Source: Spirochaetota bacterium (GTDB lineage Bacteria; Spirochaetota; Brachyspiria; Brachyspirales; JACRPF01). From it: a stretch of 64,000 bases of DNA. A program made the translations under genes and the position numbers. The notes beneath the pieces are model-generated. The model was given only the letters and a program-made list of their open reading frames with translations. It did no database searches and had not been told where the DNA came from. The stretch is from NCBI GenBank assembly GCA_016214035.1, contig JACRPF010000013.1:1-64000 (forward strand). The letters are read 5' to 3'. Shown one piece after another: positions 1 to 64,000 of the stretch (positions are counted from its first letter, which is position 1; the number at the start of each line of letters is the position of its first letter).

Positions 1-717
1 GTCTTCTTGCCGAAACGTTATACCCCATTTCTATAGCACCTGCAAATCATCAAGGATATGGGATTCAAAGCAATATTTCATTTTACCATAAACAATTACC
101 CAAAGGTTCTTGAATCGAACGTGCCCGACATTTCTACCTCTATATCAGCGGCAAGGTATATTATCGATCTCTTCGGTACCGAATCACTCGTTTGGCGATA
201 TGACCCGATTATTCATTCAAGTATCACCGATTTTGCATTCCACGAAAGGAACTTTGCATTGATCGCACATAAGTTGAAGGGACTGACATCACGCTGTATT
301 TTCAGTTATGTGAATCGATACCGTAAGGTTGATTTTACATTCAAGCAAATCGAAATGAGTGAGAATATATCGGTTCAGGAAATCAGTCCTGATGGAAAAA
401 TACTATTCGCGCATCGGCTTTCAGAGATCGCAAATGGATATGGTATTACGCTATATTCCTGTTGCGATGATGCTCTTGTCTGTAATGGAATAAAGAAAGC
501 TCATTGCATCGATGTAGATCAAATTAACGCTATAACCGACAACGATAATCAGATTTTACTGAAACCGACACGCAAAGGCTGCGGCTGCTATGAAAGTAGG
601 GATATCGGTGCGTATAATACCTGTATTCATGGTTGCGCATATTGTTATGCAAATACCGGAAAAAAAACCGCCGCGGGATATCACCAAACGTATAATCCAC
701 TGCACACGATGCTCTGA
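1..717 (+). pseudogene. DUF1848 family protein, 5' part disrupted and cut by window edge
   Basis: The downstream part, from an ATG at 58, is a typical DUF1848 C-terminal half. It has a WRYDPI motif and a C-terminal cysteine cluster (CGC, DIGAYNTC, HGCAYCYAN), as expected for this radical-SAM-like family of unknown function. Family members are about 280-300 residues, so roughly 70 residues are missing before residue 1 of the intact part. The frame upstream of 58 still resembles the family (VF..K...PFL followed by HL..IKD) but has a TAG at 34-36, and a conserved Trp-Thr pair reads Leu-Pro. I therefore read it as a decaying gene, though a sequencing error cannot be excluded. The next gene follows with its ribosome-binding site at the stop codon. 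Confidence 0.6.
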
Positions 718-730
718 AGGAGTAGAACGC

Positions 731-1288
731 ATGACGAAACACACAATCATTACTATCAAGAAAGTATCCGTCAAAGCAAGATACAAATTCATCTGGTTAA
801 AAAGCATCGAGGGACTGGATATGTCGAAACATTGTGCGGCGGGCTTGATAGGTTCTACCTATACTACGCGAGTTATGCACGAAGAGATCATCAATAAATC
901 ATCTGACAAGCATCTGACACTTCGCTCGCGTAACGGACTATATTATCTCTGTGGGGTGAGCGAGCCGTATATCTGGAAAAAAAATTTTCACCTGCCGTTC
1001 AAATACGCGGAGAATAAACTGATTCAATTTGAAAGCAATGGAATTGAGGTCGAAACCATCAATGCTGAACGGATCGAATTGCACGATGTCAATCGACAGA
1101 AATGCCGATTTCCCGGCGCTCATTTCCCCGAGTATTATACCTGCAGGAATTGGCAATTCGCTAACATGCTCATTAATAACGAGATCGAAGGATATTTCGT
1201 AAAGAATACTTACGGCTATTGCTACGAAGTGCGTCGAGGTATTGAAAACGATTTTTTCGCTGAAATGGATCTACGTAATTTCAAATAA
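731..1288 (+). CDS. Hypothetical protein (185 aa)
   Basis: I do not recognise this protein. It is a soluble 185-residue product with no signal peptide or membrane segment, rich in Lys, Arg, Tyr and Asn, with scattered cysteines. The start at 731 has a GAAGGAG ribosome-binding site nine bases upstream; an in-frame ATG further upstream would lie inside the DUF1848 gene and has no such site. It is followed 13 bases later by the DUF6876-like gene, so the two are probably co-transcribed with the DUF932 gene after them. Base composition matches the A+T-richer left end rather than the rest of the window. It is most likely an accessory gene of a plasmid-, phage- or ICE-derived segment. Confidence 0.65.
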   Translation: MTKHTIITIKKVSVKARYKFIWLKSIEGLDMSKHCAAGLIGSTYTTRVMHEEIINKSSDKHLTLRSRNGLYYLCGVSEPYIWKKNFHLPFKYAENKLIQFESNGIEVETINAERIELHDVNRQKCRFPGAHFPEYYTCRNWQFANMLINNEIEGYFVKNTYGYCYEVRRGIENDFFAEMDLRNFK

Positions 1289-1301
1289 TGGAGGTTTTCG
1301 T

Positions 1302-1676
1302 ATGCAGACAACTGATATCAACGGTAACACTGAACTGAAGACCGCGCTCGCGGGTTTTCAAGGCAGCGAACAGTATTACCGTCACTGGCTGAGGAACATC
1401 GTGTATACCGAAGGAGTCAAGTATCTTGCTGATACCGCGGGAGCATATTGGCTTATCGATATTGTGGCTTCAGCACAATCAGTACCGCAATTGAAAGGCG
1501 AATCGTTTCAGACTTGGATACTCGATGTTTATCCTGACCATCACGCGAAAGTGTATGCCACCGACGGGAATACTACTACGTTGTATTCCCAGGAAATACC
1601 ATACACCGATTTCCCGCTCGATTCGATCAAGCTCTTTCTCGCCGACAATGTCCTTTTACTTCCGTCAGAATATTAA
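1302..1676 (+). CDS. DUF6876-like small protein
   Basis: This 124-residue protein resembles the small DUF6876-type proteins found on plasmids and integrative elements. The visible features are an early segment in which the chain is said to be expressed in a 'GSEQYYRHW' context, a 'GVKYLADTAGAYWLID' core, and a C-terminal 'LLLPSEY'. The function is unknown. The start at 1302 has a GGAGG ribosome-binding site immediately upstream at about 1291. It sits 13 bases after the preceding hypothetical gene and 14 bases before the DUF932 gene. That close spacing, with a good ribosome-binding site before each gene, suggests one operon. The family assignment rests on pattern memory and needs a profile search. 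Confidence 0.6.
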   Translation: MQTTDINGNTELKTALAGFQGSEQYYRHWLRNIVYTEGVKYLADTAGAYWLIDIVASAQSVPQLKGESFQTWILDVYPDHHAKVYATDGNTTTLYSQEIPYTDFPLDSIKLFLADNVLLLPSEY

Positions 1677-1690
1677 TCTCGGAGGAATTC

Positions 1691-2515
1691 ATGAAAACAG
1701 GATTTGAACCGCTGACTGTATCGGAACTGAAACTCAAGGCGCCAAGTATCTTCACCGGGCATCCGGCAGCCCGGACGTCGCCGCATCGCTACCTCTTTAT
1801 CCCGACAAGCAAAGTAGTACAGATTCTCGAAACGATCGGCTGGCTGCCGGTCTTCGCTGATGAAAAATCAGTGCGAAACGAACAGAATCAGGGATATCAG
1901 AAACATGTCATCCGCTTTCGTAATTTCAACGAATCGATGCGCACTCGTTTGGATGTCGGCGATTCTCTCGTAGAGATTGTGCTCACAAACAGCCACGATG
2001 GACTTGCATCATTTAATTTCATGGCAGGTTTGTTCCGACTCGTATGTGGCAACGGTCTTATCGTCGCAAATGGAATGCTTAACGATCTTCGCGTGATACA
2101 TAGCAGTTTCAATGCGGCAAATGTCATAGATGTGTGCGCGGAGATCATTAACGAGGTTCCAACGATGGCCGGCTCAATTAACCGCATGCGTGAAATTGAA
2201 TTGACGAAGCCGGAACAGGTCGCATTCGCAACAGCAGCAAAGTCAATCCGATGGAATGATGAGGTCGATGTTGATGTCGACGGCTTGATACGTCCAAAAC
2301 GAATGGAAGACGACCACAATGACATTTGGCACACGTTCAATACTATCCAGGAGAACATCATACGGGGTGGGATAAGAACTCGAAATGCAAGACTCCACCG
2401 CTCCCATTCACGCGAGGTAAAAAGCGTAGATGAAAATATCCGCCTTAACAAGGCGCTTTGGATTCTCGCTGAACGCATGGTCGATATTAAAACTGGCGCG
2501 CAGTTGTCTGCGTAG
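1691..2515 (+). CDS. DUF932 (phage/plasmid-like) protein
   Basis: A 274-residue DUF932-family protein, the family often annotated 'phage/plasmid-like protein'. Typical family segments are visible: an HRYLFIPTSKVV segment near residue 35, a QGYQKHVIRFR stretch near 70, and the 'LVEIVLTNSHDG...FMAGLFRLVCGNGL' core around residues 95-125. The molecular role of DUF932 is not established, though its genes are typical of mobile elements. GGAGG lies just before the ATG. The stop at 2513-2515 directly abuts the stop of the convergent HTH gene with no bases between them. The C-terminus ends in a family-typical helical region. Confidence 0.8.
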   Translation: MKTGFEPLTVSELKLKAPSIFTGHPAARTSPHRYLFIPTSKVVQILETIGWLPVFADEKSVRNEQNQGYQKHVIRFRNFNESMRTRLDVGDSLVEIVLTNSHDGLASFNFMAGLFRLVCGNGLIVANGMLNDLRVIHSSFNAANVIDVCAEIINEVPTMAGSINRMREIELTKPEQVAFATAAKSIRWNDEVDVDVDGLIRPKRMEDDHNDIWHTFNTIQENIIRGGIRTRNARLHRSHSREVKSVDENIRLNKALWILAERMVDIKTGAQLSA

Positions 2516-2860
2516 CTACAAAATAAAAACTTCCTTACGGAATGCCTTATGCAATCTTCCTTGTATCGTTTTCATCTGCTGCGAGATGGCTGGCTGCGAT
2601 ATGCCAATGGCCTGTGCCATCTGCACCTGTGTTGCGCCCATTCCGTACATGCGAAGAATTCGCACTTGCGTTGGAGGAAGAATAGCAATAACACGATGAC
2701 GCACCTTGCTGCGGTTTGCTTCATCCCATGGCGTCATATACAATGCGTCGTCGAGGTGATCGTGCGGTTTTTCCCTATGGCATGTTTTGCATTTGAGGAG
2801 TTCCTCCAAGTCCCTGCATGGAGCCCTACAATGCGAATTTTCCCTACAATTATTGCACAT
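2516..2860 (-). CDS. Small Cys-rich HTH protein, sigma-70 region 4-like
   Basis: A 114-residue protein with two parts. The N-terminal 30 residues hold Cys at several spacings (CNNC, CRAPC, CKTC), which suggests a zinc-binding knob. The C-terminal half is a helix-turn-helix of the sigma-70 region 4/LuxR kind (ATQVQMAQAIGISQPAISQQ). It probably binds DNA and may regulate the neighbouring accessory genes. The ATG at 2860 lacks a strong ribosome-binding site, so a shorter start is possible, but only the long form keeps the Cys cluster. It is convergent with, and abuts, the DUF932 gene. Such small HTH proteins are common on phages and plasmids. Confidence 0.6.
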   Translation of the reverse strand: MCNNCRENSHCRAPCRDLEELLKCKTCHREKPHDHLDDALYMTPWDEANRSKVRHRVIAILPPTQVRILRMYGMGATQVQMAQAIGISQPAISQQMKTIQGRLHKAFRKEVFIL

Positions 2861-3048
2861 TGGTTAGTGAATATTTCTGGCAATAATAACCCTATTAACG
2901 TGAAAAGGTGAAATATGGCCTGAATAGACGCCGGTGAGAAAAAAATCTTCATAATCTGAGAGCATATGTGTTATATAAAATGTCCTGATTTTTGTGACAC
3001 ATTCGATTGCTTTTATACCGGTTTTTAGTATTAAATACGGGAGAAGCG

Positions 3049-3300
3049 ATGAAAAAGACAAAAATTATGACCGTCAAGCAACTGATTGCATTGTGCCAAA
3101 ATGGCAAGTCCCCGAAACGGGTGTCTCTGAAAGACATTGCGCGGGAAAGATTTTCAATCCCTGTAGTGCGCGATGCAAAGAAAAGCGAAGCACCTGCGAT
3201 CATCGCAATTGACAAAATCGATTATGTTAAAGTCGACGATGCATATGAATTGCAAAAGGCAAAGCCGACAAAACGAGAAAAGAAAAAAAGTAAAAAATAG
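3049..3300 (+). CDS. Small basic hypothetical protein (83 aa)
   Basis: An 83-residue, Lys-rich protein that I do not recognise. The start at 3049 has GGGAGAAG seven bases upstream. The N-terminal half contains 'MTVKQLIALCQNGKSPKRV', which could form a short helical DNA-binding or adaptor segment. The C-terminus is almost pure basic charge (KKKSKK). It has no signal peptide or membrane segment. It ends one base before a near-consensus promoter. It lies in the accessory stretch and has no obvious partner. Confidence 0.45.
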   Translation: MKKTKIMTVKQLIALCQNGKSPKRVSLKDIARERFSIPVVRDAKKSEAPAIIAIDKIDYVKVDDAYELQKAKPTKREKKKSKK

Positions 3301-3301
3301 C

Positions 3302-3330
3302 TTGACTGATTCCGGACCTGTATCTATATT
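3302..3330 (+). promoter_or_regulatory. Strong sigma-70 promoter without a convincing gene
   Basis: TTGACT at 3302-3307, a 17-base spacer and TATATT at 3325-3330 make a near-consensus promoter. The only candidate product is a 68-codon ORF at 3357-3563, with an AAGGA before its ATG, that overlaps the end of the convergent CsgG-type fragment. Confidence 0.6.
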
Positions 3331-3356
3331 ATCGCCATCAACCAAGGACAAACGGT

Positions 3357-3563
3357 ATGAAAAATGTTTTTATAAAAAAGAATGTAAGCGGGGCGTCCTA
3401 TCCGTTCCCCGACGGAGAAAACCGTTTGTCCGGGGACGCTTCGCTTATTTCTATTTCAACACCAATTAGTTCTGCTGGAACACGAAAAATGATCCAGCAG
3501 ACAAAACCATATGTTTCTGCTAAGTTCCTTATGAATTCGCCTGCTGGAATTCCTGCTCTTTAA
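3357..3563 (+). CDS. Possible small ORF downstream of an orphan promoter
   Basis: A 68-codon frame starting 27 bases after a good promoter, with AAGGA nine bases before the ATG. The product has no recognisable domain and no clear compositional signature, and its last 12 codons overlap the opposite-strand CsgG-type remnant. The mRNA could form hairpins (around 3404-3438 and 3472-3500), so a small RNA is an alternative. I list it because the promoter is strong, not because the protein is convincing. Confidence 0.25.
   Translation: MKNVFIKKNVSGASYPFPDGENRLSGDASLISISTPISSAGTRKMIQQTKPYVSAKFLMNSPAGIPAL
3472..3500. repeat. Inverted repeat, 8-bp stem
   Basis: CTGCTGGA at 3472-3479 is perfectly complementary to TCCAGCAG at 3493-3500 around a 13-base loop. 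No T-run follows, so it is not a standard terminator. It lies about 30 bases past the premature end of the CsgG-type fragment. A related CTGGAATTCCTG-type sequence occurs inside the end of that fragment, so this could mark the edge of a rearrangement. Confidence 0.5.
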
Positions 3564-3777
3564 GCACTTTATCCATATTGTTCCGGTCAAGAATGTCGAA
3601 TTTGCCGCTGGATACCAGTTCGCTCCGGAACAGATCGCTCACCGCAGATGCTTCGGTTGCGGAAACACCTTTTGCGACAAAGTTCAGCACGCCGACGCGA
3701 TTTTTGACCTGCGGATACAGTGACAATGCCGTCAAAAGAATTAAAAATATATGGAAATGGTATGTTTTTGCTTGCAT
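3529..3777 (-). pseudogene. CsgG/LpoB-like protein, N-terminal fragment
   Basis: The 82 codons encode a signal peptide (a hydrophobic run after MQAKTYHFHIF) and then the first strand-helix unit of the CsgG/LpoB-like fold: 'RVGVLNFVAKGVSATEASAV', 'DLFRSELV' and 'FDILDRNNMDKVL'. This type is common among spirochaete lipoproteins and secreted proteins. Family members normally run beyond 200 residues, but this frame stops right after 'KEQEFQQANS'. The start at 3777 is preferred over an ATG at 3801 because GAGG precedes it at good spacing. A good promoter drives it, so a short secreted product could still be made. Confidence 0.65.
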
Positions 3778-3826
3778 AATGCAACCTCGTACATATTTCA
3801 TTGTGAGCGCAAAAATAAGTTTCGTA

Positions 3827-3854
3827 ATAGTAAACGATACCCCTATATAGTCAA
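3827..3854 (-). promoter_or_regulatory. Promoter of the CsgG-type fragment
   Basis: Read on the minus strand: TTGACT (3854-3849), 16-base spacer, TACTAT (3832-3827). It leads to the start at 3777 with a leader of about 45 bases. Confidence 0.6.
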
Positions 3855-3886
3855 GCCGTATTTTCTGTGCTTACGGCACGGTACTA

Positions 3887-3914
3887 TTGACAAAACAGGG
3901 TGTTCATATAATAT
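3887..3914 (+). promoter_or_regulatory. Promoter of the scpAB operon
   Basis: Consensus TTGACA at 3887-3892, 16-base spacer, TAATAT at 3909-3914. A TATAAT at 3907-3912 is also present but would give a 14-base spacer. It lies about 40 bases before the small ORF that precedes scpA. Confidence 0.65.
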
Positions 3915-3956
3915 TTTCCCGCTGCATCTGCAAATCATCTACGGTACACCAAAAAC

Positions 3957-4076
3957 ATGACGATTGAACTGAGCTTCGAAATTTTATTCGGGTTTATCAT
4001 CATTCCCGCGCTGTTTGCAGCCATTTTTAATATCCATTTCCGGCGCCGCACTGACGGTATATGGATAATGTCATGA
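3957..4076 (+). CDS. 39-aa membrane peptide upstream of scpA
   Basis: A 39-codon frame encoding a single hydrophobic segment (about residues 8-27, with FGFIIIPALFAAIF) followed by a basic stretch (HFRRRTD), as in a small inner-membrane protein with a cytoplasmic C-terminus. Its stop overlaps an ATG of scpA at 4073 as ATGA, and it also overlaps the longer scpA start at 4061. It begins about 43 bases after the scpAB promoter. There is no clear ribosome-binding site before its ATG, so translation is uncertain. It could be a leader peptide or a real membrane peptide. I recognise no family. Confidence 0.45.
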   Translation: MTIELSFEILFGFIIIPALFAAIFNIHFRRRTDGIWIMS

Positions 4077-4852
4077 GCGATTTGTCAAACGTAAACACGC
4101 CGTCCGGCGACGGTTTCAGCGTCAAGCTTACCGAATATGAAGGTCCGCTTGATTATCTTATCGAGCTGGTGCGCCGTTCGGAAAAGAACATCTATGAAAT
4201 ATCGCTCGTGTCCATCATCGAACAGTTCCTGGCGCACATACGTACACTGCAGGAACATAATCTCGAAGTGACGAGTGATTTTCTGGTGATGGCGGCCGAA
4301 CTCCATCTCATGAAATCGCGCATGCTCCTGCCGTACGATTACGGCAAGGATCTGAAAGACCGCGAGGATCCGAAGTTCAAACTCGTGCAGCAGCTTCTGG
4401 AATATCAGCAGTTCAAGCTTTCGGCGGAAACGCTTGATGAACTCCAGCAGTTTGAGGATATGGTCATCGAGCGCAAGGACAAACAGCGCGTACTGCCGCT
4501 TCCCGCCGAGAAGGAAGACCCGAAGGACGCCTGGGGCGAGGTGGGACTCTATGAGCTGGTGAGCGCCTTCGCCCGGCTCGTCTACTTTGTGGACAAGAGC
4601 GAACTTGCCGCCATGGAGGCGAACGAGTTCTCGGTGGCCGACGCCACATCGCTCATCATGGTGAAGACACGAGAGCAGCAGATGTTCAGCTTTTTCGAGC
4701 TTTTGAATGAACGCCTCACCAAACGTAATCTCATCATCTTCTTTCTCGCGATACTCGAACTGGTGACCAACCGCACGATACAGCTCAAACAGGACAAACA
4801 GTTCAACGAAATTTATATTTTCTCGAATATCTATAAGGGAGACGCCGTGTAA
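4061..4852 (+). CDS. scpA: Segregation and condensation protein A
   Basis: ScpA is the kleisin subunit that bridges SMC and ScpB in the bacterial condensin and helps chromosome segregation. The 263-residue length is normal. The typical N-terminal 'YEGPLDYLIELVRRSEKNIYEI' region, shown here in part (GPLDYLIELVRRSEKNIYEI), binds the SMC neck, and it is followed by 'FLVMAAELHLMKSRMLLP'. The C-terminal winged helix contains 'FFELLNERLTKRNLIIFFLAILELV'-type residues, truncated here to FFLAILELV. The start could be 4061 or 4073; the latter forms ATGA with the upstream peptide. The stop overlaps the scpB start (TAATG), so the two are translationally coupled, as expected for partners of one complex. 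Confidence 0.93.
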   Translation: MDNVMSDLSNVNTPSGDGFSVKLTEYEGPLDYLIELVRRSEKNIYEISLVSIIEQFLAHIRTLQEHNLEVTSDFLVMAAELHLMKSRMLLPYDYGKDLKDREDPKFKLVQQLLEYQQFKLSAETLDELQQFEDMVIERKDKQRVLPLPAEKEDPKDAWGEVGLYELVSAFARLVYFVDKSELAAMEANEFSVADATSLIMVKTREQQMFSFFELLNERLTKRNLIIFFLAILELVTNRTIQLKQDKQFNEIYIFSNIYKGDAV

Positions 4853-5595
4853 TGAGCGATGATACTGTAGAATCGAATACGCAGGCCGGCACTGAATCGC
4901 CCGATTCATCCGCCGCAGCAACCACCGCTGAAGGCGTTGCCGCCACCGAAAGCGTTCTTGAAAACCTCGAAGAGATGCACGGCGGCGGAGCACCCGGCGA
5001 AACCCCGGAATCCGAAGAAGCCGAAGCCGCGCCGGAAAAACATATTCCCGCTGAGGTGCTCGCCGACCCCGTTGCGGCGTCGAAGATCGTCGAAGCGATC
5101 ATTTTCATCGAAGGAACGGTAACGCTCAGAAAACTCCATCGCATCCTCAGCATCGACACTGACGCAATCCGCGCCATCATCCGCGCCATCAATGAACGCC
5201 ACGCAGCTTCGGGCGGTCTTGAGATTATCGAGATCGGCGACAGCGTGCGGATGATAGCCGCGCAATCCATATTCCCGCATCTTTCAAAGGTGTATGGTAA
5301 GAAAAAAAAGACCACGCTTTCGCGGACCATACTCCAGGCACTCGCCATCATCGCCTATAAACAGCCGGTCACCAAGGCGGAGATTGACGACGTGCGCCAG
5401 GCCGACAGCGCCAAGCAATTACGCTACCTCATGGAAGAGGGCTTCGTCGAATTCAAAGGCCGGAAGGATATTCTCAATAAACCGCAGACCTACGGAACGA
5501 CGGACCTGTTTCTCATACACTTCGGTCTTGCGTCGCTCGATGATCTGCCGAAGCTTCGCGAACTGAAAGAACTTGAATTCAACCGCGCCGACTGA
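4852..5595 (+). CDS. scpB: Segregation and condensation protein B
   Basis: ScpB forms a dimer of winged-helix proteins that binds ScpA in the SMC condensin. Residues from about 62 onward match the family: 'AASKIVEAIIFIEGTVTLR', 'LEIIEIGDSVRMIAA', 'LSRTILQALAIIAYKQPVTK' and 'YGTTDLFLIHFGLASLDDLP'. The first 60 residues form an unusual low-complexity acidic tail rich in Glu, Ala, Ser and Thr that most ScpB proteins lack. It overlaps the scpA stop codon by one base. The extension is probably disordered. No alternative start within the conserved region has a better ribosome-binding site. Confidence 0.93.
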   Translation: MSDDTVESNTQAGTESPDSSAAATTAEGVAATESVLENLEEMHGGGAPGETPESEEAEAAPEKHIPAEVLADPVAASKIVEAIIFIEGTVTLRKLHRILSIDTDAIRAIIRAINERHAASGGLEIIEIGDSVRMIAAQSIFPHLSKVYGKKKKTTLSRTILQALAIIAYKQPVTKAEIDDVRQADSAKQLRYLMEEGFVEFKGRKDILNKPQTYGTTDLFLIHFGLASLDDLPKLRELKELEFNRAD

Positions 5596-5620
5596 ACGTC
5601 AATGCCGATAATGACAAATC

Positions 5621-6508
5621 ATGCCGTTTGAAAAAGGGTATCTGCTGTTCGGTCTTACCGCCGCGATCATCTATGCCATTGCCGCATCATCGCTGAAAAC
5701 CGCATCCGACCGCGGCGCAAAATCGCTGCACACGACGCTCATCGCCAACATCGTAACCGCATTCGCGTTCATGGCGTTCGTGCCGTGGACGAGCGGACGT
5801 ATTTTTCCGCAGACCTGGTGGCCGAGCATCATCGTCGGCGTGCTCTTCGCGGCGGGACAGCTCTGCACGGTGCTCGCGCTTTCCCGCGGACATGCGTCCG
5901 TCGCAACGCCGGTGATGGGGAGCAAGGCGGTCATCGTCGCGTTCACGCTCGTTCTCTTCGGACGGCCTATCGGCATTCCCGTCTGGATAGGGGCGCTCCT
6001 TACGAGCATCGGTATTGCGGTGCTCGCGTTTCAGCGTGAAAAAGGTGCGCGCGGCATGGCACCATCCATCATCTTTGCGCTTCTGGCGGCACTCTTTTTC
6101 GCCGTGTTCGATGCGCTTACGCAGCTCTGGTCGCCCGGCATCACGTTCGGCCGTCTCATCCCCTGGGCAATGCTCATCTCGGCTGTCGCAACCGTGCCGC
6201 CGCTTCTCATCATGAACCGCGGTTTGCCCGCACTCCCGCGTCAGGCAATCGGATATCTTGCGCTCGGTGTGGCGCTTCTCACCACGCAGTCGCTCATACT
6301 CATCTGGTCCATCGGCGCATTCTCCGACGCGGCCGGGCTCAATGTCGTTTACGGGAGCCGCGGCATCTGGAGCGTACTCGTCGTGTGGATGTTCGGCCAT
6401 CATTTCTCGAAGGATGAACGGTTTACCGGCACCGGCACCGTGGTACGCCGTCTTGCCGCGGCGTCACTCATCGCAGCCGCCATCGTTCTGGTATTTGTTT
6501 TCCGGTAG
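5621..6508 (+). CDS. EamA-family (DMT) transporter
   Basis: A 295-residue inner-membrane protein with about ten hydrophobic segments arranged as two EamA repeats, typical of drug/metabolite transporters. Early segments include 'GYLLFGLTAAIIYAIAASS', and the second repeat begins near residue 145 (MAPSIIFALLAALFFAVFDA). Substrates of such proteins vary (amino acids, nucleotides, sugars, drugs) and cannot be inferred here. It follows scpB by 25 bases and may be transcribed with it, although no strong ribosome-binding site precedes the ATG. A second EamA protein lies at 51655-52566. Confidence 0.8.
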   Translation: MPFEKGYLLFGLTAAIIYAIAASSLKTASDRGAKSLHTTLIANIVTAFAFMAFVPWTSGRIFPQTWWPSIIVGVLFAAGQLCTVLALSRGHASVATPVMGSKAVIVAFTLVLFGRPIGIPVWIGALLTSIGIAVLAFQREKGARGMAPSIIFALLAALFFAVFDALTQLWSPGITFGRLIPWAMLISAVATVPPLLIMNRGLPALPRQAIGYLALGVALLTTQSLILIWSIGAFSDAAGLNVVYGSRGIWSVLVVWMFGHHFSKDERFTGTGTVVRRLAAASLIAAAIVLVFVFR

Positions 6509-6535
6509 CGTTTGCAATCATGTTCGACAGGCCGA

Positions 6536-6563
6536 TTGACGTGAAACACCGTAGACATATACT
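6536..6563 (+). promoter_or_regulatory. Promoter of the GH-A hydrolase gene
   Basis: TTGACG at 6536-6541, 16-base spacer, TATACT at 6558-6563. The ATG at 6585 follows with GAGGTG as ribosome-binding site, giving a leader of only about 15 bases. Confidence 0.7.
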
Positions 6564-6584
6564 CCGGTATATGAGGTGACTATC

Positions 6585-9068
6585 ATGCGAACATTCAGGA
6601 AAACCTTCATAGCGCTTTTGTGCATCGCCGTTGCGTTTTTTATGCCGCATCTCCACGGAGCTGATTCGTTTTTGAAAATGGAATATGCCGATGCCGTACT
6701 CGAGGTGAACAGAACCGGCGGAATATCCCTCAGTCGAGACGGCGCCGTACGTATATCCGATACCGCCATAGTCATTGCGGCTGACGGTTGGAAAGGCTCG
6801 GGCAATCAGTCAACACTGAAACCCGACGACGGATTTCCCAAACGAATCGATAATGGCGCACACTTCCGCGGCACGATAATCGAACCAGTATCAAAGACCG
6901 TCTGGAAATTCGAGCAGACGGTGCAGCGCGCAACGAACGGTTTCCGGCTGCGCTATGAACTCACGCCGGCAACGGATACCCGCTGCGCCGAGGTATCGCT
7001 TTTTTATACGATGCCGCTCGCCGCGTGGCGGGGGAAACGCCTCGTCATGCTTCCGCAGTCGGAGACGATATTCCCGATGGAACGTCCCGCACGTAGACAT
7101 TTCTTCAACGGCGTCGTGAAACGCGCAGTGCTGGGGAGCGGCAGCGAACAGATGTCGATTGCGTTTGCCATACCCACTGACGCCACCATGCAGGATATGC
7201 GTGAATACAAGTCGGATAATTATCAGCTCTACCCGAAACTCGCCGGCAGCGGAGCGGTGAAGGCCGGTGAAATGCTTTCCATCGAATGCACGATAGTTCC
7301 GGCGGACAGGGGAGAATACATCATGAAAGAAGAATGGTATTCGCAGAAGGGACGGCTCTCGATTGATGCGGCGTTACCGGTAAACGCCGCGCGGCAGTTC
7401 TCCCGCTATGAGATAGATCTTACGGTGAACGGCAGCTGGGAAACGCCGTTCGACGCGGATCAGATACGTGTTGACGGTCATTTTACGTCGCCGTCCGGAA
7501 AGACCATGAGCGTCCCCGCGTTTTTCCAGCGGGAGCATCATCTTGAATCGCTCAACGGTAAACAGTGGATTGAAGCGGATGACCGCGCGGGATGGAAACT
7601 CCGCTTTTCACCCGTGGAGCCGGGCACGCACACCTTTCATGTGACCGCGCGCGACGCCTCGGGAGAGACGCAATCGAAACAGTACACGTTTACCGCCGTA
7701 CCCGCGTCTGATCACGGCTATATCCGTGTGAGTAAAAATGACCGGCGGTACTTTGCGTTCGATGACGGCACACCGTATTTCGCCGTGGGCGAAAACCTCG
7801 CCACGTCGCGCAGCGGTGTCTGGGATTACGACGTATGGCTGAAAAAACTCGGTGACGCGGGCGCCAATTACGCACGCATCTGGATGTGGTCTTCCCACCA
7901 CGGCATCGAGTGGGGAAAGCCGGGACAGTACCGCATGCGCCAGGCGTGGGAACTTGACCATGCACTGGAGGCTGCAGAAAAAAACGGAATCTATATAAAA
8001 CTGTGCCTCGAATCGTGGCGTTCATTTGAGGGCGCCGGATCGTTCTACAATCTCTCCGATATACACCCGTATTGGGATAAGAACGGCGGTCCCTGCAAGA
8101 CCGAGATGGAGTTCTTCACGAATCCCGAAGCGAAACGCATGTTCAAAAATCGTCTGCGGTATGTCATCGCGCGCTGGGGATATTCTACGCACATACTCGG
8201 CTGGGAATTCTGGAATGAGATCGACTGCGTGAAAGGATATCACAAAAATCCGTCGGACGTCGTCGCCTGGACGGCGGAGATGGCGCGTTACTGTCATGCA
8301 GCCGATCCCTGGCGGCATCTTACGGTAAACAGTCTCGGGTCATTCGTCACCAACAATGAACTCTGGAATCTGCCCGAGATCGACTTTGCACAGATACACG
8401 GCTACTGGCATCCCACGCTCCCCGCGTCGCGTGATGCGGGAAAGGATATGGGCGCGATGGTGCCCGCGTGGATAGGGCGGATATCCGGCTTTGAAAAACC
8501 GGCGCTCTATGCCGAGTTCGGACTCGTCAATCCCACCTGGGGTCCGAGCCCGCGTTCCGCCGAGGACAAGGACGGTGTTCACCTGCATAACGGGCTCTGG
8601 TCAGCAATGATGGCTGGCGCGTGCGGGACCGCGATGATATGGTGGTGGGAAAGCTATGTGGATCCGTTCGATCTGTACTATAACTTCGCGGCCGTGTCGC
8701 GATTTACCAAGGGCATTCCATGGACCACCGCGGGATTCAAAATGACCGCACCCGAAGCGTCGTCACCCGATATACGCGCGATGGCTTTGTCCGGCAGTTC
8801 CGGCGGCGGTAAAGACATTATCCTCGTCTGGCTTCAGAACCGCGCGCACTTCTGGTGGAATGTGGTTGAAAAGAAAACGATAAATACAATCGGACGGGCA
8901 GCGATACAAATTCCGGTACAAGGATCCGGCTCCTGCCGTGTAGAACAGTGGGACACCTGGAAAGGCGTCATTCTCCGCAGTGATACGCTCCGGCCCGAGA
9001 ACGGCGTACTTAAGGTGGAGATAAACGGTCTTTCACGCGACATGGCGCTGAAGATCACCGGCGAATGA
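6585..9068 (+). CDS. Secreted clan GH-A glycoside hydrolase with DUF5060-like domain
   Basis: An 827-residue secreted enzyme. It has an N-terminal signal peptide (hydrophobic run to about residue 24), a beta-rich region to about 250, a DUF5060-like domain at about 260-370 (NGSWETPFDADQIRVDG, then FSPVEPGTHTFHVTA), and a TIM-barrel catalytic domain. The barrel shows the two clan GH-A glutamates: E545 in 'GWEFWNEID' (acid/base) and E644 in 'ALYAEFGL' (nucleophile). The C-terminal 100 residues look like a beta-sandwich. DUF5060 proteins are GH5-like and act on plant or algal polysaccharides; the substrate is not readable here. Start 6585 is chosen over the GTG at 6576 because GAGGTG lies six bases before it. 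Confidence 0.8.
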   Translation: MRTFRKTFIALLCIAVAFFMPHLHGADSFLKMEYADAVLEVNRTGGISLSRDGAVRISDTAIVIAADGWKGSGNQSTLKPDDGFPKRIDNGAHFRGTIIEPVSKTVWKFEQTVQRATNGFRLRYELTPATDTRCAEVSLFYTMPLAAWRGKRLVMLPQSETIFPMERPARRHFFNGVVKRAVLGSGSEQMSIAFAIPTDATMQDMREYKSDNYQLYPKLAGSGAVKAGEMLSIECTIVPADRGEYIMKEEWYSQKGRLSIDAALPVNAARQFSRYEIDLTVNGSWETPFDADQIRVDGHFTSPSGKTMSVPAFFQREHHLESLNGKQWIEADDRAGWKLRFSPVEPGTHTFHVTARDASGETQSKQYTFTAVPASDHGYIRVSKNDRRYFAFDDGTPYFAVGENLATSRSGVWDYDVWLKKLGDAGANYARIWMWSSHHGIEWGKPGQYRMRQAWELDHALEAAEKNGIYIKLCLESWRSFEGAGSFYNLSDIHPYWDKNGGPCKTEMEFFTNPEAKRMFKNRLRYVIARWGYSTHILGWEFWNEIDCVKGYHKNPSDVVAWTAEMARYCHAADPWRHLTVNSLGSFVTNNELWNLPEIDFAQIHGYWHPTLPASRDAGKDMGAMVPAWIGRISGFEKPALYAEFGLVNPTWGPSPRSAEDKDGVHLHNGLWSAMMAGACGTAMIWWWESYVDPFDLYYNFAAVSRFTKGIPWTTAGFKMTAPEASSPDIRAMALSGSSGGGKDIILVWLQNRAHFWWNVVEKKTINTIGRAAIQIPVQGSGSCRVEQWDTWKGVILRSDTLRPENGVLKVEINGLSRDMALKITGE

Positions 9069-9091
9069 TTAGCCGGGCATTCTGACGAGTT

Positions 9092-10477
9092 TTATCGTTC
9101 CGGATTCGGCTGCGGGAGCACTGCCGCCACGTCATAGCGCCACGCAGACAGCATACCGCGAAGTTTTTTTACCATATCGGGATTTGCATCGGCGACATTG
9201 TGCTTTTCGCTCACGTCGTTTGCAAGATCATACAGCTCCGCGCGCCAATCCTCATAGAACTCGATGAGTTTCCATTGTCCGCATCGTACCGCCGCGCATG
9301 GTGTTCCGCCCTGATTGCCGTAATGCGGATAATGCCAGTATATCGCCTCGCGCGCAAGCGACGTGCCGCCGGTGAGAAGCGGTACAATGTCAACACCGTC
9401 TTTGTGCTGTTCCGGTATGAGCGGAAGCCCCGCCATCGACAGCATCGTCGGGAAAAAATCCGTACTCGTCACCGTCACATCGCAGGCGGCGTGCCGTACA
9501 CCGGGACCCGTGATGATGAGCGGTTCGCGTACGCCGCCTTCATATCCCCAGCCTTTGCCTTCTGAGTATGGCGCATTACAGGTTGGGGAACTCTCAGCTG
9601 TCGCGAGTCCGCCGTTGTCAGACGTGAAGATGATCACTGTGTTATCGTACTCGCCGGTGTCCTTGAGCGCTGCGATGAGTCTGCCTACGTTGATGTCCAC
9701 CGTCTCGATCATCGCCGCATATGCCGGATCGGACTGCACGATGCGCCGCGTGACCCGCTTCTCCTTTTTATGTTCGCAGGGAAAATATTCGCCTTCCTCA
9801 AGCGCCTTCACCGCATCGAGTCCGAGCTTTTTCGCTTTCGCTTTGTATTTTTCGATAAGCCCCGGCTTGGCGTTGATAGGCGTGTGCACCTCATACATCC
9901 ACCAGTTCAGAAAAAACGGACGATCGTCATTTTTGTCACGGATGAGTGCTATCGCCTCGTCGGTGAGCCGGTCGCCGAGATAATCGCCGTCGCGTCCTTC
10001 GGTAAGCGTAGGGATTTTCCACGGCGCAAAATAGCCGTGCCACGGACATCCCATATGACAGCCGCCGACATTCACATCGAAGCCCTGTTGTTCCGGCCAG
10101 AACGGTTCGAGCCCAAGATGCCATTTGCCCACATGCCAGGTGTGATAGCCGTTCCCGTTCAGAACGCGCGCTATATTCTTTTCCTCGAGCGGGAGTTCCT
10201 TCACATACGGCGCATCGATGAGCTTCCCGCGGCAGGGATGAAAATTCCCATGATCGATCCAGTCGGTGACGCCGAGACGCGCAGGATATTTCCCTGTCAT
10301 GACCGACGCGCGGGTGGGCGAACATACCGGACATGCGGCGTATGCGTTCGTGAAACGCATGCCTTCTGACGCAAGCGCATCGATGTTCGGCGTTTCATAG
10401 AACGTACTGCCGTAGCATGACAGGTCGCGCACGCCCATATCGTCCATGAGGATGAATACAAAATTAGGCCGTTTCAT
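9092..10477 (-). CDS. Sulfatase (type I, Cys-type), no signal peptide
   Basis: A 461-residue formylglycine sulfatase of the S1 family. The metal ligands are in 'FILMDDMG' (D12, D13), and the maturation motif is 'CSPTR' with the cysteine to be oxidised at residue 52. Later family motifs include 'WHVGKWHLG' and 'TSDNGG'. It removes sulfate esters from glycans or other substrates. No signal peptide is visible, so it appears cytoplasmic, unlike its upstream partner, a Tat-exported sulfatase. GGAG precedes the ATG by eight bases. It is the second gene of a two-sulfatase operon (gap of 50 bases) divergent from the AraC regulator. Confidence 0.88.
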   Translation of the reverse strand: MKRPNFVFILMDDMGVRDLSCYGSTFYETPNIDALASEGMRFTNAYAACPVCSPTRASVMTGKYPARLGVTDWIDHGNFHPCRGKLIDAPYVKELPLEEKNIARVLNGNGYHTWHVGKWHLGLEPFWPEQQGFDVNVGGCHMGCPWHGYFAPWKIPTLTEGRDGDYLGDRLTDEAIALIRDKNDDRPFFLNWWMYEVHTPINAKPGLIEKYKAKAKKLGLDAVKALEEGEYFPCEHKKEKRVTRRIVQSDPAYAAMIETVDINVGRLIAALKDTGEYDNTVIIFTSDNGGLATAESSPTCNAPYSEGKGWGYEGGVREPLIITGPGVRHAACDVTVTSTDFFPTMLSMAGLPLIPEQHKDGVDIVPLLTGGTSLAREAIYWHYPHYGNQGGTPCAAVRCGQWKLIEFYEDWRAELYDLANDVSEKHNVADANPDMVKKLRGMLSAWRYDVAAVLPQPNPER

Positions 10478-10527
10478 TGCAGATACTCCATATTATCTTC
10501 AGATGCATCGTTATTGGTCTTCTGCCG

Positions 10528-11985
10528 TCACGCACCGGTGAACATTGCACGCTTCGGATCTTTTGTCCGGGCGAGCAGGTCGTCGAGTTGTGAAAGCAGT
10601 TCCTTCTCAAGCGGACTGTCCTGCCCGGCGATGTTTTTCATCTGATATTTGTCCGATTCGTTGTCGTAGAGCTCGTATTTTCTCACGCCATTGTCGTTCC
10701 GCACGATAAATGAATGACGAGCGGTCTTGATGCCGCGTACCGGCCATTTCTCGGCAACACCGATGAAAAGTGATGCCTTCGGACGCACACCGCCTTCGTC
10801 GCGGAATATTGACGCATAGTCGCCGCCTTCGATGTCGGCGGGAATGCGGTCGCGCAACCCCATGAGCGACAGAAGTGTGGGCATGATGTCGGGAACGTTG
10901 AGCAGAAGATTATCCATTCGCGGCTTGAGAACGCCGGGATGACGGATGATGAACGGAATACCGGCGGACTCCTCGTAAAAATATCCTTTGTGCATGCGGT
11001 TCTGGCTGCCCATCATCTCGCCATGATCTGAGCTGAACACGACGATGGTGTTTTCATCAAGGCCCTGCGCTTTGAGACAGCTGAGTATGCTGCCGAACGC
11101 ATCATCAACACCGCTCACGCAGGCGAAATAATTATGCACGGATTTTTTCGCCGTCACCGCATCCTTCGCCTCTGACGACAGGTCGACATTTTTTCTTGTC
11201 AGAAGCTCCGCCGCCGTTTTTCCGTTGTAAAGTTTCTTGTACTCTTCGGGCACCTGCTCGAACGGCATATGCGGCGGGTTCATCGACACGAACAGCGCGA
11301 ACGGTTTTGACGGATCGCGATACGAGCCGCCGTCATTGCGGATATAGCTGCAGGCTATTTTCGCCTCATGCGTCGGCGACCATTCATTCACTGTATGATA
11401 CTCACTACGCGCGGCGTTACCCGTCCAGTAGTGCATGTTCATATGCTGATTGAAACTTCCATGCGAGTACCAGAACGAGAATCCGTGACGCTCGTCAAGC
11501 GGCGTATATTCGTCCCACTCAATCGCCTTTGAGCCCGGTTTCACGTTGATGTACGGCTCATGCGGTGCGTCCAGATGCCATTTGCCGATGTAGCCGCAGG
11601 AATATCCGCTCTCCGCGAGAATATCGGAGATGATGCGCTTTTCTTTTCTGAGATACATGTCCGGTTTGCCGCTCATGCAGTTGCCGGTGAGTCCGTTCGT
11701 GTATGGATACTGGCCGGTGAAGAGCATGCCCCGGTACGGAGTGCATATCGGTATCGCGCTCTGCGCATGCGTGAAGACGATGCTGTCCCGGCAGAACGCA
11801 TCGAGGTTCGGCGTGAGTACGGGATCTTCGTTCATGAACCCAATCGCCTGACGTCGGTATTCGTCGGGAAACACGTAGAGCAAATTGGGTTGTTTTTTAT
11901 TCGCAGCCATTGATGATATTCCTCCGGCAGCCACTGCCGCGCCTACGGTGAACACCTGACGTAAGAAATCCCTGCGTGTAGTCAT
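10528..11985 (-). CDS. Tat-exported sulfatase (type I, Cys-type)
   Basis: A 485-residue sulfatase. The N-terminus carries a twin-arginine signal (TRRDFLRQVF followed by a hydrophobic run), so the folded enzyme is exported. The catalytic motif is 'CTPYR' with the modified cysteine at residue 81. Other family motifs are 'GYIGKWHLDAP', 'FSSDHGEMMG' and 'RMHKGYFYEE'. It probably desulfates a polysaccharide outside the cytoplasm. GAGG lies five bases before the ATG. The promoter at 12021-12049 and the AraC-type operator at 12057-12086 lie immediately upstream. It is the first gene of the operon with the sulfatase at 9092-10477. Confidence 0.9.
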   Translation of the reverse strand: MTTRRDFLRQVFTVGAAVAAGGISSMAANKKQPNLLYVFPDEYRRQAIGFMNEDPVLTPNLDAFCRDSIVFTHAQSAIPICTPYRGMLFTGQYPYTNGLTGNCMSGKPDMYLRKEKRIISDILAESGYSCGYIGKWHLDAPHEPYINVKPGSKAIEWDEYTPLDERHGFSFWYSHGSFNQHMNMHYWTGNAARSEYHTVNEWSPTHEAKIACSYIRNDGGSYRDPSKPFALFVSMNPPHMPFEQVPEEYKKLYNGKTAAELLTRKNVDLSSEAKDAVTAKKSVHNYFACVSGVDDAFGSILSCLKAQGLDENTIVVFSSDHGEMMGSQNRMHKGYFYEESAGIPFIIRHPGVLKPRMDNLLLNVPDIMPTLLSLMGLRDRIPADIEGGDYASIFRDEGGVRPKASLFIGVAEKWPVRGIKTARHSFIVRNDNGVRKYELYDNESDKYQMKNIAGQDSPLEKELLSQLDDLLARTKDPKRAMFTGA

Positions 11986-12020
11986 AGATGCCTCGCGGTA
12001 CGAATCTTGTATTAATGATA

Positions 12021-12049
12021 ATAATACTGTAGGATTTCACTGACGGCAA
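12021..12049 (-). promoter_or_regulatory. Promoter of the sulfatase operon
   Basis: Minus strand: TTGCCG (12049-12044), 17-base spacer, TATTAT (12026-12021). The -35 box is imperfect, as expected for an activator-dependent promoter. The AraC-type repeats begin eight bases upstream of it. Confidence 0.55.
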
Positions 12050-12056
12050 TAGCATC

Positions 12057-12086
12057 ATTGATACCGGATTTGTGATTATTGATACC
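12057..12086. promoter_or_regulatory. Probable AraC-family operator: two direct repeats 21 bp apart
   Basis: ATTGATACC occurs at 12057-12065 and again at 12078-12086, a 21-bp period equal to two helical turns, the usual geometry for the two half-sites of an AraC-type regulator. The right repeat ends at the base before the regulator's own ATG; the left one lies eight bases from the -35 box of the divergent sulfatase promoter. This suggests activation of the sulfatases and autorepression. Confidence 0.55.
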
Positions 12087-12896
12087 ATGAAAAAGACTTC
12101 GATAACTGCGGCCTACCGTCTCGGCGGACACTCCATCGCGACTCCCCTTCGCGCCGGCATCACCGCACATGAAAAACCGTATACCGAACGGAAATTCCGT
12201 ACCGAACAATATGCGCTCGTCTATATCGCCGAAGGCCGCGGGGTATACGGGGAAGCGCTCGGACGGCAGCACGAACTCTCACCGGGCGATGTCTTTCAGC
12301 GATTCCCCGGCATCACACATACCGACAGCATGACCACGGCATCAAAGCGATATTTCATCGCCGTTCCGCGTGAAGGGTATGATCTGCTGCGCCTCACCAA
12401 TGCGCTTTGCCCCGTTCCGGTATTCAGGGTTCCAATGAAACATATTGTCCGCCGGTTTGATACAATCATCGCCGCGCTGAAACGCGTACCTGACAGTCAC
12501 CTTGCGTTTACGATGCTCGACATGCTTTCGTTCATCGTCGATATACACGCGTCGGGGCGTGTGCGGCAGTCTTCCGGCAGCATCAGGTTCGATCTCGCCG
12601 CTGCAATGCTGTCGCGCGACCTCGATACGCGCGTGGAACTCCCGGACATCGCCGAACGCCTCGGCATGAACTACAACACGTTCAGAAAACGATTCCATGA
12701 ACGCGCGGGTATGTCTCCGGCCGACTTTCGCATCAGAAAACGCATCGAGCGCGCGATGGAACTCCTGTCACAGGATATAGCGGTCGGCGCCGTTGCCGAG
12801 CGGCTCGGATATCCCGATATCTATTCGTTTTCCGCACAGTTCAAGCGTTTCACCGGCATGTCGCCGAAGTCGTTCATCGTCACCGGAGGGCAGTGA
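12087..12896 (+). CDS. AraC-family transcriptional regulator
   Basis: A 269-residue regulator. The N-terminal part (to about residue 160) looks like an AraC cupin ligand-binding domain (VYIAEGRGVYG, then LSPGDVFQRFPG). The C-terminal 100 residues hold the two helix-turn-helix units: 'LPDIAERLGMNYNTFRKRF' and 'VGAVAERLGYPDIYSFSAQ', ending 'FKRFTGMSPKSF'. It probably senses a sugar or breakdown product. The ATG at 12087 is preferred over a GTG at 12072. It is divergent from the sulfatase operon and almost meets the convergent GH130 gene. A weak promoter (TTGTAT, 17 bases, TAGGAT at 12030-12035) lies upstream. Confidence 0.88.
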   Translation: MKKTSITAAYRLGGHSIATPLRAGITAHEKPYTERKFRTEQYALVYIAEGRGVYGEALGRQHELSPGDVFQRFPGITHTDSMTTASKRYFIAVPREGYDLLRLTNALCPVPVFRVPMKHIVRRFDTIIAALKRVPDSHLAFTMLDMLSFIVDIHASGRVRQSSGSIRFDLAAAMLSRDLDTRVELPDIAERLGMNYNTFRKRFHERAGMSPADFRIRKRIERAMELLSQDIAVGAVAERLGYPDIYSFSAQFKRFTGMSPKSFIVTGGQ

Positions 12897-12900
12897 ACGT

Positions 12901-14358
12901 TCAGCGCATCGCCTCGAGCAGCGAATGCACGTTGACCGAGGCAAACCCGGTAGCATAGTCGGAAATGGCGTACGGTATGATGAGCGTGTCACCGGACAAA
13001 AGCGCCCCGCAGGTGTAGGCGACGTTCGGCACATAACCGTCGCGTTCAGTGCCCACGGGACGGATGAGCGGTTCCGCAAGGCGTGCACGCACCTTCGACG
13101 GGTCGTTCCTGTCGAGCAACAGTGCGCCGATGCAGTATTGCCGCATGGGGCCCACCCCGTGCGTGAGCACAAGCCAGCCTTCCTCGAGTTCTATCGGCGA
13201 ACCGCAGTTTCCCATCTGCACATATTCCCACGGGAATGTCGGTTTGATGATGACTTTGGGATCATACCAGAAATGAATGTTGTCTGAATACATCAGAAAG
13301 ATATGCTCATTGTCCTGCCGCGCGAGCATCGTGTACATGCCGTTGATGCGCCGTGGAAAAAGCGCCATGCCTTTGTTACGCACCGCCGGTCCGTTGAGCG
13401 TGCTGAATGTGAAGTGAAGAAAGTCCCTTGTCTCGAGTATCTGCGGCAGCGTAATGCTCCCGTCATATGCGGTGTACGTTGCATAATACGTGACGGTACC
13501 GTCGTCATCGGCGAAACGGACAAACCGCGCGTCCTCGATGCCGCGACGCTGACTCGGCGAGTTCGGAAAGATGATGCGCTCGGAGATACTGCTTTCCCCG
13601 AACTGCACTTCGTAATTCGATTCGGCAAGCCCGACCATCGACATCGCGGTCGTGTGTATATCCTTACGCAGACTTCCCGTCTCGCGCTGTACGGCGTCTA
13701 TCTGCCGTTTCAAGTCGACCAGATAGAACTGTTCCGGAAGGGGCTTGAGCACCAGGTCGGATACATCATTCTCGCATCCGATCTCACGCAGCTTGCGCCG
13801 GAACAGACCCTTATTGTATATCTTCACGCCCACGTATTCCGGCTCGGTGACAAAACGTGTCGGCGGGATGATGCGCACGCCGCCGTCAGGTCCTATGAAA
13901 CCGTCACGGAACGTGATTGATGACAGATGCCCTTCTCCCGTTGCGCGCAGACTCAGGATGAACCGTATACCGCCTTCGTCCGCGCCGGATTGATCCGGAT
14001 GCGCGACGATTGACGGATTGAACAGCGCCGCAGACTCTATCGAATATTCCATTGTAAAATATGAGGCGATGAGCATCTTCCGGACATCACTGATGTCGCC
14101 GTCGGTATACAGATAGCGGCGGATCTCGGTGAAGCGACGCGACAGCATATGCCGCAGTTCATGATGCCGATCCTCAAAATCACCGACGACCTTGGCGAGC
14201 ATCGCTTCCACTTCCGATTCGGCAAGCATCATGACGCGTGCGATGATGCGCTGAATGCGTGCTTCTCCGTCCATCATGAACGGACGTATCAGAACGCGCG
14301 ACGCGTCGGGCTTGAGCATCAGCGGCAGACGTTTCACGAAAGATACTGCATCGTACAT
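12901..14358 (-). CDS. GH130-family glycosidase/phosphorylase
   Basis: A 485-residue protein whose C-terminal 330 residues form the five-bladed propeller of GH130, the family of beta-mannoside phosphorylases and hydrolases. Visible segments are 'RRGIEDARFVRF', 'YYATYTAYDG', 'MYTMLARQDNEHIFLMYSD', 'MGNCGSPIELEEGWLVLTHGVG' and 'YVPNVAYTCGAL'. The N-terminal 170 residues are a helical region found in the longer GH130 subgroup. There is no signal peptide. It overlaps the upstream glycosyltransferase gene by 25 bases, so the two are coupled. It probably acts on a mannose-containing disaccharide or oligosaccharide, though the acceptor is unknown. Confidence 0.82.
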   Translation of the reverse strand: MYDAVSFVKRLPLMLKPDASRVLIRPFMMDGEARIQRIIARVMMLAESEVEAMLAKVVGDFEDRHHELRHMLSRRFTEIRRYLYTDGDISDVRKMLIASYFTMEYSIESAALFNPSIVAHPDQSGADEGGIRFILSLRATGEGHLSSITFRDGFIGPDGGVRIIPPTRFVTEPEYVGVKIYNKGLFRRKLREIGCENDVSDLVLKPLPEQFYLVDLKRQIDAVQRETGSLRKDIHTTAMSMVGLAESNYEVQFGESSISERIIFPNSPSQRRGIEDARFVRFADDDGTVTYYATYTAYDGSITLPQILETRDFLHFTFSTLNGPAVRNKGMALFPRRINGMYTMLARQDNEHIFLMYSDNIHFWYDPKVIIKPTFPWEYVQMGNCGSPIELEEGWLVLTHGVGPMRQYCIGALLLDRNDPSKVRARLAEPLIRPVGTERDGYVPNVAYTCGALLSGDTLIIPYAISDYATGFASVNVHSLLEAMR

Positions 14359-16610
14359 ATAATGCCTCTAGCGTTTTTTTCACGCGGCTGCGTGGCGATC
14401 TCGACCATGGAAAGCGATGACAGAAGAAAACTCAGCGTGCTTTCCGCGCCCTCATTCGGATTGATCTCTCCGGCTCCGAGCGCGTCGTGGCATCCGCCCG
14501 TCGTGAAATCGTATACCGCTTCGCCGTTGTCATTGCGTCCCAGATACCAGTCGAACGCAAGTTTCATCCGGTTCAGATATTTTTCATCTTTCAGCACGCG
14601 GTACGCGGTCTTGTTCATTTCCACGAGACTTGCCGCGTCGATCGACTGCTGATCGTATCGGGCTTTGACGCCGCTCCGCGGATACCATCCATTGCAGCCG
14701 ACGAGTGAGTAGTGACCTGCCTCAAAAAGCGCCGTGTGGAGGAAATCCATCGCCTCAACGGCGCAGTCACGCAGCGCATCATTTTTGAGTTTATCGTATG
14801 CAAGGAGCAGCGCATGAGGAATGACGCCGTTGTCGTAGGTGATGCTCTCCTCAAACCAGCGCCACGAGTCTTCACGGACGCCGCGATACCAGCCGAGGAG
14901 CATGCCGGCGAATTTTTCGATGTATCGTTTCGCATCCGATGCTCCGCCGTACCGGTGCAGATAATAGTGAAGACCGAGCACGGCGTAGGCAACCGCGCGC
15001 GGTGACGTGAGCGTGTCGAACATCGGGAACGCTCTATCGAAGATTCCTTTAGCCACCGCCTGATAATGCTCCGGCGCAAACGCGATAACATACCCGAGTC
15101 CCCAGTACGCGCGCCCCTGGCAGTCCTCGCTGCCGCGCTCTTCAAGCCACTCTTTCTGATACGACATGAAATTCCGAAACGATCCGTCGGGATTCTGCGC
15201 ATACACCGTGAAGGCGAGATATTTCTGTATCAGTCCGAGCGCTTCCAGCTTTCCGTAGATGCAGTGATGCTTGGTGGCGACCACCATCCCGCGCGAGATG
15301 TCGTCGAGACAGTAACCGTCGTGCAGGTTCGGAACCGTGTACGTGGCGTGCTGGAACAGCCCCACGCTGTCGGTCATGGCGAGAATATGGTCGAGGCGCA
15401 CATCCAGCAGATTTTTTGAATAGGTGTTCTCGAGATCGGGGGCTTCCGTCGGCAGCGCCTTTTTCGAGGCCTCATCGAACAGCGCGAGATACTGGCGCGC
15501 GACCTCTTTCCATACCATGCCGCGGCAGTACGTGTAGGCGCGCTTGCGCATGCCGTTACGCAATGCGTCATCGCGAAAAAGTCCGAGAATGGCAGCCGCA
15601 TTATCCTTGGGGCTTCTGAACGGCACCAGTATACCGCGATTGTCGGCAAGCAGTTCTGCTGCGTGCCAGTACGGCGTACTGATCACCGCTTTACCTACGC
15701 CCATCGCGTACGCAAGCGTGCCGCTCGTGATCTGCCGTTCGTTGAGATACGGCGTGATGTAGATGTCGCAGGCGCCGAGGAAAATGTCCAGTTCGTCGTT
15801 ATCGAGAAACCGGTTCTGGAATATCACGTTCTTTCCCACGCCCAGATCGTATGCCATGCGCTGCAGGCTGTTGCGGTATTGCTCGCCGCTGTCGCGTATG
15901 ATATGCGGATGCGTGGCTCCCACCACGATATACACCGCATCCGGGAATTCGGCTACCACCTCCGGCATGGCCTGTATGACATATTCAATGCCTTTGCCGG
16001 GTGAAAGCAGTCCGAAGGTGAGGATGATGCGTTTATCTTCGGCGTTGATCTGCTCCTTGAAAATATCCGGATCGGCGAACGGCATATCATGCATGCCGTG
16101 CGGTATGACGCGTATCTTTTCCGCCGGCACATGGTGACAGTCACGGAGAATGCCGACGGCCTTCTCAGACATGACCACCAGGAACTGCGAACGCGCCGCC
16201 AGTTCGTCGAACACCTGTTTCTGCGCGGGTTCGAATTCCTCGAGTACCGTATGGAGCGTGGTGACCACCGGCACTTTGAGATTGCGAAGCGCTATCAGGA
16301 TGTTCCCGCCGAACGGTCCGCCGTAGATGCCGAACTCATGCTGCACCGAGACGATATCAACATTCGAATAGTTGATGAAATCCGCAAGCCGGTGAAAGTC
16401 CTGCGGATTCGATGCGTCAACCGCAAACTTCACCTCGTCCGCGTACGCATATCCTTCAGGGATATCGTTCATGGCCACGATAATCGATTCGCGCTCGTGC
16501 TGTCTGAGTTCATCGCGCACGGCATGGTGCAGATCGCTTGTGAATGTCGCGATGCCGCATTTTCGCGGCAGCGCATTCCCGATAAAGCAGAGATAATTCG
16601 TACGGACCAT
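14334..16610 (-). CDS. GT4-type glycosyltransferase fused to an alpha/alpha-toroid domain
   Basis: A 758-residue cytoplasmic protein. Residues 1-390 form a GT-B glycosyltransferase of the GT4 family: 'GIATFTSDLHHAV' near the start, 'VSVQHEFGIYGGPFGG', 'VIPHGMHD', 'ILTFGLLSPGKGIEYVI', and a donor-site stretch 'ITSGTLAYAMGVGKAVIST'. Residues from about 410 onward are helical repeats resembling an (alpha/alpha)6 toroid (RAYWGLGYVIAFAPEHY, GGASDAKRYIEKF, WFEESITYDNGVIPHALL). The pairing with GH130 recurs across bacteria, and the two probably make or remodel a mannose-type oligosaccharide. The promoter is at 16699-16726. Confidence 0.82.
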   Translation of the reverse strand: MVRTNYLCFIGNALPRKCGIATFTSDLHHAVRDELRQHERESIIVAMNDIPEGYAYADEVKFAVDASNPQDFHRLADFINYSNVDIVSVQHEFGIYGGPFGGNILIALRNLKVPVVTTLHTVLEEFEPAQKQVFDELAARSQFLVVMSEKAVGILRDCHHVPAEKIRVIPHGMHDMPFADPDIFKEQINAEDKRIILTFGLLSPGKGIEYVIQAMPEVVAEFPDAVYIVVGATHPHIIRDSGEQYRNSLQRMAYDLGVGKNVIFQNRFLDNDELDIFLGACDIYITPYLNERQITSGTLAYAMGVGKAVISTPYWHAAELLADNRGILVPFRSPKDNAAAILGLFRDDALRNGMRKRAYTYCRGMVWKEVARQYLALFDEASKKALPTEAPDLENTYSKNLLDVRLDHILAMTDSVGLFQHATYTVPNLHDGYCLDDISRGMVVATKHHCIYGKLEALGLIQKYLAFTVYAQNPDGSFRNFMSYQKEWLEERGSEDCQGRAYWGLGYVIAFAPEHYQAVAKGIFDRAFPMFDTLTSPRAVAYAVLGLHYYLHRYGGASDAKRYIEKFAGMLLGWYRGVREDSWRWFEESITYDNGVIPHALLLAYDKLKNDALRDCAVEAMDFLHTALFEAGHYSLVGCNGWYPRSGVKARYDQQSIDAASLVEMNKTAYRVLKDEKYLNRMKLAFDWYLGRNDNGEAVYDFTTGGCHDALGAGEINPNEGAESTLSFLLSSLSMVEIATQPREKNARGIICTMQYLS

Positions 16611-16698
16611 AGACTACTCCTGACGTTTATTGTACTGCTTCGCTGCTGATAAGTGATTTTCTGTACTGTCGAGCCGCAGATGTGCCGCCAACAGGTAC

Positions 16699-16726
16699 AG
16701 TATACAGCCTATCGGGGAACTGTCAA
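16699..16726 (-). promoter_or_regulatory. Promoter of the GT4-GH130 operon
   Basis: Minus strand: consensus TTGACA (16726-16721), 16-base spacer, TATACT (16704-16699). Leader about 80 bases. Confidence 0.7.
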
Positions 16727-16734
16727 ACATCCGT

Positions 16735-16759
16735 CTATGCAAGTGTCCGACTATGCAAG
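16735..16759. repeat. Direct repeat upstream of the GT4-GH130 promoter
   Basis: CTATGCAAG occurs at 16735-16743 and 16751-16759, a 16-base period, just upstream of the -35 box. It could be a regulator-binding site; no regulator is next to it. Confidence 0.4.
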
Positions 16760-16768
16760 CAAACCGGA

Positions 16769-17350
16769 TTAGAAACGGTAATGGAATGATACGGCGAATC
16801 CGTCCGATGCATCCGGTGCGGCAGCCGCATGCCATACCGGCAGCGTTATCGCCGTCGACGTGACCTTACGTTTACTCTCATGGTACAGTTTATTGTCGTC
16901 AACCGTTATGGCGGCGCTCCAGATGACGGCGGTTATCGCATAAAACAGCGTGCTCGCAACGGACATTTTGCCGTTGTTTTTCAGATAGGGTACGTTCAGG
17001 TTCAGCAAATCTCCGCTGTCCACAAGTGCCAGGGACAGGTACGAATACACGACGCTGAACGGCAGCGCGATAAGGAACACCGCTTCATTGCGCCGCCACA
17101 GGGGTGTTTCACGTTCCTTGTATTCAAAGTAATCGGCGACGATGAGCTCATCGTTCATGACACGCGTACCGTAGGATACGCCGGTGACGTTCGTAGAACC
17201 GGCAAGATACGGCTTGATCTCCTCGGTGAGCATGAACCGGATGTCGGGGACATTCGTCGCCGTACGGGCAACCGGTGTATTCGCCCAGATAGCCGACGCA
17301 AGCGTGAGTACGGCCAGGGCGGTGAGAGTGTTATTTCCAGTATTTGCCAT
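16769..17350 (-). CDS. Hypothetical membrane/envelope protein
   Basis: A 193-residue protein with an N-terminal signal-like hydrophobic stretch (LTALAVLTLASAIW), then a soluble part and two further hydrophobic segments (AVFLIALPFSVVYSYLSLAL and STLFYAITAVIWSAAI). The C-terminus ends in 'FAVSFHYRF', with a final aromatic residue as in some outer-membrane beta-barrel proteins, but the length is too short to be sure. The function is not recognised. The start at 17350 lies inside the end of mtnP (20-base overlap) and suggests co-transcription, but no clear ribosome-binding site separates it from an alternative ATG at 17380. Confidence 0.55.
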   Translation of the reverse strand: MANTGNNTLTALAVLTLASAIWANTPVARTATNVPDIRFMLTEEIKPYLAGSTNVTGVSYGTRVMNDELIVADYFEYKERETPLWRRNEAVFLIALPFSVVYSYLSLALVDSGDLLNLNVPYLKNNGKMSVASTLFYAITAVIWSAAITVDDNKLYHESKRKVTSTAITLPVWHAAAAPDASDGFAVSFHYRF

Positions 17351-18197
17351 AAAGGAGCGCCAGTTTTTTTTTCGCAGCATGAGGAAAGTATTTCGGATCA
17401 GTCATGATAGCGTGCGCGGCGGCGCGGCGGCATGCACAGGTGTCATTATCCGGAACGGCATTGATGAGATCCGGCAGGAACGCTTTTACCTTCGACGAAT
17501 TCGCCTGCGCGTTCCCGATTATCATGTCGAGCGTCACCGCATCATGCGCGGGATGCCAGCAGTCGTAATCGGTAGCCATGGCGATCATCGCATAGCACAT
17601 CTCGGCTTCGCGCGCGAGTTTCGCCTCGGGGAGCGCCGTCATGCCGATGACACCGCCGCCCCAGCTCCGGTAGAGTTCGCTTTCAGCCTTGGTGGAGAAT
17701 TGCGGGCCTTCCATGCAGATATAGGCCTCATCGCGGTGCACGGGATGACCGGCTTTCAGGATGACATCATGCAGTGTATCGCTGAGCGCGGGGCAGAACG
17801 GCTTGTCGAACGTCACATGGCCGACGATGCCGTCACCGAAAAATGAATTCACCCGCGACCTCGTCCGATCGATGATCTGCGACGGTATAACGAAATCACG
17901 CGGCGGTATCTTTTCTTTCAGACTGCCGACGGATGAAATTGCGATGACCGTATGCACACCAAGCGATTTCAACGCCCAGATATTCGCCTTGACCGGCACT
18001 TCTGACGGGAGTATGCGGTGTCCAATGCCATGCCGCGGAAGGAATGCAACGTCTCTTCCGCCGATACGCGCGATGGTTATGCTGTCGGATGTTTTTCCGA
18101 ACGGCGTTTTCGGATTTACCGTCGCGGTGACCGTTACGCCTTCAACGGAGTAAACTCCCGACCCTCCGATAATGCCGATGGTTGCTGTAGCGCCCAT
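17331..18197 (-). CDS. mtnP: S-methyl-5'-thioadenosine phosphorylase family
   Basis: MtnP cleaves 5'-methylthioadenosine with phosphate to adenine and methylthioribose-1-phosphate in methionine salvage; close relatives prefer inosine or deoxyinosine. Visible motifs are 'IGIIGGSGVYSVEG', 'RHGIGHRILPSEV', 'AISSVGSL', 'CMEGPQFSTKAES' and 'IGMTALPEAKLAREAEMCY'. Length 288 is normal. The start at 18197 is preceded by AGGAG; an in-frame ATG at 18215 coincides with the expected transcription start from the promoter at 18222-18249 and so is not used. A separate MTA/SAH-nucleosidase-like gene occurs at 27676. Confidence 0.88.
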   Translation of the reverse strand: MGATATIGIIGGSGVYSVEGVTVTATVNPKTPFGKTSDSITIARIGGRDVAFLPRHGIGHRILPSEVPVKANIWALKSLGVHTVIAISSVGSLKEKIPPRDFVIPSQIIDRTRSRVNSFFGDGIVGHVTFDKPFCPALSDTLHDVILKAGHPVHRDEAYICMEGPQFSTKAESELYRSWGGGVIGMTALPEAKLAREAEMCYAMIAMATDYDCWHPAHDAVTLDMIIGNAQANSSKVKAFLPDLINAVPDNDTCACRRAAAHAIMTDPKYFPHAAKKKLALLYGKYWK

Positions 18198-18221
18198 ACC
18201 TTCTCCTGGATTCATGCGGTC

Positions 18222-18249
18222 ATTATAGAATATATAGGGTAAAAATCAA
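18222..18249 (-). promoter_or_regulatory. mtnP promoter
   Basis: Minus strand: TTGATT (18249-18244), 16-base spacer, consensus TATAAT (18227-18222). Confidence 0.7.
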
Positions 18250-18251
18250 AC

Positions 18252-19238
18252 TCACACGCCGCCTTTCACATCAAGCGCATCGCGAAGCGTTTCCCCCATG
18301 AGATTATATCCGAGCAGCGTATAGAATATCGCGCCGCCGGGGAAGATGAAAAGCCACCAGTTGGTAAGATCGCTCAGCGCCTTTTCCATCACCTGCCCCC
18401 AGCTTGCCGTGGGCGGCTGCACGCCCATGCCGAGAAAGCTTAAGCTCGATTCGATGAGGATTGACGACGCTATCGTGAACGATACGGAGATGAGCACCGG
18501 TGTGAGGACGTTCGGGAGTATGTGTCTGAATATCACCGACGCATGACCCGCGCCGACGACACGCGCCGCCTCGACGTATTCGCTGTTCTTCACGCGAAGG
18601 AATTCCGCGCGCACGAGCCGTGCGATACCCGTCCAGCCGAAGAGGCCGATGACCACCATGACGTTGAGAATGTTCGGCTTGAGCGCCGAGATGACGGCGA
18701 GTATGATGAAGAACGAAGGGAAACAGATGACGACTTCGATGAGCCGCGAGATCAGCATGTCGGCAATGCCGCCGTAATAACCGGCGAATGCGCCGAAGAG
18801 AACGCCGAGTACGAGCGTGATGAGGGTTGCCACAATGCCCACCGTGAGCGAAACCGTGGCGCCGTGTATCATGCGCGCGAGGATGTCGCGTCCGAGCTCG
18901 TCGGTGCCCATGGGATGGTCCCACGACGGCGGAGAAAATCGCTGATAGAGGTCGGTGGTGTAGGGTGAACGTGATACGAGTGGAAAAACGGCGAATGCCT
19001 TTTTTTCAAGTACATATGCGCGGTAATCACGGACGGTGACGAGTTCTTTATCGTGGAAGAACGCGGGTAACCTGAGTTTCGTATCGATCATGATGAGCGG
19101 TTTATCGTTCGCGATTATAGGCGCAAAAACGGCAACGACGACGAAAAAGGCGATCATGACGAGTGATATCATCCCGATGCGGCTTTTCCGGTAGCGCTGC
19201 CAGACGACCTGCCAGAAACCCCTGTGCGGCGGATTCAT
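18252..19238 (-). CDS. OppC/DppC-type ABC permease
   Basis: A 328-residue inner-membrane permease of the peptide/nickel/oligosaccharide ABC transporter class. A first transmembrane helix is at about 20-42, then a 70-residue extracytoplasmic stretch with 'PMGTDELGRDILARMIHGA', a strong OppC marker. Five more helices follow, and the ATPase-docking EAA loop 'EYVEAARVVGAGHASVIFRH' is present. The substrate cannot be read. No OppB permease, binding protein or ATPase lies beside it: the upstream gene is a DJ-1 protein and downstream is mtnP. It must pair with subunits encoded elsewhere. The start at 19238 follows the DJ-1 stop codon by one base. Confidence 0.88.
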   Translation of the reverse strand: MNPPHRGFWQVVWQRYRKSRIGMISLVMIAFFVVVAVFAPIIANDKPLIMIDTKLRLPAFFHDKELVTVRDYRAYVLEKKAFAVFPLVSRSPYTTDLYQRFSPPSWDHPMGTDELGRDILARMIHGATVSLTVGIVATLITLVLGVLFGAFAGYYGGIADMLISRLIEVVICFPSFFIILAVISALKPNILNVMVVIGLFGWTGIARLVRAEFLRVKNSEYVEAARVVGAGHASVIFRHILPNVLTPVLISVSFTIASSILIESSLSFLGMGVQPPTASWGQVMEKALSDLTNWWLFIFPGGAIFYTLLGYNLMGETLRDALDVKGGV

Positions 19239-19239
19239 A

Positions 19240-19758
19240 TCACCGCGCCGAAAGGAATTCCACGATGGTGCGCCCGAATGCCTTTGCCGCCTCGGGACCG
19301 TTCGCGGTTATGATGAGGCCGTCGATTTCTACTTCCTTGTCGCTGTATACGGCGCCGCATTCACGCATCTTATCGCTGTCGCCGTTGAAGCTCGTGGCGC
19401 GTTTCCCTTTGAGAAGTCCCGCTTTGGCGAGTATGACCGGCGCGGAACAGATGGCCGCGACAGGTTTATTGTTCTCGAGGAACAGTTTTGCAACTGACTG
19501 CGCGCGCCAGTCGTCCCAGTATGCGACAACACCGGATCCGCCGACGAATATGACGATATCGAATTTCGACGCGTCGATCTCCGTGAAGAGAAGGTCTATT
19601 TCCGCGGTGCCGCCGAGTTTGCCGGTCGCCGGTGTCAGGTATGAGGATGCAGTAGAGACGGCGATACCTGCGGCTTCAAGTATCTTTTTGGGCTCGAAAT
19701 ATTCCTCGTCCCTGAAGTTTTTCTGCGCCACGATGAATACTGCGTGTTTTCCGGCCAT
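19240..19758 (-). CDS. DJ-1/PfpI family protein
   Basis: A 172-residue DJ-1/PfpI-fold protein. The nucleophile elbow is 'AAICSAPVIL' with Cys104, and the conserved glutamate is in the 'NFRDEEY' segment near residue 18. The glycine-rich 'VIFVGGSGVVAYW' strand is typical. Members act as glyoxalases, deglycase-like or chaperone-like proteins, or amidases; the exact activity is not predictable. AGGAG lies eight bases before the ATG, and the promoter is at 19786-19814. The stop is one base from the OppC-type permease start, so they form an operon. Confidence 0.88.
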   Translation of the reverse strand: MAGKHAVFIVAQKNFRDEEYFEPKKILEAAGIAVSTASSYLTPATGKLGGTAEIDLLFTEIDASKFDIVIFVGGSGVVAYWDDWRAQSVAKLFLENNKPVAAICSAPVILAKAGLLKGKRATSFNGDSDKMRECGAVYSDKEVEIDGLIITANGPEAAKAFGRTIVEFLSAR

Positions 19759-19785
19759 GGAAAAACTCCTCGAAATAGATGAGTA

Positions 19786-19814
19786 ACTATACTCTCGCAG
19801 GATGGAAAATGCAA
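19786..19814 (-). promoter_or_regulatory. Promoter of the DJ-1/permease operon
   Basis: Minus strand: TTGCAT (19814-19809), 17-base spacer, TATAGT (19791-19786). I see nothing else of note between this promoter and the end of gltD at 19966. Confidence 0.55.
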
Positions 19815-19965
19815 GGGCGCGGAAACGTTTGTTGCGGTTACAGAAAATGAATGGAAGTCACCTTCCAGGCGCTTGCTATTCATTATTATTACTTTTTTAT
19901 CAAACGCGCGATGGTGAAGGGAAGAAATGTTTTCTTTCCGAACTAAAACGCACGACTTACCAGCC

Positions 19966-21414
19966 TCAGATCATCGCCAGGTCGCTTTTCCCCATAAGAT
20001 GCATATCGATGGCGCGCGCGGTCTTTCTGCCCTCGGCAATGGCCCAGACGATGAGCGACTGTCCGCGGCGCATGTCGCCGGCGGAGAAGACATTTTTCAC
20101 CGATGTCATATAGTTCGCATCGGTTTTCACATTGCCGCGTTCGTCGAGTGCAACGCCGAGAGCGGATATCACGCCGGTCTTTTCCGGTCCGAGAAAGCCG
20201 ATGCACAGGAGCACGAGGTCAGCCGGTATGGAGAACTCGCTTCCCGGCAGTTCCTTCATCTGCGGCACACCGCGGGCGTCCTTGCCGGGGAAATTGACGC
20301 GCGTACAGGTGATCGATGAGACCGAGGTGCCGTCGCCGGTGAATTTCTTGGTGAGCACAGCCCAGTCGCGGTTCACGCCTTCCTGATGGCTCGAGGTTGT
20401 CTTCAGGAGCATCGGGAAACGCGGCCACGGATAATCCTCGTTGCGCGCGTTCGGCGGCATGGGCATCACTTCTATCTGCACCACGGACTTTGCACCCTGA
20501 CGGTTCGCCGTGCCAACGCAGTCGCTGCCGGTGTCTCCGCCGCCCACGACCACCACATTTTTGCCGCTGGCGTCGATGCGCGGCTCGGAGAACGCTTCGC
20601 CGCTCACGAGTTTGTTCGATTGCGTGAGATATTCCATCGCGTAATGTATTCCCTTGAGGTTCCGTCCTTCGATGGAAAGGTCACGCGGGAGTTTTGCCCC
20701 GCCGGCGAGACAGACCGCGTCAAACGTCTTCGTGAGTTCCGCGGCGTCGTAGTTCACGCCTACGGAAACGCCGGTTTTGAACTCGATGCCTTCGTCCTGC
20801 ATGAGCTTCACGCGGCGGTCGAGTATCCATTTTTCAAGTTTGAAGTCGGGGATGCCGTAGCGCATCACGCCGCCGATCTTCTGTTCACGCTCGAACACCG
20901 TCACGCTGTGACCGGCGCGGTTAAGCTGCATGGCTGCGGAAAGTCCCGACGGACCGGAACCCACGACGGCCACTTTTTTACCCGTACGCACACGCGGCGG
21001 GCGCGGGGTGATGAGCCCGTTGCGGAACGCGTATTCGATTATCGACAGTTCGTTCTCGCGTATCGTCACCGGGTCGTCGTTAATACCGAGCACGCATGAG
21101 AATTCGCAGAGCGCCGGACACACGCGGCCGGTTATTTCCGGCAGGTTGTTCGTGCTGTTGAGTATGGCGAACGCGCGCGCCCAGTGCGAGTTCATGACGA
21201 GGTCGTTCCACTCGGGGATGACGTTTCCCACCGGACAGGCCCAGTGGCAGAACGGCACACCGCAGTCCATGCAGCGCGACGACTGTTCCTGCGATTCATC
21301 ATCGGCACGGAGCAGCGCCACGTGCTGATAATCCTTCACACGTTCATACACCGGACGGTACGTCTCGTGCTTGCGTTCTATCTTTAAAAATGCGAGAAGA
21401 TCTTTCTTAGCCAT
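19966..21414 (-). CDS. gltD: Glutamate synthase [NADPH] small subunit
   Basis: GltD passes electrons from NADPH through FAD and Fe-S clusters to the large subunit, which makes glutamate from 2-oxoglutarate and glutamine. The 482-residue protein has the N-terminal Fe-S cysteine set (CMDCGVPFCHWACPVGN, then VCPALCEFSC), an FAD-binding 'VVGSGPSGLSAA' near residue 150, and the NADPH fold 'VVVVGGGDTGSDCVG'. The C-terminus has 'GDMRRGQSLIVWAIAEGR'. The start overlaps the gltB stop by eight bases (translational coupling), the usual gltB-gltD order. Confidence 0.96.
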   Translation of the reverse strand: MAKKDLLAFLKIERKHETYRPVYERVKDYQHVALLRADDESQEQSSRCMDCGVPFCHWACPVGNVIPEWNDLVMNSHWARAFAILNSTNNLPEITGRVCPALCEFSCVLGINDDPVTIRENELSIIEYAFRNGLITPRPPRVRTGKKVAVVGSGPSGLSAAMQLNRAGHSVTVFEREQKIGGVMRYGIPDFKLEKWILDRRVKLMQDEGIEFKTGVSVGVNYDAAELTKTFDAVCLAGGAKLPRDLSIEGRNLKGIHYAMEYLTQSNKLVSGEAFSEPRIDASGKNVVVVGGGDTGSDCVGTANRQGAKSVVQIEVMPMPPNARNEDYPWPRFPMLLKTTSSHQEGVNRDWAVLTKKFTGDGTSVSSITCTRVNFPGKDARGVPQMKELPGSEFSIPADLVLLCIGFLGPEKTGVISALGVALDERGNVKTDANYMTSVKNVFSAGDMRRGQSLIVWAIAEGRKTARAIDMHLMGKSDLAMI

Positions 21415-24400
21415 CGAGCACTCCTGAAAGCAGCATCTGTTCGTTCATCTTTTTCGTCTCAAGGATGCGCTTGTATTCGAGCGGCATCACCTTCACGAAT
21501 CGTTTCAACTCGGTTGCGGCGTTGTCGAGCACCGTACGGGCAACCGCGCTTTTCGTATACCGGAAATGATTGGAAATAAGCGAGCGCACCAGTGTTATGT
21601 CGTAATCGTTGAGCGCACCGAGCTCCACCATTTCCATGTTACAGCGGTCTTTCACCGTGCCGTCCTTATCGTAGACATAGCCGATGCCGCCGGACATGCC
21701 CGCAGCGAAATTCCTGCCGATGCGCCCGAGAACCACGATGCGTCCGCCGGTCATGTATTCGAGGCCGTGGTCGCCCACGCCTTCCACGACGCCGTAGACA
21801 CCGGAGTTGCGTATGCAGAACCGCTCGCCCGCCACGCCGCGGATGTACGCCTCGCCGCGTATCGCGCCGTAGAACGCGGTGTTGCCGATGATGATATTCT
21901 CATCACTTGCGTACGTTGTTCCGGCCGACGGCTGGATGACGATGCGTCCGCCGAACATGCCCTTGCCCACATAGTCGTTCGCCATGCCTTCAAGCTCGAA
22001 CGACACGCCGCGTATCAGGAATGCACCGAAGCTCTGTCCGGCAACGCCTTTGAATTTGCATGTCACCGTGTTTTCGGGAAGTCCTTCCTCGCCGTGTTTC
22101 TTGCATATCTCGCCGGAGAGCATTGCCCCTGTGGTGCGGTTGCTGTTATAAAGCGGCATGCATATCTCAACGGGCTTGCGGTTGCTGATAGCCTCGGCTG
22201 CCTTTTCGATGAGCGTCACGTCGAGTACGTTCTCGATGCCGTGGTCCTGCTGCTGTGTTTTGCGTATGCCCACCGTTTTCGGAACGTCGGGCTTGTGCAG
22301 TATCCGTGAATAATCGAGTTTGGGCGTCTTCTGCGGCACGAGCGCATTGTTGACGCCGAGGAATTCCGTCCGGCCGATGAGCTCGTCGATGGATCGTACG
22401 CCGATGGCCGCCATGTGTTCGCGCGCCTCTTCGGCGATGAAGGTGAAGAAATTGGTGAGATGGTCAACCTGGCCGCGGAAACGCGCGGAGAGCATTTCGT
22501 CCTGCGTGGCAACACCCACCGAACAGTTGTTGTAGTGGCAGTGCCGAAGCATCACGCAGCCGAGTGTTATGAGCGCGCCGGTAGCGAATCCATACTCCTC
22601 GGCACCGAGCATCGCCGCGATGACGATGTCGCGCCCCGTGCGGAGCTGTCCGTCCGTCTGAAGCGTCACCCGGCTTCTGAGGTCGTTCATCACGAGCGTC
22701 TGATGCGCTTCTGATAATCCAAGTTCCCAGGGAAGTCCCGCATGCTTGATGGAGCTTATCGGTGACGCGCCGGTGCCGCCGTCGCCGCCGGCGATGACGA
22801 TCATGTCCGCGTGGCCTTTCGCCACACCCGCGGCAACTGTTCCCACGCCGATCTCCGATACGAGTTTCACGCTGATGCGCGCCTTGGGGTTCACGTTTTT
22901 GAGGTCGAAGATAAGCTGCGCCAGGTCTTCAATAGAATAGATGTCGTGATGCGGCGGCGGAGAGATGAGCGTAACGCCCTCGGTGGTATAGCGCGTGCGT
23001 GCGATGATGGCGCTCACTTTGTGCCCCGGAAGCTGTCCGCCTTCACCGGGTTTCGCGCCCTGCGCTATTTTGATCTGCAGTTCATCCGCGTTGACGAGAT
23101 AATTCGTGGTGACGCCGAAACGTCCCGATGCCACCTGCTTGATGGCGCTGCGTTTCGAATCCCCGTTGGGGAGTTTTATGAAACGTACCGGGTCCTCGCC
23201 GCCCTCGCCGGTATTCGATTTCCCGCCGATGCGGTTCATGACGATGGCCATCGTCTCGTGCGCGCCGCGGCTGATGGAGCCGAAGCTCATGGCGCCGGTG
23301 ACGAAACGCTTCATGATGTTCTTCGCAGGTTCCACTTCTTTGATCGGCACCGGTTTTCCCGGGACAAGCGAGAACACGCTTCTGAGCGTTGTAGGCTGTA
23401 TGGTCTGATTGTTGATGATGTTCGCGAACTCTTTGAATTTGCCGTAATCGCCGGTGCGCGTGGCATCCTGCAGAAGCGATATGGTCTCAGGATTCCAGAG
23501 ATGATACTCGCCGTCACGACGCCACTGATAGAGACCGCCCGCTGTGAGGAACGGTTCCGGCGCCGCGTTGTGGAACGCGTTCGCGTGTTTTCTGATGGTC
23601 TCATCCGCAAGCGTCGCAAACGTTGCACCGCCGATGCGTGACGGCGTGCCGATGAAGCATCTGTCGATGACCTCGTCGGAAAGCCCGAGCGCTTCGAATA
23701 TCTGCGCGCCGCGGTAACTGGCGAGTGTAGATATGCCCATCTTTGAAAGTACTTTCAGAATGCCTTTGTTGAGCGCCTTGACGTAATTGTATTTTGCGTC
23801 CTTGAGGTCCATGGACAGACGCTGTATGTCGATGAGACGCTGCAGCGCCTCGAACGCGAGATACGGGTTGACGGCATCCGCGCCGTAACCGAGGAGTACC
23901 GCGAAATGATGAACCTCGCGCGGTTCGCCGGTCTCGAGCACCACGCCTATCTGGGTGCGCATCGACAGCGCCGTAAGCCGGTGATGCACCGCGCCCACGG
24001 CAAGGAGGGCCGGCAGCGGCGCCAGGTCTTTCGTGACACCGCGGTCGCTCAGGATGACGAAGGTGTGTCCGTCGTGTATCGCCTGTTCGGCTGCGGCGCA
24101 CACACGGTCTATGGCCGCGGTAAAATCGTTTTTGTCGTGCGGGTTGAAGAGCATCGGCACCGTCACCGATGAAAATCCGTTCGCTTTCAGGCCGCGTATC
24201 TTTTCCAGGTCTTCGTTGCGGAGCACCGGACTGTCGATAAACAGACGCCGCGCGTGTTCCGGGGTTTCATCAAGTATATTCTTCTGCGGACCGATGAAGC
24301 CGCCGAGCGTCATAACAATCTGTTCACGTATGGAGTCTATCGGCGGGTTCGTTACCTGCGCAAAAAGCTGCTTGAAATACGTATAGAGCATATGTGGGTT

Positions 24401-25915
24401 TTTCGAAAACGCCGCCGGCGGTGCGTCGTTGCCCATCGACCCCACGGGTTCCTCGCCGCTTTCCGCCATCGGACGGAGTATGATGCGCATGTCTTCGCGT
24501 GAATAACCGAACGCGGCGAGCTGCGAGAGCACATCATCAGTCAGGTGTTTCGTTCCGGACTGGGCCGGGAGTGCTGCGAGGGCGAGCGCATTGTCGCTCA
24601 GCCATTTTCCGTACGGCTTTGCAGCGGCAAGTTCCTGTTTGACAGCGGCATCGTCGATGATGGCGCCTTTCGACGTATCGATGAGGAATATCTTTCCCGG
24701 TTCGATGCGTCCCGAATGCTCGATGTCCTCGGCCGGAATGTCGAGTACGCCGACCTCGGATGCCATGACCACCATGCCGCTTTTCGTGACGAGATACCGC
24801 GCCGGGCGAAGGCCGTTACGGTCGAGAAGCGCCCCGATAACGGTGCCGTCGGATATGGCGAGTGCCGCGGGTCCGTCCCACGGTTCCATGAGGCAGGCAT
24901 GATACCGGTAGAAATCCTTTGTCTGCTGGTTAAGCGATGTGTTATTCTCCCACGCGCTCGGCACGAGCATGAGCATGGCGTGCGCGAGCGAGCGGCCGCT
25001 CAGCGTGAGGAGTTCAAACGCATTGTCGAGCGCCGCGCTGTCGCTGCCGCCGGGTACTACAACCGGTGAAAAATGCTTCACATCGTCGCCGAAAAGATCG
25101 CTTTTGAGGAGCGCCTCGCGTGCGCGCATCCAGTTGATATTCCCGCGCAGCGTATTGATCTCGCCGTTATGGGCGAGGAAGCGGAACGGCTGGGCGAGGT
25201 CCCACGTGGGAAACGTGTTCGTGCTGTAGCGTGAGTGTACCAGCGCTATGGCGCTTTCCATCGTCTCGTCGTTGAGATCGGGGAAGAATTTTTCCATCTG
25301 ATCGGGCATGAGAAGCCCTTTATAGATGAATGTGCGCGAGGAGAGACTCGGCAGATAAAAGAATTTCTTCTCCGAAAGCTCGGCGTTACGCACCGCGTTT
25401 TCGGCGATCTTGCGAATGACGTAAAGCTTACGTTCGAACGCAAGCCCTTCAACACCTACAGCGCCGATGAATATCTGGCGTACCACCGGCTGTGCTGCAC
25501 GCGCTGTTTCTCCGATGGCCGATCCGGTGACGGGAACGTCGCGCCAGCCGAGGAGCTTCTGGCCGGTCGCGGTTACGGCGGATTCGAGCGCCTTCACACA
25601 GATTGCGCGTTCTTTTTCCTTCTGCGGAAGGAATACAAGTCCGCTGCCGTATGTTCCCGGCTCGGGGAGTTTAAATGAGACCGATTTGACGAAAAACCGA
25701 TGCGGCAGCTGGAGAAGTATTCCCGCGCCATCGCCTGTCTTCGGGTCGGCACCGGTGGCGCCGCGATGCGCGAGCCTCCGGAGTATTTCAAGCCCCTGGC
25801 TGACGATGCGATGCGATTTCTCGCCGCGCATATTGCAGACAAAGCCCACACCGCAACTGTCATGTTCGAATTGAGGATCGTAGAGGCCCTGTTTGGGCGG
25901 AAGATGGTTATACAT
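21407..25915 (-). CDS. gltB: Glutamate synthase large subunit
   Basis: The 1502-residue ferredoxin/NADPH-type large subunit. It has an N-terminal type-2 glutamine amidotransferase whose nucleophile is Cys21 ('HDSCGVGF') after a 20-residue propeptide, then a central domain, an FMN-binding synthase barrel (GGDGGTGASPISSIKHAG), a 3Fe-4S motif 'CVMLRHCHYNNC' (C-x5-C-x4-C), and a C-terminal GXGXG beta-helix. Glutamine-derived ammonia is channelled to 2-oxoglutarate. Start 25915 has AAGGA five bases upstream; an ATG at 25939 would lengthen the propeptide by eight residues. A candidate sigma-54 promoter at 25994-26010 suggests nitrogen control. Confidence 0.97.
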   Translation of the reverse strand: MYNHLPPKQGLYDPQFEHDSCGVGFVCNMRGEKSHRIVSQGLEILRRLAHRGATGADPKTGDGAGILLQLPHRFFVKSVSFKLPEPGTYGSGLVFLPQKEKERAICVKALESAVTATGQKLLGWRDVPVTGSAIGETARAAQPVVRQIFIGAVGVEGLAFERKLYVIRKIAENAVRNAELSEKKFFYLPSLSSRTFIYKGLLMPDQMEKFFPDLNDETMESAIALVHSRYSTNTFPTWDLAQPFRFLAHNGEINTLRGNINWMRAREALLKSDLFGDDVKHFSPVVVPGGSDSAALDNAFELLTLSGRSLAHAMLMLVPSAWENNTSLNQQTKDFYRYHACLMEPWDGPAALAISDGTVIGALLDRNGLRPARYLVTKSGMVVMASEVGVLDIPAEDIEHSGRIEPGKIFLIDTSKGAIIDDAAVKQELAAAKPYGKWLSDNALALAALPAQSGTKHLTDDVLSQLAAFGYSREDMRIILRPMAESGEEPVGSMGNDAPPAAFSKNPHMLYTYFKQLFAQVTNPPIDSIREQIVMTLGGFIGPQKNILDETPEHARRLFIDSPVLRNEDLEKIRGLKANGFSSVTVPMLFNPHDKNDFTAAIDRVCAAAEQAIHDGHTFVILSDRGVTKDLAPLPALLAVGAVHHRLTALSMRTQIGVVLETGEPREVHHFAVLLGYGADAVNPYLAFEALQRLIDIQRLSMDLKDAKYNYVKALNKGILKVLSKMGISTLASYRGAQIFEALGLSDEVIDRCFIGTPSRIGGATFATLADETIRKHANAFHNAAPEPFLTAGGLYQWRRDGEYHLWNPETISLLQDATRTGDYGKFKEFANIINNQTIQPTTLRSVFSLVPGKPVPIKEVEPAKNIMKRFVTGAMSFGSISRGAHETMAIVMNRIGGKSNTGEGGEDPVRFIKLPNGDSKRSAIKQVASGRFGVTTNYLVNADELQIKIAQGAKPGEGGQLPGHKVSAIIARTRYTTEGVTLISPPPHHDIYSIEDLAQLIFDLKNVNPKARISVKLVSEIGVGTVAAGVAKGHADMIVIAGGDGGTGASPISSIKHAGLPWELGLSEAHQTLVMNDLRSRVTLQTDGQLRTGRDIVIAAMLGAEEYGFATGALITLGCVMLRHCHYNNCSVGVATQDEMLSARFRGQVDHLTNFFTFIAEEAREHMAAIGVRSIDELIGRTEFLGVNNALVPQKTPKLDYSRILHKPDVPKTVGIRKTQQQDHGIENVLDVTLIEKAAEAISNRKPVEICMPLYNSNRTTGAMLSGEICKKHGEEGLPENTVTCKFKGVAGQSFGAFLIRGVSFELEGMANDYVGKGMFGGRIVIQPSAGTTYASDENIIIGNTAFYGAIRGEAYIRGVAGERFCIRNSGVYGVVEGVGDHGLEYMTGGRIVVLGRIGRNFAAGMSGGIGYVYDKDGTVKDRCNMEMVELGALNDYDITLVRSLISNHFRYTKSAVARTVLDNAATELKRFVKVMPLEYKRILETKKMNEQMLLSGVLDG

Positions 25916-25993
25916 AGTATTCCTTGGCAGTAGAAACATACACGATAAGCGTTCGATATTTTATATGATTACGATAAAAATATCACCACTTGA

Positions 25994-26010
25994 AATGCAA
26001 TTCTTATGCC
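25994..26010 (-). promoter_or_regulatory. Candidate sigma-54 promoter of gltBD
   Basis: Minus strand reads TGGCAT, AAGAA, TTGCAT: a GG dinucleotide ten bases before a GC dinucleotide, matching the -24/-12 consensus TGGCAC-N5-TTGCA with one clear mismatch. It would start a leader of about 70 bases. I find no comparably good sigma-70 promoter before gltB. Confidence 0.55.
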
Positions 26011-26091
26011 AGATATTGACCAATTTCTGTGCATCCGCGGTACATGTATGCCACCTGAATGCATAATATCTGTGCAGACACGTTTTTATGC

Positions 26092-26106
26092 GCACGGAAT
26101 GTGTGC
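26092..26106. promoter_or_regulatory. NtrC-like enhancer half-sites GCAC-N7-GTGC
   Basis: GCAC at 26092-26095 and GTGC at 26103-26106 form an inverted repeat with the NtrC-box layout. It lies about 80-95 bases upstream of the candidate sigma-54 promoter, the usual place for an enhancer. It also lies 50 bases before the divergent SRD5A-family promoter, so a role there is possible. Confidence 0.4.
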
Positions 26107-26155
26107 ATTTGATGCGAAGTTCTGTTTTTACTTATCTTCGACATCGGTGAAACGG

Positions 26156-26183
26156 TTGACTCTCTTCAGTATAAGGGTATGAT
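26156..26183 (+). promoter_or_regulatory. Promoter of the SRD5A-family gene
   Basis: TTGACT at 26156-26161, 16-base spacer, TATGAT at 26178-26183; AAGGAG precedes the ATG at 26222. Confidence 0.65.
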
Positions 26184-26221
26184 GAATTGTAACTGAATTA
26201 TATCAAGGAGCATATCAGCAT

Positions 26222-26977
26222 ATGGCTGAACAACAGGTATACAACATAGCCGTACTCGCCTTTACAGCTGCCGGAGTGCTGATACTCATCGCGCTCTTTT
26301 TCATACCGGCTCCGTACGGCAGGCATCTGAAAAAAAGTTTCGGTTTTGCGGTGAATAACCGCACCGGATGGCTTTTGATGGAAGCGCCGGCTTCTATCCT
26401 ATTCATCGTATTCCTCTTCTGGGGTAATCAGCATATCGGTATCGTGACCGTCGTATTTCTGCTCATCTGGCAGGCTCATTATCTCTACCGGAGCTTTATC
26501 TATCCATTCCGGCTTATCCCCCGGCCCATGCCTCTTGCCGTGGCGTTTATGGGGTTGTTCTTCAATATAATGAATACCTATCTGCAGGGACGCTGGTTTG
26601 CGGTGATAGGGCCTGAATATGCGGCCTCATGGCTTCGTGACCCGCGTTTCATCATCGGACTTGCCATGTTCATCACCGGGTTTGCGATCAACAAATGGGC
26701 GGACAATGTGCTGCATCGGCTGAAACGTGAAAACCCCGGTACATACCGCATCCCCTCCGGCGGATTATACAATGCAATATCATCGCCGAACTATTTCGGT
26801 GAGATCATTGAATGGAGCGGCTGGGCTGTCATGACGTGGTCGGTTCCCGGCGCGGTATTCGCGTTCTGGACGGCGGCAAATCTTATGCCTCGCGCATGGT
26901 CACATCACCGGTGGTATAAACGCACCTTCCCCGATTATCCAAAGGAACGCAAAGCGCTTATACCGGGTGTATGGTAG
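26222..26977 (+). CDS. Steroid 5-alpha-reductase-family membrane protein
   Basis: A 251-residue membrane protein with about six hydrophobic segments and the C-terminal signature of the 3-oxo-5-alpha-steroid 4-dehydrogenase family: 'SPNYFGEIIEWSGWAVMTWS', 'PRAWSHHRWYKRTFPDYPKER' and 'KALIPGVW'. Eukaryotic members reduce a C=C bond with NADPH. Bacterial relatives probably reduce polyprenyl or lipid substrates, but most are uncharacterised. A strong ribosome-binding site and promoter precede it. It is divergent from gltBD and convergent with the gene at 26981-27301. The hydrophobic N-terminal half (LFFIPAPYGRH, then LLMEAPASILFIVFLF) matches the family's usual layout. Confidence 0.8.
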   Translation: MAEQQVYNIAVLAFTAAGVLILIALFFIPAPYGRHLKKSFGFAVNNRTGWLLMEAPASILFIVFLFWGNQHIGIVTVVFLLIWQAHYLYRSFIYPFRLIPRPMPLAVAFMGLFFNIMNTYLQGRWFAVIGPEYAASWLRDPRFIIGLAMFITGFAINKWADNVLHRLKRENPGTYRIPSGGLYNAISSPNYFGEIIEWSGWAVMTWSVPGAVFAFWTAANLMPRAWSHHRWYKRTFPDYPKERKALIPGVW

Positions 26978-26980
26978 TCA

Positions 26981-27301
26981 TTATTTTGTGACCGGGCAGA
27001 GAAATATCCGCGATCCGTCGTAAAGGACCACAGCGCTGTCGGGTTTACCGATTTTTTCCCAGGTCTTGGCGTTAATCTGCAGCGTCCGGGAAGGACATTC
27101 ATTGCGGAGTTCCACACGCGCGGGAACCGCATGCCCTTCGGCGCCGCTGAGGAAATGTTCAAGCGGTATCTCGGTGCAGAGTGAAACGGGATGCTCCTTA
27201 GTCATCATCCCCAGATCAAAGCCGTCGTTGGGATGTATCACCAGATGGTTGGCGCGTACGTCCTTTCCAAATGAGACTTTCAGCTTTTCGGTTTTTTTCA
27301 T
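26981..27301 (-). CDS. Hypothetical 106-aa protein
   Basis: A 106-residue soluble protein that I do not recognise. The sequence is beta-strand-like, with two regular blocks: a start near 'KVSFGKDVRANHLVIHPNDGF' (in part) and a second, 'LQINAKTWEKIGKP', ending 'SAVVLYDGSRIFLCP'. There is no signal peptide. The start at 27301 has GGTGAG upstream and is favoured over an ATG at 27310. It has a good promoter at 27398-27426 and a leader of about 95 bases that contains a short GC hairpin. The convergent SRD5A-family gene ends three bases from its stop. Confidence 0.6.
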   Translation of the reverse strand: MKKTEKLKVSFGKDVRANHLVIHPNDGFDLGMMTKEHPVSLCTEIPLEHFLSGAEGHAVPARVELRNECPSRTLQINAKTWEKIGKPDSAVVLYDGSRIFLCPVTK

Positions 27302-27397
27302 ACGGCTCACCAGAATAAAGAATAGAGCATCCGACCGCCTGGCGCATGTGCGGCCGGACGTATCGGCCGAGTTGTTGCAACATGCGTCCAGAAATAT

Positions 27398-27426
27398 AAT
27401 ATAACGCGCGTATGTCGCAGCGTCAA
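27398..27426 (-). promoter_or_regulatory. Promoter of the 26981-27301 gene
   Basis: Minus strand: TTGACG (27426-27421), 17-base spacer, TATATT (27403-27398). Confidence 0.65.
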
Positions 27427-27517
27427 GACGGCAAATTTAAAATATGTTCACGAAAACTGCGGGTGGATGTTTTATTGCCGAATCCATTCAGTGTGGAAAA
27501 ACGGAAACGCCGTTTGA

Positions 27518-27545
27518 TTGACAAAAACCACAAAAATGGTAGTAT
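27518..27545 (+). promoter_or_regulatory. Promoter of tRNA-Val and the MTAN-like gene
   Basis: Consensus TTGACA at 27518-27523, 16-base spacer, TAGTAT at 27540-27545, about 20 bases before the tRNA. No other promoter is evident before the gene at 27676. Confidence 0.6.
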
Positions 27546-27564
27546 ACGGGCGGTTTTGAATCCC

Positions 27565-27637
<73 letters not shown>

Positions 27638-27675
27638 CAGATATGGCGTTGGACTATGCGTACAGGTGAAATAAG

Positions 27676-28359
27676 TTGAAATTGCTCGTCATCATACCAA
27701 CACAGCTTGAACGTGACGCCCTTGAGCGGTATTTCACTGTAGAGCATATCCCATCCGAAACACAGATCATCGGAAAACTGTCCGTTACCTATTATGCATC
27801 ATTAACAATCACCGTCGCCACGGGCGGACTTGGAAAAACACAGTTCGCGGTGCATACGCAGCATCTCATCGACGCCGGGAATTGGGATCTGGTCATCTGC
27901 GCGGGAGCCGCCGGTTCGCTGGTGGACCATCTGGCCGTTGGCGATGTGATTATCGCCACGGAAACGGTTGAGCACGACATACGGAAGATCGGCGGTCAGC
28001 CCTCACCGCGGTTCGGCAGCTCGGAAAAGGTAGTGGAGTTGTACCGGACCATCGCGGAGGCGGTTCGCCCATTCGCCGTGCACTTCGCGCCCATCGCGAG
28101 CGGCGACGAAGACGTTGCCAGCGCGGAACGGCGGAAGGACATCCATGCACGGACGATGGCGCGGGCGGTTGCCTGGGAAGGCGCCGGTGCGGCGCGCGCA
28201 TGCCGCTTCAGTAATGTCCCGTTCATCGAGATACGGAGCGTGACCGACAGCGCGGACCACCCCGGCGTTGTCGCCGATTTCAAGAAGAATGTGAACCTCG
28301 CTATGGGTAATATAGCTGTCATGGTGATCGCGCTCGCAAAACATTTTCACAGCGTATAA
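27676..28359 (+). CDS. MTA/SAH-nucleosidase or futalosine-hydrolase-like protein
   Basis: A 227-residue protein of the purine/uridine nucleoside phosphorylase superfamily. Visible motifs are 'LLVIIPTQLERDAL' at the N-terminus, 'ICAGAAGSL' (phosphate/ribose region), a 'VAWEGAGAARAC' segment where the substrate-binding ME motif usually sits, and 'IRSVTDSADH' with the catalytic Asp. It most likely hydrolyses a purine nucleoside such as methylthioadenosine, S-adenosylhomocysteine or futalosine. The start is TTG at 27676 with GGTGA upstream. It probably shares the tRNA-Val transcript. mtnP at 17331 covers the phosphorolytic route for methylthioadenosine, so this gene may have another substrate. 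Confidence 0.75.
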   Translation: MKLLVIIPTQLERDALERYFTVEHIPSETQIIGKLSVTYYASLTITVATGGLGKTQFAVHTQHLIDAGNWDLVICAGAAGSLVDHLAVGDVIIATETVEHDIRKIGGQPSPRFGSSEKVVELYRTIAEAVRPFAVHFAPIASGDEDVASAERRKDIHARTMARAVAWEGAGAARACRFSNVPFIEIRSVTDSADHPGVVADFKKNVNLAMGNIAVMVIALAKHFHSV

Positions 28360-28391
28360 GTGATCGTAATCCGCGATACGTTTCCGGTGAG

Positions 28392-28420
28392 TTGACGCGA
28401 AAAAGCATATCGGTTATACT
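28392..28420 (+). promoter_or_regulatory. purL promoter
   Basis: TTGACG at 28392-28397, 17-base spacer, TATACT at 28415-28420. The purL ATG is at 28427, only six bases after the -10 box, so the mRNA would be leaderless and carry no riboswitch or ribosome-binding site. Confidence 0.7.
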
Positions 28421-28426
28421 CCGGAT

Positions 28427-31400
28427 ATGAAAGCAAAAAACACCGATTCTGCGGCGACGGCAATCGTACGCCGCGTATTCTCACAGAAAAAAACAGCGTT
28501 CGACCATGAAGCCCGGCATCTTATGCACGAGTGTTCGCAGAACCTCGGCATCGGCGGCATCAAACGCATACGCGTGATACACCGCTACGATGTGCAGAAC
28601 ATCGACGCATCAGCATGGACAGACAGCATACACACGATATTCTCCGAGCCGCCGGTGGACACGGTATATGAGGAGACATTCCCGTTCGATAAAGATGAAA
28701 CGGTGTTCGCCTATGAATATCTTCCCGGCCAGTACGACCAGCGTTCCGACGCCGCGGCACAGGCCGTGCAGATACTTACGCAGGGCGAAAAGCCGCTCAT
28801 ACGCTGTGCAACGGTCATCGCCGTGCAGGGTGTCACGACGCCGGATGATATAAAGAAGATAAAAGACTTTCTCATCAATCCGGTGGATTCGCGCGAAGCG
28901 GCGCTGGAAAAACCTTCGACACTTGAGGCGCATTATCCCGTGCCTGACGACGTGAAGACCATGACCGGCTTCATCGGCATGGACAGACCTGCGCTGGAAC
29001 GGTTCCTCGCCGAGATGAATTTCGCGATGGATATCGACGACCTTCTGTTCTGTCAGGATTATTTTAAAAATACCGAACGGCGTGATCCATCGTTCACCGA
29101 ACTCAAAATAATCGACACCTACTGGTCCGATCACTGCCGGCACACCACATTCCTCACCGCCATTGACGATGTGTCGTTCGATCCGCACACCGATATCGTG
29201 AAAAAGGCATTTGACCATTATTGTGCCGTGCGCGAGGACGTTTATCGCGGAAAGAAACAGAAAGACATCTGCCTCATGGATGCGGCCACTATTGCAGCGA
29301 AGAAACTGAAAAAGGACGGACTCATACCTGATCTTGACGAATCGGACGAGATCAACGCCTGCAGCATCGTCGTTGAAGCTGATGTTGATGGGAAAAAAGA
29401 ACCGTGGCTCGTGCAGTTCAAGAACGAGACGCATAATCACCCCACGGAAATTGAACCGTTCGGCGGAGCCGCGACGTGTATCGGCGGCGCCATACGCGAC
29501 CCGTTGTCGGGCCGTGCGTTCGTCTATCAGGCGATGCGCGTCACCGGTTCGGGCGATCCGCGGACGCCTGCGGAAAAGACCTTGAAGGGAAAACTCTCAC
29601 AGCGGAAGATAAGCACCGAGGCTGCGCACGGATATTCATCGTACGGCAATCAGATTGGCCTTTCTACCGGGCTGGTGCATGAGATATATGATGAAGGCTA
29701 TGCGGCGAAACGCATGGAGATAGGCGCTGTCATCGGCGCGTCACCGAAGTCATGGGTGCGGCGTGAACAGCCGGCGGCGGGCGATGTCATCGTCCTTCTC
29801 GGCGGACGCACGGGCCGCGACGGCTGCGGTGGTGCCACGGGCTCGTCGAAGGCGCATACGCTTACGTCCATCGAGACCTGCGGAGCCGAAGTGCAGAAAG
29901 GGAATGCTCCCGAGGAACGCAAGATTCAGCGGCTCTTCCGCAATCCCGACGTAACGCGGCTTATCAAGAAATGCAATGACTTCGGCGCGGGCGGCGTGTC
30001 GGTGGCCATCGGCGAGCTTGCCGACGGCGTGGCGATAGACCTCGACCGCGTGCCGAAGAAGTACGAGGGACTCGACGGCACCGAGCTTGCAATATCAGAA
30101 TCGCAGGAACGTATGGCGGTAGTACTTGCGAAGAGCGATGTAGAACGGTTCTTCGGATATGCCGCATCGGAAAATCTGGAAGCCACCAGCGTAGCAGAAG
30201 TGACCGCTGAACCGGTGATGCAGATGCGCTGGCGCGGAAAAGTCATCGTTTCGCTCAAGCGCGAATTTCTCAATTCCAATGGTGCAAAAAAGCATACGAA
30301 GATAAACATAACGTCGTGGCAGGCGGAAAGCCCATTGACGACGTCGGCGGTACGGACGGATGACACGTTCGCAAAATCGCTCACGTCGGTGCTCACATCA
30401 CCCAGTTGCGCATCTCAGAAAGGTCTCAACGAGCGCTTCGATTCGAATATCGGCGCAGCGAGCGTGGTGATGCCCTTCGGCGGCGCACAGCAGGAAACGC
30501 CGCTCGAATACATGGCGGCAAAACTCCCCGTACTCGACGGCGAGACGACGACAGCCACCGTCATGACCTACGGATTCGATCCGCGCATCTCTCGCTGGAG
30601 TCCGTATCACGGCGCCGTGTATGCGGTGGTGTCATCCGTCGCGCGCGTCGCATCGAGCGGTGCTGACTATTCAAAAGTACGGCTCACGTTTCAGGAATAT
30701 TTTGAACGCCTCCGCAAAGACCCGTCGCGTTGGGGAAAACCGCTCGCGTCATTATTGGGTGCATTCACCGCGCAGATGATGCTGAAGCTCCCGGCAATCG
30801 GGGGCAAGGACAGTATGTCGGGTTCGTTCGAGGATCTCGACGTTCCGCCCACACTCGTCTCGTTCGCGGTATCGTATATGGACGCGCGGAATATCGTCAC
30901 ACCGGAACTGAAAGCGCCGGGACACGGGATGTGTCTCCTGCCGCTGCGCATCGACGAAAACGTCATCCCGGCATGGGATTATGTCCACACGCTCTACGCG
31001 CGCATCCGAGACCTCGCCGCGAAGAAAGTTCTGGCTTCATGCAGAACGGTTGGCGTGGACGGTGTCGCGGAATCGCTAGCAAAGATGTGTTTCGGGAACA
31101 GAATAGGTGTTGCCTGCGATGTGTCGGTCACCCGTGAGATGCTCTTCAAGCCGTATCCCGGTGCGCTCATCATCGAGCTTAACGATAAAAAAGATGTTTC
31201 GCTGTTCAGCGGCTTGGACGTGATACCGCTCGGTGAGACGATAGGCGCATATGAATTCCGTACCGCCGGCGGAGCTGTTGCGCTTGACCTGGTGCATACG
31301 CGCTGGCGCGAGGTGTTCGAAGATGTATTCCCGCTCTCGGCCGAAGGCGAGGGTCCCATGGAGGAGATACGCTGCACCGTTCAGGGCAGGATGAAGGCGG

Positions 31401-32212
31401 CAAAATCCGTTGCGTATCCCAAGGTGCTCATCACCGCATTCCCCGGCACGAACAGCGAATATGATTCGGCGCGGGCATTCAATCGCGCGGGGGCACAATC
31501 ACATATCTTCGTATTCAGAAACCGGACGCCCGACGATGTTGACTGGTCGATCAAAGAACTCGTAGCGCAGATACAGCGGACGAACATCATCATGATACCC
31601 GGCGGCTTTTCATCAGGCGACGAACCCGAGGGCAGCGGAAAATTCATCGCCTCGGTGTTCAGAAATCCGCGCATCGCCGACGCGGTTATGGAACTCCTTA
31701 CCAAACGCGACGGACTCATACTCGGCATCTGCAATGGTTTTCAGGCGCTTGTGAAGATAGGCCTTGTGCCCTACGGCGAGATACGGCCGATGAACGGTCA
31801 TTCGCCCACGCTCACGTTCAACACCATCGGACGTCACGTCGCCACGATGACGCGGACGAAAGTGGTCTCGCGCCTGTCGCCGTGGTTTGCGAATGTCAAC
31901 GAGGGCGACACGTTTGTCATCCCCATCTCACACGGCGAAGGACGCTTCATCGCCGATGCGGATGTTCTTGATGCGCTTAAAAAAAGCGGACAGATCGCCA
32001 CGCGTTATGTGAAGAGCGACGGAACACCGGCGTCAGTACGGCCGGATAATCCCAACGGTTCGATGTTCGCCATCGAGGGTATCACGAGCCCGGACGGCAG
32101 AGTGCTCGGCAAGATGGGGCATTCGGAACGTGTTTCAGATCTGGTGGCGGTGAATGTGCCGGGGAATAAAATGCAGCCGATATTCGAGGCTGGCGTGAAT
32201 TATTTCAGGTAA
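28427..32212 (+). CDS. purL: Phosphoribosylformylglycinamidine synthase, single chain
   Basis: The 1261-residue large PurL makes FGAM from FGAR, ATP and glutamine in purine synthesis. It has an N-terminal FGAR-AT linker, two synthase domains (TYWSDHCRHTTF, NETHNHPTEIEPFGGAAT) and a C-terminal glutaminase with nucleophile Cys1102 in 'LGICNGFQAL'. The arrangement matches the clostridial-type single-chain form rather than separate PurQ/PurL/PurS. The first 14 residues extend beyond usual homologues, but no other ATG, GTG or TTG lies before the conserved 'RVFSQKK' segment. The promoter sits directly before the ATG. Confidence 0.95.
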   Translation: MKAKNTDSAATAIVRRVFSQKKTAFDHEARHLMHECSQNLGIGGIKRIRVIHRYDVQNIDASAWTDSIHTIFSEPPVDTVYEETFPFDKDETVFAYEYLPGQYDQRSDAAAQAVQILTQGEKPLIRCATVIAVQGVTTPDDIKKIKDFLINPVDSREAALEKPSTLEAHYPVPDDVKTMTGFIGMDRPALERFLAEMNFAMDIDDLLFCQDYFKNTERRDPSFTELKIIDTYWSDHCRHTTFLTAIDDVSFDPHTDIVKKAFDHYCAVREDVYRGKKQKDICLMDAATIAAKKLKKDGLIPDLDESDEINACSIVVEADVDGKKEPWLVQFKNETHNHPTEIEPFGGAATCIGGAIRDPLSGRAFVYQAMRVTGSGDPRTPAEKTLKGKLSQRKISTEAAHGYSSYGNQIGLSTGLVHEIYDEGYAAKRMEIGAVIGASPKSWVRREQPAAGDVIVLLGGRTGRDGCGGATGSSKAHTLTSIETCGAEVQKGNAPEERKIQRLFRNPDVTRLIKKCNDFGAGGVSVAIGELADGVAIDLDRVPKKYEGLDGTELAISESQERMAVVLAKSDVERFFGYAASENLEATSVAEVTAEPVMQMRWRGKVIVSLKREFLNSNGAKKHTKINITSWQAESPLTTSAVRTDDTFAKSLTSVLTSPSCASQKGLNERFDSNIGAASVVMPFGGAQQETPLEYMAAKLPVLDGETTTATVMTYGFDPRISRWSPYHGAVYAVVSSVARVASSGADYSKVRLTFQEYFERLRKDPSRWGKPLASLLGAFTAQMMLKLPAIGGKDSMSGSFEDLDVPPTLVSFAVSYMDARNIVTPELKAPGHGMCLLPLRIDENVIPAWDYVHTLYARIRDLAAKKVLASCRTVGVDGVAESLAKMCFGNRIGVACDVSVTREMLFKPYPGALIIELNDKKDVSLFSGLDVIPLGETIGAYEFRTAGGAVALDLVHTRWREVFEDVFPLSAEGEGPMEEIRCTVQGRMKAAKSVAYPKVLITAFPGTNSEYDSARAFNRAGAQSHIFVFRNRTPDDVDWSIKELVAQIQRTNIIMIPGGFSSGDEPEGSGKFIASVFRNPRIADAVMELLTKRDGLILGICNGFQALVKIGLVPYGEIRPMNGHSPTLTFNTIGRHVATMTRTKVVSRLSPWFANVNEGDTFVIPISHGEGRFIADADVLDALKKSGQIATRYVKSDGTPASVRPDNPNGSMFAIEGITSPDGRVLGKMGHSERVSDLVAVNVPGNKMQPIFEAGVNYFR

Positions 32213-32217
32213 CTCTT

Positions 32218-32868
32218 TTACTGTTTGTCTTTATTGCCGAGATTTCTGATGCGTTCGCGGAGATTCTTTGCGAATTCCATCGGTTTCTTTTCAAGCGGCT
32301 TCACTTTAAATGTCGCCATGAAATCGCCGAGTACATCGGCGAAAATATTGCCCGCCGCCGCATTCGGCAACGGGTTGAGCGACGCCTGCATTCTAAGCGC
32401 ATCCATCGCATGTTTGTCGGTTATCTCCGAGATGAGTGATACGTTCGATTCGCTCACACCGATAAGAAAGATGCGTTCACCGGCCTCGATGATGGTCACA
32501 TACCGGTTGGGCGCCACGAGCGTCATACCGAGCGTCTTTACCACGGCGTTGTTCTGACCCATCTGCGACGAGCGGCGTTTGAGATACAGATAGATGAAAT
32601 AGAGCACCGCTATGAAAATAACGACCATTATCAGCGAACGTATCAGGAACCAGACATAATTGCCCTGACGTTTTTCCGTTTCTCGGTTGAGATCGGTCAT
32701 GAACAGCGGACCGGGGTCGTTCGTCGACGTTGCGCCGGGCGTTAGTGCGGCGGCCGGTAAGGCATTCGTTATGGCGGGAGCGTTTTTTGTGTTCGTATTT
32801 TTCGGGGCGGAAAACGCAGCTATGGAGAAGATTGCCAGAGTGGAAACGATAAAAAGAAGATATCGCAT
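32218..32868 (-). CDS. fliO: FliO-like flagellar biosynthesis protein
   Basis: A 216-residue protein with an N-terminal signal-like helix, a linker, a transmembrane segment at about residues 75-97 (LIRSLIMVVIFIAVLYFIYL), and the FliO-type cytoplasmic domain: 'VVKTLGMTLVAPNRYVTIIEAGERIFLIGVSES' (in part: GMTLVAPNRYVTIIEAGERI) and 'ISEITD'. FliO helps assemble the FliPQR export gate of the flagellar type III system. The start at 32868 is chosen because an upstream frame would run into tRNA-Ser. It lies 38 bases after tRNA-Ser on the same strand with no promoter between, so it is probably co-transcribed with it. No other flagellar gene lies nearby. Confidence 0.72.
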   Translation of the reverse strand: MRYLLFIVSTLAIFSIAAFSAPKNTNTKNAPAITNALPAAALTPGATSTNDPGPLFMTDLNRETEKRQGNYVWFLIRSLIMVVIFIAVLYFIYLYLKRRSSQMGQNNAVVKTLGMTLVAPNRYVTIIEAGERIFLIGVSESNVSLISEITDKHAMDALRMQASLNPLPNAAAGNIFADVLGDFMATFKVKPLEKKPMEFAKNLRERIRNLGNKDKQ

Positions 32869-32906
32869 AGTTACATCCGTTTGCGGAGCGCCATAGTTCC
32901 GCGTTT

Positions 32907-32992
32907 CGGAGAGAGCGGGATTCGAACCCGCGCGTGGATTGCTCCACTTCAGTTTAGCAAACTGACGCCTTAACCAACTAGGCAATCTCTCC
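32907..32992 (-). tRNA. tRNA-Ser (GCT)
   Basis: An 86-base type-II tRNA on the minus strand: acceptor GGAGAGA/TCTCTCC, anticodon loop TTTGCTAAA (GCT), a long variable arm GTGGAGCAATCCAC, and T-arm GGGTTCGAATCCC. CCA is not encoded. Confidence 0.97.
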
Positions 32993-33007
32993 TGGAAATC
33001 GTTCTGG

Positions 33008-33035
33008 ATTATAGCAAATACCGTGATAATGTCAA
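33008..33035 (-). promoter_or_regulatory. Promoter of tRNA-Ser and fliO
   Basis: Minus strand: perfect TTGACA (33035-33030), 16-base spacer, perfect TATAAT (33013-33008). Confidence 0.85.
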
Positions 33036-33063
33036 TGCGAGCGGCCCTGAGACGCGTCTTTTA

Positions 33064-33091
33064 TTGACATATTTCATCACTGATGTATAAT
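33064..33091 (+). promoter_or_regulatory. Promoter of tRNA-Thr and the NHL/VWA-like gene
   Basis: Perfect TTGACA at 33064-33069, 16-base spacer, perfect TATAAT at 33086-33091. It is divergent from the tRNA-Ser promoter, with about 28 bases between the two -35 boxes. Confidence 0.85.
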
Positions 33092-33109
33092 CCCGAGCGT
33101 TACGTTACC

Positions 33110-33182
33110 GCCCACTTAGCTCAGTTGGTAGAGCATCACCATGGTAAGGTGAGGGTCATCGGTTCAACTCCGATAGTGGGCT
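33110..33182 (+). tRNA. tRNA-Thr (GGT)
   Basis: A 73-base cloverleaf: acceptor GCCCACT/AGTGGGC, anticodon arm TCACC-ATGGTAA-GGTGA with anticodon GGT, and T-arm CGGTTCAACTCCG. Discriminator T; CCA not encoded. The start codon of the following protein is at 33184, one base past the mature tRNA end. Confidence 0.96.
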
Positions 33183-33183
33183 C

Positions 33184-35328
33184 ATGAAGCAAAGCGTCCG
33201 TATACTCACGGCGGTTCTTCCGTTGCTTTTTCTGCTCAACGGCAACGCTCCCGGGTTTGACCGTAAAAACTATGCTGTATCGATATCCTCGTTCAACTCA
33301 TATAAGATGTTCATCCGGGGCATTACGGACTATAACATGCGCCGTTTCGACGCGGCCGCGGACAGTTTCAAACGCGCGCTCGCAAGCGACCCCGACGACG
33401 AACTGACGCGCTACTGGTACGGCAAGGCGCTGGATGCGGGCGGTTACCGCGAGGCGGCGCTCGCCGAGTGGGAAAACATCGCGCGCACCGGGCTTGCCGA
33501 TGCGGCGGTCACCGCGAAACTCGAACGATTGTCGGTGAGCGCACCGGCGCGGCGCACCGTGCAGCGTCTTGACGATTACATATACCTGAAGCCGTTCTCA
33601 AAAGAGAAATTCTTCTACAGCGAGCTCATGCAGCCCATCGACGTCATCGCGGATGAAGAGAAGCTCTACGTGCTCGATTACGCCGACAATACACTCAAGA
33701 TATTCGATGTGAACGGCAGAAAGATAAAGACTATCACGTACGGAAAAAAGCCGCTGTCGCATCCGAAAGGCATCGCGCTCGACCGCGGCAACAATATCTA
33801 CATCGCCGACAGCGGCAACGATATGGTGCATAAGTACAGCCCCGACGGCACACTGCTCATGTCTGTCGGCAGCAACGGGTATGCCGAAGGCCGCCTTGCG
33901 TGTCCTTCATCGGTGGCGGTGGACGCCGAAGGCAAAGTATATGTGGCCGATACCGGCAATAATCGCGTCTCGGTTTTTTCCGTTGACGGCGAATTCCTCC
34001 TGTCGTTCGGCACACTCGGCAGCGACGACGGCGAGTTCATGCGGCCCACCGGCATAGCGGTGGATGATAAACACATCTACGTGGCCGACAGCGGCAATCT
34101 GCGCGTGTGCATGTTCGACCGGTACGGCAATTTCCTCAGTTCGCTGACCAATGACCTCTTTTTCCAGCCGCGCTATGTACGCCTGTCATCCTCGGGCGAC
34201 CTGTTCATCACCGATGAAAAACGGATGTTCTGCTATGACCGCGAGACATCCTCCGTGCGGGGCGTTCCCAATTCCAGGCGCACAACGACCGCGCCCATGG
34301 GGATGTGTGAAGGCGGCGATGGCACACTCTATGTAGCCGACTTTCTTACGCCGAAAATAGACTGTTATATACCCCGGCAGACCTATTACGCCAATCTTGA
34401 GGTCAATATCGAACGTACGCTCATCAGCGCCTATAAAAAGAAGGAAGAGACTTCCGAGAAGCGCTGGATTGTGCAGGCGGTAAGCGTCCGCGACAGGAAC
34501 GGACGTCCGGTGACCGGCCTTACCGAAAAGAACTTTTCGGTACGTGATCCCGGTGCGCCGTCCGCAAAAGTTTCGTTTTACGGCGCGCATGAAGATTTGA
34601 AAAAGTTCACACTCGTATTCCTCATCGACGACAGTGCGGCGGCAAAGCCGTTTCAAGCGCGCATGGCAGAGGAAGTGAAGCGGTGCATAGCGCCCCTGAC
34701 GAACGACGACAACGCGCTCGTGATCCATTATAATGACCGCGTCCGTGTTGCGGGCGACCTTGACGCGCGCAACAACCGCATCGAGCAGAACGCGGCATCG
34801 TTCGGTTTCGGCGGAAACACCCGTGCGTTCGGTGATGCGTTCAGCGAGGCGGTACGCCGCGTGCTGCCGTCGCTCCGCCGTACCGGCATCATCATCATCA
34901 TCAGCGCCTCCGACATCGACGCGAAGTCGTTCACCCGGCGCAATCATGAGGCGTGTGCGCTCTATGCGAAGAATAATTTCATCCCGGTGACCGTCATCGA
35001 CATGCGCGGCACCGTGAACGATTATCTGTCCGACATCAGCACGCTGACATCCGGGCACTACCTCAACGCGAAGAAGAACATCGTCTACCGCAAAGAGCTT
35101 GAGTATCTGAAAAAAGCGTATACGGGACTTTATTACATCACGTACCAGACCGTGTTCACGCCCCGGCAGAAAGGCAATTACCGTGAATGTACGGTGAACG
35201 TGTCATATCGTGATCTGCGCGGCGTGGATAAGGGCGGATATCTCCTCACTGAACGGGAGCTGGGTGATACCTCATACGGCAGCGGCGCGAAAAGCGAATC
35301 GGGCGGCGGTGGCGGCGGCGGACACTGA
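33184..35328 (+). CDS. Secreted TPR/NHL-repeat/VWA-like protein
   Basis: A 714-residue secreted protein with a signal peptide (about residues 1-22), then a TPR-like region at 35-115 (DYNMRRFDAAADSFKRAL). Next come several NHL beta-propeller repeats at about 140-400 (GIALDRGNNIYIADSGN, SSVAVDAEGKVYVADTGNN, GIAVDDKHIYVADSGN). The C-terminal half resembles the 'VWFA-related' domain of unknown role, with 'FTLVFLIDDSAAAKPF' where a MIDAS motif would be; only the Asp and Ser are kept, so metal binding is doubtful. A glycine-rich tail ends the protein. It may be an outer-surface scaffold. The ATG lies one base after tRNA-Thr with no clear ribosome-binding site. Confidence 0.8.
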   Translation: MKQSVRILTAVLPLLFLLNGNAPGFDRKNYAVSISSFNSYKMFIRGITDYNMRRFDAAADSFKRALASDPDDELTRYWYGKALDAGGYREAALAEWENIARTGLADAAVTAKLERLSVSAPARRTVQRLDDYIYLKPFSKEKFFYSELMQPIDVIADEEKLYVLDYADNTLKIFDVNGRKIKTITYGKKPLSHPKGIALDRGNNIYIADSGNDMVHKYSPDGTLLMSVGSNGYAEGRLACPSSVAVDAEGKVYVADTGNNRVSVFSVDGEFLLSFGTLGSDDGEFMRPTGIAVDDKHIYVADSGNLRVCMFDRYGNFLSSLTNDLFFQPRYVRLSSSGDLFITDEKRMFCYDRETSSVRGVPNSRRTTTAPMGMCEGGDGTLYVADFLTPKIDCYIPRQTYYANLEVNIERTLISAYKKKEETSEKRWIVQAVSVRDRNGRPVTGLTEKNFSVRDPGAPSAKVSFYGAHEDLKKFTLVFLIDDSAAAKPFQARMAEEVKRCIAPLTNDDNALVIHYNDRVRVAGDLDARNNRIEQNAASFGFGGNTRAFGDAFSEAVRRVLPSLRRTGIIIIISASDIDAKSFTRRNHEACALYAKNNFIPVTVIDMRGTVNDYLSDISTLTSGHYLNAKKNIVYRKELEYLKKAYTGLYYITYQTVFTPRQKGNYRECTVNVSYRDLRGVDKGGYLLTERELGDTSYGSGAKSESGGGGGGGH

Positions 35329-35336
35329 CCTGTACG

Positions 35337-36713
35337 TTATTCAGCCGGCGCCTGATATGCAGTTGCCGGAACCAGTTTTACTTTTTTCCAGCGGCCAATC
35401 TTATAATAAATATAGCTGATGAGTGCGGCAACCGCAGCGCTTATCAGGATGCCTATCCATATGCCGTTCTCGCCGAATGCCGGGCTCTCCGATAATTTCG
35501 CGGCCAATGGTATGCGCAGCGCGATGAGTGCTATGAACGCGAGGATTAGAAGCGGTATCGTGTCGCCCGAGCCGCGCACCACGCCCTGAATGGTGAACAT
35601 TACCGCGATGAAGAGATATACAAAACCGATGTAGCGGTAATATCCGGACAGGTGCGATAATACCGCGGAGCTTGCCGCGGACTGTTTCAGGAACAGCGAA
35701 CCGAGCGCGACGGGGAACATCATGACGACCAGGGCTAGCACCGCCGAGATGGCGAGTGACAGCACCATCGATACGCGCATGATGGAACGCACGCGTTCAA
35801 GCTTTCCCGCGCCGATGTTCTGCCCCGTCATGGTGGTAACCGCAATGCCGATGGTCATGGCGGGGAAGAAGGCGATCTGGTCTATCTGCATGCCGAGACC
35901 GAATGCCGCGGTAACGTCGGACCCGAAGCGGTTGACGAGCGACAGGATGAAAATGCCCGACAGCGCGGTGATGATCATCTGCAGCGACGCGGGAATGCCG
36001 ACGAAAAAAATCCTGCCGATGAGCTTCATGTCGGGGTTAAGGCGCCAGGTGCGTATGTCGAAGATGGCGTTCCTGCGGATGATATAGAAATAACCGCCGA
36101 TGCACGAGACGAAATTCGCGACGACCATGGCCCACGCGGCACCGCTCACACCCAGATGCGCGACGCCGATGAAGATGGGGACAAGAGCGATATTGAGCAC
36201 CGTTGAGACCGCGATGATGTAGAAGGGCGTTACCGCATCCCCGAGCCCGCGGAGCATACCGGCTATCCAGTTGAAGAAAAACTGGAACACCATGCCGATG
36301 AACACGACGGCGAGATATTGTGACGCCATCGGACGAATATTTACGGGCGCGTTCACCGCGGCGAGAAGGATATCGCGGAGGAGAAATCCCGCGAGCGACA
36401 GGAGCACGCAGAGCACGAGCAGTGAGATGAACGAGTTGGCGATGGCGGAACGCACCAGCGGCATGTCCTTGGCGCCGTATGCCTGCGACACGATGATACC
36501 AGCGGCGCTTGCAAGCCCTATAAGGAGTGACGGGAACAGCATGATGATGGGCATCGATGATGACACCGCCGCGATGGCGTCGGAACCTATCATGCGGCCG
36601 ACGAATATCATGCTGATGAACGAATATCCCGAGACGAGGACATTGGAAGCGATGAGCGGCATTGAAAAAGCAATAACATGCTTCAGCACACTTCCGGTGG
36701 TGAAATCACGCAT
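35337..36713 (-). CDS. MATE-family multidrug/toxin exporter
   Basis: A 458-residue inner-membrane protein with twelve hydrophobic segments and two internally similar halves, the MATE layout. The starts of the halves resemble 'VLKHVIAFSMPLIASNVLVSG' (in part) and 'MKLIGRIFFVGIPASLQMII'; 'GVAHLGVSGAAWAMVVANFV' and 'DVTAAFGLGMQIDQIAFFPAM' are also typical. It exports cationic drugs or metabolites using Na+ or H+. The start at 36713 has GGGAGG just upstream; an upstream ATG at 36782 would lie across the promoter. It faces the preceding NHL/VWA-like gene convergently. Confidence 0.9.
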   Translation of the reverse strand: MRDFTTGSVLKHVIAFSMPLIASNVLVSGYSFISMIFVGRMIGSDAIAAVSSSMPIIMLFPSLLIGLASAAGIIVSQAYGAKDMPLVRSAIANSFISLLVLCVLLSLAGFLLRDILLAAVNAPVNIRPMASQYLAVVFIGMVFQFFFNWIAGMLRGLGDAVTPFYIIAVSTVLNIALVPIFIGVAHLGVSGAAWAMVVANFVSCIGGYFYIIRRNAIFDIRTWRLNPDMKLIGRIFFVGIPASLQMIITALSGIFILSLVNRFGSDVTAAFGLGMQIDQIAFFPAMTIGIAVTTMTGQNIGAGKLERVRSIMRVSMVLSLAISAVLALVVMMFPVALGSLFLKQSAASSAVLSHLSGYYRYIGFVYLFIAVMFTIQGVVRGSGDTIPLLILAFIALIALRIPLAAKLSESPAFGENGIWIGILISAAVAALISYIYYKIGRWKKVKLVPATAYQAPAE

Positions 36714-36754
36714 GGAACCTCCCGGTGCGGCGATATCCGTACCGTGCAGATAAT

Positions 36755-36782
36755 ATGATATAAATCCGGTGCATAAGGTCAA
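36755..36782 (-). promoter_or_regulatory. MATE gene promoter
   Basis: Minus strand: TTGACC (36782-36777), 16-base spacer, TATCAT (36760-36755), directly downstream of the fapA stop. Confidence 0.55.
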
Positions 36783-36795
36783 TCAACGGATGTGT

Positions 36796-38463
36796 TCAGG
36801 CAAACACGTTCGAAAGCTGGCCCAGCGGCTGCTCTTTCACTGCGCCCGTGCCGTTCACGGCAAGCTCGATGTTTTCCCGTCTCCCGGTCAGTTCATACGC
36901 AGCACCCCGGATGGTGATGCTCGCCGGAGCTGCTATTATTCGGGCCTTCACTTTCGCGTTGCGTATCTGCGCGAGATACACTGAAAGGCGCGTGATCCAG
37001 CCGCGTATCAGTTTCTGCTCGTAGCAGATATTGTTGTATTCCCTGATGAGTACTTTCACCGTGTTAATCTGGTCGGGAGCAATGTTTTTCATATACGCGC
37101 GCGGGTCTTTGAGAAAATTCGGACCGAGTTTGGCGATGAACTTTTTGATGACGAGCTGATTGTCCTCTTCCTTCTGATTATAGCCAACGAGTTTCGCCTT
37201 CATTTCATCATCGCATCCGACGCGGAGCACCGATTCCGATGACCCGTCACCGATGGTGCCGGCGCTGACGCCGAGGAGCGCATCGATGCGTGATGCCGTG
37301 ATGATACCGTTCTCGGGGTCCGCGATGACGCCGGCATTGGTCTTGATCGCGGAGTGATGTATGGTTTTCGCGCCGATGAACCCGCCCGCGGCGACAGCGG
37401 CGCCGATGATTTCATTCGCGAACACGTCGCCGCTGGAGATTATCTTCATGCCGTTCGCGCCGCGTATGACGCCTTTCACAAAAATGCCCGTTTCCGATTT
37501 CACCGATGACGCGATGACGTCGCCGAACACGATGATCGGACCTTTGCAGGATATGCGCGATCGTTCTATGTTTCCGCGCACGACGAGCGCTTCCTCCACG
37601 GCTTCCTCGGCGGCGTCGGCAAGGGCGGCGGTCTCGCGCACTTTTACCACCATCACCGCGCGGTCGTTGATGACCAGCATGCCGTCCTCCGTCGCGACGA
37701 GCGACTGTTGGTCGGGACTGAGTTGTATGTTCTTATCGGGGACGAGATGGGGCTCCTTGCCGCCTTTGCAGGGGATAATCTCGCCGTATGCGTCCTCGCC
37801 GTTGATACCCGGTTTCGGCTGTATGACGTTTGCGATTTGCGATCCGGCCTTGACGAACGGCAGCGCCGCGAAATCGAACGTGAGTATCTTTTCGTTGCCT
37901 CCGAGGACGTGCCGCGTGAGCGGACGTAACGACGGGGAGGTTTTAATCTCGGTCGGGCGTGTGTGTATGGCCGCGTTCCCGGCCGCGAACACAAACACGC
38001 TGCCCTCGCCTTTCTTACCGGCCTCAAATCCGGCGCGGATGGCTTCCTTGTTATAATCCAGACGGAATGATCGGCGTTCGATTTCGCTTAAGATGTCGGA
38101 TATGGAGAACGGGCGTTTGATGACGTTCAGATCCGGCATCACCATGGATGCCTTTACCTTATCGGGCGTTATGTTGAAGAACGGGAACACCTCGACGATC
38201 TCGGCGTCGTTCGTCGTGTAGCTTACGTACCCGAATTCGGTGGCCTTGATGATACGCGCGTCAATGTTCACTTCGACGAATTTCCCCGTTGCCGGCGGAT
38301 TGCGGCTGTTGTCGAATTTCATGATCACATCGCCCGGGCGGACGAAATTCGCCGACATGGTGTGTATCATGCGCATGACATCGACCGTCGACAGCGTATC
38401 GCCGGTGATCGCCTTATACAGTTTGGAGACGGGTATGGTCTGTTCAAATGAATAGTAGGGCAT
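36796..38463 (-). CDS. FapA family (DUF342) protein
   Basis: A 555-residue cytoplasmic protein of the DUF342/FapA family: an N-terminal helical/beta domain, then a long right-handed beta-helix (VVRGNIERSRISCKGPIIVFGDV in part, GIFVKGVIRGANGMKIISSGD, NEIIGAAVAAGGFIGAKTI) and a C-terminal coiled/helical region. Homologues are linked to flagellar or polar proteins and second-messenger systems in several phyla, but the role is not fixed. It is the last gene of the operon with the PilZ regulator and guaB (31-base gap), which hints at a nucleotide-signalling or motility role. The ribosome-binding site is weak. Confidence 0.85.
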   Translation of the reverse strand: MPYYSFEQTIPVSKLYKAITGDTLSTVDVMRMIHTMSANFVRPGDVIMKFDNSRNPPATGKFVEVNIDARIIKATEFGYVSYTTNDAEIVEVFPFFNITPDKVKASMVMPDLNVIKRPFSISDILSEIERRSFRLDYNKEAIRAGFEAGKKGEGSVFVFAAGNAAIHTRPTEIKTSPSLRPLTRHVLGGNEKILTFDFAALPFVKAGSQIANVIQPKPGINGEDAYGEIIPCKGGKEPHLVPDKNIQLSPDQQSLVATEDGMLVINDRAVMVVKVRETAALADAAEEAVEEALVVRGNIERSRISCKGPIIVFGDVIASSVKSETGIFVKGVIRGANGMKIISSGDVFANEIIGAAVAAGGFIGAKTIHHSAIKTNAGVIADPENGIITASRIDALLGVSAGTIGDGSSESVLRVGCDDEMKAKLVGYNQKEEDNQLVIKKFIAKLGPNFLKDPRAYMKNIAPDQINTVKVLIREYNNICYEQKLIRGWITRLSVYLAQIRNAKVKARIIAAPASITIRGAAYELTGRRENIELAVNGTGAVKEQPLGQLSNVFA

Positions 38464-38493
38464 ACTGATGCAAGCTCACAGAACTAGACGTTG

Positions 38494-40763
<2,270 letters not shown>

Positions 40764-40794
40764 TAGATTGCCTTTGAACGGGCGGTATACTATG

Positions 40795-40822
40795 TATATA
40801 TATTGAAAATATGAAAAGTCAA
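40795..40822 (-). promoter_or_regulatory. Promoter of the PilZ regulator-guaB-fapA operon
   Basis: Minus strand: TTGACT (40822-40817), 16-base spacer, TATATA (40800-40795). Confidence 0.65.
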
Positions 40823-40871
40823 GATATGTTTCTGAAGTGCCCGGCCACATCCGTGAGCGCATTTTAAATTT

Positions 40872-40902
40872 CCGGCAGGCAGCCGGGGCATGTCCAATGC
40901 CC
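40872..40902 (-). terminator. Two adjacent hairpins downstream of the GH38 gene
   Basis: CCGGC/GCCGG (40872-40886) and GGGCAT/ATGCCC (40886-40902) form neighbouring hairpins. They lie between the end of the GH38 gene and the next promoter, and an A/T-rich run (not a pure T tract) follows them on the minus strand. They may end or stabilise the GH38 transcript. Confidence 0.4.
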
Positions 40903-40947
40903 GTGCGCCGCGCTCATTGTCGTTCATGGCAGACTCCCCTGATTGCT

Positions 40948-43422
40948 TCAGCGTTCGAGCAGATCGGTCTCTTTGATGAGTTTCGTTGTCCGGTCTATAG
41001 ACACTGTCTTTACTTCGAAGGGTTTCAGCGTAAGCGTATGCGTAATGCCGGCGGACGGTATCGCAAGCGTCGTCGTCCGTTCTGTTCCCGTCGGTTCGAA
41101 AAGCCGTATGATGAGCGCATCAGAGTCCTCGGCCTTCTTGCATGCCGACATGATGACAGCATCGTCGCTCAGCGTGACGAAGTTTTCCAGAGGCGTTCCG
41201 CTGCCCGACGGGAAAAACGAGAGCGCATACGGTTTCTGATTTTTACTGAGCGCTTCGCGGTCGATTGCACGCGCGCGTTCGTCCGCTCTGCCGATGGCTA
41301 TCCAGAATCTGAACAGCCGCTCGCCCTGATCGATGCGCGGCGAGTACCGGTCCTGACGCATGATTATCGCCTCCTTGTGCGGATGGCCTGAATATCCCGG
41401 CGAACGGAGCAGCGTTATACGGAGTCCATCGCCTGAAAAATCAGACGCATATGTGCCGTCGTTGATGACCGTGAGCGCGGTATCGTGTTTTGCATCGATG
41501 ACCGACATCCACTGCTGCGCCACCGCCTCGTCGCCGTTCACCGGAAGGTCCTGCGCGCCGAACGCCGTCTGACCGCGATAAACACAGTTTTTCGCCGTAA
41601 CGGGAATCCGCAGTTTGAGCATACGGCTTTTCTCTTCCCAGTGCACGCGCGTCTCGATCTCAACCGATGTGCCGTGCCGGGGAAGTTTATACCGCTGACA
41701 TATCGCCGAGCTGCCGTAGGCGAATACCGCTTCGACCACCGCGCGGACCTCGCCGTCCTCGACCACGCGCACGGAATCGATGAGCCCCTCGGTGACGCCG
41801 GAGAATCTCGTGCCGTCCTTTTTATTCATGAGTTTGAACACACCCTCAACAGCATCGAAGCGTTTTACCTGCATGCCCCACGAGTCGTCATTGTCTTTCA
41901 ATACCACCGGCTGAAACGCGTTCGCTCCGGCTAACGTTTTACCCTTGGCGCGGAAGGTATCGATGAGTCCCGTCTTCGTGTTGATTACAACCGTGAGGTC
42001 ATCGGTCTTGAAGGTGATCTTGCCGTTGCGCGCTTTCAGTTTCCGCGCGGGGCGTTTCTTCATGGTGATGAGCCGGCAATCGAAACGGTTCATCGACGAC
42101 GGCGCAAGCGTTGCCCGGAAGACGACGTGTTTGCGCCAGTCGAGAAAATTGAGATTGCTCATCTCCTGCTCAACCTGCGTCGGGATTTTTTTCCCGTCTG
42201 CGTATACGTTCACGTCCGTCCACGTGCCGCTCCAGTTCTGGTCGGCAAGCTGGAACTCGCATGCAAACACGCCGTCAACCGGATACGGATGCGGATTATA
42301 GACAAGTACCGGTATTTCACCGTCCTTCGCTTTCGGCTGACCGGCGGCGAGTGCAAAGAACGCGCGGGCTTTCAGACGCGAGGCTATTTCAAGCGCATGG
42401 TCCATTTTCCGTATCGCCATATCTTCCACCGGCTGTATCGACGAGCCGGGGAGTATGTCATGGAATTCGCAGAAGAGCAGGTCTTTCAACGCAGCCTGAA
42501 GTTCATCCGCCGGATATGCGATGAGCCCCTGCACAAACGCCGCCGCGCACATCTTCTCGAGCATGTAGAGTTCATTTTCAAGCAGGCGGTGTTTCTGTTT
42601 GATGCGCACCTGCGACGTATAGCAGCCCACCGCGAACGGCAGTATCGATTCTTTTATTTCCGGAAGCGGCATATTCGATGCTGCGCGTTCCTTAAAATAC
42701 GCTTCCGGCGTGGAGTGGATGATCTGCGCGCCGTCGTTCTTTTTCATGCGTTCGGTGATGATCGTAAGGTCTTCACGCGACGGTCCGCCGCCGTGGTCGC
42801 CGATGCCCCAGAGTATGAGTCCGGTATCGCGCTCCGGTTCGGCCTTGATGAAGCTCAGACATTTTTCGACGGCCTTGCCGCGCGGTGTGAGGTACGCGCC
42901 GAAGACCTTGTTGCAGATGACCGAACTCCCGTCGAAGCCTATCCAGCGGTAATCGTGCTTCACCGGATAATCGTTCGGACGCATGTGTATGTATGAATCA
43001 TAGCCGCTTTTGGCGAGTATCTGGACAAGTCCGCGCGTGTGGCCGAATGAATCAAAGTTGATCGCCGTTCTCGGTTCAACGCCGAACTTTTCCTTGAAGT
43101 ACCGTTTACCCACGAGTATCTGCCGTGTAAACGATTCTCCGCTCGGCAGATTGCAGTCCGGCTGCAGATACCAGCCGCCCATGATATGCCATTTCCCTTT
43201 GCGCACGAGATCCTGAATGCGCTTGAACAGCGCCGGCTCGTATTCCTCAACCCACTCGTAGAGCACCGCTTCGTTGTGATTGAAGATGAAACCGTCGAAT
43301 TCCTCGCAGAGATCGGCGGCGGTGCGGAACGTGGATATCGCCTCCGCGGCGCCCTCCTCCCATTCCCAGAGCCAGACCGGATCGAGATGGGCGTTACAAA
43401 GCAGATGGAGCGTGGGTTTCAT
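40948..43422 (-). CDS. GH38 alpha-mannosidase
   Basis: An 824-residue cytoplasmic enzyme (no signal peptide) of family GH38, retaining zinc-dependent alpha-mannosidases. Zinc ligands H12 and D14 are in 'AHLDPVWLWEWEEG', the nucleophile Asp124 is in 'INFDSFGH', and 'WGIGDHGGGPSRED' gives a third metal-site segment. The C-terminal half is the usual beta-sandwich region. It probably removes alpha-linked mannose from short glycans imported into the cell. The gene is on its own: downstream are the two hairpins and the PilZ operon promoter, and upstream is a divergent pectate-lyase-fold gene. Confidence 0.93.
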   Translation of the reverse strand: MKPTLHLLCNAHLDPVWLWEWEEGAAEAISTFRTAADLCEEFDGFIFNHNEAVLYEWVEEYEPALFKRIQDLVRKGKWHIMGGWYLQPDCNLPSGESFTRQILVGKRYFKEKFGVEPRTAINFDSFGHTRGLVQILAKSGYDSYIHMRPNDYPVKHDYRWIGFDGSSVICNKVFGAYLTPRGKAVEKCLSFIKAEPERDTGLILWGIGDHGGGPSREDLTIITERMKKNDGAQIIHSTPEAYFKERAASNMPLPEIKESILPFAVGCYTSQVRIKQKHRLLENELYMLEKMCAAAFVQGLIAYPADELQAALKDLLFCEFHDILPGSSIQPVEDMAIRKMDHALEIASRLKARAFFALAAGQPKAKDGEIPVLVYNPHPYPVDGVFACEFQLADQNWSGTWTDVNVYADGKKIPTQVEQEMSNLNFLDWRKHVVFRATLAPSSMNRFDCRLITMKKRPARKLKARNGKITFKTDDLTVVINTKTGLIDTFRAKGKTLAGANAFQPVVLKDNDDSWGMQVKRFDAVEGVFKLMNKKDGTRFSGVTEGLIDSVRVVEDGEVRAVVEAVFAYGSSAICQRYKLPRHGTSVEIETRVHWEEKSRMLKLRIPVTAKNCVYRGQTAFGAQDLPVNGDEAVAQQWMSVIDAKHDTALTVINDGTYASDFSGDGLRITLLRSPGYSGHPHKEAIIMRQDRYSPRIDQGERLFRFWIAIGRADERARAIDREALSKNQKPYALSFFPSGSGTPLENFVTLSDDAVIMSACKKAEDSDALIIRLFEPTGTERTTTLAIPSAGITHTLTLKPFEVKTVSIDRTTKLIKETDLLER

Positions 43423-43520
43423 GGGTCGTCTCCTTGGGAACAGATGATAGAGAGTCTATAATATCTGCAAGGGAGAGCAAGTGCATGCGTCAGGATGATG
43501 CGGCGCAATGATACACGGTC

Positions 43521-43549
43521 TTGACGATGCCGCTGACGGATTGTATACT
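43521..43549 (+). promoter_or_regulatory. Promoter of the lyase-fold/hydrolase operon
   Basis: TTGACG at 43521-43526, 17-base spacer, TATACT at 43544-43549; the leader to the ATG at 43641 is about 85 bases. Confidence 0.65.
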
Positions 43550-43640
43550 GGCTGTCAGTCATATCGGCAAACATCCGTACGATCGCTCTGAATACCGGCA
43601 TCGCTGTCATGTTCCGAAAGCCGTTTCTAAAGAAGGTGTA

Positions 43641-45947
43641 ATGATGAAAATCCGCATGATCGTTCTGGCTGCCGTCATCACGTTCACAGCGGTATCATTG
43701 CTAAGCTCAGCGGAGACATCGCGGCTGTGGAATGATTTCCTTGAAGCACGCGAAAAAGGAACAGAACCCATGCTGCCCGATTTTTCATGTGCCGGATACA
43801 ACTGCGGCGAAACGCCCATCCCCGATGTCGCGGGGCCGGTCTTCGATGTGACGAAATACGGCGCGCTTCCCGATGACGAGATCTCGGACCGCACCGGTAT
43901 TCAGGCGGCAATTCGCGCCGCGGAGAAAGCCGGCGGCGGCATCGTATTCTTTCCCCCCGGCGTTTTCCGCGTGCATGAAGCGGGAGACCCGAATGAGACG
44001 ATAACCGTCCGCAAAGGGCGCATCGTGTTCCGCGGCAGCGGCGCGGGAGCCGGCGGCACGGTGCTGTACATGCATGCGCCGCTCGACCCGAAAAATCCGC
44101 AGCAGATGTGGACCACGCCGCCGTGTTTCTCGGTGACGCCCGCCGGTGTCGACGAGAGCCTGCTTACCGATATCACCGGACCGTCGCTGCGTGAATCGCG
44201 CGGGATAACCGTCGCGTCGTCCGCGGGAATAAAACCGGGCGACCGTATCGTACTGAGCATGCAGAGCACCGCCGCTGTCGATGAGTTCCTTGCGCCCTAC
44301 CGCGCCGAGCCCTCATGGAAGGTGCTTCAGGAAAAAGGCATCATGGTGCAGGAGAAACACGAGGTGGCTTCGGTGAACGGCCGCACCGTGGTCCTTCGTG
44401 AACCGATACATGTGAATATCAATCCCGCATACGGCTGGAAAGTATACCGGTACGGGTGCGTGTCGAATATCGGCATCGAAGACATCTGGTTCCGCGGGAA
44501 CTGGAAGGATAATTTTGTCCACCACCGGAGCGCGCTCGATGACAGCGGGTTCTCGGGTTTCAATCTGGCGCGTGCCGCCGATTCCTGGGTGCGCCGCTGC
44601 CGCTTTACGGATTTCAATCAGCCGGTCTCGGTGAGCGGATGCAAATCGGTATCCGTGATGCAGGTGCTGCTCGACGGTACACCGGGCCACAGCGCCTGCA
44701 CCGTTTCGGGAAGCTACGGCACATGGGTTGGTCTTGTCCGCGACGACGCGTCGCACTGGCATGCCCCCGGTGTGACCGGGCAGAACGCCGGAGCGGTCTT
44801 TTACCGGATCGAATACAACGGCGATGCCTGCATGGAACTGCATGCGGCGCAGCCGTACGATACGCTCTATGACGCGGTGCGCGGCGGCATCGTCTATGCA
44901 CGTGAAGGGGGCGCGGTTGAAAATCTGCCGAATCACCTGCGCCGTCTCGTGCTCTGGAATTTCGAACAGACGGGAAAACCGATAGACAAATTCAGTTACT
45001 GGCGCACCGATAAAGGCTGGGCACGCGAGGTAAAGCCGATCATCGCGGGTTTTCACGGCGTACCGACGACATTCGACGAATCGACACTCGAGGTCAACGA
45101 ATCGTACGGCACACCGGTTGCGCCGGAATCGCTTTGGGAAGCGCAGTTCATCAAACGTATGGGGGCTCTTCCCGCATGGCTCGCCGCCGCCCGCACGGAT
45201 TGGACAACGATGCTTTCATTATGGCAGAACGTGAGACCCGCAGATATCGCGGCAGGCAGACCGGCTTCTGTTGAGGATGCCGCCGGTGAGACTGCGGCTG
45301 CTGCAACGCCTGCTGTCACTGATGGGCTCAGCGCCTCGTGGCCCTGCAACGAAAAAAGCGGAACAGTCATCCTTGATAAAGCCGGCGACAGCCGCGGTGC
45401 GCTGCATGATGCCGATCGTGAACCCGGCAGAACAGGCAATGCGGTTGTATTCGGCGGGAACAACAATTCATATTTGGAGATACCGTCAACACCGGCCATC
45501 AACGCGTCACATGAGTTCACGGCCGTTTTCTGGATGCGCTGTGCGGGACCTACCGGCGGATATCAGAACCTGTTCGGGAAGACGGAAGGAAAATCGCGCA
45601 ATTACTTTTTATACATGGGCAAGGCGAACGGGCAGCTCACGTTCAGCGCAAACTGGGAGGATGCTCCGGGCGACTTCACGGTGGATAATTTCGGTGTTAC
45701 GGTCTGGGACGGGGCATGGCATCATGTCGCCGTACGGTTCGACGGCTCAGCACGGAAGCTCTCGCTTTTTGTGGACGGGGTCATGAAAAAAACGCTTGAT
45801 ACAAAAGGCGCTGTACTCGCGGGCAACCGCGGTCCGCTGCTGTTCGGGCAGGGACTTTCCGGCGCACTTGACGAGATCAAATTCTATCAGCGTACGCTGA
45901 GCGATGACGAGATCGTACGCGACTGGAAGGCAGGAGACGCAAAGTGA
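43641..45947 (+). CDS. Secreted pectate-lyase-fold protein with LamG-like domain
   Basis: A 768-residue secreted protein with a signal peptide to about residue 22, then a pectate-lyase superfamily beta-helix. It starts with '[20 protein letters not shown]' (the usual DxxxYGAxxD...), '[14 protein letters not shown]' and repeats such as '[20 protein letters not shown]'. Residues about 590-768 form a LamG/concanavalin-like domain ([20 protein letters not shown], then '[21 protein letters not shown]'). It may bind or cleave a uronate-containing polysaccharide; the active-site residues are not identifiable by eye. The start at 43641 has GAAGGTG upstream. The stop overlaps the next gene's GTG start. 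Confidence 0.82.
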
Positions 45948-46855
45948 ATACGCACAACGAACGTACACAGCTCTATCGTCTCATGGGCGATCTGCCGCCC
46001 CGTGACCGGCCTGTCTCAGCTGAGGTGATCTCCGCCGAACAGCACGGCTATGTGCTGGAACATCTCAGGCTCGACCTCAACGGCGAAGACCCGGTCACCG
46101 CTTTGTTCGCAAAACCGCTGAACGTAAAAGGCCATGTGCCGGCGGTGCTCTATAACCATGCCCACGGCGGCAATTTCAAGCTTGGAAAGGATGAACTGCT
46201 CAACGGATGTCCGCCTTATATCACGACGCCGTATATCGACGATATTATTGAACGCGGCTGGGCGGTGCTTGCCATCGACCATTGGGTTTTCGGCGAGCGC
46301 GGCGGCCGGAAACAGGACGATGTGTTCAAGGAAATGCTCTGGAAAGGGCAGGTGCTCTGGGGCATGATGGTCTATGACAGTCTGCGTGCCGTAGATTATC
46401 TTGGTTCGCGTGATGACGTGGATGCATCGCGCATCGCCACCGTCGGTTTATCGATGGGAAGCACCATGGCGTGGTGGACTGCCGCGCTGGACGAACGTAT
46501 CGCCGCGTGCGTTGACATCTGCTGTCTTACCGATTTTCACGCGCTCATCGAGACGGATGGCCTCAGCGGTCACGGCTGTTATTACTACGTGCCGAATCTG
46601 CTGAAGCATTTCACGACAACCGATATCAACGCGCTCATCATACCGCGTCCGCATCTGTCGCTCGCTGGTCTCAAGGATACACTCACGCCGGTATCCGGCC
46701 TTGACCGCATCGACGTGGGACTGACACAAAGTTATACCGAAGCCGGTGTACCTGAACGATGGAAACTCATCCGCGAGGACGTGGGGCATGTGGAAACTCC
46801 TACGATGCGTGCGGCGGTGCTGACATTTTTAGAGAAATACATCGGGCGAGTGTAA
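45944..46855 (+). CDS. Alpha/beta hydrolase, esterase-like
   Basis: A 303-residue alpha/beta hydrolase. The nucleophile elbow is '[12 protein letters not shown]' with Ser, the oxyanion region is 'YNHAHGGN', a candidate acid is in '[10 protein letters not shown]', and the His is near 'EDVGHVETP'. The pattern resembles acetyl-xylan esterase and dienelactone hydrolase-type proteins that de-acylate glycans. The start is GTG at 45944, overlapping the previous stop, with CAGGAG as ribosome-binding site. It is in an operon with the lyase-fold protein. There is no signal peptide, so it would act in the cytoplasm on imported oligosaccharides or small esters. It converges on the FAD oxidoreductase gene. 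Confidence 0.8.
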
Positions 46856-46874
46856 GCTTTTTCTGTATTCCGGT

Positions 46875-48218
46875 TTATGCGGGCGCCGGCACATCCTCAA
46901 GATAAACGCCGTCGCTTTGAAGTTTCCGCTGAAGCTTTGGGATATCGACCTCTCTCATCTCCGAGCGTGCATCGAGCGCAAGCGCCGCAGCAGTGCCGAG
47001 GCCCTGCCCCATCACCATGCAGTGCGTCTGCACACGCACCGATGCGAGACCTTCATGCGTTGCCGATGCGCAACGTCCGGCAACAGCGAGATTGGGTATG
47101 TGTTCATTGAGACACATGCCGAGCGGGATATGATAACTTTCTCCCTCGGGCGGCATGCTGTCTTTTTTCTGATCGGCCCACGTGGTGTGCCCGCTGCCCT
47201 TCGGGTCGTGTATATCCACCATCCAGAATCCATGACCGATTGCATCGGACTGCTTTTGCGCATGCACAACCATGTCGGCGGTGAGCGTCTTAAGCCCGCG
47301 GATACGGCGCGATTCGCGTATGCCGAGCCAGAACCCCGTCTGTTCGATCTCGGCTTTGGCGAAACCGGGATGCTCCTGTTTCCAGAAGCCTGCATACTGC
47401 TTCACCTGTCGACGCGCCTGAACTGATAATCGGGTGAGTTCGGCCTCATCGAGCGGATTTCCCGCCACCGGCGTCATGTTGTAGGAGACGCCATGGCTGC
47501 GGGCATGCGTAAGATATGAACGCGCCGCGAGATCGAGAAACGGCGGCATTTTTCCCTGAGCATGCAATGCCTTCATCTTTTCAAAAACTTTTTCACCGAT
47601 AGATCTGTCGCTGTTTATCAGCCGTTCATCCAATCCGCAGAGGCGGAACATCATCGTCATGCCCTGTACGCGGCCGTCGGATTCGCGGCCGAAATCGAAC
47701 GGCACTCCCGCATTCGCGGCGATGTCGCCGTCGCCGGTTGCGTCGATAACGATCTTCCCGAGAAACGCCTTCCGTCCGGTTTTCGTATCGGCGAGTACAC
47801 CGCGGATACGTCCGTCCTCGATGATTGATTCCATTGCCGCGAGATGACAGACGGTTTTCACCCCGGCGTCATCGAGCAATTCATGCATCGCAATCCGCAT
47901 CGCCGACGGATCGAACTCGTGCGTCTCGCAGCGTGCGGGGTAATCATCGTAACGGCGCACACCGTCGCCGCACCGTTCGATAAGTTCCTGCACGATGCCG
48001 AATATCACCTGTTTCCTGCGGTCGCTTGTATGCCAGATATTGACAAGTGCATTTGTCGCCTGTCCGCCGACACTCGGGAACCGTTCGATGAGCAACACCT
48101 TCGCGTGATGACGCGCTGCACTCACCGCCGCTGCAATACCCGCCGGTCCGCCGCCGACAACGAGTATATCGGCTTCATCCGCAACGGGTATCGCTCTTCG
48201 GGGTTGAATGATCTCCAT
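46875..48218 (-). CDS. FAD-dependent oxidoreductase (FAD_oxidored type)
   Basis: A 447-residue protein with the N-terminal dinucleotide-binding motif 'DILVVGGGPAGIAAAVSAAR' and 'VLLIERFPSVGGQATNALV'. A second marker is 'KIVIDATGDGDIAANAGVPFDFGRES' (in part: DATGDGDIAANAGVPFDFG), as in the FAD_oxidored family common in glycan-degrading planctomycetes, lentisphaerae and related bacteria. The C-terminus has 'NLAVAGRCASATHEGLASVR', which contacts the FAD. Substrates of this family are mostly unknown. It is cytoplasmic, with no signal peptide. I see no clear promoter in the 96 bases before it. It lies between two glycan-related operons. Confidence 0.85.
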   Translation of the reverse strand: MEIIQPRRAIPVADEADILVVGGGPAGIAAAVSAARHHAKVLLIERFPSVGGQATNALVNIWHTSDRRKQVIFGIVQELIERCGDGVRRYDDYPARCETHEFDPSAMRIAMHELLDDAGVKTVCHLAAMESIIEDGRIRGVLADTKTGRKAFLGKIVIDATGDGDIAANAGVPFDFGRESDGRVQGMTMMFRLCGLDERLINSDRSIGEKVFEKMKALHAQGKMPPFLDLAARSYLTHARSHGVSYNMTPVAGNPLDEAELTRLSVQARRQVKQYAGFWKQEHPGFAKAEIEQTGFWLGIRESRRIRGLKTLTADMVVHAQKQSDAIGHGFWMVDIHDPKGSGHTTWADQKKDSMPPEGESYHIPLGMCLNEHIPNLAVAGRCASATHEGLASVRVQTHCMVMGQGLGTAAALALDARSEMREVDIPKLQRKLQSDGVYLEDVPAPA

Positions 48219-48314
48219 GACGTCTCCTGAATCGATACCGTAAATATCGCATCAATCCGGGAGATCATCTATATACGTACATGCTATCCATTCTCGCGAA
48301 TATGCTGCCGCCGA

Positions 48315-49196
48315 TCACTGCTTTTTCGACAGATCCAGCATGAACATATTGCCGCTGCTGCCCGAGATCACCTGCGGCACGGCGCCCGACCATTTCTCGA
48401 TCCACTTGAGCTGTATGACTTCCGTTGAAACAGAATTGCGGAGCAGACGCTGCTTTTCGGCTTCCGCCTGCGCCTGAAGGATGGACGTTTCCTTTTCCTT
48501 CTCCGCCTGCTGTCTGCGGTACTCGGCTGTCTTGACCTTCTGTTCTTCCATCTGCTTCTCTTCAACAACTTTGTTGAACTCCGGCGTGAACGATATGTTG
48601 TTGAGGTTCACGTTCTCGAGCATGATGTTGTAATTCGAAAGACGCGTCTGAAGCATGTCGAATATCTTTTCCTTAAGCTCAATACGCCGGGTGATGATTT
48701 CTTCCACCGCGAACATGGATGAACATGCCTTGATGCACTCCTGAACGGCGGGCGATATTACTTTAATCGCATAATCGTGTCCCACTTTTTGGTAGAGATT
48801 GCCCACCTGCGAATAGTCGAGGTGATAGTTGATCGCCACATCGTAATCGATCTTCTGCAGGTCCTTCGACGCGCCTTCAGCCTTGTGTTCTTCTTTCACG
48901 GTCTTCACGTCGAAACGCACGATATCGGAAAGCGGATTCTTGATATGCAGTCCGTTCTCGGCGTATTTCATGATTTTGCCGAAAAACACTTCTACGGCAA
49001 CCTCACCGGGATTCACCACGTAGAACATGGCGCCGATGAGGATGATCACCGCAATGCCGGATGATACGCCGCCGCAGATCCTGCAGATCAGCGTTTTGAC
49101 GCCCTTCGCATCATCCCATGAGGATTTCATGACAGCGGGAAGTCCGAAACAGACGACCGCACAAAGAACGAATACCACAAGAAAAAACATACTCAT
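48315..49196 (-). CDS. SPFH/band-7 family protein
   Basis: A 293-residue membrane protein. Two hydrophobic segments lie near the N-terminus (residues 2-22 and about 37-58), then an SPFH/band-7 domain (EVFFGKIMKYAENGLHIKNP, ISPAVQECIKACSSMFAVEE, LSNYNIMLENVNLNNISFTP). The C-terminal part is a charged coiled coil (EEKQMEEQKVKTAEYRRQQA, then EKEKETSI). Such proteins organise membrane microdomains or tether proteases. AAGGAG precedes the ATG, and a promoter is at 49229-49257. It has no partner (for example an NfeD) next to it and interrupts the glycan block. Confidence 0.88.
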   Translation of the reverse strand: MSMFFLVVFVLCAVVCFGLPAVMKSSWDDAKGVKTLICRICGGVSSGIAVIILIGAMFYVVNPGEVAVEVFFGKIMKYAENGLHIKNPLSDIVRFDVKTVKEEHKAEGASKDLQKIDYDVAINYHLDYSQVGNLYQKVGHDYAIKVISPAVQECIKACSSMFAVEEIITRRIELKEKIFDMLQTRLSNYNIMLENVNLNNISFTPEFNKVVEEKQMEEQKVKTAEYRRQQAEKEKETSILQAQAEAEKQRLLRNSVSTEVIQLKWIEKWSGAVPQVISGSSGNMFMLDLSKKQ

Positions 49197-49228
49197 TTTC
49201 CTGCTCCTTATTTGTGATCGACAATACT

Positions 49229-49257
49229 AGTATATATTCATATCGCGCCGTCGACAA
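49229..49257 (-). promoter_or_regulatory. Band-7 gene promoter
   Basis: Minus strand: TTGTCG (49257-49252), 17-base spacer, TATACT (49234-49229). Confidence 0.6.
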
Positions 49258-49295
49258 GCGCATTGCCGGCGCGAATCGGGTACGCGCATTATTGT

Positions 49296-49323
49296 TTGCA
49301 ATGATGCCGCACCATGATATCAT
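49296..49323 (+). promoter_or_regulatory. Promoter of the beta-helix gene
   Basis: TTGCAA at 49296-49301, 16-base spacer, TATCAT at 49318-49323; start codon at 49370 with CGGAGG. Confidence 0.5.
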
Positions 49324-49369
49324 GTCGCAACGGTGCGTTATGAAACGTGTCCGCGGCGGAGGCCTTTCA

Positions 49370-51628
49370 ATGAATCGGAAACTTTCAGTATTATTCATTG
49401 CCGTCATCATCGGTGTCGCCGGTATGCTGTCGGCACAGTCAGCGGATAATCTAATCCGTAACGGGGATCTTTCCGAGAAGGGAAACGACGGTGCGCCATC
49501 GGTATGGAACATCGGCAAGGATAATCAGCCGTGGACGTTGGATGCTCCATCGGAAATGAGCGGCGGTAAACCGGCGCTGACGTTTACGGTAAAAGCCGCG
49601 CAGGCCAATTACGGCGCTGTTGAACAGTCGGTGAAAAACCTTAAAAAAAACACCCGCTATACGCTTGAAGCGCACGTGCTCGCGAGCAAAAAGGAAGTTG
49701 CACTCCTCATGATAAAGCTCTTCGACGCATCGGGAAAGGAGCTCAAACGTTATACCGGCGGTTTTAATACCGGTACCGATCCGGAGTTGCTCAGGCTTGT
49801 TTTCAACACCGAAGAAGCCGCCGGTGTCTCGGTGCTCTGCCGCTATCTTCAGAACGCCGACAGCATCGGCGCACGGATATCGTTCTCCGATATAAAACTG
49901 TATGAAAAGAAGATCGCCGCCCCGCGGTTGATGACAATATATGTTTCGCCGTCCGGAAAAAACGGCGCGAATGGGACAAAAGAAACGCCGCTGAAACGCA
50001 TTCAGGAAGCGCTTGATAAGGCCGGACCCGGAACCACGGTGCATCTTGCCTCCGGCGTTTACCGCGAACGAATCCGTTTCAACGAAGGCGGCATCGTGCA
50101 TTTTCCCGTCACACTTGAAGGCGAATCCGGCGCGGTGATTGACGCGTCCGATCCGCTTGATCTCAACTGGGTTTCCGCTGCCGACATCGGCCCGGGAGTG
50201 TATAAAACAAGTCTTACGACACCGGTGATCACCGTTACGGCAGACGGGAAAATCGTCACGATACTCGACGAAAAACGTGTTGACCCGGACTATGTTGCCA
50301 AAGTACTCGCGAAAGGAAAGAATAAAGAAGCGCTCGGCGTGGTGCCCGAGAATGTGTTCACGGCGGACTGGGCATGGCCGGCGATATTCCAGAAGGGAAT
50401 CGGGCCGTCGGGATGGGAAGGCGTAAAAGCGCTTGCGATATATTCCGAGAAACGAAAAGAGCTCATCATCCGTTTCAAGGGAGATCTCGATCCGCGGACG
50501 ATGCGCATGACCGTCGCACGTCGGCTTCCGGCGATTACGATCAGCGGCGCCGACCGCTGCGTGGTGCGAGGCCTCACCATACGCAATGGCTGGCAGGGAG
50601 TGCTCATCGAACGCTCGCTCGGTTCGGTTGTCGAAGACTGCCGCATCGAGATTACCGATCACGGTGTGTATCTGGGACCCGGCGCCGACCGATGCACGAT
50701 ACGCTTTAATGACATCTCGCAGGACCCGTACGCGGGAGCGAGCCCGAAGATGACCGGATGGTGGGACAACTGGCTTGCGCATAAAGTGGGCGGTTTCTAC
50801 GACCGCATCGGCATTGAGATACACGCCACCATCGGCGGTCATGTCATACACGACAACGATATACACGACGACTGGGACGGCATCGAGGATACGGGCAAAG
50901 TCGGCGAGAACAGAGACCTCGACATCCATCACAACCGCATTTTCCGCGTGGCCGACGACGGGCTTGAACCCAACGGCGCCGGCGAGAACTGCCGCTGGCA
51001 CGACAACTGGGTTGAAGAGACCTGCTGCGGATTCCGCATCAAAACGATAAAAGCAGGTCCCCTGTATGCGTACCGCAATATTTTTTTCAACAATGGAGAG
51101 GACTATCGCTGCTTCGTTCCGCAGTATCCGGCAGAGGTATATGTCTATCACAACACATCCACGAGTGCGGTTGCGGTCACCTACAATAAGGTGCAGGGCA
51201 TCGGCACGCCGAAATACTGGTTTCTCAATAATATTTTCTGGTGTGAACGCTGGTGGAGCGGCGGCGATCTGAAACCGAACTGGCACGGAGAGCATAATAT
51301 CATCGTCCGGCGCGGAGCGAATTCCGATTGGGATAAAAAGAAAAGCCTCGCGGCGGAACTCGGCATCGACCAAAAAAGTCTCTGGCTCGAGGGCGATCCG
51401 GGATTTATGGATGCTGAAAAAAAAGATGCGCGGCTTCGTGAGGATAGTCCTGCGCGAGGGCGCGGCGGCGATATGGCGGCACTGACCGGTAAAAAGCTTC
51501 CGGGATTTGAATCCGCCCCGAACGTATCCGACGCGGGCGCGCTGCGGTACGGCGACCCGCTGCCGATATTCCCGCGCAAACGGGGAACGTTCGATGTGCC
51601 GGCTGCGGGATCGTTTCCTGCGGAGTAA
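49370..51628 (+). CDS. Secreted right-handed beta-helix protein with N-terminal carbohydrate-binding-like domain
   Basis: A 752-residue secreted protein with a signal peptide to about residue 25 and a jelly-roll domain (residues about 28-180) resembling carbohydrate-binding modules (NGDLSEKGNDGAPSVWNIG, LFDASGKELKRYTGGFN). Next is a parallel beta-helix with 'IYVSPSGKNGANGTKETPLK' (the DUF1565/right-handed-helix start), 'GLTIRNGWQGVLIE', 'DHGVYLGPGADRCTIRFNDI' and 'HDDWDGIED'. The family includes polysaccharide lyases and surface glycan-binding proteins; a catalytic residue set is not visible. CGGAGG lies six bases before the start. It is followed by an EamA transporter and a deacetylase, a likely glycan-uptake operon. 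Confidence 0.82.
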   Translation: MNRKLSVLFIAVIIGVAGMLSAQSADNLIRNGDLSEKGNDGAPSVWNIGKDNQPWTLDAPSEMSGGKPALTFTVKAAQANYGAVEQSVKNLKKNTRYTLEAHVLASKKEVALLMIKLFDASGKELKRYTGGFNTGTDPELLRLVFNTEEAAGVSVLCRYLQNADSIGARISFSDIKLYEKKIAAPRLMTIYVSPSGKNGANGTKETPLKRIQEALDKAGPGTTVHLASGVYRERIRFNEGGIVHFPVTLEGESGAVIDASDPLDLNWVSAADIGPGVYKTSLTTPVITVTADGKIVTILDEKRVDPDYVAKVLAKGKNKEALGVVPENVFTADWAWPAIFQKGIGPSGWEGVKALAIYSEKRKELIIRFKGDLDPRTMRMTVARRLPAITISGADRCVVRGLTIRNGWQGVLIERSLGSVVEDCRIEITDHGVYLGPGADRCTIRFNDISQDPYAGASPKMTGWWDNWLAHKVGGFYDRIGIEIHATIGGHVIHDNDIHDDWDGIEDTGKVGENRDLDIHHNRIFRVADDGLEPNGAGENCRWHDNWVEETCCGFRIKTIKAGPLYAYRNIFFNNGEDYRCFVPQYPAEVYVYHNTSTSAVAVTYNKVQGIGTPKYWFLNNIFWCERWWSGGDLKPNWHGEHNIIVRRGANSDWDKKKSLAAELGIDQKSLWLEGDPGFMDAEKKDARLREDSPARGRGGDMAALTGKKLPGFESAPNVSDAGALRYGDPLPIFPRKRGTFDVPAAGSFPAE

Positions 51629-51654
51629 GCAGAACCATAGTGAGGATGTAATAC

Positions 51655-52566
51655 GTGGAACCGCGAATTGTACTCAGTTATCTCGCCGTTTATATCATCT
51701 GGGGATCCACGTATTTTTTCATAAAGATCGCCGTCGAGACGATACCGCCGTTCTTCGGCGTCGGACTCAGGTTTTTTGTCGCCGGTGTGATACTGCTTCT
51801 CGTTGCAGTCGCGACCGGGCAGATGAAAGCCCGGCCCACGCTGCGTGAGATACTGTATACCTGTCTGCTCAGTGCGCTATTGCTGATAGGCGGCAACGGA
51901 CTGGTGATGGTGGCCGAACAGTCCGTCGACAGTTATCTCGCGGCGCTCCTTATTTCATCCACGCCGCTCATGGTAACGGTGTTCGACCGCGTACTGCTCG
52001 GCAAAAAAGCGGGGTGGGTACAGATCGCCGGCATCATTATCGGCATCGCGGGCATAGCGCTCCTGTTCTATCATCCGGGTACATGGTCGTTCCGTTTTTC
52101 TGCCGGCGACATACTGCTCCTGTGCGCGGTGGCGTCATGGGCCCTCGGCACCAGTCTCGGGCACAAGTTCCCCGTTCATGAAAACAGTCTTGTGAACAGC
52201 GGCGTGCAGATGCTTTTTGCCGGTATAGCCTGTCTCGCGTTCATCGCGGTGATGCCCGGCAGGGCTGTCGATGTTGCCGCGGGATTTTCCGCACGGTCAC
52301 TCCTGGCGCTCGGGTATCTCATTTTCATCGGCTCGCTCGGTTTCATCGCGTACACGTACCTCATCAAGCATGAACCGGCGGTACGCGTGACGAGTTACGC
52401 GCTCGTCAACCCCGTCATCGCGGTGGCGCTCGGGCTTCTTCTCGGTCATGAAAAGCCGGTGGCATTCCTCCTGCCCGGCTGCGTACTCGCGCTCATCGGT
52501 CTTGCGCTCATGCTCTACGGAAACACCATTGTTGCACGGCTTCGGCGCGGAAAGACGCTATCGTGA
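51655..52566 (+). CDS. EamA-family (DMT) transporter
   Basis: A 303-residue inner-membrane protein with ten predicted helices in two EamA repeats: the first is 'YLAVYIIWGSTYFFIKIAV' (with the family-typical WGST), and the second starts near 'LLCAVASWALGTSLGHKFPV'. The C-terminus has 'TSYALVNPVIAVALGLLLG', also typical. It probably exports or imports a small metabolite. The start is GTG at 51655 with GAGGATG upstream, 26 bases after the beta-helix gene. It ends 13 bases before the deacetylase. Its relation to glycan use is only by position. Confidence 0.85.
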   Translation: MEPRIVLSYLAVYIIWGSTYFFIKIAVETIPPFFGVGLRFFVAGVILLLVAVATGQMKARPTLREILYTCLLSALLLIGGNGLVMVAEQSVDSYLAALLISSTPLMVTVFDRVLLGKKAGWVQIAGIIIGIAGIALLFYHPGTWSFRFSAGDILLLCAVASWALGTSLGHKFPVHENSLVNSGVQMLFAGIACLAFIAVMPGRAVDVAAGFSARSLLALGYLIFIGSLGFIAYTYLIKHEPAVRVTSYALVNPVIAVALGLLLGHEKPVAFLLPGCVLALIGLALMLYGNTIVARLRRGKTLS

Positions 52567-52579
52567 GCGCACCGGAATA

Positions 52580-53653
52580 ATGAACACCATGAAATATACG
52601 CTCGCCGCAATCCTGTCAGCTGTCATCATGAGCGCTGCGGCACAATCGGTGACAGCTGAAGCCTGGCAGAAGCGGCTGCCGTTTCCGGCTGATGCGTCAC
52701 TGCATCCGGTGCATGTGTTCATCGAGCGTACGCTGTATCGCCGTGCACTCTGCGCTGTTGCGCCGGCGAATGCCCTGTTTATCTCAAATGAATATGCCGC
52801 GCTTGATGTGCGGATGAAGGCCGCGGGCATGCCGGATACACCCGGGCTCGCGCGCTGTCAGAAAGCGGCGATACTGCTTGCACAGATTCCCGAGCTTGCC
52901 GATGTGCGGACAGAAATCGTGCGCTATCCTGATTACACATCAGATAAGGACTCATGTCCGCTTGCGACCAATTCGATGACGCGTTTTTATCACCGGTATG
53001 CGGCTGAACGGCTCCGGCTGTTCCGGCTCTGGCCGCGCGTCACCAGCGAGTTGAAAAAAGTCAGACCGGACGAGATAACCGGCGACGGTATGCCTGCGAA
53101 GACAATTCTACTGACATTTGACGACGGCCCGTCAGCGCATACGCCGTCGCTGGCGGATCTGCTTGCATCACGCCGGCTTCCCGCGATGTTTTTCATACTC
53201 GGATGCACTACGTACGGGAACAATGCGATGTTATCCCGGCTGCATTCCAACGGCTTCATGCTTGGAGTGCATGCGTACAGTCATTCGAATCTCACTGATA
53301 TGAAAGCGGAAATGGCAACATCGGAACTGAGTCGCACTGCGGAACGCATCACTGCGGCAACAGGAAAGCCGGCCCGGTATTTTCGCGCACCATACGGACT
53401 GCGAAACGCTGCGGTGCTCTCGACGGGTGACGGATTAAAACTCCGTCACGTGCTCTGGAATATCGATTCGAAAGATTGGGACAAAATGCTGACCGACGAC
53501 GACGTCATCGAGCGGGTACTGCGGCTCTCACTCCTGTATGACGGCGGCATCATGCTCTATCACGACATACACCCGCGGGCGCTGCGTACGCTCCCCCGTG
53601 TCATCGATTATCTCACCGCGGAGGGATATCGTTTTTCCGGTGACTGCCGCTAG
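52580..53653 (+). CDS. Secreted polysaccharide deacetylase (NodB domain)
   Basis: A 357-residue secreted enzyme. A signal peptide lies at about residues 4-24 (LAAILSAVIMSAAAQ), then a 150-residue helical region, then a NodB domain. Its motifs are 'LLTFDDGPSAHTPSL' (catalytic Asp and metal Asp), 'GVHAYSHSNLTDM' (metal His pair), 'RYFRAPYGLRN' and 'IMLYHDIHPRAL' with the second catalytic His. It removes N- or O-acetyl groups from a glycan or from peptidoglycan. ATGs at 52580 and 52589 are both possible; the first is annotated. It is likely in the operon with the beta-helix and EamA genes. Confidence 0.85.
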   Translation: MNTMKYTLAAILSAVIMSAAAQSVTAEAWQKRLPFPADASLHPVHVFIERTLYRRALCAVAPANALFISNEYAALDVRMKAAGMPDTPGLARCQKAAILLAQIPELADVRTEIVRYPDYTSDKDSCPLATNSMTRFYHRYAAERLRLFRLWPRVTSELKKVRPDEITGDGMPAKTILLTFDDGPSAHTPSLADLLASRRLPAMFFILGCTTYGNNAMLSRLHSNGFMLGVHAYSHSNLTDMKAEMATSELSRTAERITAATGKPARYFRAPYGLRNAAVLSTGDGLKLRHVLWNIDSKDWDKMLTDDDVIERVLRLSLLYDGGIMLYHDIHPRALRTLPRVIDYLTAEGYRFSGDCR

Positions 53654-53695
53654 CATTACTCAGCGGCATCCCATGGCGTAGAAAACTATCTATTC

Positions 53696-55831
53696 CTATT
53701 TTTCCGACCGGATCGTGTACATCGAATAGCCGACAGCCCGTGATGCATCGGCCATCTCACGGATGGGCGTATCGACGCAGTCAACGAAACCCGCGCTGTA
53801 GTTCTCACCGTCGAACCGTCCGCTCGCCGGCTGATGCTGGTACAGGAACCAGAAGGTGCCGATGACCAACGGATGTTTGAGCGCGCTTTTTAGATATGCC
53901 TGATACCTTTCGCCGCGTGTTTTCTGGTCGGGCACTTCAAGCAGTCCTGATGGTGAAAAATAACCGCGGTCCGGCGCGTTGAAATGGAATTCGGTTATCA
54001 TTATCGGACGCGGGTTGTCGACCTTCGGTTTCAGTTCATCCACATTCCATTTGTAATGATTATGGCTCACCACATCGCAATAGCGGTGGGCGATGGGATC
54101 CACATCCGGCTGTACGTGCGAGAAACGGCAGCCGGTGTAGAGGTGATGCGGGAATATCTCGCGCACGCCGTCGCGGCAGATGCGGAAATAGGTGTCGATG
54201 GTCTTTTCATTGAAGGCGGCAAGATCCGGTGCCGCCCGCTTCGGATCCGGTGCGTTAGTCGCTGCGAGCAGCGCATCCCATGACGCGTGCGCCGTCCCCC
54301 ATTGCGTATTGAGGCTCTCTATTGTCGAATATTTTGCGCGAAGATCGTCTACGAACACCTGTTTGCCTTTCTGGTTCGCGGGACATTGCAGTGTCGACAC
54401 GGCAAGTGAGCTTGCGCCGGGTATGCCCCAGGTAAGTTCGTTGTCCACGCCCACGCCAAGCAGCCACGGATCGTCGGCACGCGTTTTTGCCATGCCGGCA
54501 AGCGCCTGCCGGACCCCGGTCGCGAAACCGGGATCGAACACGTCGTAGAAATTCGCCCAATATCCCTTTGCCGCCGCAAGAACCGGCGCTTTGGGAACCA
54601 CATACAGATAGTATGCCATGCGCCTGAGATCGCAGATGCTCATGGTTGAACCCGCGCCGATAGTGTTCATGCCCCAGCTCGGCAGCCGCCGCGTGCAGAG
54701 TTCGTCGAACGCATTCCGCCAGCCGGCACCGTATTTACGCCGGAGATTGGCCTGCGTGAAGTTGTACGCCCGGACCGGCAGACCTTCCTTATAATACCAC
54801 GAACCCCATGCGTTGTATTTTTCCCAGAATGAACCGAGTTCCGCATCGTTTGCTGCCGGAAGGTTTTCAAACCATTGCTCACGTTCCGTCACCGGCGAGG
54901 CGGTACCGTATCTGACACCGTGGATGCCGTGGGCGAAAAACAATTTTCCGAGCGGGTCGATGAACCACCATCGCCCCTGCAGATTGGTGACATAGAAAAA
55001 TCCCGTTGCCGGAAATTGCGGACCCTTCGTCCATCCGCCGTACTGATCCCATTCCTCCGGCCGCGGTTTCGCGGTATACTCCGCAAGTTCGGCGGCGGCA
55101 CCGGTTGAAAGTTCGGCAAGCGAGTGAATTTTTCCGGGCCAGTCGGCGTGACGGTACTGCCCGTATTCGTCGAAGATAGGGTATACCGGCGACGGCGGAG
55201 CATCGGATTCCGTTGCGCTGCCCCGTGCATGCACTTTTCCAAAACGTACCAGAGCCGCTGTGGCCGGCCGTACGAAATGAACAGCTATCTCCACTACACG
55301 CGAAAGTTCGAAGGCCGATGCCTTGCTGTTGGGACGCTCCGCCCACGACGGAATGCCGCGCATGAGGAACAGAACCGGACGGTTCGCATCGCCCGGACGC
55401 GGTGGTGCTGCGAAGCGCATCGTCGTCGTTCCCGGTGGTATCGTAAAGCGCTTTTCTTCCGATACTTTTTTCCCGGCCGCATTCTCGCAGGTGACTTTGA
55501 ATCCGACTTCGATGCTCACCGGGCCGATGTTGGCCGCGTCAAGCGTCAGTTCGCGGTACGCCGAACAATCAATCGCGGGTGACAGCGGGAAAATACAGCC
55601 GGGCCAGGAATAGCTGAAACCCTCGGCCGGCTGCATGATGAGCAGGCCGTCATCACGTCGTACGATTACTTCTTTTTTCTGTGCCGATGCTATTGACTCC
55701 GCACTGCCGGGGTCAAAAATGAGCTTTTCCTCGGCGGCTATGGAGAATGAAAGTGTCAGGATGGTGAGGGTAAAAAGCGCAGCGAGTGCATTCAGTGGCC
55801 GGATGCGAGGCGGTGTACTGTTGTTTGTCAT
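53696..55831 (-). CDS. Secreted GH50-like (agarase-type) protein
   Basis: A 711-residue secreted protein with an N-terminal signal peptide after a short basic stretch (LAALFTLTILTLSFSIAAEE), then a 170-residue beta-sandwich (CBM-like) domain and a TIM barrel. The barrel resembles GH50 beta-agarases: 'GVGVDNELTWG' with E465 as acid/base candidate and 'PIMITEFHFNAPDRG' with E614 as nucleophile candidate. Activity on agar or a related galactan is therefore possible, but this subgroup differs from true agarases, and other beta-galactan or glucan substrates are possible. The start at 55831 has GGAGG; an in-frame ATG at 55924 has none. The -35 box upstream (TTTACC, then TATACT 17 bases later) is weak. 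Confidence 0.75.
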   Translation of the reverse strand: MTNNSTPPRIRPLNALAALFTLTILTLSFSIAAEEKLIFDPGSAESIASAQKKEVIVRRDDGLLIMQPAEGFSYSWPGCIFPLSPAIDCSAYRELTLDAANIGPVSIEVGFKVTCENAAGKKVSEEKRFTIPPGTTTMRFAAPPRPGDANRPVLFLMRGIPSWAERPNSKASAFELSRVVEIAVHFVRPATAALVRFGKVHARGSATESDAPPSPVYPIFDEYGQYRHADWPGKIHSLAELSTGAAAELAEYTAKPRPEEWDQYGGWTKGPQFPATGFFYVTNLQGRWWFIDPLGKLFFAHGIHGVRYGTASPVTEREQWFENLPAANDAELGSFWEKYNAWGSWYYKEGLPVRAYNFTQANLRRKYGAGWRNAFDELCTRRLPSWGMNTIGAGSTMSICDLRRMAYYLYVVPKAPVLAAAKGYWANFYDVFDPGFATGVRQALAGMAKTRADDPWLLGVGVDNELTWGIPGASSLAVSTLQCPANQKGKQVFVDDLRAKYSTIESLNTQWGTAHASWDALLAATNAPDPKRAAPDLAAFNEKTIDTYFRICRDGVREIFPHHLYTGCRFSHVQPDVDPIAHRYCDVVSHNHYKWNVDELKPKVDNPRPIMITEFHFNAPDRGYFSPSGLLEVPDQKTRGERYQAYLKSALKHPLVIGTFWFLYQHQPASGRFDGENYSAGFVDCVDTPIREMADASRAVGYSMYTIRSEK

Positions 55832-55982
55832 ATATTTCCTCCGATGCTGCTCAAAGTATACAACATCGTCTGTCGCAGGTAAATGAAGAAACGTGCGGTA
55901 CTGATGAAGAAAATTGACGCGCATCAGGCAGAGGCGCTCGGAAATTACATGGCGAATGCTTACAGACGTTACCGGAAACGAG

Positions 55983-57146
55983 CTATTCGATAATATGCGG
56001 AACGAAGCGGCTCATATTGCCGGTGATGCGCCCGTTCGTCTCACGGATGCCCATGCCGCACGCCGTGTCGCCGATTATCCAGCTTCCGATGACCGGATAA
56101 TTGCCGTTGAACCCCGGTATCTCCGTATACCGCTGCATTATCGACGAGCCGGCATAGGGGCCTTCAGCCTGGTCCACCACCCTGCCGCTTTCGAGTATGG
56201 TGATGTTGCTGCCTTCCCTGCCGAAGTAGGGTTTCTCCACCCATCTGCCGCTGCGGTCGAACTCCTCGTCGGAGAAATGCGCCGGAAGTATTGCTCCCGT
56301 ATCGCCGAATATCTTCGAGAGGAGCGGGAGCATCCCCTTGTTCGAGAGTATCATCTTCCACGGCGGTTCTATCCAATTCGTCCCCGCCGTCGTGAGGTTC
56401 CTGCCGAATTCCTCGTTCACCATCCATTCCCACGGATAGAGCTTATAGCACCAGCGCATCGGTTCGTCATTCATCGTGAACCGCCCGTCATCGGCGAGCC
56501 CTATCTCGTCCACATAAAACACGCGTGTCGTTATGCCCGCCTGATGCGCTACATCGGCCATGTATGTCGCGGTCATGAGGTCTTCGACATGTTCTTTAAC
56601 GCAGGCGCAGTAGAGCGTGTCGCTCCCGATGTCATTCGCGACGAACTTCCACGCGTCGAGCAGCGATTCATGGATATTGTTGAACTGGTCTTTCATGGGG
56701 TACACGTCTTTCAGCCAGTACCATTGCACCACGGACGCCTCGAGGAGTGACGTGGGTGTGTCAGCGTTGTACTCGAGCATCTTGATCGAACCCTCGGGTG
56801 TCACCACAAGGTCGAATCTGCCGTACATGGTCTTCGGAAAATCGTTCTCCCATGACTCCGCTATCCACGGGGCGAACGCTTCGGGGATGCTGAGTTTTTT
56901 GAGAAATGAATTCCGGTAACCGTTTTTCACATAATCGTCGACGACATGCCCGGTGAGCGTCAGACATTTTTCATGGAGGTCATTCGTCGCCGCTTCTATG
57001 CTGTCAATCTCACCGGGGGTAAAGGAGTAATACGCGCTTTCATCCCAGTACGGGAGGTTCTCTTCCTCGTCGGTATGAAAGACGAACCCCACGTCCTCGA
57101 CTTTCTTCTCCCACCCGCTGCGCGTTATGGCCGTGTGCCGTGTCAT
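55983..57146 (-). CDS. Glutathionylspermidine-synthase-type ATP-grasp ligase (YgiC-like)
   Basis: A 387-residue ATP-grasp enzyme closely resembling E. coli YgiC/YjfC and the synthetase half of Gss. Shared segments are 'GFVFHTDEEENLPYWDESAY', 'MLEYNADTPTSLLEASVVQW', 'WCYKLYPWEWM', 'WKMILSNKGMLPLL', 'EKPYFGREGSNI' and 'SWIIGDTACGMGIRE'. It should form an amide bond between a carboxylate and an amine, but the real substrates of YgiC-like proteins are not known. The ATG overlaps the stop of the lipoprotein gene (TAATG). Its operon partners resemble those of E. coli ygiBC. Confidence 0.85.
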   Translation of the reverse strand: MTRHTAITRSGWEKKVEDVGFVFHTDEEENLPYWDESAYYSFTPGEIDSIEAATNDLHEKCLTLTGHVVDDYVKNGYRNSFLKKLSIPEAFAPWIAESWENDFPKTMYGRFDLVVTPEGSIKMLEYNADTPTSLLEASVVQWYWLKDVYPMKDQFNNIHESLLDAWKFVANDIGSDTLYCACVKEHVEDLMTATYMADVAHQAGITTRVFYVDEIGLADDGRFTMNDEPMRWCYKLYPWEWMVNEEFGRNLTTAGTNWIEPPWKMILSNKGMLPLLSKIFGDTGAILPAHFSDEEFDRSGRWVEKPYFGREGSNITILESGRVVDQAEGPYAGSSIMQRYTEIPGFNGNYPVIGSWIIGDTACGMGIRETNGRITGNMSRFVPHIIE

Positions 57147-57478
57147 TACTGCGGTACAACCTTGTTGGACATGATGCCCGACATTATCTTCATATAAAGG
57201 TAATGCCCGTCATTGAACTGATTCGAATCGGATGACGCCATCAGTCTGAGCGAATCCTCGATGGTGAAAAAGAGATCGCCCTTGCCGCTGTCATTCGCCC
57301 ACGTGATCTTGAGGAGCAGCCGGTCGGTGGGCGTATCGCGGATGACCATGTCGGTTATATCGGCGTTGGAAAGCGAGACAAGCTTCGTGTAACGCTCGCG
57401 AAGCGTTCCGTTGGGCTTGTACCCGCCGCAGGAAACAACGAGAAGAATTGCCGGGATGAGTGCTATGATTTTTTTCAT
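57146..57478 (-). CDS. Small lipoprotein
   Basis: A 110-residue lipoprotein with a hydrophobic signal (ALIPAILLVVSCGG) and lipobox cysteine near residue 17. The mature part is small and has no recognised domain. It is encoded between the YgiB-like and YgiC-like genes and overlaps the latter's start, so it is probably a dedicated partner of the ligase. In the E. coli-type arrangement there is no lipoprotein in this position, so its role is unknown. The gene is 29 bases after the small YgiB-like gene, with CTGGAG before the ATG. Confidence 0.78.
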   Translation of the reverse strand: MKKIIALIPAILLVVSCGGYKPNGTLRERYTKLVSLSNADITDMVIRDTPTDRLLLKITWANDSGKGDLFFTIEDSLRLMASSDSNQFNDGHYLYMKIMSGIMSNKVVPQ

Positions 57479-57507
57479 ATATATCTCCAGTATACAGTAT
57501 ATACGCG

Positions 57508-57912
57508 CTATGACTTTGCCGAAAAGTGCGATGCCGACGAACCGAAACCGCCTTTCTTCGAACCTGATGAACCGGATGTTCCCGATGCGGCGCCGCCCTT
57601 TTTTGCGGTACCCTTCTCAGCGATCTTTGCGTTGGGGTCTGCGGGATCGAATGAACGTGTCGAGTAGAACGGACGGTTGAGCCAGAAGAACGGATAGATG
57701 AACGGCGCAAAGTGATATCTCGTATTCGCATTGGTCGCCATATTTGTTGCCGCCATGACACCTGATGATTTCAGCCCTTCGGTGCGGTACGAGTTCCAGT
57801 CCGTAAGCGACGCGCCCGCGGGCGCTTCTGCGCCTTTGCCGTAGCCGAGCGTCACCAGCGAACTGACTGCGATAAGCAGCTCGCCGATCTTCACCTTTTT
57901 TGATTTTTTCAT
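57508..57912 (-). CDS. Small Ser/Gly-rich protein, YgiB-like in position and C-terminus
   Basis: A 134-residue protein with an N-terminal basic stretch, a short hydrophobic segment (LLIAVSSLVTLG), a middle 'RYHFAPFIYPFFWLNRPFY' aromatic block, and a low-complexity C-terminus rich in Gly, Ser, Ala and Lys (GTSGSSGSKKGGFGSSAS). The Gly/Ser tail and the neighbouring YgiC-like ligase recall YgiB (DUF1190) of E. coli, which also ends in a GGFG-type tail. Direct homology is uncertain. It may be the ligase's substrate or an envelope anchor. The start at 57912 has GGGAGG six bases upstream; the ATG at 57948 does not. The 78-base gap before it has no obvious promoter. Confidence 0.6.
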   Translation of the reverse strand: MKKSKKVKIGELLIAVSSLVTLGYGKGAEAPAGASLTDWNSYRTEGLKSSGVMAATNMATNANTRYHFAPFIYPFFWLNRPFYSTRSFDPADPNAKIAEKGTAKKGGAASGTSGSSGSKKGGFGSSASHFSAKS

Positions 57913-57990
57913 GCTCGCCTCCCGCGCAATGCTTTGTACCCGGTGCACTATATCATATGTGCAGAAACATGTGCCGTGTGCGCGATAACG

Positions 57991-60561
57991 CTACTTCACG
58001 TTCGCGAAATAACACGTAACCTTCTGTTCGATGGCGTCCGCCGCGACAATGACGCCCGACGGCGTACGCGAAAGTTTTGCCGTATCGATGACCTTGACGG
58101 CATCCTTCCATTTTGCCGCGTCCGGAGCGATATCGGTAAGCACCGAAGGTGAGGTCTCGAAGAACGATGTGTTGATGAAATTATCCGCCTGCTGCGGGAA
58201 TACGGCGAGATAGAGCATATCGCGCTCGACGAGCTCGTTGAGGAAATGCGTACCGAGTGAAACATCGGGAACGAGGTCCTCGCGCATGGCCACCATCTCA
58301 CAGAGTATCGATACGTTATTAATCTCGGCGAACGATACCGGTATACCGAGTTCCGGTGAACTGGTGCCCCAGCGTCCGGGGCCGAGGAGCATCACCGGCA
58401 TGTTCTCAGGGCACGCATGATTGATGGTGCCGATGAGCCGCGCGATCTCATGGCGTTCGCGGAGCGGCAGATACCCGTACACCGACGGCACCACATAGAT
58501 GATGCGCGTGATGTTTTTCATCCGGCTCTGACCCACCACCGCGCAGCGCGCCTGGATAATGAGGTTATTATGTTCCACTTCGATAGCCGGAAGTTTTACC
58601 GCGTCAACGCCCTTCACCTGGAGCGGTCTGCACTGGACGATGTTGATGCGGTATGAGCTGTAGTCGTCGGCGACGTTCGCGGTGAACTCGATGTCGACCG
58701 GATGTTCATAGGCGCTCTGCAGATCGGCCAGCATGCCGCGCATATCCTTCGAGAACGGACCTTCGAGCAGTTCATCAAATGAGAGCATGCCTTCCGCATC
58801 TGCGGACTTTGCGGTGAACCGGCTGAGCAGTTCGGCGGGTATATGCTTCACGATGTCGGTGAACTGGCCGGATACGAGCTGATTGGCGTCGAGGTCGAGA
58901 TAATCCACTTTGCGCTGCGAGTAGCGCCGCACTTCCTTGCTGTTCACTTCGGGGCGTTTCATCGGCTCGTTGAGCGCTACCAGACGCGTATAATCGTCGT
59001 CGGAACGGTTGACCGCGCGCGTGCCGAGACCGAAGACCAGACGCAGCACGCCCGCTTTCGGATCGATAGCGCGGTTCCATGCGAACGGATTGAACGAAAA
59101 GCCCACGCCGGCAACCGGCGGGAAATAATATTTTCCGAACGCATCGCCCGATACGCGCATGATGAGGAGCGCCATCTGCTCGTCGGAGTCGAGGAGACGC
59201 CTGCCCGCACGGTAGCGCAGCGCACGTTCGCTCATGGAGCTTGCGTAGATGGAACGCATGGCGGCGAGAAAGTCCTCGAGCCGTTTTGCGCGAGGACCCT
59301 GATTGGCGCAGAACACGCTTTCGTATTTGCCGGCGAATGAATTGCCGAAGTTGTCCTCGAGCAGCGAGCTTGAGCGCACGATGAACGGCGACTGCCCGAA
59401 GTGGTCGAGCACCTGTTCCAGTCTGCGCACGATATAGTCGGGAAAATGGCCGGTGAGAATCCGGCGCCGGGCCTCTTCGGACCCGTCGAGGAACGTTTTC
59501 GGGTCATGCTGCTTCTGGCGTATCCACCATACGCCGTTCGTGACGAGGTAGGTGTAGAACACATCGGAGCCGACGTAGAAATTATCGTGCGATTCCAGGA
59601 GCTGAGCATATCGCGGGTTGCTCTTGCGGACGATGGCGCGGGCGAGGAGCATGCCGACGGATTTACCGCCGATGAGCCCCGAGCCCACCATGCGGCGGAC
59701 TATCTGCAGCACGTCATCAAGGGTCATGTATTTCGAGATGAGCGCGAGCATCTTTTTATCGCGCGAAAGGAGCATGCGGGTGAGCTGGTTGAAGAAACCC
59801 GCCATGCGGTCGCTTCTGCCGCGGCCGGCCTTCATCTCGGCGTGTTCATCCTCGGCATCGAGCGCCATGCGCGCGGGAAAATCCATGTCGGCATCCGGGT
59901 CGTTCCAGTCCTCGTTTGCAAGCACCTCGGCGATGGTTACGCTCGAGGTCACCGGCGTCAGAGTGTCGCCGTGCATCGCGTGCAGCATGTGTATGGTCGG
60001 CGTATAGCGGTGCTGCACCTTCACCGGACGCACATAAAGCGAACCGGCATGTGTTACGAGATCTATAAAGAGCTGCGTCGTGGAGACGATGGGGTTGATG
60101 GCGTGCGTGGAATGGCGTTTTCGGTATAGTGCGAAATACGCAATCGTTTCAAGATCGTAGAGGTAGGGACAGGTAAGCATGAAGAAATTGCCGAGCATCT
60201 GGTCTGAGTACCAGTCTCCGGCAAGCTCCGAAAGGCAGTCGAACACGTAGCACGCGCCGCGTCCGTTCGATTCTATCGCCTTGTGTATGACGGTGATGAA
60301 ATTCTCAAAACCGTCCTCGGGCTTCAGTTCGTGCAGTTCAGAACACTGACTTTTAGACAGGAGCGCCGCGTGATTGGCGAATCTGAAGTACACAAGGCGC
60401 CGGTTCTGATTGAGCGCAGCAGCGGCAAACGGCTTGACGAACACGGCGTAATCGTCGATCGACGAAACCTGCCAGACGACGTTATCGCCGGGGATGAGTC
60501 CTTTGAGAACATGGTCGAGTCCGGATATACCGGAAGTCACTTTTATATCGATGGTATCCAT
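57991..60561 (-). CDS. PEP-synthase-type ATP-grasp protein with KaiC-like N-terminal domain
   Basis: An 856-residue protein. Residues about 1-200 resemble a KaiC/RecA ATPase ('VTSGISGLDHVLKGLIPGDN') but lack a proper Walker A (WQVSSIDDY in its place). Residues about 280-600 are the PEP synthase/PPDK N-terminal ATP-grasp domain: 'LIGGKSVGMLLARAIV', 'SPFIVRSSSLLEDNFGNSF', 'AGKYESVF' and 'INIVQCRPLQ'. The PEP-synthase swivelling His domain and TIM barrel are missing; a 220-residue C-terminal domain of unknown type follows ('MPVMLLGPGRWGTSSPELGI'). It probably phosphorylates something using ATP. The start at 60561 has GGAG 11 bases upstream; the ATG at 60579 has none. The promoter overlaps the terminator upstream. 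Confidence 0.75.
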   Translation of the reverse strand: MDTIDIKVTSGISGLDHVLKGLIPGDNVVWQVSSIDDYAVFVKPFAAAALNQNRRLVYFRFANHAALLSKSQCSELHELKPEDGFENFITVIHKAIESNGRGACYVFDCLSELAGDWYSDQMLGNFFMLTCPYLYDLETIAYFALYRKRHSTHAINPIVSTTQLFIDLVTHAGSLYVRPVKVQHRYTPTIHMLHAMHGDTLTPVTSSVTIAEVLANEDWNDPDADMDFPARMALDAEDEHAEMKAGRGRSDRMAGFFNQLTRMLLSRDKKMLALISKYMTLDDVLQIVRRMVGSGLIGGKSVGMLLARAIVRKSNPRYAQLLESHDNFYVGSDVFYTYLVTNGVWWIRQKQHDPKTFLDGSEEARRRILTGHFPDYIVRRLEQVLDHFGQSPFIVRSSSLLEDNFGNSFAGKYESVFCANQGPRAKRLEDFLAAMRSIYASSMSERALRYRAGRRLLDSDEQMALLIMRVSGDAFGKYYFPPVAGVGFSFNPFAWNRAIDPKAGVLRLVFGLGTRAVNRSDDDYTRLVALNEPMKRPEVNSKEVRRYSQRKVDYLDLDANQLVSGQFTDIVKHIPAELLSRFTAKSADAEGMLSFDELLEGPFSKDMRGMLADLQSAYEHPVDIEFTANVADDYSSYRINIVQCRPLQVKGVDAVKLPAIEVEHNNLIIQARCAVVGQSRMKNITRIIYVVPSVYGYLPLRERHEIARLIGTINHACPENMPVMLLGPGRWGTSSPELGIPVSFAEINNVSILCEMVAMREDLVPDVSLGTHFLNELVERDMLYLAVFPQQADNFINTSFFETSPSVLTDIAPDAAKWKDAVKVIDTAKLSRTPSGVIVAADAIEQKVTCYFANVK

Positions 60562-60656
60562 AACGAGGGCATACTCCATTTAAAGGATGATTCGTCTGCG
60601 GATGGGTTGAAAAACGTACGTAAAACAAAAAGTACGGGTGTTTCAACGGTCGGGGC

Positions 60657-60684
60657 ATTATACAGCAAACCCCGTGTCCGTCAA
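60657..60684 (-). promoter_or_regulatory. Promoter of the ATP-grasp gene, inside a hairpin
   Basis: Minus strand: TTGACG (60684-60679), 16-base spacer, consensus TATAAT (60662-60657). The -35 box lies in the loop and stem of the hairpin at 60667-60703. Confidence 0.65.
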
Positions 60685-60712
60685 GATTGCGGACACGGGG
60701 TTTTGCGCTTTT
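60667..60712 (+). terminator. Strong stem-loop, terminator-like on the plus strand
   Basis: A perfect 14-bp stem (AAACCCCGTGTCCG at 60667-60680 with its complement at 60690-60703), 9-base loop, followed on the plus strand by TGCGC and a run of T. On the minus strand the hairpin is followed by a promoter rather than a T-run. No plus-strand gene ends here, so it may block antisense transcription or act weakly in both directions for the upstream GH4 gene. Confidence 0.6.
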
Positions 60713-60725
60713 TTTGACAGTGTGA

Positions 60726-62060
60726 TCAGACTTTGAGTTTTCCCTTGAAATGCGGCAGATATTCCTTATTCGCCTCGAACATGTCGTTGACCATGTTCCG
60801 CGTCTCTTCCATGGAAAGCACCGACGATGTGAGCGGGTCGAAGAGCACTGCGTGGAATATTTTCCGCGCGTCGCCTTCGATGGCGCCTTCCACAGCGAGC
60901 TCTTCACAGCGAGCGCTGATGTTGTTGAGAATCGCGAGCTGCGCGGGGAGCGGACCGGTGTGCACGGCGTCAAGGCCGCGCTGTGATGCGTACACGGGAA
61001 CTTCTACGCAGCAGCCCTCGGGGAGGTTGTCGATGAGGCCGTAGTTGCGCACATTGCCGTTGAATTCAAACACCGTATGGTCGCCGAATATCGCGTTGAA
61101 TATCGATGCGGCGTATTCGTGACCGCGCTCGAGTTTCACCGGTTTTTCAAGTTCCTTCTGTATGAGGTCTTTCCAGTCGTGCTGGCGCTTGAGATATTCG
61201 TTGAGGATATACGCGTGGTGTCCGGGATTCCAGCCGGTGCCGTTGGTGCAGTACTTCTCGATGAGGTCCGGGCGCTTTCTGAACCATGAGTTGTATTCGG
61301 AGTTATGGCCGCTCGATTCGGTGACATAGTAATCGAGATGCAGGTACATCTCGTTGCGCACCTGCTCCTCGTTGTATATCTCCTTCTTCTCGGTGATGGC
61401 TTTTCTGATGAGCGGATATGCGTCCTTGCCGTTCCATTTGAAATCGATGTACCATGCCTGGTGATTGATGCCGGCGCAGAGATACGTTACCTCTTTCATG
61501 GGCGCGCCGATCCATTTGGCGAGCATGCCCGCGGTGCCCTGTACCGAGTGGCACAGGCCGGTAACCGAGATCTTCGGGTGTTCGCCCTGCATCCCGCGGC
61601 AGAGCATTGCCATGGGATTGGTGTAGTTGAGCACGATGGCGTTCGGGCAGAACTTCTCGACGTCGGCAATGATGTCGAGCATCACCGGCAGTGTGCGGAG
61701 TGTGCGGAAAATACCCGCGGGACCGCGCGTATCGCCCACGTTGATATCAACGTTGTATTTTTTCGGTATCTCGATGTCGGTGCGGAACACATCCGGTCCG
61801 CCCTGGAGTATGGTGATGACGACGCCGTCTGCACCCTTGAGCGCGGCTGCGCGGTCTTTGGTTGCGGTCACTTTTGCCGGATATTTTCCCGCGGCGATGA
61901 TGCGTTCAACCGCCGTTTTGGTGAATGCGAGACGCTCGTCGTTGATGTCCATGAGCGCGATCTCCGCGTCCTTGAACGCGTCGAACGTGAGGATGTCGCG
62001 TACGAGCCCGCGCGTGAAGCCGAAGCTGCCCGCTCCGATGAATGCGATCTTCTTGGCCAT
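60726..62060 (-). CDS. GH4 alpha-glucosidase/alpha-galactosidase family
   Basis: A 444-residue cytoplasmic GH4 enzyme (NAD+ and divalent-metal dependent). It has the Rossmann fold '[20 protein letters not shown]', the metal-binding Cys170 in 'LCHSVQG', H200 in 'AGINHQAW', and 'NYTNPMAM' near residue 145. Closest in pattern to the MelA-type alpha-galactosidase/alpha-glucuronidase branch; sugar specificity is not predictable. The chain ends without any extra domain, unlike its upstream GH4 neighbour. AAGGAG precedes the ATG. A 79-base gap with two hairpins separates it from the upstream GH4 gene, so one operon is likely. Confidence 0.92.
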
Positions 62061-62082
62061 GTGAAATCTCCTTGTGTTTATT

Positions 62083-62127
62083 TCGGGGTCATGCCCCGAT
62101 ATTTGTGCAAGGGAGTAAGCTCCCTTG
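62083..62127. repeat. Two hairpins between the GH4 genes
   Basis: TCGGGG-TCATG-CCCCGA (62083-62099) and a perfect CAAGGGAG-TAAG-CTCCCTTG (62108-62127) fill most of the 79-base gap between the two GH4 genes. No T-run follows on the minus strand. They could set relative mRNA stability or the balance of expression between the two enzymes. Confidence 0.55.
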
Positions 62128-62139
62128 TTTCCTTTGATA

Positions 62140-64000
62140 CTACTTTTTCTTTTTTGCTGATTTCTTTCCCTTATGCGTTGCGCGGTCGGACATGGACGAC
62201 ACAGCCGCTACGCCGCTTTCATAGTCCGTGCCGATGATGTGCGGCAATGCCGAGGGACTCAATCCTTTCACGAGTTCCTGCTTCGACACGTCCTTGCGTT
62301 CATAGCGCAGGAATATGCCCCACGCATTGCCCGTGTTCGAATCGAGCGCGACGACGATCTCGTGCTCTCCTTTCGACGCGATGAACGGAATCTTCGCAGC
62401 ATCTGCTTTTGCCGGATTCGTTCCGTTGGGATCGTAGAACGCCTCGCGTCCGTCTATCCACATCTTCACCGGTCCGTCATAACCGAACAGCACCGAGAGT
62501 TCCATGCGTGACGCACATGTGATGCGGCTCACATAGTATACGAGCGCGGAACCGGCTTTGTTAAGCTCCTCGTGGCGGCTCATGAAATTACCGCTGAAGG
62601 TATGTTTCTTGAGCCCGAGCATCGATTTTTTCGGATACGGGAGACCGCCCACATCGGCATGACGCAGTATCTTGCTCACCTGCGGCGTACGGACGTATGA
62701 GGTTATCGGCGGGAGTCCGCCCGTTACGGTAACGGCTTTCGGTTTTGCGCACCAGGATGGTATGAAACGTTTTTCTGCTGCGAACAGTTCCTCTGCCATC
62801 GAGCGTATCTCGGAAAGTGAACAGACAGCGGCAGACAGAGGATCCATCATCATCGCGTGTATGACGGCTTCGCGGTCATGGTTCATGACACCGTTCACGG
62901 CGAGTTCGAACACCGCCATGTTCGAGCGGCAGAGCGCCGCGCACTGTTCGGGGAGGTCGCCGAAATGCGTGGGCATGAAACCGCGCGTGTCGACGAGTGT
63001 GGCGACTTCAACGACCCCCGTTTGCGGCAGGTTCGAGATCAAGCCGTCGTTCTTCACTGAGGCATAGATCACTTTTTTCCGGTCGAACATATGCGCTTCG
63101 ATGATGTCAGACGCGTATTCGTGCCCGCGCTTGAGCGGTATCTCGCGTTTGCCCATCGCCATCTCGTAGCGGCGCTTGTCGGTGGCCTTGCGCCATGACG
63201 GCCAGTTGTCCGCGTAGAAACTCGTGCCGCCTTTGTAGCCCTCGCGGCAATGGAGCTTGAGAAGGTCCTTCCGTTTGCGGTAATACGGCACATATTCTGA
63301 GTAGTGTCCGCAGCTTTCGGTGGAGAAATAGCCGAGGTTTGTGATGAGGTCGGTGCGTATCGGGAACGCCTCGATTACATCGGGGCGGAGTGCCGCTGCT
63401 CGGAGACGCGGATGCATATCCTCGCCTTTATAGGTGAGCGATGTGAACCACGCCATGTGATTGATGCCCGCGCACTGCCAGCGGAGTTCCTCGTAGGGAA
63501 CGCCGAGTATGTCGGAGACCTGACGCGAGTTGCCCTGCACGGAGTGGCAGAGACCTACGAACGGCTGATCGGTGGTGCGAACCGCGCCGAGCGTCATCAT
63601 CGACATGGGGTTCGTGTAGTTCATGATGAGCGCTTTGGGGCAGAGCTTCTTCGCGTCCTCGAGTATGCCGATAAACGGGGGCAGCGTGCGGAGCGTCTTC
63701 ATCACGCCGCCCGGTCCGATAGTGTCGCCGATGCACTGGTCGATGCCGTACTTGAGCGGTATGTCGTTGTCGTGCCGTACGCACTGCACGCCCGACACTT
63801 CGATGGTGCTGATGAGGTAATCGGTTCCGGGTAGTATCTTCTTTCTGTCGGTGGACGCCTCGATGCGCCATTTCGTTTTTTTGAGGAGCGTAAGTATGCG
63901 GTTGAGCAGTTTTACGTTTATCGCCAGACGATCCGCGTCGATATCCACAAGACCGATAACACCTTCATCAAGACCTTCGATGTTGAGGATGTCGGTGAAG
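62140..64000 (-). CDS. GH4 glycosidase with C-terminal beta-sandwich, 5' end outside window
   Basis: At least 619 residues. The frame is open to the window edge and still reads GH4 there ([20 protein letters not shown]), so only about 20 N-terminal residues are missing. The GH4 core has '[14 protein letters not shown]', '[16 protein letters not shown]' (metal Cys) and '[12 protein letters not shown]'. The core ends near residue 450 of the visible part. The last 150 residues form an added domain ([59 protein letters not shown]) resembling a beta-sandwich carbohydrate-binding domain, then a Lys-rich tail ([10 protein letters not shown]). GH4 enzymes normally lack such a tail. It is the first of two adjacent GH4 genes. 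Confidence 0.88.

Follow-up and report, generated by a model that had tools for sequence, protein, structure and literature searches.

The window analysed here, 64,000 nucleotides from contig JACRPF010000013.1 of a Spirochaetota bacterium, carries a gene in which a KaiC-like domain is fused to the ATP-binding domain of PEP synthase, see Table 1. The domains that bind PEP appear to be missing. The question is what such a protein does with ATP, and in which process.

Table 1. Features of the KaiC-PPDK_N gene, its upstream region and the glutamate synthase genes in the window.
Feature	Position	Strand	Basis or remark
ORF, 862 aa	57991-60579	-	residue numbering follows this ORF
KaiC/PPDK_N gene, 856 aa with M7 as the likely start	57991..60561	-	start as in relatives
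KaiC fold (RecA type), residues 9-223	59911..60555	-	AF2 model, VIA and conservation
PPDK/PEP-synthase ATP-grasp, residues 266-655	58615..59784	-	PF01326; VIA; K306, R402, E631, Q649, R651
C-terminal domain, residues 655-862, GPGRWGT..P.LG.PV motif	57994..58617	-	AF2, VIA; candidate swivelling domain
GPGRWG motif, residues 733-738	58366..58383	-	alignment conservation
H778 codon (SLGTH778F), candidate phospho-histidine	58246..58248	-	conservation
Sigma-70-like promoter TTGACG-16-TATAAT	60657..60684	-	11/12 consensus matches
Hairpin, 15-bp stem, overlaps promoter	60667..60703		terminator-like on the + strand
gltB (NF008730)	21410-25939	-	32 kb from the KaiC-PPDK_N gene
gltD (TIGR01317)	19969-21414	-	adjacent to gltB, glutamate synthase pair

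Domain architecture

The AlphaFold2 (AF2) model of the whole protein, built with 55 natural relatives, is confident along the full length (mean pLDDT 88.4, pTM 0.87). The sole Pfam match is PPDK_N (PF01326) at residues 302-660 (E 1.9e-47). The initial annotation described a KaiC-like domain without a P-loop, joined to a PEP-synthase-type ATP-grasp and without the PEP barrel, and both Pfam and structure agree with this. The PEP/pyruvate-binding barrel (PF02896) gives no Pfam match, and since the protein ends at residue 862 there is no room for it beyond the 208-residue C-terminal domain. The annotated length of 856 aa corresponds to a start at M7, which the alignment suggests is the likelier one, because most aligned relatives begin there. 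The protein is a variant of the PEP-synthase/PPDK dikinases with a pseudo-KaiC sensor; its ATP-grasp part is ordinary, the whole is unusual. A search of the available literature for a described KaiC-PPDK family or a link of it to glutamate dehydrogenase (GDH) found none.

Structurally, residues 9-209 align to KaiC 7s65_B with a VIA Z of 21.3 (192 aligned positions, rmsd 2.8), which bears out the proposed KaiC-like N-terminus. The KaiC Pfam model matches none of 55 members, and the weak matches that occur are to PAXNEB/Elp4 in four members and MEDS in one. The KaiC assignment therefore rests on the structure and on the STG..GLD start. As stated initially, the protein has no Walker A, and neither does any of the 111 KaiC-type relatives have GxxxxGK[ST] at the P-loop position (0/111); the single regex match among them, in L035, is off-site. 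The place of the Walker A is occupied by the family motif STG..GLD..L.G..PGDN.VWQV, in which PGDN.VWQV is the substitute family-wide, and a Walker-B-like FDCLS (D114) is retained. The fold, the STG..GLD start and the Walker-B-like sequence are shared with KaiC and with inactivated KaiC-like signalling domains. However, KaiC has its domains in tandem while our protein has a single one, and the Walker A is missing in the KaiC-type relatives examined.

The ATP-grasp domain matches dikinase structures with VIA Z between 23.5 and 26.1, including RPH 5hv1 (Z 26.1, 294 aligned positions, rmsd 2.9). All five ATP-site residues in Table 1 are invariant in the 111 KaiC-type relatives, and K306, R402, E631 and Q649 are also kept in seven sister proteins, see below. 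By motif position, K306, R402 and E631 correspond to K22, R117 and E297 of RPH, ATP-site residues of which K22 and R117 are required for resistance (PMC4844700). From this conservation it is quite likely that the ATP-grasp domain is catalytically active. The closest NCBIfam models to this part include PEP synthase, RPH and PigC/RedH. The PPDK_N domain and the key ATP-site residues are common to our protein and to PEP synthase and PPDK; in contrast to these enzymes, our protein has neither the PEP/pyruvate barrel nor a phosphohistidine domain detectable with PF00391.

The C-terminal domain and H778

The initial annotation also stated that the protein lacks the catalytic His. This is doubtful, as an invariant histidine, H778, sits in what may be a diverged swivelling domain. 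H778 is His in all 116 relatives that have the position, whatever their front end, and it is the only fully conserved His among the relatives. The GPGRWG motif is invariant or almost so in the 55-row alignment and is common to the sister types with a receiver (REC) domain and of the L020 type.

Predicted alone with AlphaFold2, the C-terminal domain reaches a pLDDT of 91.9. In VIA, the top match of this model is the swivelling domain of RPH (5fbu 756-867; Z 6.0, 109 aligned positions, rmsd 3.9), and the list includes the central domain of PPDK (5jvn, 5jvl and 1vbg; Z 5.0-5.6); values of Z 5-6 lie within the range that the tool calls a common arrangement. Other weak matches are the N-terminal part of PTS enzyme I (nEI; Z 5.1), CCT apical domains, RraA and LD-carboxypeptidase. 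We take most of these matches to be swivelling beta/beta/alpha-type domains (SCOP fold c.8). The secondary structure of the model is beta-beta-alpha-beta-alpha-beta-alpha-beta, and GT-H778 opens the third long helix. The strand order fits that of the known phosphohistidine domains of PPDK and PEP synthase, in which the phospho-histidine would lie at this helix start.

By its own account, the initial annotation would be refuted by a match of the C-terminal domain to a PEP-synthase swivelling domain. At the fold level there is maybe such a match (RPH Z 6.0, PPDK Z 5.2-5.6), but Pfam, PDB-sequence and profile-profile comparisons do not confirm it. Foldseek of the domain against the PDB gave no significant match (best E 0.038). 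A Pfam scan of 55 C-terminal domains up to E 10, including PF00391, returned isolated chance matches only, and nothing beyond chance came from searching the PDB with a profile of the C-terminal alignment. Using hhalign, the alignment of the C-terminal domain against 11 real swivelling domains reached a probability of 0.3%, and none of the local, global and low-threshold modes gave support; the alignment was also tried after widening it with REC- and L020-type members. A tiny local hhalign match places ELGIP (743-747) on the ELGIPA of the swivelling domains, and in that register the His would be lost. When the ATP-grasp and C-terminus were aligned to PEP synthase with an anchor, the full length was covered in forced modes only, which does not settle the register. 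The published swivel motif is T/SxxGGxxxH (PMC12167813). This motif is absent from the C-terminal domain, and SLGTH stands where GGxTxH would be.

In swivelling domains, a long helix follows the catalytic His. The GPGRWG...ELGIP stretch of the model has no long helix of this kind, and for this reason we lean, by a small step, towards the register at H778 over the one at ELGIP. That H778 is the phospho-carrier we likewise consider slightly better than an even bet. The C-terminal domain itself may, going by the model, be a diverged swivelling phosphohistidine domain.

Relatives and sister architectures

A pattern scan of genome contigs identified at least 580 relatives, and the best 80 of these span more than 10 phyla. 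The hosts of the best 80 belong to the Planctomycetota, Verrucomicrobiota, Lentisphaerota, Kiritimatiellae, Hydrogenedentota, Omnitrophota, Proteobacteria, Desulfobacterota-type lineages, Acidobacteria, Armatimonadota, Spirochaetes, Coriobacteriia and Fibrobacterota-type lineages, with a few archaeal MAGs. Within its own phylum the protein has a scattered distribution, with matches at E up to 1e-60 in 48 of 393 genomes. The closest relative, with 69% identity, comes from the single same-family genome. Outside this family, proteins of the same phylum are up to 50% identical, while proteins from other phyla reach 58%; those at 57-58% are from Planctomycetota, Verrucomicrobiota and delta-type proteobacterial MAGs (L022, L023, L025, L038, L090). 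As the identity to other phyla is the higher one, the sequences suggest a horizontal spread of the gene.

The ATP-grasp domain and the C-terminal domain with GPGRWG and GTHF form a module that also exists with other front ends, in sister proteins; the sister types that were aligned share 22-28% identity with the KaiC-PPDK_N protein. It is found behind a receiver domain in L013, L014 and L015 and in Bacteroidales (L103, L168, L169). The Bacteroidales proteins, annotated as 'PEP/pyruvate-binding domain-containing protein', share the module with ours but are about 985 aa long and have a receiver N-terminus (PF00072) in place of the KaiC-like fold. A REC-pyruvate phosphate dikinase combination has been mentioned, with no function given (PMC5847659). 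In L020 (1000-4191, minus strand), a protein of 1064 aa combines the module with a C-terminal nucleotidyltransferase (NTP_transf_2) and an N-terminus that has no Pfam match. A GDH-like match is located about 1 kb from the L020 gene, and similar proteins of 1033-1082 aa are present in other genomes of the phylum. To carry different front ends before the same enzymatic module is characteristic of signalling proteins. With these findings, the initial suggestion of a phosphotransfer or signalling protein agrees.

The pseudo-KaiC domain, in turn, is also found joined to a cupin and an HTH of the XRE type (L011 and L016, by Pfam), and one HTH-cupin relative matches PF06745 with E 7e-4, below the cut-off. 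Three genes of this family (L011:4067-5338, L016:856-2154 and L018:1129-2415) all encode the P-loop-less GDNVVW motif. Their start, STG..LDxxxGGxxxGDNVVW without a Walker A, is like that of our protein; however, they have the HTH and cupin where ours has the dikinase module. In L011, the HTH-cupin gene precedes the KaiC-PPDK_N gene by about 20 bp. These proteins may be the transcriptional arm of the KaiC-PPDK_N system.

Linkage to nitrogen-assimilation genes

The KaiC-PPDK_N family is linked to nitrogen assimilation, a conclusion that we hold with high confidence. Unbiased counts cover the phylum of the window, where 21 of the 31 orthologs have an NADP-GDH gene no more than 1.5 kb away. The same flanks contain GltB in three cases and NrpR in one, and any of the three genes in 23 of the 31, while none of 61 other PPDK, PEP-synthase or enzyme I loci has GDH, GltB or NrpR in its 1.5-kb flanks. 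Among 80 loci from many phyla, GDH is found within 2.5 kb in 34, NrpR in 10, GltB in five and any of them in 39; about half have no such neighbour within this distance. Full flanks are available for 43 of the 80 loci, and 23 of these have at least one of the three genes.

In the usual arrangement, GDH directly precedes the KaiC-PPDK_N gene on the same strand, at a distance of 44-330 bp. The identity of the neighbours was checked (NADP-GDH, NF006929, E 2.7e-221; NrpR, PF01995, E 3.2e-78). At loci without GDH, NrpR or GltB, two of the nearest neighbours are glutamine synthetases (GS), and in the closest relative gltB lies 40 bp downstream of the KaiC-PPDK_N gene. The sister architecture shows the linkage as well. 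In two of three Bacteroidales REC-PPDK_N loci gdhA is divergently adjacent (Parabacteroides) or within about 2 kb (Phocaeicola), and L013 also has gdhA nearby. The genome of the window has one gdhA, which lies on a different contig (C15) from the KaiC-PPDK_N gene.

In one BRC1 MAG (L048:1-2865, minus strand), a Cas12b (C2c1) gene that is cut by the contig end adjoins the KaiC-PPDK_N gene (PADLOC E 1.5e-204); this adjacency is probably coincidental.

Immediate neighbourhood and promoter

In the window, the gene is immediately flanked by GH4 genes and a gene of the GSP_synth type. The latter encodes an ATP-grasp protein (55983-57146) and lies downstream on the same strand, together with two small ORFs, in the region 55983-57948. 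One small ORF (57146-57478) has a lipoprotein-like start and the other (57508-57948) a Ser/Gly-rich end. We presume that this group resembles the E. coli ygiB/ygiC-type cassettes.

Upstream, the initial annotation placed the promoter within a strong hairpin. This is indeed the arrangement: the promoter-like TTGACG-16-TATAAT is nested in the 15-bp stem, and the hairpin folds better than 200 of 200 shuffles (z -4.7). On the minus strand, the element follows a GH4 gene. Visual inspection of the region ahead of the gene in the closest relative showed no comparable hairpin-promoter. For this reason it is more likely that the hairpin terminates the upstream GH4 gene and abuts the promoter than that it is a part of the system. 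A conserved control element was considered and rejected on the same comparison, and we treat the arrangement as local.

Proposed mechanism and alternatives

We suggest that the protein is a sensor-fronted, ATP-driven histidine phosphotransferase that governs ammonium assimilation, and we give this reading a probability of about 0.45. The P-loop-less KaiC domain would be a sensor or interaction module; its position in the sister proteins is held by a response-regulator domain or by a different front end. The ATP-grasp domain would bind ATP and pass a phosphoryl or pyrophosphoryl group to a histidine of the putatively swivelling C-terminal domain, most probably H778, with release of AMP, as in PEP synthase, PPDK and RPH. 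Since the PEP barrel is absent, the acceptor should be something other than PEP or pyruvate. The best candidates are proteins or metabolites involved in making glutamate (GDH, GOGAT, GS or the NrpR circuit), and the effect would be regulatory and not biosynthetic. Our guess from the gene linkage is GDH, GOGAT, GS or one of their regulators as the final target.

The closest parallels for such chemistry are RPH and the two-component dikinases HpeHI/PpsAB. They have an ATP-grasp of the same fold (Z 26.1) with the K, R and E kept, and a path from ATP through phospho-histidine to a non-pyruvate acceptor, which is what we propose here. Unlike them, our protein has no rifampin- or phenol-binding domain and no T/SxxGGxxxH, and it carries a pseudo-KaiC front end. 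Outside the ATP-grasp part no NCBIfam model, that of RPH included, matches a domain of the acceptor-binding type, and the sole unassigned region is the 208-residue C-terminus.

Of the alternatives, the one that survives best involves no phosphotransfer. The ATP-grasp and pseudo-KaiC domains would sense a nucleotide or metabolite, and the C-terminal domain would bind and switch GDH or another nitrogen enzyme. The linkage to GDH, GltB and NrpR, the P-loop-less KaiC domain and the C-terminal sequence, which gives no sign of a phosphohistidine domain, all fit this explanation. It has a precedent in GarA of actinobacteria, which is reported to control glutamate metabolism through direct binding (PMC5448819, PMC12321487). 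However, the ATP-grasp residues, including those that RPH needs for phosphoryl transfer, are strictly conserved, and a protein whose role is binding alone would have no need of an invariant H778. We therefore regard a binding switch as rather unlikely.

A somewhat less probable explanation places the protein in metabolism, as a dikinase or an ATP-dependent ligase comparable to RPH, HpeHI or the prodigiosin ligases; its substrate, which it would phosphorylate or activate, would be a small molecule akin to glutamate or 2-oxoglutarate. HpeHI-type small-molecule dikinases employ a separate ATP-grasp protein (PMC12167813), and PEP synthase, RPH and PigC/RedH are among the nearest NCBIfam models, but no domain was recognised that would bind an acceptor as in RPH or HpeH. 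Moreover, GDH, GOGAT, GS and NrpR as neighbours do not make up a single pathway with a missing step, and the exchange of receiver, KaiC-type and other front ends is what is typical of signalling proteins. Finally, it is improbable that the linkage is incidental and reflects shared regulation only, with the protein acting in general carbon or energy signalling and having no direct nitrogen role: the distant gdhA in its own genome and the half of the multi-phylum loci without a nitrogen neighbour would fit, but 21/31 orthologs against 0/61 controls speak against it, and the linkage recurs with other genes whose products make glutamate and in sister proteins of a different architecture.

The histidine phosphotransfer reading can be extended to the whole family, although more tentatively. 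It is conceivable, if on balance doubtful, that these proteins form a widespread nitrogen-regulatory phosphotransfer family, unrecognised before, that works like an ATP-driven counterpart of the nitrogen PTS. Swappable sensors (pseudo-KaiC, receiver and others) would then steer an ATP-grasp engine that phosphorylates H778 of a disguised swivelling domain, with the phosphate going on to GDH, glutamate synthase or their regulators.

Implications

Beyond the initial annotation, the analysis reveals that the family is large and that its genes adjoin those of glutamate dehydrogenase, glutamate synthase and NrpR. The protein is present in hundreds of bacterial and some archaeal genomes, where it is annotated at best as a PEP/pyruvate-binding protein. 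The prediction is directly testable, because it centres on one residue, H778, and one neighbouring enzyme, GDH. If GDH or glutamate synthase is indeed regulated by phosphotransfer, this would explain how the energy state is coupled to ammonium assimilation in many organisms, and the dikinase superfamily would gain an ATP-driven histidine-phosphotransfer design without a PEP barrel.
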